Virus record (IMG/VR): IMGVR_UViG_3300026263_000341
Span: 1 to 21,470 of that record
Origin: a virus
Reading direction: 5' to 3' (one strand)
DNA: 21,470 nucleotides
This document shows positions 1 to 21,470 of the stretch, in pieces; within the stretch, counting starts at the first letter, position 1; every line of letters starts with the position of its first letter. The notes beneath the pieces were generated by a model. The model was not told where the DNA came from and made no database searches. It saw nothing but the letters and a program-made list of their open reading frames with translations. A program made the translations under genes and the position numbers.

Positions 1-16
1 TTGCACCAAACTTCAT
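1..16 (-). CDS. Possible start of a minus-strand gene leaving the window
   Basis: On the minus strand an ATG at 16-14 begins M-K-F-G-A and runs off the left edge. It is preceded by GGAGGG (minus strand, 25-20), a good ribosome-binding site a few bases upstream. There is no TATATAGG box at the distance seen in front of the plus-strand genes. Only five codons are visible, so no product can be named; the call rests on the start codon and ribosome-binding site alone. Confidence 0.3.
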
Positions 17-148
17 TTTCCCTCCGAATTACCAACGGCCACCCCACCCCCTTTACATGGGGTGCAACCTCACTACTTACTTATCGGGGGATTTTGGGTT
101 GTGTTGCCATACACGGAGGTTGCCCCCACCTATTATAGGCGATACCCT
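17..148. other. Fold-rich intergenic region
   Basis: This G/C-tract-rich gap lies between a possible minus-strand gene and the plus-strand gene at 177. It holds several inverted repeats: TTGCACC (1-7) with GGTGCAA (61-67), CACCCC (45-50) with GGGGTG (59-64), GCAACCTC (64-71) with GAGGTTGC (116-123), and a small GTGT/ACAC hairpin near 101-114. They overlap, so they are alternative folds. I see no TATA box before 149. It may be a regulatory or origin-like spacer; that is inference. Confidence 0.35.
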
Positions 149-156
149 TATATAGG
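149..156 (+). promoter_or_regulatory. Archaeal TATA box (leaderless promoter)
   Basis: TATATAGG with its final G exactly 21 bases before the ATG at 177. In Archaea the TATA box sits about 25 bases before the transcription start, so the transcript should begin at or next to the start codon. The sequence downstream (GTATAGG near 163-169) resembles that of the promoters at 2994 and 16191. Confidence 0.75.
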
Positions 157-176
157 GGCATCGTATAGGACTAAAC

Positions 177-464
177 ATGGCGACAAGAAGCATGAAAGGC
201 GACCCTAACAGAACCCTGCAAGATTGGGAAATTTACGAATTGAATGAAGAGAAAGAAAGATGCTTGGCACATATCTTAGATATAGATTGTAAACTTTCTC
301 CTGAAAACTTACATTGTGACGGTGAAAGACCCGCTCACATAGCAAGAAAAATTGGCCGTCAATTAGAAGCAATTAGAAAGGTTGAAATTACTAACTTTAG
401 AATGATAACAAAGATGCTTGAAGGCAAAGCAAGAGAACCTACCTTCGATGAGATTTGGGATTAA
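177..464 (+). CDS. Hypothetical protein, first gene of the recombination operon
   Basis: This is a 95-residue, charged, probably mostly helical protein that I do not recognise. It has no membrane segment, signal peptide or clear catalytic motif; two cysteines (C29 and C38) sit in the first half and do not form a zinc motif. The ATG is fixed by the TATATAGG box 21 bases upstream, giving a leaderless start. It precedes the P-loop ATPase and Cas4-like nuclease genes, so a role in DNA replication or recombination is possible from position only. The end is followed almost at once by another TATATAGG box, so the ATPase can be transcribed independently. Confidence 0.75.
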   Translation: MATRSMKGDPNRTLQDWEIYELNEEKERCLAHILDIDCKLSPENLHCDGERPAHIARKIGRQLEAIRKVEITNFRMITKMLEGKAREPTFDEIWD

Positions 465-471
465 TGCCCCT

Positions 472-479
472 TATATAGG
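472..479 (+). promoter_or_regulatory. Archaeal TATA box (leaderless promoter)
   Basis: TATATAGG lies 8 bases after the stop of the preceding gene, with the last G 21 bases before the ATG at 500. The GTG overlapping the box at 479 opens the same frame but lies inside the promoter, so it cannot be translated from this transcript. Confidence 0.75.
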
Positions 480-499
480 TGGGTATAGACTCTCAATAT

Positions 500-1399
500 A
501 TGGCACGAAGTAAAAAGAAGGCTGAAAACTATGCATCACTTATCGCATCATGTGATACAGGCGAAAGCATGATTAAGAATAGAACAAGACATATGAAGAT
601 ACAAGGTTTCTCCGGTAGCGGGAAATCCACCTTTGCACTACAATTTTTTAGTGATAAATCTTCCTCACTTAAACCAGAAGAGGCTTTAATGTGTATTGTT
701 GATTGTGACTTAGAAGGACAGGCTGATTTAATAGCAAGAGATGAAATTGTTCCACCTAATCTTAGAAGTCGCATATTGAGAAAAGTATGTCGAACTCCTG
801 ATGAAGTAAATGATATATCATTGGCTTTTATTGATTTGATGAGACAACATAAGGAAGAACACCCCGACGGTGTTAGAGTTATGGTGATGGAGAATGAAGG
901 GGCATATTACTTGGCTTGTCGAGAACATTATTCAACATCGGTTCATGGTATGTCCGAGGGCGAGTTATTGCTATCAAGGCAACAAGAGGCTATGAGTCAA
1001 GGTAAAAAGACACTACCTGCTTATGCGGAAGGACAAATGCACGCTTACAAGGTTATCAACAAACTATTCTATTCGCCATACGAGCGGTTGAAGATAGCAG
1101 GTGAAATCTATGGCTACCATTTCTTATCAACGGTTCTTTTGAAAACCAAAACTGAAAACTATGGAACTCCTAACGAGAACCGTGTTGTTTTGGCCGCAGG
1201 GCGACCTGACATGACCGACCCGTTATTTGACTGGATAATTGAAATGACTCAACAACAACGCACTAAAGGAGGTTCATTGGAGTCGAGGCATTTTGCTTCG
1301 ATTAAGAAATCCAGAGCGTGTAAACCGTTCCGTTTGGAGAATCCATCACAAGAACGCTTTTGGAAGGCAGTTGATAAGGCTACATTAATAACGGAGTAG
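500..1399 (+). CDS. P-loop ATPase, Sak4/RecA-like recombination protein
   Basis: The protein has 299 residues. A Walker A motif, GFSGSGKST, lies at about residues 36-44 and is followed by a strand ending in CIVDCDLEG. A Walker B-like strand (VRVMVMENEG) lies near residues 125-134. Size and motif layout fit the phage Sak4 / RecA-core ATPases that assist single-strand annealing and recombination; assignment to that group rather than another P-loop family is inference. The next gene is a Cas4/AddB-type nuclease, a common partner in viral recombination modules. The start is set at ATG 500 because the in-frame GTG at 479 falls within the TATA box. The C-terminal third is rich in basic and aromatic residues and carries no second catalytic motif. 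Confidence 0.65.
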   Translation: MARSKKKAENYASLIASCDTGESMIKNRTRHMKIQGFSGSGKSTFALQFFSDKSSSLKPEEALMCIVDCDLEGQADLIARDEIVPPNLRSRILRKVCRTPDEVNDISLAFIDLMRQHKEEHPDGVRVMVMENEGAYYLACREHYSTSVHGMSEGELLLSRQQEAMSQGKKTLPAYAEGQMHAYKVINKLFYSPYERLKIAGEIYGYHFLSTVLLKTKTENYGTPNENRVVLAAGRPDMTDPLFDWIIEMTQQQRTKGGSLESRHFASIKKSRACKPFRLENPSQERFWKAVDKATLITE

Positions 1400-1428
1400 T
1401 CTAAGGACTACATGATAACGGAGTAGTC
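1388..1428 (+). repeat. Short direct repeat with hairpin between two genes
   Basis: A 14-base unit, ATAACGGAGTAGTC, occurs at 1388-1401 and again at 1415-1428, 27 bases apart. GTAGTC (1396-1401) and GACTAC (1406-1411) form a 6-bp hairpin with loop TAAG. The second copy supplies the GGAG ribosome-binding site of the gene at 1432; the first overlaps the stop of the ATPase gene. It looks like a local duplication of the ribosome-binding region. Confidence 0.6.
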
Positions 1429-1431
1429 AAA

Positions 1432-2661
1432 ATGAAAGTGCCTTATATTTCAGCAAGCCGATTAAAAACTGCTCAAGAATGTTCTTTAAAGTATTGTTTT
1501 CATTATGAAACTCCTACTGCTGACGCACAGGCACTAAAGGATATTGGAAATCATAGGGATAGTTCACAAGCAGGTAGGATGGGTAATAATGTCCACGATG
1601 CTTTTGAAGAATGGCGAAGACCTGACGAGAACGGAGACACACCAAAGCCCAGTTTTGGTAGGTTGATGAAACTATACAATGAAATATCCGCCAAGCGAGA
1701 AGTTGATTTATCATTCTTTGAAGACGGCAAAAAAATGCTCAAGAGATGGTTTGACCGTCGAGGAAAACACCCTGTTAGAGTGCTTTATGTCGAGATGCAA
1801 TTTGGGCAACATAATGCTCCATACATATTACAGAGAACAGGAACACCAGTTTTGGGGTTTGTTGATTTAGTCATCGAACACCCTGACGGAACAGTTGAAT
1901 TAATTGACTACAAAACACAGAGATTAGACATAACTCAAGGTGAAGCCGACCATAGCATACAAGCGGCAATTTATCTATGTGTAGCAAGAGAAATGTGGCC
2001 GGATAGACCTTTGAAATTCACCTTTGATTTGATGAGACATGGAACGGTGACTACCGTTTGGTCGGATGAAAGACTTGAGACTTTCAAGGATTGGCTTCAT
2101 GGTCAATATGAAAATATACTTTCAATAGATTCTTCCGATTGGACCAAAGTTCCGGCACAGATAGGCAAAGGTTGTCAATGGTGTAGTTATGCTGACTTAT
2201 GCCCTAAAGCACAGGACTTGATGCAAAATGGAGCATGGGATATGCTGACACCGACATTAGGTGGCGACACCGATGATTTGTTGGATGAACTTGCTACAAT
2301 AAAAGCAAGCAAAGCAATGCTTGAAAAGAGAAAGAAGGCTATTGACAATCATATCAAAACTGAAATTTTTGATTATCAAATGCCGGTGTCCGACTGTAAG
2401 TTAGATACCGATAAATGGTCGGTTGAATGGCGAGAACAAACGAGAAAGTCATATATCCCTGCCGAAGTGCAGAGGTTAGTGCCACCGGCAGTATTCGGAA
2501 CTATGGTATCGTTATCTAATGCCGCAGTTGATAGAGTGTTGCCTATTCTTCCTGATGAAGTGGCCGACGCTATTAAGAGAACTCAAATACATAAACCCCA
2601 AAGAATGTTAATTGTTAAACCAAAGGAGTCAGGAGATGAAGAAAGACAAGAAAAAGACTGA
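1432..2661 (+). CDS. Cas4/AddB-like PD-(D/E)XK exonuclease with Fe-S cysteines
   Basis: The 409-residue protein carries the RecB/Cas4 nuclease signature: an N-terminal SASRLKTAQECSLKYC segment, a VHDAFEEW helix, then D145 in GFVDLV and D159/K161 in ELIDYKTQ, the expected metal-binding D and D-x-K. Cysteines at C17, C248, C251 and C257 match the pattern of one N-terminal and three C-terminal cysteines that hold a 4Fe-4S cluster in Cas4 and AddB. The C-terminal part contains a Lys-rich helical stretch (near residues 285-315). The expected activity is 5'-end resection of DNA for recombination or replication. GGAG (1420-1423) lies 8 bases before the ATG. There is no CRISPR array nearby, so this is a replication/recombination Cas4 relative and not an adaptation protein. 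Confidence 0.8.
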   Translation: MKVPYISASRLKTAQECSLKYCFHYETPTADAQALKDIGNHRDSSQAGRMGNNVHDAFEEWRRPDENGDTPKPSFGRLMKLYNEISAKREVDLSFFEDGKKMLKRWFDRRGKHPVRVLYVEMQFGQHNAPYILQRTGTPVLGFVDLVIEHPDGTVELIDYKTQRLDITQGEADHSIQAAIYLCVAREMWPDRPLKFTFDLMRHGTVTTVWSDERLETFKDWLHGQYENILSIDSSDWTKVPAQIGKGCQWCSYADLCPKAQDLMQNGAWDMLTPTLGGDTDDLLDELATIKASKAMLEKRKKAIDNHIKTEIFDYQMPVSDCKLDTDKWSVEWREQTRKSYIPAEVQRLVPPAVFGTMVSLSNAAVDRVLPILPDEVADAIKRTQIHKPQRMLIVKPKESGDEERQEKD

Positions 2662-2980
2662 TTATGACACCGTTCCTTCTTCCAAGTATGGCACACGAAA
2701 GAAAGGCAGGTTAGGAAAATCTGATGGTCGAAATGTCAAGCGTCTTTGGAAATGTATGATAAAAGAAGGTGCAACCTTTCCCGATGGAACACCGATGACA
2801 ACAGGTGAAATTCTTACACTACCCAAGCAACCATTTGAGATGAACAGGTTATCGAATCACTTAGCCAAGAAGCCACATTTGTTTTACTGCGCCGGAACTG
2901 TAAGAGTTGCCAGTATTGATGGTCGAACAAAATATCCTCAAAAGACATGGCTTGCTCATCCTGACGCTTATGATGAATAA
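2636..2980 (+). CDS. Small basic hypothetical protein
   Basis: This 114-residue protein overlaps the end of the nuclease gene by 26 bases in another frame. The start is chosen at ATG 2636, because GGAG at 2625-2628 is 7 bases upstream; an in-frame TTG at 2612 has no such support. The N-terminus is very Lys/Arg-rich (KKDKKKTDYD, then TRKKGRLGK), as in nucleic-acid-binding tails. The rest contains short hydrophobic patches but no known motif. Co-translation with the nuclease suggests a DNA-binding accessory factor; that is inference. Confidence 0.7.
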   Translation: MKKDKKKTDYDTVPSSKYGTRKKGRLGKSDGRNVKRLWKCMIKEGATFPDGTPMTTGEILTLPKQPFEMNRLSNHLAKKPHLFYCAGTVRVASIDGRTKYPQKTWLAHPDAYDE

Positions 2981-2993
2981 TAGGCGACAGGTT

Positions 2994-3001
2994 TATATAG
3001 G
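2994..3001 (+). promoter_or_regulatory. Archaeal TATA box for the structured RNA
   Basis: TATATAGG within GTTTATATAGG. Position +21 from its last G is 3022, where no start codon exists but where the closing stem of the predicted RNA begins. The 28 bases 2991-3018 match 16188-16215, in front of another unit, at about 23 positions, including a shared ACGATAG just before the expected transcription start. Confidence 0.7.
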
Positions 3002-3021
3002 GGTTGCCCCTACGATAGAAC

Positions 3022-3300
3022 AGAGGCGACAACACGGAACACCCGATGACCAAAATCAATCCTTGAAGCAACCGGAAGCGGTATTGCCATAGTAGGGGCG
3101 TGAGGTTGTGATTGTTCCGGTGTCGCTTCTCAATCCTTTGCAGGGGGCTTTACTTGAGCCACCAAGAGGCAAGGGGGGGAGAAACGCAACACCCTTCACA
3201 GGGTAAAGGACTGTCGGATATTGACCGGTCTGTTGGAACGGGGTTAGCGACCCGTGCCTCTCATGAAGATGAGGGGGTTTCTGTCCTAAAGCCCCCTTTC
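3022..3300 (+). ncRNA. Structured non-coding RNA of unknown family
   Basis: This 280-base stretch lacks a credible gene but folds strongly. Domain I is closed by 3022-3031 with 3121-3130 (one G-U pair) and continued by CGGAACA (3035-3041) with TGTTCCG (3113-3119); inside is an ACCG-GAAG-CGGT hairpin. Domain II is closed by a perfect 11-bp stem, AGGGGGCTTTA (3142-3152) with TAAAGCCCCCT (3287-3297). Within it are AGAAAC/GTTTCT, an ACCCT-TCAC-AGGGT hairpin, an ACGGG/CCCGT hairpin, and an 8-bp hairpin near 3257-3276 with loop GAAG. The predicted 5' end coincides with the TSS expected from the TATA box, and a pyrimidine-rich tract (3297-3308) could end it. I do not recognise RNase P RNA, SRP RNA, tRNA or a C/D guide in it. 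Confidence 0.65.
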
Positions 3301-3308
3301 TATTCCTT

Positions 3309-3316
3309 AAAATAGG
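3309..3316 (+). promoter_or_regulatory. Archaeal TATA box (AAAATAGG variant)
   Basis: AAAATAGG, preceded by TT, with the last G 21 bases before ATG 3337. The same variant stands before the primase gene (13565). It lies directly after the structured RNA. The GTG at 3316 overlaps the box and is not a usable start. Confidence 0.65.
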
Positions 3317-3336
3317 TGGGCTACCCGTTAGAGGGT

Positions 3337-4146
3337 ATGCTGACACCTAACTCCAAAGTAAGTCGGACTTGTATGATACAAGTTAATGGCGGGGAGTTTG
3401 CCAATTTGCTATCAGCAGTTTGCATGGACTCGCCCCCAGTGCCAGTAAAAATACTCTTTGAAAACGAGGGTATCAGTATTGGTGGGTTAAATGTTTCAAA
3501 GACGATACAAACAATCCTGACAAGGTGGCCGGTCAGTGGCTTGAAAGTAAAAGAGCCATGTGTATTATTGACTGACCCAAAAGAATTAGGCGACATTGTA
3601 AGAGCCAAGTCGAGAGGGGAGATGATTAGAATTACAACATCGGCATCACACCCAATATCAATATCAACCAGAAACAACGGTGGTGCAGAGGTCATGCCGA
3701 CAGAGGAAGAGGATTGTCTTATCATTCCCGATAGGTGGCTCATGCCAAAAAACGAGAAAGGCGATATTCTTTTTCCAATGTTTGAGAATGAACCTGCTAC
3801 GCATTCGGCAATTGTTTCTATTCAGGAATTGAGAAAAGCAGTTCATGAGCAAATAACTGCCAAAGCCCCGTATGTGGTTATTACCTTCGATAAGAAGGGT
3901 GAAGCACGGTCAGGTCATTGGTCAGGGAAACAAATCAGGTCTTGGACTCCACTTGAGATGGAGATTCACGGAGAACCGTTCAAAGTCGCTTTCACAGAAT
4001 CATTGAAAACAATTTTAAACACATTTGGCACTACTACCACACAGGTGAAGATTAGTAAGCATGAAAAGGGGCAATTTGCCGTTTTAGAATCAATTGATGG
4101 TCACAACACAAGGGTTATAGCAACCGAAGCGATAAGAGAGGTATAA
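3337..4146 (+). CDS. Probable PCNA-like DNA sliding clamp (divergent)
   Basis: The product has 269 residues from the leaderless ATG 3337. A later ATG at 3373 begins the homologous-looking part (MIQVNGGEF) and would give 257 residues, close to the usual PCNA length of about 250. The pattern of an N-terminal helix, a strand ending in FENEGISIGGLN, and repeated amphipathic strands resembles the first clamp domain, in which a short helix is followed by an 'EDGI' turn. Later strands (YVVITFDKKGEA, TTQVKISKHEKGQFAVLE) fit the second domain. I see no exact family motif, so this is a fold-level judgement. Its place between recombination and tail genes, and the archaeal-type primase elsewhere in the window, fit a processivity clamp. 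Confidence 0.45.
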   Translation: MLTPNSKVSRTCMIQVNGGEFANLLSAVCMDSPPVPVKILFENEGISIGGLNVSKTIQTILTRWPVSGLKVKEPCVLLTDPKELGDIVRAKSRGEMIRITTSASHPISISTRNNGGAEVMPTEEEDCLIIPDRWLMPKNEKGDILFPMFENEPATHSAIVSIQELRKAVHEQITAKAPYVVITFDKKGEARSGHWSGKQIRSWTPLEMEIHGEPFKVAFTESLKTILNTFGTTTTQVKISKHEKGQFAVLESIDGHNTRVIATEAIREV

Positions 4147-4148
4147 AC

Positions 4149-4352
4149 ATGAAATTTACAGACGAAGCACATGAAGCATTGGGAATGACTCTTCAAGACC
4201 AACAGGTTTTGAAAACATTGGTGGCAGTTGAATTATTGGCCGCACAGTCGGGAATTACAGATGAGCAAATAAGAACTGCTTATGAAAATAGACTACGACA
4301 GGAAATTTTAGCAGTTAGTAATACACTCAAAGAATTGGCATCCGGCCAATAA
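4149..4352 (+). CDS. Small helical hypothetical protein
   Basis: A 67-residue, acidic, Ala/Leu-rich protein likely to form two or three helices, with no recognised domain. The ATG lies two bases after the stop of the clamp-like gene, and GAGAGGT (4136-4142) provides a ribosome-binding site, so the two are co-translated. It could be a clamp-associated or head-tail accessory protein; nothing in the sequence decides this. Confidence 0.65.
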   Translation: MKFTDEAHEALGMTLQDQQVLKTLVAVELLAAQSGITDEQIRTAYENRLRQEILAVSNTLKELASGQ

Positions 4353-4356
4353 TAGT

Positions 4357-4364
4357 TATAACCT
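4357..4364 (+). promoter_or_regulatory. TATA box, TATAACC variant, tail tube gene
   Basis: TATAACCT starts 28 bases before the ATG at 4385, the same position as the TATATAGG boxes elsewhere but with ACC in place of AGG. The tape measure gene has TATAACCA at nearly the same distance. This may be a separate promoter class for virion genes. Confidence 0.5.
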
Positions 4365-4384
4365 ATGTCTTTGAAGATATTGGC

Positions 4385-4792
4385 ATGTCAGTTCACGCAT
4401 TCACCGGCATTAGCGCACAGATTAAATTTACCGCCAGTGGCCAAAGCCCTCTAACTGCTTTTGTGTCAGGTGATTTTACATTAAGCGCACAGACTGGAAA
4501 ATATACAACATTGGGTAATGCTTATGCAACCTCCCATACAAGAGGATTAATGTCAGTATCAGGAACTTTAAAAAGAGCATGGGGAGTAAACGACGCTGAC
4601 CTAATGACTTGTTTTACTGCCGGAACTATGTTTGAATTGGAATTTGATAATGACGGTGTGACAGGAGCGAATAAATACACAATTACTGATTGTATTTTTA
4701 CTGATTTATCAGTTGAGGGTATTGAGGCCGGAGCGGAAGGAGCGTTAATGATTAACGGTTCATTTGAAGGTCTAACCTTTACAAGGGCTTGA
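4385..4792 (+). CDS. Probable major tail tube protein
   Basis: This 135-residue, beta-rich, Gly/Thr/Ser-rich protein has no signal peptide or membrane segment. Alternating strands (AQIKFTASG, TAFVSGDFTLSA, GLMSVSGTLKRAW, FELEFDN, KYTITDCIFTDLSVEG, GALMINGSFEGLTF) fit the single-domain tail tube fold, in which a 'SGTLKRAW' strand and an 'G-A-E-G-A' turn before the last strands are common. Its position directly before the frameshifted chaperone and the tape measure is the conserved order in long non-contractile or contractile tails. No sheath gene is seen in the window, which favours a siphovirus. Function is inferred from context and fold pattern, not from a named motif. Confidence 0.65.
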   Translation: MSVHAFTGISAQIKFTASGQSPLTAFVSGDFTLSAQTGKYTTLGNAYATSHTRGLMSVSGTLKRAWGVNDADLMTCFTAGTMFELEFDNDGVTGANKYTITDCIFTDLSVEGIEAGAEGALMINGSFEGLTFTRA

Positions 4793-4807
4793 TTTTCCCT
4801 ACATCTT

Positions 4808-4815
4808 CATATAGG
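4808..4815 (+). promoter_or_regulatory. Archaeal TATA box (CATATAGG)
   Basis: CATATAGG with its last G 21 bases before ATG 4836. It is the only AGG-type box inside the tail module and may give the chaperone its own transcript. Confidence 0.65.
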
Positions 4816-4835
4816 TGTTGTAAGAAGGTATCTTT

Positions 4836-5210
4836 ATGTCGTGGATAAACGAAGCAATAGAAAATGCCGACCAACCTATAATAGTTGATGTAAGTCATTT
4901 AAGTTGGATAGCAACAGATTCAATAGAAGTAATGCCTCTAAATACATCGGAATATCAAGGATTGAAACACCATCCGGCAGTTAGAAAGATGACTACTGAA
5001 AGTGATAAACAAGAAGCATTGGGTCTAATTATGATATGTCAAATGATGAGCAAATGTGATGATACCATAACATGGACTAAACTTCAACAAATACCTCTTA
5101 CAAACTTGGGGCATTTATCTCAAGCAATTATGGCCGCTTTGGGTAATACTGCCGGTGGTGGTGGTGTTTTGGGGGAATTAGAGATTATTCCAGAACCCCA
5201 AACGGAGTAG
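4836..5210 (+). CDS. Tail assembly chaperone, short form (G-like)
   Basis: The zero-frame product has 124 residues and sits between tail tube and tape measure, the place of lambda gpG and its equivalents, which coat the tape measure during tail assembly. It is largely helical, ends in a Gly-rich linker (TAGGGGVLGELE) and stops at TAG 5208-5210. The linker codons include a slippery heptamer from which the longer product is made (next entries). ATG 4836 is leaderless, 21 bases after the CATATAGG box. The sequence itself is not recognisably similar to a named chaperone; identification rests on position, size and the frameshift. Confidence 0.7.
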   Translation: MSWINEAIENADQPIIVDVSHLSWIATDSIEVMPLNTSEYQGLKHHPAVRKMTTESDKQEALGLIMICQMMSKCDDTITWTKLQQIPLTNLGHLSQAIMAALGNTAGGGGVLGELEIIPEPQTE

Positions 5211-5350
5211 CGTTTTTTGAATTTTTAGTATATTCAAACTTAACTCCAAAGGAGTATAGGGAATTAGATTTGAGGGATGCGGTATTCCTCATCAACGCTT
5301 ACTCGGAGTCAGTTCGCCTTAGAAACAACGCAAACCGTAAAAGCCGATGA
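4836..5350 (+). CDS. Tail assembly chaperone, frameshifted long form (GT-like)
   Basis: The -1 frame is open across the zero-frame stop and continues to TGA 5348-5350. With slippage at 5168-5174 the product is 113 zero-frame residues plus 58 residues, 171 in all. The extension reads like a real chaperone T domain: FFEFLVYSNLTPKEYREL, then DLRDAVFLINAYSESVRLR, a helical stretch ending in a basic tail. No ATG, GTG or TTG opens this frame after the slip site, so frameshifting is the simplest way to express it. Known gpGT-type proteins recruit the tail tube subunit through this T part. The join is -1 at the heptamer (reads to 5174, resumes at 5174). Confidence 0.7.
5168..5174 (+). other. Programmed -1 frameshift site (slippery heptamer)
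   Basis: T TTG GGG in zero-frame codons fits the X XXY YYZ rule, so both tRNAs can re-pair after slipping to TTT and GGG. The complementary CCCCAAA lies at 5196-5202, 21 bases downstream, and could pair with the heptamer itself; a conventional stimulatory hairpin 5-9 bases downstream is not evident. Confidence 0.65.
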
Positions 5351-5352
5351 AT

Positions 5353-5360
5353 TATAACCA
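5353..5360 (+). promoter_or_regulatory. TATA box, TATAACC variant, tape measure gene
   Basis: TATAACCA begins 29 bases before ATG 5382, immediately after the stop of the chaperone extension. It shares TATAACC with the box before the tail tube gene. GGATAGGGAG near 5363-5372 could also act as a weak box or ribosome-binding site. Confidence 0.5.
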
Positions 5361-5381
5361 TCGGATAGGGAGTCTTTATTT

Positions 5382-7664
5382 ATGGTATCAACAGATGCGG
5401 AAGTTAATGTAAGGGCAAACACAACACAAGCAAGAAGGTCACTAAACGCTCTTTCACAGGCTTTCTATATTGCAGGTAATAGTGCATCACGATTAGGAAC
5501 AGTCACCAGAGCGTCTTTGATGGGTATTGCAGTTGGAGGGGCGGCGTTTGCAGGTGTCAAAATTGGCCAATTAGCAATTCAAGCAACCAAAGATTTTATT
5601 GCATTTAACGACACTTTAGCACGAACAGGTGCTATTCTCGGAGCAAATAAAAGTGATTTACAAGATTTAGAAGGTGAAATTAGAAGAATCGGTATGACAA
5701 CCAGATTTACTGCCGAGCAAGCGGGCGAAGCGGCAAACAAACTTGCTATTGCAGGTGTTGGTGCTGATGAAATGATTGATGACAGGGTATTAGAAAAACT
5801 TGTTAAATTCGCTATTGCAGGTGGAGTTGATATTCAAACTGCCACTGATATTGGAATAGCGGGTGTGAAAGCATTTGGAATGGAAATGTCAGAATTAGAT
5901 TCAGTGTCCGATGTATTAACAAGAACATTTACCCGTTCAAATGTAAGTATCATATCTTTGGGTGAAGGTCTTAAGTTCGTAGCCCCAGTAGCATATGCCG
6001 CCGGTATAAGTATAGAAGAAACGGCGGCAGCAATCGGTGCTTTAGGTAATGCAGGTTTGAGAGGAACTATTGCCGGAACAGGTTTGAGAATGGCGATTAA
6101 TAAATTGTTGAAGCCAACATTTGATGCTACAAGGGCTATGGATGACTTGGGAATGAATGTTGTTAATTTGACACCGGCAGGTCAAACTGCGAAGAATACT
6201 TTGAGAACATTGACTGTCGAGTTAGATAGGACTACCCTTCAAGCCTCCGCATTAAAGCGAGAAGTGTCTGATTTAGACGATGCTATGAGTGATTTATCTA
6301 TTCAACAACAAAGAAATTCATTGGCAGTAGCACAGATAAGACAACGGGCTTCAAGAGCGAACAGAGATTTGACAGAACAAGAGATTCAACAAATTAAAAA
6401 ATTGGAAGAGTCAAGTGAAGATTTACAGATAAAAGAGCAAGAACTTTCCATTGAAAGAACTATTCAAGGAAAGAAACTATCGAAGTCAATAGAGAAAGAG
6501 AAAGAATTGAAAAATACATCAACCGATTTAATCAGAACCGTTGAACAACAAACAAAAGGTGTTGTTTCATTCGGAGAAGTGTTAGACCAATTGGCTGAAA
6601 GCGGGGCTACGACAACACAAATCTTAGAAATTTTTGGTGTGAGGGGTGGAACTGCCATTGCATCTTTAGTGAGCCAAAGGTCTTCATTCCATGAATTGGT
6701 TCAATTGAATGAAGATGCGGCGGGGGCAACAGATGACTACACGGACTCGCTTCAAAGGTCAGTTGAAGAGGGCGGTTCGGCTATGGAACATTTGTTGGTG
6801 GTCATGTCTAAAATTAAAGAAGGTATGATAACAATTGGTGAACCAATAGCAAAACTCTTAGTGGATATGGGAGAACTATTCGGAGATGATTTACAACAAG
6901 CACTTGTTGATTTATCACCACACTTACAGGCATTGGCTCAGGACATAGCATTTTTTGGTGCAATGGCCTTACCATTAATTATTGACGCTATGCCCGATGT
7001 AATTGAATTGATGAGAGCATTAACACCAATAATAACAGTTCTTGCTATGGCATTTAGAATCCTTATGGCTTATATTGCACCATTTGCTCAAGTTATAAAC
7101 GGTATATTTAGAACTATAAGGGGGATTATTGAAGCAGTTATGAATATAAAAGAGGGTAAGTGGTCGGATGCCGCCGCATCTTTGGTTGATGGATTTAAAG
7201 AGGGTGGAACTGATATTCTCAAAGGTGGTTTAGGTATTGGAATTGGAATGGCGGGTGGAAACATTGCCAAAGGTCTTAGCGGGGCTACGAGAGGGGGTGC
7301 ATCCACATTTGGCGGGGTTTTGGCTCAAGGAAGCAAAGGAAGTTATTATTCAGGTGCAGGGTCAGCAAACGCAATGCTACCGGAGTTTCACATGGGTGGT
7401 ATTATCAAAAATTTTACTGCAATGACCGCAGGTGAAAGAGGACCGGAAGCAATAATACCTTTAGGAGGTAGTAGTAAAGACACTATGAATAGGAATAGAG
7501 TTATGGGCGAAGCCGGTCTAAGCGGAAGCGGGGGCGGTAATGTGTCTATTCAAAATATGAATGTTTCAACCAACATTTCTAAGCATGAATTAAAAGAAAT
7601 GGTTAAAACTGCCTTTTCACAGGTAATAAACGAGAGCAAACGCAGAGGGGGGCGTGGTTTCTAA
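5382..7664 (+). CDS. Tail tape measure protein (TP901 family)
   Basis: The protein has 760 residues. Residues about 60-250 carry the TP901 tape measure core, with the typical FNDTLARTGAILGA, MTTRFTAEQAGEAANKLAIAG and GALGNAGLRGTIAGTGLRMA segments. Residues about 283-380 form a long charged coiled coil. Residues about 515-575 are strongly hydrophobic (ALPLIIDAMPDVIELM, then ITVLAMAFRILMAYIAPFA), as expected for a protein that may enter the host envelope. The C-terminus has the common HMGGI...GERGPEAIIPLG motif. Such proteins set tail length at roughly 1.5 angstrom per residue, implying a tail of about 110 nm. The stop overlaps the next start (TAATG), so it is coupled to the tail-tip gene. Confidence 0.92.
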   Translation: MVSTDAEVNVRANTTQARRSLNALSQAFYIAGNSASRLGTVTRASLMGIAVGGAAFAGVKIGQLAIQATKDFIAFNDTLARTGAILGANKSDLQDLEGEIRRIGMTTRFTAEQAGEAANKLAIAGVGADEMIDDRVLEKLVKFAIAGGVDIQTATDIGIAGVKAFGMEMSELDSVSDVLTRTFTRSNVSIISLGEGLKFVAPVAYAAGISIEETAAAIGALGNAGLRGTIAGTGLRMAINKLLKPTFDATRAMDDLGMNVVNLTPAGQTAKNTLRTLTVELDRTTLQASALKREVSDLDDAMSDLSIQQQRNSLAVAQIRQRASRANRDLTEQEIQQIKKLEESSEDLQIKEQELSIERTIQGKKLSKSIEKEKELKNTSTDLIRTVEQQTKGVVSFGEVLDQLAESGATTTQILEIFGVRGGTAIASLVSQRSSFHELVQLNEDAAGATDDYTDSLQRSVEEGGSAMEHLLVVMSKIKEGMITIGEPIAKLLVDMGELFGDDLQQALVDLSPHLQALAQDIAFFGAMALPLIIDAMPDVIELMRALTPIITVLAMAFRILMAYIAPFAQVINGIFRTIRGIIEAVMNIKEGKWSDAAASLVDGFKEGGTDILKGGLGIGIGMAGGNIAKGLSGATRGGASTFGGVLAQGSKGSYYSGAGSANAMLPEFHMGGIIKNFTAMTAGERGPEAIIPLGGSSKDTMNRNRVMGEAGLSGSGGGNVSIQNMNVSTNISKHELKEMVKTAFSQVINESKRRGGRGF

Positions 7665-10600
7665 TGGCACGATATGAAAAGAAACCGGAACACAAATTCT
7701 CCAGAGTCAAAAACCATTTGGCTGAATTACAGAAATGGTGGCCAGTCTATATTAAAGACGATACAACATTGGGTATTTCTATTGACCCAGTTCTGTTTAG
7801 AAGTCAATTTTCTTCATACCAAAGTGATAATGATATAGTTGATGAAGCAACAACGGCGGGGATTAGGGTCGAAGCGATTAATCCCGATGGAACAGACATA
7901 ACCGGAACAGAACCTACAATTGTTATATCGGGGTCAGGAACATATAATCCACGATGTAGGATAAATCACTCGGATGGAACTTTCTCGGAAGTTTTGTTAA
8001 TTGCTCCAACACTTGAAGCAATGAGTTTTGATAGCCCAAACGACCAAACCCAAGCAAACAATGCTGACGATTCTCATTATGTTAATTCTCTCGGAACTTT
8101 AACAGGGTATGGTGGCGGTATTCCCGCATTGGGTGGTGCAGGTGCAGGTGAGTCTTGGGATGATATACCCAAATTCACCAAACATGGATTTTGTAAAACC
8201 ACAGGACCATACCCAGTATTTATGACGATTCAAGAGTTAGTGGAATATATTGATTCTTACAGGCATATTGGATTAACTAATGACTCGGAGAAAAGAGCAT
8301 TTTTGCCTTATGGTCTTGGAACAGTAGCACGAAACCCAATAACCAACCTTGACCCAAGAATAAGCGGAGAAAGTGCTTTTCCTACTGCTGAAACATACCG
8401 TGCTACCGTTTTTATGCCGATGCTTCTTGATAGCAACCAATTATCGAAGTCAATAAGCAATGCTCAAAATGCCATTGTTAATAGTTATATGACTTGTAAG
8501 AATGGAACAACCAGATATAATCAAAACCCATTGGAGAAACATGCCGATTTGGAATATAAGAAATATGGAGAAAGTGGAGATTTTAAATTAGACCTTGATA
8601 TAAGACGAACTTTACCAGATGCAAGAACAACAGATGAGGCAGGGGGAGTGTTATACGAAGGTGGCGGTTCAGTCTTACCTACTGCATTTATGGCCGGAAG
8701 TTATGTGCCAATGAGTATGTTTCATATGGATAAATCAAGTTCATACTTTGGCAATCCATCATACCGAATGAGCATGGCATTGGCTTGCTTTTTGAAAGAT
8801 GGAACATACTCTTTGAACAACGGAACAATGATTCCTTACTCCTACGATAACCGACGATACATAGGTGGAACTATGACTTCATCTTTGTATGCAGTATGGG
8901 ATGGTTCAAGAGGATATGGTGACAGTGAGAGCGGAGGCGGTCACGATGCAAGTTATGATAAATTTAGAGATGGAACACCGGCAGGTATATATCCGTATTT
9001 TGATTTTGTTCAAGGACCACTTTCACCACAGGCTCAAGGCACTAATTGGAATTTTAATGCAGTTAGAAATGCAAACCGACCTACACAACGAGTCGCTGGA
9101 ATTATCACAAATGATATGGATATGACCGCACCGACTCGACCAACCTCTCTGGCGAGTGGTAATTTTTATGATGATGGATATAAGGGTAGTTTGGGTTTGG
9201 GTGAAATTACACCGAATCCAAGACCGTCAAAAGTAGTAGCAGTTGAATACAACGGACCACTTGGCGAAATGTCATATTGGGTATTTGCAGGTAATCCTAA
9301 TACTGTTGGCGCACCGACAGATGAAAACAAGATGCATCATAATCCTATTCCAGTTGGAGTTCCTATTTTTACACAATTTATTGATTTGTCGGCATCAGGG
9401 ATTGGTGAGTTTAGTTCCAATAATGGAATTACATCGGGTCGCTTGAAAAATACTGCAATTCATAGTCTTGAAACAGGAAGAATAACATACGAAAGATTCA
9501 TGATTCACGATGAAGTAAATACAGGAATTGCACCGACAGATACAGGAGCGCAACCATTTCTATTCAATGGGTGGAATTTGCACAGGCGTTTAGAAATACA
9601 TGGCGGTGGAGCAATTGGTGGATATGACCCTGCTACGGGTGTTTGGGATGGTAAACCATATTGGACACAACCCTCCAACACTGATATAACACCCGATAGT
9701 ATTGTAGCAGGGTGTGCGGCTGAACATTTTGGTGGAGATAATACGGCTCGGACATTTATAAAATATGTTGTTCATATTGCTCCACACATGAGAAGAGATG
9801 CTGAATTAACGGTGAAATTAGGTGCTTTTACTCTCTTAACACCTTTAGGTAGTCAATTAACTATGGGTAGGAATTACAACAAGTTATGGGCTGAAAGAGT
9901 TAGATATTGTATAACTGATACAAGCGCACCATACAATGAATTAGCCGATACAGAAGAATTGGTTTGGTATGATAACTTCCCACAAACCGAGTCTGATGCA
10001 ATTAATTATACCATAAATTTTAATCCATTTGGTCATACTGGCGATTATGTCTTGGACTCCGACTCATCCTTTGCTATGATAGGCTACCAAACAATGGCCG
10101 GATTGATGAATATAGGATGGAGTGTTGGGATGGGTTATATTGATTCAAATGTTCCGGCGGGGTCATCATTGGAAGATACATTAGGTGGTCGCCCGAAGTT
10201 TGGTGGTCTTGAACACCCTAACAAAGAAGGGGTTTACGAAGGATTAGGTGTAGTTCCAAGAAGTATTCAAATAGAAACTATTGGTTCTAATAACAACACC
10301 AACATTAACAACGCTCCTATGATAAGCGGGAAGGGGCAGGGAAGTTTGAGAATACCTGCTCCTTTAGGACATGATTTAAGCCAACGCTATAACACAATTG
10401 GATTAAGCGGGAAGGCGAATAACGCTCTAACACCCACGAATAGCCAACCGCTTGAGTGGACTTCCATGACAGGAATTGGAGTGCCATCTGGAAGTAATTT
10501 TTGGATTCCAAGAGGGGATTTAATGTCTCATTATTCCCACATGATACCCAATAAGTGGGCTTTTAGAGGCATTTCATCCCCGCTATGGTCATACATGGAC

Positions 10601-13408
10601 TCGGCTACGGGTTCTCATGCTTGGGATTATATCAAGCCCAAGCAACACGGAACAGGTAGTCTATGGGATTTTGGAAGAAACCGACCCTTCCCTGCACATG
10701 AAAGGGAAGGAACAAGATTGGCTATGTCTCCGGCTTTAAATAATTATTCAGTCGGTTTTACGACAGGAGAAGGAACGGTTCATCATGTTCCACCAAATCA
10801 AGAAACTAACCTTATTGGGCTTAGTGAAACGGGTTGTTCACCTATTCATCTTGATATGGAAATGACGGTTTATGTTCCAGAATTGGATAATCGCCTTTTC
10901 ATTATAGAGTTTGACCAAAATGAAAATGATGCACTATTTGGCCGTCACGCATGGATTGGTGATACTGCTACAAGAGATGCAGGTTGGGGTTTTCATCCTT
11001 TGGCTGACAATGCTACAAGAAACGCAGTATATAGACCAGTTCCATATGTTGATAAGGATAAAGTTGTTAATGATGATGGAACTTTTATCCCTGCTACTCA
11101 AACTAATGATGACTTCTCCGAAGGTTTTCTTACCCCTCCGGCGGGAAGTGCTACAAATAACATAATTCAAAGTAGGTTAGACTTCGGCAATCATGCAAGT
11201 TATGGTGGTATAGGCACTCTTGCTTCCAGAGGTTATCCTTATCCCCTTTACACTTTACCTAATAGAGATGCGAGATTGGTCGGAACAGGAACACCTAACC
11301 CTCCCGCATTTGATGGAGTTTTTGAGAGAACTGCGGTGTGGTTTATGAGTGCCAATACCCATTACACGGCTTCTAATTACATTGGAGGTAAACCATTTGC
11401 ATTAGGTGGCAAAGCAGGGGTTGGAAGAATAAGTGGAGGGTCTTATGGAACACCGGCTGATTATACGGAAGGAACACAAGTCATTAGGGCAACATTTACA
11501 GAAACAGAAATGATTTTCACTTTAAATGGAAATGAAGTGACAAGAAATGTTAATAATAATGGTGAGGTTTGGGGAGTTTCAATCAAAAACGCTAATCTAT
11601 TCACATTTGTTAATCGTGACCCGTTCATTGTTGAACCCATTTTGTCAGAGACTCAAGCAACAATGGGAATAAACAATCCATATGAGCAAATCCGAGGTCA
11701 AGAACCTGCGGGTTTTGGCAGAGCAAACTCGGCACAGGCGGTTTTTCAAGAAACTGGGGGTAGTGTAGCAACAACCTTCTTTGGATATGCCAAACGATGG
11801 TCTTTTGGTGGCACGGGAGGTTTGATGAATGAAGATTTATATTTACCAAGAACTATGCCGGAGCATTATTCAAACATGCTCAATGATAAAACAATCCCCA
11901 TTACATACTCAACCCCTGCATTGTCTCAATCGTGTAAAGATGTTCAAATAGATGAAATCATATTTAGACACCTTCCGACTCCGGCCATGTTGCCATTTAC
12001 AGTTGATACAACAGTTATGAGCCAACCATCGGGTGTAGCCATAGCAAAATATAATTCTTTACAAATTCATGCTGAAAACATAGATACATCGAAAAAGAGA
12101 AATATAACAATATCCCTCTTTGAACCTCCTACTTTACCCACTGATTGTCAAATAGCAAGAGAAGCAACAACACCAATAGACGGTTTTCAAGACTTAGACC
12201 CTTTCTTTGTAGCAGACATTGGCAATATAGATTTGAGCGATTTACCAACAACGCACATAACTAATGGGTTTGTAATAAGATTCAATTTTTACATGCCTTC
12301 GACGGAAGACAGTTCACTTCACCCAGTTAATTACAGACAATTGCCAACAATAACTAAGTGGGAATTGTTATATGACCATAAACCAACAACAGATGTAGCA
12401 GTAATAGGCAACACATACAACGGACAAACTGCAACAACAGTTGGTGCAGGTGGCACGCCTCAATCAATTACAACAAAGGTCGGACATATCGTAAGTGTGA
12501 CAGGGTATGGAACTACAATAGACCCTGACAGGAAAATTACAGAAATTAAAATAAACTTTGGAGATGGAACGGATAGTGGCTTTGTTCCAGTCGAAACCGC
12601 TTTATCATCGGTCACACTTGAAATGTCACATGTATATTCATCATCACCAGTTGCACCGGCTACATATTTTCTCCTGACGGCTCAAGCGAAAGACGACAAT
12701 GGCAACATATCGGACATATCAACACCGGATTTGAGAATAGGAGTGGATGGAACAGAGCCAGTTGGTATATTGAGAGCAATACCCAGTTTGGTTAGAGCGG
12801 GTCAAAGTATTCGCTTCGATGGTTCACAATCTTATACATTGAATAATGAGACAACATTAACCGGCTACACATTTGTGTTTGGAGATGGTTCAACAACAGT
12901 TGGTGGAGCGCAAACATACCAAGACCATACATTTGCTATTGCAGGTGAATACCAAGCGACTCTTGTTGTGACTGATAGTGACGGAGGAACAAGCCCAATT
13001 GCTTCACAAGTTGTCAAAGTATTACCTGCGACTACGATAGTTCCACTTCGACTACAAACACAACCTGCTTCCTTCCGAAGAACAAGAAGGGCTTCATTAT
13101 CTCAAACGGCGGTATTGGACTCGATATATCCAGAGATAAGCGACACAGGACAGAGGGCTGATGAATTTACTTTGAGTGGTTCATTCCTTAAAGATACACA
13201 AAACAGGGATATTCAATACATGGAAGAACTATTACTATCCGGTTCTTTGGTGGAAATAGAATGGCAAACTGTAAATTTTGAAGGAGTGCCTGACAGTAAA
13301 ACTTTCATTGGAAGAATCACATCATTTGACTACAACAGACAAGGCGGAAGCATTGACCAAACACCATATACTGCGACTTTCATTAGAGAATCAGGATTAG
13401 GTGCTTGA
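7664..13408 (+). CDS. Giant tail-tip/spike protein with PKD-like domains
   Basis: A 1914-residue protein directly downstream of the tape measure, the place of distal tail, hub and receptor-binding proteins. Most of it is Gly/Asn/Thr/Tyr-rich beta structure without recognisable enzyme motifs. Residues about 1220-1325 look like a LamG/concanavalin-type beta sandwich (AVWFMSANTHYTASNYIGGK ... MIFTLNGNEV). Two PKD-like domains follow, with FGDGTDSG near residue 1630 and FGDGSTTVGG near 1736, the second ending in GEYQATLVVTDSDGG. The last ~115 residues (FTLSGSFLKD ... FIGRITSFDYNRQGG) resemble small tail-hub or distal-tail domains. PKD domains often bind surface glycans or proteins, so host recognition is likely. 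The gene overlaps its neighbours on both sides (TAATG, TGATG). No signal peptide or membrane segment. Confidence 0.75.
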   Translation: MARYEKKPEHKFSRVKNHLAELQKWWPVYIKDDTTLGISIDPVLFRSQFSSYQSDNDIVDEATTAGIRVEAINPDGTDITGTEPTIVISGSGTYNPRCRINHSDGTFSEVLLIAPTLEAMSFDSPNDQTQANNADDSHYVNSLGTLTGYGGGIPALGGAGAGESWDDIPKFTKHGFCKTTGPYPVFMTIQELVEYIDSYRHIGLTNDSEKRAFLPYGLGTVARNPITNLDPRISGESAFPTAETYRATVFMPMLLDSNQLSKSISNAQNAIVNSYMTCKNGTTRYNQNPLEKHADLEYKKYGESGDFKLDLDIRRTLPDARTTDEAGGVLYEGGGSVLPTAFMAGSYVPMSMFHMDKSSSYFGNPSYRMSMALACFLKDGTYSLNNGTMIPYSYDNRRYIGGTMTSSLYAVWDGSRGYGDSESGGGHDASYDKFRDGTPAGIYPYFDFVQGPLSPQAQGTNWNFNAVRNANRPTQRVAGIITNDMDMTAPTRPTSLASGNFYDDGYKGSLGLGEITPNPRPSKVVAVEYNGPLGEMSYWVFAGNPNTVGAPTDENKMHHNPIPVGVPIFTQFIDLSASGIGEFSSNNGITSGRLKNTAIHSLETGRITYERFMIHDEVNTGIAPTDTGAQPFLFNGWNLHRRLEIHGGGAIGGYDPATGVWDGKPYWTQPSNTDITPDSIVAGCAAEHFGGDNTARTFIKYVVHIAPHMRRDAELTVKLGAFTLLTPLGSQLTMGRNYNKLWAERVRYCITDTSAPYNELADTEELVWYDNFPQTESDAINYTINFNPFGHTGDYVLDSDSSFAMIGYQTMAGLMNIGWSVGMGYIDSNVPAGSSLEDTLGGRPKFGGLEHPNKEGVYEGLGVVPRSIQIETIGSNNNTNINNAPMISGKGQGSLRIPAPLGHDLSQRYNTIGLSGKANNALTPTNSQPLEWTSMTGIGVPSGSNFWIPRGDLMSHYSHMIPNKWAFRGISSPLWSYMDSATGSHAWDYIKPKQHGTGSLWDFGRNRPFPAHEREGTRLAMSPALNNYSVGFTTGEGTVHHVPPNQETNLIGLSETGCSPIHLDMEMTVYVPELDNRLFIIEFDQNENDALFGRHAWIGDTATRDAGWGFHPLADNATRNAVYRPVPYVDKDKVVNDDGTFIPATQTNDDFSEGFLTPPAGSATNNIIQSRLDFGNHASYGGIGTLASRGYPYPLYTLPNRDARLVGTGTPNPPAFDGVFERTAVWFMSANTHYTASNYIGGKPFALGGKAGVGRISGGSYGTPADYTEGTQVIRATFTETEMIFTLNGNEVTRNVNNNGEVWGVSIKNANLFTFVNRDPFIVEPILSETQATMGINNPYEQIRGQEPAGFGRANSAQAVFQETGGSVATTFFGYAKRWSFGGTGGLMNEDLYLPRTMPEHYSNMLNDKTIPITYSTPALSQSCKDVQIDEIIFRHLPTPAMLPFTVDTTVMSQPSGVAIAKYNSLQIHAENIDTSKKRNITISLFEPPTLPTDCQIAREATTPIDGFQDLDPFFVADIGNIDLSDLPTTHITNGFVIRFNFYMPSTEDSSLHPVNYRQLPTITKWELLYDHKPTTDVAVIGNTYNGQTATTVGAGGTPQSITTKVGHIVSVTGYGTTIDPDRKITEIKINFGDGTDSGFVPVETALSSVTLEMSHVYSSSPVAPATYFLLTAQAKDDNGNISDISTPDLRIGVDGTEPVGILRAIPSLVRAGQSIRFDGSQSYTLNNETTLTGYTFVFGDGSTTVGGAQTYQDHTFAIAGEYQATLVVTDSDGGTSPIASQVVKVLPATTIVPLRLQTQPASFRRTRRASLSQTAVLDSIYPEISDTGQRADEFTLSGSFLKDTQNRDIQYMEELLLSGSLVEIEWQTVNFEGVPDSKTFIGRITSFDYNRQGGSIDQTPYTATFIRESGLGA

Positions 13409-13566
13409 TGATGTATTGTGTATCAGCAAATGGGAAGGAGAATTGTATTGAAGGAGAGTGGTTGGTGGCCGCAGTTATACTTGAATGCACATTTTATCTC
13501 TTGCTTTTTACTTTTGGTCACGCCGGATTAAATGCTCTTAAGAAATGGTGGAAAAAGCATTCTTAA
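13408..13566 (+). CDS. 52-residue single-pass membrane protein
   Basis: This short gene starts at an ATG overlapping the stop of the tail-tip gene (TGATGATG) and ends at TAA 13564-13566, which overlaps the TATA box of the primase gene. One hydrophobic helix (WLVAAVILECTFYLLLFTFG) is flanked by an acidic N-terminal part and a basic tail (LKKWWKKHS), predicting the C-terminus in the cytoplasm. Size, location after the tail genes and a single membrane span allow a holin- or tail-accessory-like role, but neither can be shown. The coupled start and the regular composition support a real gene. Confidence 0.6.
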   Translation: MMYCVSANGKENCIEGEWLVAAVILECTFYLLLFTFGHAGLNALKKWWKKHS

Positions 13567-13572
13567 AATAGG
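13565..13572 (+). promoter_or_regulatory. Archaeal TATA box (AAAATAGG variant)
   Basis: AAAATAGG within CTTAAAATAGGTG, last G 21 bases before ATG 13593, and nearly identical to the box before the clamp-like gene at 3309. It separates the tail module from the primase operon. The GTG at 13572 lies in the box. Confidence 0.7.
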
Positions 13573-13592
13573 TGTTGGTAGCCCTATCATTC

Positions 13593-14753
13593 ATGCTGAC
13601 TCCAGATAGAGTTGATTCTATTTGCGAGAATTTGGGTTTTTCACATTATCCAAGAGCAGTAGGCAATCCCCGCCAACAATTTGTTTATGCGACGGAACAA
13701 ACTTATCGAAAGTTCATCCAATGGGAAGGAGAAAATTCTTGTTTTATATCAACGGCGGGTTATGACAATTTATCATTTGATTTTGGAAAACAAGTTCCTA
13801 AGTCAATTATTTATGGCTTAACCTTCTTTGACTTCGACCATCCATCAAAGCCGGAGAATGCTTTTGCTGATGCTCAAAGGTTGTCACAGTATCTATCGGG
13901 AATAAATGTGGCTCATTGGGTTCAATATAGCGGTAGCAAAGGCTATCATCTATTTGTTCTCCATAAGCCGACACGGTTCAAGTTTGACCATAAAGACGGT
14001 TCAAGTGAAGCGTTGAAGAACTTAGTCAATCAAACACAAACCCATCTAAAGCATACATTGGGGTTGAATACATTGGATGAACAGACAACAGGCGACCCAA
14101 AGCGATTATGCCGAATGCCATATACTCGCCATGTGAATAAGGATGGAAAAGTGTCGGGGAGATACGCCATGCCAGTTCCAATCAGGAAATTGGAAACGAT
14201 AGGACATGATGAAATTGTCAATAGAAGTTATCGGCCTCAATACTTTATACCTAAGTGTGAAGGAGATAGACTTACGCTCAGGGAATTTATTTCTTTGATT
14301 GATGTTAAATTGCATAAACCGGAGACTGAATTGAAACCAGTCATAGATAGTGAATTTGGTTTTGCCGATTCTAAGTCTGAAACTTCCATTTTCCTACAAT
14401 CATTAAATGAGAAATGTATGGGGGTTGTCAATGAACTGAAACGCCGTAATCCGGCTCATAAAGCACGCTTCCATACGGCCATGTTCGCTAAGACGCTACA
14501 TATGACCCAAGAGCAATTAGAAGCCGTGTGGCTACAATTAGGAACACAAATGGGATATGTGGATTTACACAACGGAGAACATAGGCGGTATCAAATGGCT
14601 ACAATCTTTGATGACCCCCGCTATTCATCGGTTGCTAATTGCACCACTCTCAAGAAAGACGGGTGTTGTGTCGGTAGCGCATGTCCTAAATTCATTGACT
14701 TCGGAGAAGTGAATCAGAGAAAACAAATTAAACGGAAGTGGATTAAGAAATGA
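13593..14753 (+). CDS. Archaeo-eukaryotic primase (PriS-like catalytic subunit)
   Basis: 386 residues from the leaderless ATG. The AEP active-site motifs are in order: FFDFDHP near residue 79 (the D-x-D metal site), SGSKGYHLF near 113-120 (the sxH-type nucleotide-binding motif), and a third motif region around RLCRMPYTRHVNKDG near 171-186. A C-terminal cysteine cluster (CTTLKKDGCC...CPKF, about 350-366) may hold zinc or an Fe-S cluster. It should make primers, and perhaps extend DNA, for viral genome replication. No helicase domain is fused to it. The end overlaps the next gene by ATGA, so the nuclease is co-translated. ATG 13593 is chosen over GTG 13572, which is inside the promoter. Confidence 0.85.
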   Translation: MLTPDRVDSICENLGFSHYPRAVGNPRQQFVYATEQTYRKFIQWEGENSCFISTAGYDNLSFDFGKQVPKSIIYGLTFFDFDHPSKPENAFADAQRLSQYLSGINVAHWVQYSGSKGYHLFVLHKPTRFKFDHKDGSSEALKNLVNQTQTHLKHTLGLNTLDEQTTGDPKRLCRMPYTRHVNKDGKVSGRYAMPVPIRKLETIGHDEIVNRSYRPQYFIPKCEGDRLTLREFISLIDVKLHKPETELKPVIDSEFGFADSKSETSIFLQSLNEKCMGVVNELKRRNPAHKARFHTAMFAKTLHMTQEQLEAVWLQLGTQMGYVDLHNGEHRRYQMATIFDDPRYSSVANCTTLKKDGCCVGSACPKFIDFGEVNQRKQIKRKWIKK

Positions 14754-15541
14754 GAATAAAGAGAATGGACTTGATTAAGGATGACCCCGCAAAGGTGACT
14801 GACCTATTAGAGAAAGGCACTTTGGGGAATAAATTAGGCTTACTTAGAGCCATGAGTGAAGATAATGTGATGCGTGGGGTTGTTGGAGAAAGTATTTTGT
14901 TAGAAATGTTGAGCCGACATAGAAAGATAGACCACAGAGAACACCCATTGATGGTTGCATATTTCAGCCAGTTGGGATTTGAAGTAGCACATCTAAAAAC
15001 TGGTGAAGGTGACTTGACGGGAATGAAAGTCAGCGTTGAAAGAAAGGAAGATGATTTTATGGATAGCCTATTCGATGACAGGCGACTACGGCAATTGGGG
15101 GCTATGCGAGAAGAAGCGGAGTATTCATACCTAATTGTCACTAAGTCATACAATGAAATCAAGGAAGAAGTGATACACAGGGGAGTTAGTGAACAAGTCC
15201 TGACGGGTTTCATAGCCAGTCTATGTGCAGTTGGCTACCCACCTATTTTCATTGGTGATAAATACGATGCATCTATCATAGTTCGCAAAATTATGGATAA
15301 GATTGATGACGACCACGCCAGACTGTATGTTCCACGCCCTAAGTCACCTAAGCCACAGGAATACAGGAATGCTATTGTTGAAGCCCTACCGAAGATTGGA
15401 AGGAAATTGAGAAGGATTATAATTAGTCACTACCCTTCTTTGAAAGAATTATCCGATGCAAGCGTTGAGGACTTACAAAAGATAGACGGAATTGGAGAAA
15501 AAACTGCTGAAAGAATTTACGACATATTCAATGCGAAGTGA
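14750..15541 (+). CDS. ERCC4/XPF-type structure-specific endonuclease with HhH
   Basis: The 263-residue protein has an ERCC4 nuclease domain: GEGDLTGMKVSVERKEDDF followed by MDSLFDDRRLRQL, at about residues 85-117, contains the GD ... ERK-x3-D catalytic signature of XPF, Mus81 and archaeal Hef. A tandem helix-hairpin-helix region covers about residues 214-263 (LPKIGRKLRRIIISHYPS, then LQKIDGIGEKTAERIY). The helicase part found in Hef is absent, so it matches the short XPF form of some archaea. These enzymes cut 3' flaps, forks and branched DNA. Here it likely processes replication or recombination intermediates together with the primase, with which it shares an ATGA junction. Confidence 0.88.
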   Translation: MRIKRMDLIKDDPAKVTDLLEKGTLGNKLGLLRAMSEDNVMRGVVGESILLEMLSRHRKIDHREHPLMVAYFSQLGFEVAHLKTGEGDLTGMKVSVERKEDDFMDSLFDDRRLRQLGAMREEAEYSYLIVTKSYNEIKEEVIHRGVSEQVLTGFIASLCAVGYPPIFIGDKYDASIIVRKIMDKIDDDHARLYVPRPKSPKPQEYRNAIVEALPKIGRKLRRIIISHYPSLKELSDASVEDLQKIDGIGEKTAERIYDIFNAK

Positions 15542-15545
15542 AATC

Positions 15546-16187
15546 ATGTTTCAAGTTAGAAGAATAGAATACCAAGACACTAAGGATTTTATTCTTAACA
15601 AACATTATGCTCAAAGAATGCCAATGATAACTTATGCGTTTGGTCTTTTTAGAGATAGTGAAATGGTAGGAGTTTGCACTTTTGGAAAACCAGTTAGTAA
15701 TAACCTATGTTATGGAATATGCGGTCACGAATACTCCCACATGGTCTATGAATTAAACAGACTGATAGTTAATGATGGACTACCTAAAAACACATTGAGC
15801 AGGTTTGTTTCACGGTGTTTGAAGCGACTTAAGAAAGAGGACTTGTTAATCGTTTCTTACGCTGACGATGGAAAAGGACACAAGGGCTACATATACCAAG
15901 CGACAAATTGGATATACACAGGCAAGACTAAACAGAGGACAGAGAAATACACAGGGAAGAATAAGCATTCAAGGCATTATGACAATTCAATGAATCACCT
16001 TAGAAAGGTTAGAACTTCAAAGCATAGGTATGTATTTTGCACAGGGAAGAGTAGGAAGAAATTATTGAAGGCCATGAACTACACAGTCGAACCATATCCA
16101 AAAGGAGAAAACACCAGATACAAATTAGGTAATAGGATAAAGGACAAAATACTCAATAAAGATGATAATACACACTTTTATGAATAA
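15546..16187 (+). CDS. Mom-like DNA adenine-modification acyltransferase
   Basis: 213 residues from ATG 15546, four bases after the nuclease stop (an upstream in-frame ATG at 15531 is possible; neither has a strong ribosome-binding site). The sequence shows the Mom family layout: an N-terminal HYAQRMPMITYAFGLF, then VGVCTFGKP, ELNRLIVNDGLPKNTLSRFV near residues 69-88, and SYADDGKGHKGYIYQATNWI near 103-122, ending in YTG. Mom of phage Mu is a GNAT-like enzyme that converts adenine in DNA to a methylcarbamoyl form and blocks host restriction. The basic C-terminal half could bind DNA. A family member with another substrate is possible. It is the last gene of the primase operon. Confidence 0.8.
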   Translation: MFQVRRIEYQDTKDFILNKHYAQRMPMITYAFGLFRDSEMVGVCTFGKPVSNNLCYGICGHEYSHMVYELNRLIVNDGLPKNTLSRFVSRCLKRLKKEDLLIVSYADDGKGHKGYIYQATNWIYTGKTKQRTEKYTGKNKHSRHYDNSMNHLRKVRTSKHRYVFCTGKSRKKLLKAMNYTVEPYPKGENTRYKLGNRIKDKILNKDDNTHFYE

Positions 16188-16190
16188 GTT

Positions 16191-16198
16191 TATATAGG
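16191..16198 (+). promoter_or_regulatory. Archaeal TATA box (leaderless promoter)
   Basis: TATATAGG directly after the Mom-like gene, last G 21 bases before ATG 16219. With its flanks (GTTTATATAGG and a downstream ACGATAG) it is the closest match to the promoter of the structured RNA. Confidence 0.75.
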
Positions 16199-16218
16199 TG
16201 ATGTCCTAACGATAGGTT

Positions 16219-16350
16219 ATGCGAAGCAAACAAAAGCGAGCGAAGATGACGAGATTTAGAGCGAAACACTCTAAAGCGATATTGAAAGGACAGAAAATTG
16301 ATGAAGAACCTGAAATTGAACCAGTGTATCATGACTTGGAGGAAGAATGA
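16219..16350 (+). CDS. 43-residue basic/acidic small protein
   Basis: This short gene starts at the exact position predicted from the TATATAGG box and ends at TGA 16348-16350, overlapping the next start by ATGA. The N-terminal half is strongly basic (MRSKQKRAKMTRFRAKHSK) and the C-terminal half strongly acidic (DEEPEIEPVYHDLEEE). That split suggests a nucleic-acid-binding head with an acidic tail. It carries the first ATG of a run of small genes. No family recognised. Confidence 0.65.
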   Translation: MRSKQKRAKMTRFRAKHSKAILKGQKIDEEPEIEPVYHDLEEE

Positions 16351-16538
16351 TGAGTCTTAGAACAGTATTAGAAGAGATAAGCGACACATTAGATGGTGGA
16401 GATATTGTTGAGGATTTTGACGATAACCCGTATGCAGTAGGTATAATTACAAGTATAATGGCAATTGTTAAGAATGAACTAAGAAACATTGAAGATATGG
16501 AAGGTTTTGAGTTTTTCATCACTACACAGGAGGAATGA
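16347..16538 (+). CDS. Small acidic hypothetical protein
   Basis: A 63-residue acidic protein (pattern EEISDTLDGGD, DFDDNPYAVG) with two predicted helices and no known domain. GGAGG at 16338-16342 is 4 bases before ATG 16347 and 7 before the adjacent ATG 16350; the second spacing matches that of neighbouring genes, so the true product may be one residue shorter. It is co-translated with the genes on either side. Confidence 0.65.
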   Translation: MMSLRTVLEEISDTLDGGDIVEDFDDNPYAVGIITSIMAIVKNELRNIEDMEGFEFFITTQEE

Positions 16539-16540
16539 AT

Positions 16541-16888
16541 ATGGCGAGAGGAAGTAGTAAAGGTTTACATCGTCTTGTTATGGTCAATGAACTTCTTGAC
16601 AATCATATATCCGGACCGTTCACTGTGGCGGATTTAATTGATACATGGAAATCACAGGGCGTAAGAAGAATCCCAACCTCAAGAGAATTAGGCAATATAA
16701 TGAAGAAATTCATGAGGGAGGGTCGGATTGTCAGTGTTGGCGAAGCAGTTCCACTAATAGCAAGGATGATGCAAGAACAAGCCGGTCTAACTCAAGGATA
16801 TGCAAGGAAAATAGCATTGTATATTAAGGTGGAAGATTTAGCCATGTTGGAGAGTGAACTCGATGAACTTGACGATGAAGAAGAATGA
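16541..16888 (+). CDS. Probable winged-helix DNA-binding protein
   Basis: 115 residues. The start is taken at ATG 16541, because AGGAGG (16528-16533) is 7 bases upstream; the in-frame ATG 16535 is only one base from it. Residues about 25-60 (GPFTVADLIDTWKSQGVRR, then PTSRELGNIMKKFMREGRIV) look like a winged helix: a helix, the turn, a recognition helix beginning TSRELG, then a short beta wing. The C-terminus is a very acidic tail (LESELDELDDEEE). It could be a viral transcription regulator acting on the TATA-box promoters. No direct evidence for a target. Confidence 0.55.
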   Translation: MARGSSKGLHRLVMVNELLDNHISGPFTVADLIDTWKSQGVRRIPTSRELGNIMKKFMREGRIVSVGEAVPLIARMMQEQAGLTQGYARKIALYIKVEDLAMLESELDELDDEEE

Positions 16889-17543
16889 CTCATACCTAAT
16901 GTTTTTGAAAAGATATAACCACATCAATGATGAGTATTATTGGCAAATACGAAGTGGTATTATTGTCAATGGCGAAGTCCTGACGGCTGAACATTACTCG
17001 CCTTCATTGTATCATGGTATTGGTGCTATGGAGAAATGGTTTAACAAATCTTTGAATGACGCTAAAGAGGCAGAGTCAAGTGATATGAGTTGGCTTCCAG
17101 TAATTCAATCAGCCGATGAGCGCATGGCTCTAACTAAGGCTGAAAGAGAATTACAAATAGACTATGGAATAGTTTTGTATGGACTTCAAACAGATGATAT
17201 ATGGTTCGCTCTATGTGGCTCGGAGGAAGATTTGTCAAATGGAGAATGGTCTATGGGCGAAGCGAATCAAGAAATATCTTTGGCTCTTGGTGGTCTTAAG
17301 ATTAGAACGGCTCAACAGAGAAAAGTATGGAAGGAAGGAATAACACACTCACAGAATCCAAGAGATGAGAACGGTAGGTTGATACGCTCACAATTAGGAA
17401 CTCCGAGAGGGGAGAGTAGGATAGCGGAACATCACAAGCGTATAGCAATCCATAACGAATTTTTACAAACTCCAGAGGGTGTAAAATGGAAAAAGTTAAT
17501 CAATAATAGGACTTTAACACCTAAAAACCATAATATCGAGTAA
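16875..17543 (+). CDS. Hypothetical protein
   Basis: About 222 residues from ATG 16875, overlapping the previous gene by 14 bases; ATG 16896 or the upstream GTG 16854 are alternatives and none has a clear ribosome-binding site. I do not recognise it. Features seen: an N-terminal YYWQIRSGIIVNGEVLTAEH beta stretch, a middle part rich in Trp, Glu and Asp (WFALCGSEEDLSNGEW), and a basic C-terminal region (RIAEHHKRIAIHNEFLQTPE) ahead of a Lys/Asn tail. No membrane segment or metal motif. It ends just before a new TATA box, so it closes the operon that begins at 16219. Confidence 0.65.
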   Translation: MKKNDSYLMFLKRYNHINDEYYWQIRSGIIVNGEVLTAEHYSPSLYHGIGAMEKWFNKSLNDAKEAESSDMSWLPVIQSADERMALTKAERELQIDYGIVLYGLQTDDIWFALCGSEEDLSNGEWSMGEANQEISLALGGLKIRTAQQRKVWKEGITHSQNPRDENGRLIRSQLGTPRGESRIAEHHKRIAIHNEFLQTPEGVKWKKLINNRTLTPKNHNIE

Positions 17544-17549
17544 ATGCTT

Positions 17550-17557
17550 CATATAGG
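17550..17557 (+). promoter_or_regulatory. Archaeal TATA box (CATATAGG)
   Basis: CATATAGG, last G 21 bases before ATG 17578, preceded by CTT as in the box at 4808. The GTG at 17557 overlaps the box. Confidence 0.7.
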
Positions 17558-17577
17558 TGGATTGTAAAGGTTGTAAT

Positions 17578-17793
17578 ATGAAACAATTTTTCATATTCAT
17601 TGACTTCGGATATGAACATATTCAATTAGAATTTGAAGGTTCATTGAAAGAAGCAATGCATAAAGTGTATCAAGAAGCGAAGAGTAGGAAGCAAAACCCA
17701 AGTGATGTAAGAATATCACCAAAGCCAATTGTTGTAGGCCATGAGCCTGATAATGACGGTTGGCAAACCATATCCCCCATAGAAAGGTTATAG
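17578..17793 (+). CDS. Small hypothetical protein
   Basis: 71 residues from the leaderless ATG. The N-terminus is an alternating hydrophobic/aromatic strand pair (MKQFFIFIDFGYEHIQLEFE), followed by a helix (SLKEAMHKVYQEAKSRK) and a Pro-rich end. A beta-beta-alpha mini-fold is likely. No known family. It is the first gene of a three-gene unit running into the tail fibre, so a virion or tail role is possible from position. Confidence 0.65.
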   Translation: MKQFFIFIDFGYEHIQLEFEGSLKEAMHKVYQEAKSRKQNPSDVRISPKPIVVGHEPDNDGWQTISPIERL

Positions 17794-17822
17794 TCAATAA
17801 CCGGTTCACAATATGGGTAGGT

Positions 17823-18191
17823 ATGGGCTTTATGGAAGACGATGACGAAATCCATCTTTTCATCACTTGGCAGGTGTCCGGCAAAGGAGGCATGGGGCTA
17901 TCGGGGTTCACTCCTGATTGTCTTGACAAGAACCCTGCAATCACAGTCATAACCAATGCAACGGGTTCATGGTCTTTCTATTTTAGAGATTATGAAGGCG
18001 AAGGCAAAATACAGGTAGCGAAGGGGAGTGACTACAACCCTTTGGATTTAATTGAAACTCTATTTAGACATTTAACAAAATGTTCTTCAATAGAAGATGA
18101 GATAAATGAGTTTAGGAAGTCATCACCCGCTCCTATTCTGTGGGATGGTTCGGGTAAATTCACAAATAGGTTTAGCAGGGAATGGGAATGA
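17823..18191 (+). CDS. Hypothetical protein, start uncertain
   Basis: 122 residues if ATG 17823 is used; ATG 17832 (nine bases after GGT) is close, and an in-frame TTG at 17760 would overlap the previous gene. Features: an acidic start (MEDDDEIHLFITWQVSG), a Gly-rich turn (GKGGMGLSGFTP), beta strands (ITVITNATGSWSFYFRDYEG) and a C-terminal helix (LDLIETLFRHLTKC). The next gene has similar strand-rich pattern, SIPAPEGN, and a closing helix (FIDTMLGLNKK), so the two may be related small proteins. Function unknown. Confidence 0.6.
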   Translation: MGFMEDDDEIHLFITWQVSGKGGMGLSGFTPDCLDKNPAITVITNATGSWSFYFRDYEGEGKIQVAKGSDYNPLDLIETLFRHLTKCSSIEDEINEFRKSSPAPILWDGSGKFTNRFSREWE

Positions 18192-18195
18192 TAAC

Positions 18196-18495
18196 ATGAT
18201 GGTTTGGATTGAAAAAAATAATCATGGAAATATACTAACAGGTTATCAAGCACATAGTTTGGGATTGAAGAAAACTGTTAGAATAACTGAACTCGATGGC
18301 GAATGGTTAGTGGATATTAAAGGAGATAGTCATTCCATACCTGCTCCAGAGGGGAATGTTCAAAACTTCATAGATACCATGTTGGGTTTGAACAAGAAGG
18401 CTATCGAGATTGATAACTCAACGCCCGCTATGATTTTCAAAGGGAAGAAATTTTCATTCGATTGTTATATCGGGGAGGATGAGACAAGTGGCTAA
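18196..18495 (+). CDS. Hypothetical protein before the tail fibre
   Basis: 99 residues from ATG 18196 (adjacent ATG 18199 equally possible), four bases after the preceding stop. Beta-rich with a Trp in each half of the N-terminal domain (MVWIEKN; GEWLVDIKGD), then SIPAPEGNVQNFIDTMLGL, the same kind of strand-loop-helix ending seen in the gene before it. The C-terminus (MIFKGKKFSFDCYIGED) is an extra strand pair. The stop at 18493-18495 lies inside the tail fibre gene, so the two are translationally coupled. It may be a fibre-assembly helper, but only by position. Confidence 0.6.
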   Translation: MMVWIEKNNHGNILTGYQAHSLGLKKTVRITELDGEWLVDIKGDSHSIPAPEGNVQNFIDTMLGLNKKAIEIDNSTPAMIFKGKKFSFDCYIGEDETSG

Positions 18496-20377
18496 TGCGA
18501 ACTCCGGCAATCCTAATAATGCTCCTGACCAATTGAGGTCACGGTTGAATCAAGCAGGGGTTAAAACCCATGCCAAAGATACATATATTGAATTGGTTAG
18601 AAAGGCCAAGATAGCAGGTGTCTTTGAAGAAATACCAACAACCACTACCACTACCACTTTGACAGGCGCAATAGGGGCAATAGGGGCAACAGGGGCAAAA
18701 GGTTCTGATGGGGTCGGTGTTCCGGCAGGTGGCTCAACAAATCAAGTATTGGCAAAAATAAACGCACAGGACTACAATACTCAATGGGTCAATCAACAAG
18801 GGGGTAGTGGTGGTAGTGGAACAGTCACAAGTATAGGACTTTCTTCAACAGATGGAAGCATAACCTTGACAGGCACTAATCCAGTGACCCTAAGTGGAAC
18901 TATTGATTTGTCGCTATCAACAACACCAATGGTTTCTTTTATTCTTGCAGGTGATACAGGCACTAATCAAACTATTGCTGATGGTAATACTGCTAAGGTC
19001 GAAGGAGGCACAGGCATAAACACAGTTGGAACTGCCGGTGATAAAGTAGTTATTAACTGCGACCTTGAAGGAACAGAATTGAAATCAACAGGTGAAGTGG
19101 GAGGTTCTAAATTTTTAAGAGAAGATGGCGACGGCACTTGCTCTTGGCAAACAGTAAGTGGTGGAACTTCTTATACTGACGCTATGGCTATCTCCGCAGT
19201 TGAAGGAGAAGCAACACTTGATTTAGCAGGTGATGTGACAATGGACACGGGGAAATCTATTGTTATTGATGAAACCGCTACTGGCTCAATAACTGCCCCT
19301 GCTACTGCAAAAATAAAATTACAAGCGTCTGTCAGTGGTGCAAATGAGCCTTTATTGCATATAGGGAGTAATACAGGTTATGTTAAAATAGGTTCTCAAA
19401 ACGCAAGTTTTGCTCATGTATTAACAGATAAAAGTTATTTTTACTTTAACAAACCAATACAATTTGATGGTGGAGATGGTGTCTATGCTTACAACGGTGA
19501 TTTTTGGGTTAAGACTGATGATGCTACGACAGGGCAACCAGAAAGAATAACTATCAAAGGCGCACAGGATGCTACGGCAATTGGTATCGCTAACACTAAT
19601 CCCCAAACTGAATTAGATGTGACAGGAACAATCCGTCAATCGGCTACAACAAGTGCAGTAGTTCATGCTGACGCTAACGGTGATTTGGGCGCATTGACAA
19701 TTGGAACGGGGCTATCTTTGGCAGGTTCAACCCTAAGTGCGACAGGTGGTGGTGGTGGAGGAACAGATATTCGCCAATTGTTTAAGCATGACCAAAACCC
19801 AACCACGCATCATTTTTCTCCATTTAGATTATTACAGACTGGCGACACAATTGAGTTAGGTGTTTCAAGTGGTGCAACAATTAATGAGAATGTTGATGTA
19901 TTTACTTGTGAACATACACAAACAGGGTCAGGTCAAATTTTTGAAATTAGTCATGTAGGAACGGTGGCAGAGAACTGTGGAAGGGAATTTATTTTTAATG
20001 GTCAAATTGGAGAGGATGATAGGAGAGGAAATCTCACCGGTGGAACTGATTCAGTGGTATATTATTTTGATAACACTAATAACTTCGTTATTCCACATAT
20101 TTTTGTCAGTAATATGGCTTGGTTGGAGAGTGGTAGTGGTGGACTCGGACCAATGCCCGTTGAGTTTAATGGGGTAATGATATTGTCCTCAAACGACTAT
20201 ACGGCAATGAGTAATAAAGTCAGATTCATAGACGCAGGGGAGCATAGTGCAGTTATTGAGGATATTGACCCAAACAATCCAGTCACTTGTCGAGTCTTTT
20301 TGGTAATTGATACTGACTTAACATGGGATAGGGGAATGCCGGTGGGGAATAATTCAAGAATCATCAAATACCCATGA
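18479..20377 (+). CDS. Tail fibre protein with short collagen-like segment
   Basis: 632 residues. The N-terminal 45 residues form a helical region (DQLRSRLNQAGVKTHAKDTY, likely the tail-attachment part). Then come a poly-threonine stretch (residues about 53-60), a collagen-like GAIGAIGATGAKG, and the frequent phage-fibre phrase 'GSTNQVLAKINAQDYNTQW'. Gly/Thr/Ser-rich repeats (SLSTTPMVSFILAGDTGTNQ) follow, then a beta-rich shaft (LDVTGTIRQSATTSAVVHAD and similar). A distinct C-terminal domain from about residue 430 (RQLFKHDQNPTTHHFSPFRL) carries strands and is the likely receptor-binding head. Start: ATG 18479 directly abuts GGGGAGG, whereas the GTG at 18488 has GGAGG 9 bases upstream, so the product may begin M-A-N-A-N-S. 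Confidence 0.78.
   Translation: MRQVANANSGNPNNAPDQLRSRLNQAGVKTHAKDTYIELVRKAKIAGVFEEIPTTTTTTTLTGAIGAIGATGAKGSDGVGVPAGGSTNQVLAKINAQDYNTQWVNQQGGSGGSGTVTSIGLSSTDGSITLTGTNPVTLSGTIDLSLSTTPMVSFILAGDTGTNQTIADGNTAKVEGGTGINTVGTAGDKVVINCDLEGTELKSTGEVGGSKFLREDGDGTCSWQTVSGGTSYTDAMAISAVEGEATLDLAGDVTMDTGKSIVIDETATGSITAPATAKIKLQASVSGANEPLLHIGSNTGYVKIGSQNASFAHVLTDKSYFYFNKPIQFDGGDGVYAYNGDFWVKTDDATTGQPERITIKGAQDATAIGIANTNPQTELDVTGTIRQSATTSAVVHADANGDLGALTIGTGLSLAGSTLSATGGGGGGTDIRQLFKHDQNPTTHHFSPFRLLQTGDTIELGVSSGATINENVDVFTCEHTQTGSGQIFEISHVGTVAENCGREFIFNGQIGEDDRRGNLTGGTDSVVYYFDNTNNFVIPHIFVSNMAWLESGSGGLGPMPVEFNGVMILSSNDYTAMSNKVRFIDAGEHSAVIEDIDPNNPVTCRVFLVIDTDLTWDRGMPVGNNSRIIKYP
18636..18701 (+). repeat. Tandem codon repeats (Thr tract, Gly-X-Y) in tail fibre gene
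   Basis: ACCACTACC-type triplet repeats encode seven consecutive threonines and are followed by about three copies of a 9-base unit (ATAGGGGCA-like) that encodes GAI-GAI-GAT-GAK. Such low-complexity segments are flexible or triple-helical hinges in tail fibres and tend to change length by slippage. Confidence 0.7.
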
Positions 20378-20409
20378 TGGTGATAAACCCTATTTGTGTT
20401 GAATGATAT

Positions 20410-20511
20410 ATGGAAGAAGTTGAATGCAAGAACCCGTGTGATTATCCAGTTAGTGAAATGTGCTTCGATTGTAAAATAGCACAGGCAAAATTATGGGCTA
20501 AACCCTATTAA
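20410..20511 (+). CDS. 33-residue Cys4 (zinc-ribbon-like) mini-protein
   Basis: A short reading frame with four cysteines spaced C-x3-C-x8-C-x2-C (ECKNPCDYP ... MCFDCK), which fits a zinc-binding knuckle. A weak TATAACC-like box, GATAAACCC, lies near 20382-20390 at roughly the promoter distance. It ends 39 bases before the SAP-domain gene. The regular cysteine spacing argues for a real gene despite its size, but it is too short to be certain. Confidence 0.5.
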   Translation: MEEVECKNPCDYPVSEMCFDCKIAQAKLWAKPY

Positions 20512-20522
20512 TTCCAATAGGT

Positions 20523-20531
20523 AATTATAGG
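20523..20531 (+). promoter_or_regulatory. Archaeal TATA box (AATTATAGG variant)
   Basis: AATTATAGG with its last G 20 bases before ATG 20551. A GTG at 20533, in frame with the gene, is too close to this box to be used. Confidence 0.6.
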
Positions 20532-20550
20532 TGTGTTGTTAGCGTTAATC

Positions 20551-20925
20551 ATGGACAAACAATTCGATAAGATTTTAAGTGATACCATCATGGGTTCTAT
20601 TATGGACTCAACCACGATTATGCTATATTTGGGTATCGCTTTGGCAGGTATCGCTTTATTATACAAACAATATCTTAGACTCAAGCCCCAAATTGATAAG
20701 GCTATGGAAGATGGGGTTCTTTCACTTAGCGAAGTAAAAGACCTGATTGAAGAAGCGGAAGAAGTTATTGATGAACTTGAAGATTTTAAGAATGAGATAC
20801 CAAACCTTAACGCTCTAAAGAAAATGAAGAAGGCTGATTTAGTCGCTCTTTGTGAAAAATACGACCTTGATACAAAAGGCACTAAAGCGGTTCTCATTGA
20901 CTATTTGAAGAATCACGCAAATTGA
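20551..20925 (+). CDS. Membrane-anchored SAP-domain protein
   Basis: 124 residues. One membrane helix lies at about residues 22-43 (TIMLYLGIALAGIALLYK), followed by basic residues (QYLRLKPQ) that place the rest inside the cell. A charged helix or coiled coil, SEVKDLIEEAEEVIDELEDF, spans about 55-80. The C-terminal ~38 residues (LNALKKMKKADLVALCEKYD, LDTKGTKAVLIDYLKNH) match the SAP motif: two helices joined by a G-T-K-turn that binds DNA. The combination suggests a protein that tethers DNA to the membrane or an envelope component that holds the genome; this is inference. The start is the leaderless ATG; the GTG at 20533 is rejected. Confidence 0.75.
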   Translation: MDKQFDKILSDTIMGSIMDSTTIMLYLGIALAGIALLYKQYLRLKPQIDKAMEDGVLSLSEVKDLIEEAEEVIDELEDFKNEIPNLNALKKMKKADLVALCEKYDLDTKGTKAVLIDYLKNHAN

Positions 20926-21332
20926 ATGCACCAGTGCGACCACGCACGCCTCAATAACCTTTGATTGGCCGAGAATTTGACATAATCTAAGTCAGTCCAG
21001 TTTTCTCTTTTGCCTTTGGTAATAATTGACCTTCTTGTGAAGTCATCAATTTTTCTTAATTTATTCTCCATGTTATCGGGTATATCCCTTCTTGAAGCGC
21101 ATTGGTCTTTTATTTCATGAGATATAGTGAAGAAGGCAGGGTTGGTAGCGAAGTTTAGTGGTCTTGAATTTGCTTCAACAAACACCATTAGTTTATCCAT
21201 ATCAATGTCTATTTCTTTGAGTAAGTGTCGTAGTCCGTGTAGTTTATTCTCCAAGTCAAGAGTCTTTTGTTCTTCTTCTGTAATATCCGGTTCTCTTAAT
21301 CCAGTAAGTTTTTTGTTTAGTATTGGTATCAT
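20913..21332 (-). CDS. Hypothetical protein on the minus strand
   Basis: A 139-residue, charged helical protein (GLREPDITEEEQKTLDLENK, then LMVFVEANSRPLNFATNPAF, ending with LRRAWSHW). Composition is ordinary for a soluble protein, whereas the opposite-strand frame over the same bases is Ser/Leu-repetitive and looks like a shadow. It converges with the SAP gene, overlapping its end by 13 bases. Upstream on its own strand there is only an A-tract (21360-21354) at the usual TATA distance, not a TATATAGG box. Family unknown. It is the only full-length minus-strand gene, so it may belong to another expression class, for example a regulator or early gene. Confidence 0.6.
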   Translation of the reverse strand: MIPILNKKLTGLREPDITEEEQKTLDLENKLHGLRHLLKEIDIDMDKLMVFVEANSRPLNFATNPAFFTISHEIKDQCASRRDIPDNMENKLRKIDDFTRRSIITKGKRENWTDLDYVKFSANQRLLRRAWSHWCIQFA

Positions 21333-21363
21333 GTTATCTATACACTGGAAATCTTTTTTTGTC

Positions 21364-21394
21364 GAAAGTTTTCCAAACTTTTACGAAAACTTTC
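21364..21394. promoter_or_regulatory. Perfect 10-bp inverted repeat, possible operator
   Basis: GAAAGTTTTC (21364-21373) and GAAAACTTTC (21385-21394) are exact reverse complements, separated by 11 bases. They lie in the short gap between two divergently transcribed genes, 32 bases upstream of the minus-strand start and 24 bases upstream of the TATA box of the gene at 21447. A dimeric repressor site is the simplest reading. The run of T after it (21397-21402) would also suit a terminator, but no plus-strand gene ends here. Confidence 0.6.
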
Positions 21395-21417
21395 TGTTTT
21401 TTAGATTATCCAATTAT

Positions 21418-21427
21418 TATATGTAGG
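21418..21427 (+). promoter_or_regulatory. Archaeal TATA box for the gene leaving the window
   Basis: TATATGTAGG followed by TGGG, last G 20 bases before the ATG at 21447. It matches the AGGTG core of the other promoters. Confidence 0.65.
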
Positions 21428-21446
21428 TGGGTTATAATTTTGAATC

Positions 21447-21470
21447 ATGTCCAGAGTTGATTATGAGCAA
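21447..21470 (+). CDS. Start of a gene truncated by the window edge
   Basis: ATG at 21447 opens eight codons (M-S-R-V-D-Y-E-Q) before the window ends. The start is supported only by the TATA box 20 bases upstream. The product cannot be judged. It is divergent from the minus-strand gene and shares the intergenic region with the inverted repeat. Confidence 0.55.

Follow-up and report, generated by a model that had tools for sequence, protein, structure and literature searches.

The GOLLD and ROOL RNAs found in phages and prophages are virus-encoded, non-coding, intricately folded and of unknown function (PMC12286853), and the same is true of the RNA described here, which lies in an IMG/VR virus record analysed in its entirety (21,470 bases, hereafter the window). 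GOLLD combines a conserved 3' part with a less conserved 5' part, a design also found in this RNA, where the 3' domains are 88-93% identical and the 5' domains of two relatives, L006 and L007, are unrelated to that of the window. In contrast to GOLLD and ROOL, it is only about 280 nt long, follows an archaeal-type TATA promoter, matches no Rfam covariance model, and occupies an accessory locus of small genes rather than a position by tRNA genes, which is common but not universal for those RNAs. The Racr RNA anti-CRISPRs (PMC10651486) are likewise virus-encoded non-coding RNAs, and the RNA studied here may share with them an anti-defence role exercised from an accessory locus; Racrs, however, are solitary mimics of a CRISPR repeat, whereas this RNA is much larger and has multiple helices. 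The pRNA of phi29 is also a small viral structured RNA with multi-helix junctions, but the present RNA is dispensable in close relatives and has no Rfam match, and no terminase gene was recognised in the window. A compact scaffold with a possible pseudoknot is shared with the omega RNAs of TnpB and IscB; unlike in those systems, no such nuclease gene was found in the six records searched, and the variable part of this RNA is a folded 5' domain, not a 3' guide. To our knowledge, no family of structured trans-acting RNAs is known from viruses of marine archaea, and searches of the available literature for such RNAs found none described.

Promoter, predicted transcript start and probable host

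In the leaderless genes of this virus group, the ATG is most often located 28 nt past the first T of the TATATAG box, and the window's three other gene-associated TATATAG promoters (149, 472 and 16191) have an ATG at exactly +28 (177, 500 and 16219). The same spacing from the box of the RNA gene (2994+28) gives 3022, where there is no ATG. A second class of genes in the relatives carries the leader ACGATAGAACAGAGGCGA, with an ATG approximately +41 to +44 from the box (e.g. in L047, L049 and L050); this leader is present in the RNA gene too, but without an ATG at +41 to +44. The first ATG within the RNA, at 3046, opens merely 6 codons. Because the geometry of box and leader matches that of protein genes, yet the ATG is missing at either position, transcription is inferred to begin at A3022, where the closing stem P0 also begins. 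This inference rests on promoter geometry, without transcript data.

The virus is likely to infect ocean archaea, with its host untested. Archaeal-type promoters, a PCNA-fold clamp, a primase-like gene and an ERCC4/HHH nuclease are consistent with the marine archaeal virus supposed at the outset, without proving it, and from them we infer a magrovirus of Poseidoniales, no host genome having been compared. Almost all magroviruses are reported to have an ERCC4-type nuclease among their genes (PMC10160649); Pfam's own ERCC4 model scores below its cut-off on the nuclease found here. No host link was confirmed through relatives of the nuclease in genome contigs, leaving no handle on the host.

Table 1. 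Coordinates of the RNA, its structural elements and the neighbouring features in the window
Feature	Position	Strand	Remarks
Conserved small gene bordering the accessory locus	2632..2980	+	Function unknown; no Pfam or PHROGs match
Promoter box TATATAGG of the RNA gene	2994..3001	+	Kept in L003, L006 and L007
Structured non-coding RNA	3022..3300	+	Start A3022 predicted; end probably ~3298-3306
5' domain with closing stem P0 (3022-3031/3121-3130)	3022..3130	+	Exchangeable between viruses
Constant 3' domain (scaffold)	3129..3298	+	55 pairs; 88-93% identical overall, core 95-99%
Helix H1 (3135-3141/3169-3175)	3135..3175	+	Contains an alternative hairpin, H1a (3143-3150/3156-3163)
Long-range pairing	3143-3150 with 3289-3296	+	96.9% of cells paired; G-C to A-U in L006
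P2	3176-3185/3277-3286	+	Three covarying pairs; encloses three arms
Three arms within P2	3187-3235, 3238-3255, 3257-3276	+	
Arm with variable apical hairpin	3187-3235	+	Apical hairpin 3191-3204 (two covarying pairs) and hairpin 3208-3231
Promoter-like element AAAATAGG	3309..3316	+	Exactly 28 nt ahead of the clamp ATG
Sliding-clamp (PCNA-fold) gene	3337..4146	+	Start most likely ATG 3337; AlphaFold pLDDT 88; Foldseek E 3.8e-12 to PCNA

Fold, constant scaffold and exchangeable 5' domain

The 279-nt segment 3022-3300 has a minimum free energy of -112.3 kcal/mol (z -3.5), and none of 200 dinucleotide shuffles was as stable. Among 154 segments of the same size on the plus strand of the window, it has the lowest minimum free energy and the second-lowest z. 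The lowest z (-5.4) belongs to 5978-6256 (+), inside the tape-measure gene, and is unexplained. The homologous RNAs of relatives gave z scores of -4.3 (L006), -3.6 (L007) and -2.8 (L003). The minimum-energy fold contains the stems 3022-3031/3121-3130 (with one G-U) and 3035-3041/3113-3119, and AGGGGGCTTTA (3142-3152) is perfectly complementary to TAAAGCCCCCT (3287-3297) over 11 bp.

A first-pass annotation, made without database searches, had taken a box at 2994-3001 to predict transcription from 3022, with no start codon at the expected place, unlike at the other such promoters of the window. The coordinates and the missing start codon held, and the start is supported by geometry. It had also proposed the long stem from 3022 with its extension, which held, and a perfect 11-bp stem closing a second domain; here the complementarity held, with its persistence in the relatives limited to 6-8 of the 11 pairs. 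Of the tests it suggested, comparison with shuffled sequence put the fold beyond chance, and compensatory changes in the relatives were found in both the 3' and the 5' domains.

More than 35 related contigs were collected by searches that used three genes as queries: the clamp, the nuclease and the small gene upstream of the RNA. Among these, one RNA was identical to that of the window (L002/L030/L036) and three were distinct (L003/L038, L006/L037 and L007/L040); the box TATATAGG is conserved in all three. In this comparison, 98.6% of cells conform to the 55-pair structure of the 3' domain, six pairs of which have changed on both sides. Half of these six belong to P2, two to the apical hairpin and the last to the long-range pairing. 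Shuffles lead one to expect 1.7 such pairs and never reached six (0 of 500), and slid controls gave 0-1. As this set comprises four distinct sequences from closely related viruses, few events carry the statistic. The loop of the apical hairpin is 25 nt longer in L006. Identity between the viruses is 95-99% in the core of the 3' domain, compared with 60-91% at the four-fold degenerate sites of the two flanking genes (60-78% when the window is one of the pair, 71-91% when the other three RNA-bearing viruses are compared with one another). These comparisons show that selection acts on the RNA and not on a protein.

The strand 3143-3150 can pair either within H1a or with the 3' tail. In the window the local hairpin is mismatched, at -8.8 kcal/mol versus -17.2 kcal/mol for the long-range form, and in the relatives the two are about equal in energy. 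If H1 forms at the same time, the long-range pairing would be a pseudoknot; this is possible, and which form exists has not been shown.

The 5' domain has a different history. Those of the window and L003 differ at 3 of 109 bases, two of the changes making up a compensatory G-C to C-G swap in an apical hairpin and the remaining one converting a G-C pair of P0 to G-U. The 5' domains of L006 (75 nt) and L007 (108 nt) resemble that of the window no more than shuffled sequence does, and are unrelated to each other, yet the upstream genes of these two viruses are 98.6% identical. Sequence comparison thus shows that the 5' domain has been swapped twice for unrelated sequence, and that every version closes on the predicted transcript start, L007 being weak in this respect. 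When the pairing of each 5' strand with the end of its own domain was set against 2000 shuffles, those that paired as well numbered 0 for the window, 1 for L003, 0 for L006 and 26 for L007, whose closing stem is the weakest case.

Partners in trans were also considered. A search for antisense matches between the 5' domains and viral genes returned stretches of 13-15 nt, roughly as expected by chance; in one case, 15 nt of the L006 5' domain match 19796-19810 of the window (E 0.01). Pairing of the 3' strand of P0 with the common mRNA leader is disfavoured: the L007 strand reaches -5.1 kcal/mol with the common leader versus -8.9 kcal/mol with its own, and this loss of most of the pairing with the shared leader is the reason for preferring a cis role.

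Distribution of the RNA and turnover of its locus

No further copy of the RNA was found by a covariance-model search of the related records examined. Scanning four core patterns through IMG/VR returned the same four contigs and chance, coding-like matches, and an exact-pattern scan of genome contigs returned no copy; strongly diverged copies would escape both scans. Distant blastn against phage and plasmid records gave no match either.

The RNA locus lies between the conserved small gene, which ends at 2980, and the clamp gene, and its content varies by virus. It may hold the RNA alone, the RNA with a 40-aa ORF (L003), or that ORF alone (L004, L005). Elsewhere it holds ORFs of 81-125 aa that are unrecognised and mostly unrelated to one another (L012, L026, L041 and L044; related in L009/L047/L050), two or three small ORFs (L008, L077, L078), or nothing (L013, L014). 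The RNA is absent from L004, L005 and L039, which are otherwise nearly identical to L038; L038 (with the RNA) and L039 (without) share 96-99% amino-acid identity in the clamp, the small gene, the nuclease and the ATPase. Near-identical viruses without the RNA have a small ORF there under the same promoter type. These comparisons show the RNA to be a cassette that the viruses can do without, in an accessory locus that is hypervariable and where small genes turn over rapidly. No gene convincingly exclusive to the RNA-bearing viruses was found.

The small ORFs of this locus (2981-3336 and its counterparts in relatives) are candidate counter-defence proteins. Elsewhere in the window, 15492-16187 (+) encodes a DNA modification protein of the Mom family (PF25680, E 2.4e-41), whose genes are known to act against restriction.

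Proposed role, alternatives and further RNA-like units

Sequence comparison supports the region being a self-contained viral RNA gene and an independent unit, its expression being untested. Because the locus turns over, the scaffold is constant and the 5' domain is quickly replaced, we infer a trans-acting, host-facing accessory RNA. On this inference of function, the RNA would belong to a new viral family that combines an unchanging scaffold with an exchangeable 5' domain, serving as an accessory factor during infection, probably in host takeover or counter-defence, a proposal that we consider as likely to be wrong as right. The scaffold, formed by P2 with its three arms and a 3' tail tying back to H1, would provide a stable body or a protein-binding platform, and the fast-replaced 5' domain would be the part that contacts a changing host target, e.g. 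a defence or regulatory factor. The 5'-terminal stem may sequester the ribosome-binding leader supplied by the promoter cassette, so that the transcript stays untranslated. The accessory location suggests a host-directed role without proving it, and no target or protein partner has been identified. An RNA that replaces small proteins in such a hypervariable locus, and whose scaffold stays fixed while one domain is exchanged more quickly than the flanking genes diverge, argues for a trans-acting RNA on which selection is driven by the host, and annotation of archaeal virus genomes by ORFs only would overlook real genes of this kind.

The best surviving alternative, itself unlikely, is an ornate RNA like GOLLD or ROOL, which would self-assemble into an RNA-only particle with the conserved 3' domain as its frame. 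The conserved 3' and variable 5' regions, as described for GOLLD (PMC12286853), speak for it, as do the pseudoknot potential and the viral setting. Against it, the RNA measures ~280 nt compared with 800 or more in many GOLLD members, Rfam gives no match, and there is no tRNA nearby in the window.

Much less support remains for a guide RNA or scaffold of a TnpB/IscB-like or CRISPR-related nuclease. A constant scaffold with a changing domain and a compact fold with a possible pseudoknot would suit such a role, but the variable part is a folded 5' hairpin domain and the 3' end is paired, not free as in a guide. The TnpB-type domain (PF07282) was absent from the six records searched, whereas six control genomes were positive; the records are fragments, and a partner may lie outside them.

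A packaging or replication RNA like phi29 pRNA is equally hard to sustain. This RNA is small, viral and structured, with junctions and a possible pseudoknot; however, L004 and L039 lack it though otherwise nearly identical to L038, and it is therefore not essential. It also matches none of Rfam's families, and is absent from all other related records searched. Packaging had been one of the roles first guessed for it, and this or any other essential role is disfavoured by the near-identical viruses without the RNA; a host-directed accessory role fits better.

The RNA is also very unlikely to be a cis-acting leader controlling the clamp gene. It ends ~35 nt ahead of the clamp ATG, and the two competing pairings of its 3' tail could act as a switch. 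However, the clamp has a promoter-like element of its own, placed 28 nt ahead of the ATG, and relatives show an A+T-rich element and then GGTGGG at this distance whether or not they carry the RNA. RNA and clamp are separated in L003 by an entire small gene that has a TATATAG box of its own, and the clamp is kept in viruses that lack the RNA. Judged from sequence, the clamp gene has its own promoter, so the RNA is not its leader. A riboswitch- or thermometer-type 5' UTR of a regulated gene was likewise rejected, an inference from sequence only, in view of the separate promoter-like element and the intervening gene in L003. The clamp itself, which is virus-specific, had no match in Pfam, PHROGs or a PDB sequence search, its PCNA fold being detected only by structure.

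A hidden small protein gene, such as the 67-codon frame 3112-3315, which is open in the window and has similar frames crossing part of L040 and L037, is all but excluded, as that frame has no ATG, indels break the frames (1, 3 and 1 nt in L003, 25 nt in L006), the few substitutions are spread over codon positions (2, 4, 6) without a coding pattern, and changes in the region fall in compensating pairs.

No known RNA family was recognised. Rfam returned nothing on 2900-3450, even at E up to 5, and RNase P, SRP, tRNA, tmRNA and C/D guides gave no match with Rfam models and ARAGORN, the latter finding no tRNA in the window. The first-pass annotation had seen no signature of RNase P RNA, SRP RNA, tRNA or C/D guides, which held, and its overall claim, that a promoter drives a structured RNA outside the recognised families, finds support in the start geometry, the covariation, a conserved core with frame-breaking indels and the negative Rfam result. 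It would have been refuted by a lack of covariation together with a conserved reading frame, or by an Infernal hit to a known family; covariation is present, no frame is conserved and there is no Infernal hit.

A bolder form of the accessory-RNA reading, which we consider less likely than not, is that these viruses, whose hosts are probably Poseidoniales, possess several dedicated structured RNAs and employ them as accessory genes that can be interchanged. Each RNA would have a TATA promoter and a helix at its first transcribed base, and the RNA at 3022 would additionally join a constant scaffold to a swappable domain. If this were so, they would be the RNA equivalents of the small accessory proteins that relatives have at the same spot, and virus-host conflict in archaea would have a new mode.

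Further RNA-like units were observed in the relatives. Because their folding scores are weaker, they remain leads rather than results; should they prove real, which is possible, this virus group would possess several uncatalogued RNAs, the one at 3022 among them. Rfam at its thresholds recognised nothing in nine of these records, and permissive Rfam searches of two other RNA loci gave chance matches only, far under the family thresholds. In L041 (463) and L044 (5344), TATATAG boxes on the plus strand have no ORF at +28 or +42 and are followed by approximately 200-300 nt of conserved GC-rich sequence. Units on the plus strand of L040 (2734-3022) and L037 (61 to ~400) have a TATATAG promoter and no ORF at their start. 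A hairpin, GTAGGGG...CCCCCTGC, begins exactly at their predicted first base, the 5' 27 nt are common to both (96%) and the interior differs; their folding is weaker, with z scores of -1.8 and -2.0. On the minus strand, L042, L045 (1947-1700) and L050 (4747-4560) carry a unit that starts GTTGGGGCAACAACCCCGACCGAAGCACC at promoter +28, with a 5' end (GTTGGGGCAACAACCCCGAC CGAAG) comparable to that of the L040 and L037 units. The folds of the L042 and L045 units have 70 pairs in common, 3 of them changed on both sides and none broken. Behind a second TATATAG-like box stands a module of the form ...CATACCGAGAATCCC...AGGGC(C/A)AAGTTCTCGCTCCCTG..., also on the minus strand, in two tandem copies in L042, L045 and L052 and in one copy in L050. 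The outer stems of this tandem module compensate, pairing as GAGCACA/TGTGCTC, GAGGCGCA/TGCGCCTC and GACGCA/TGCGTC.
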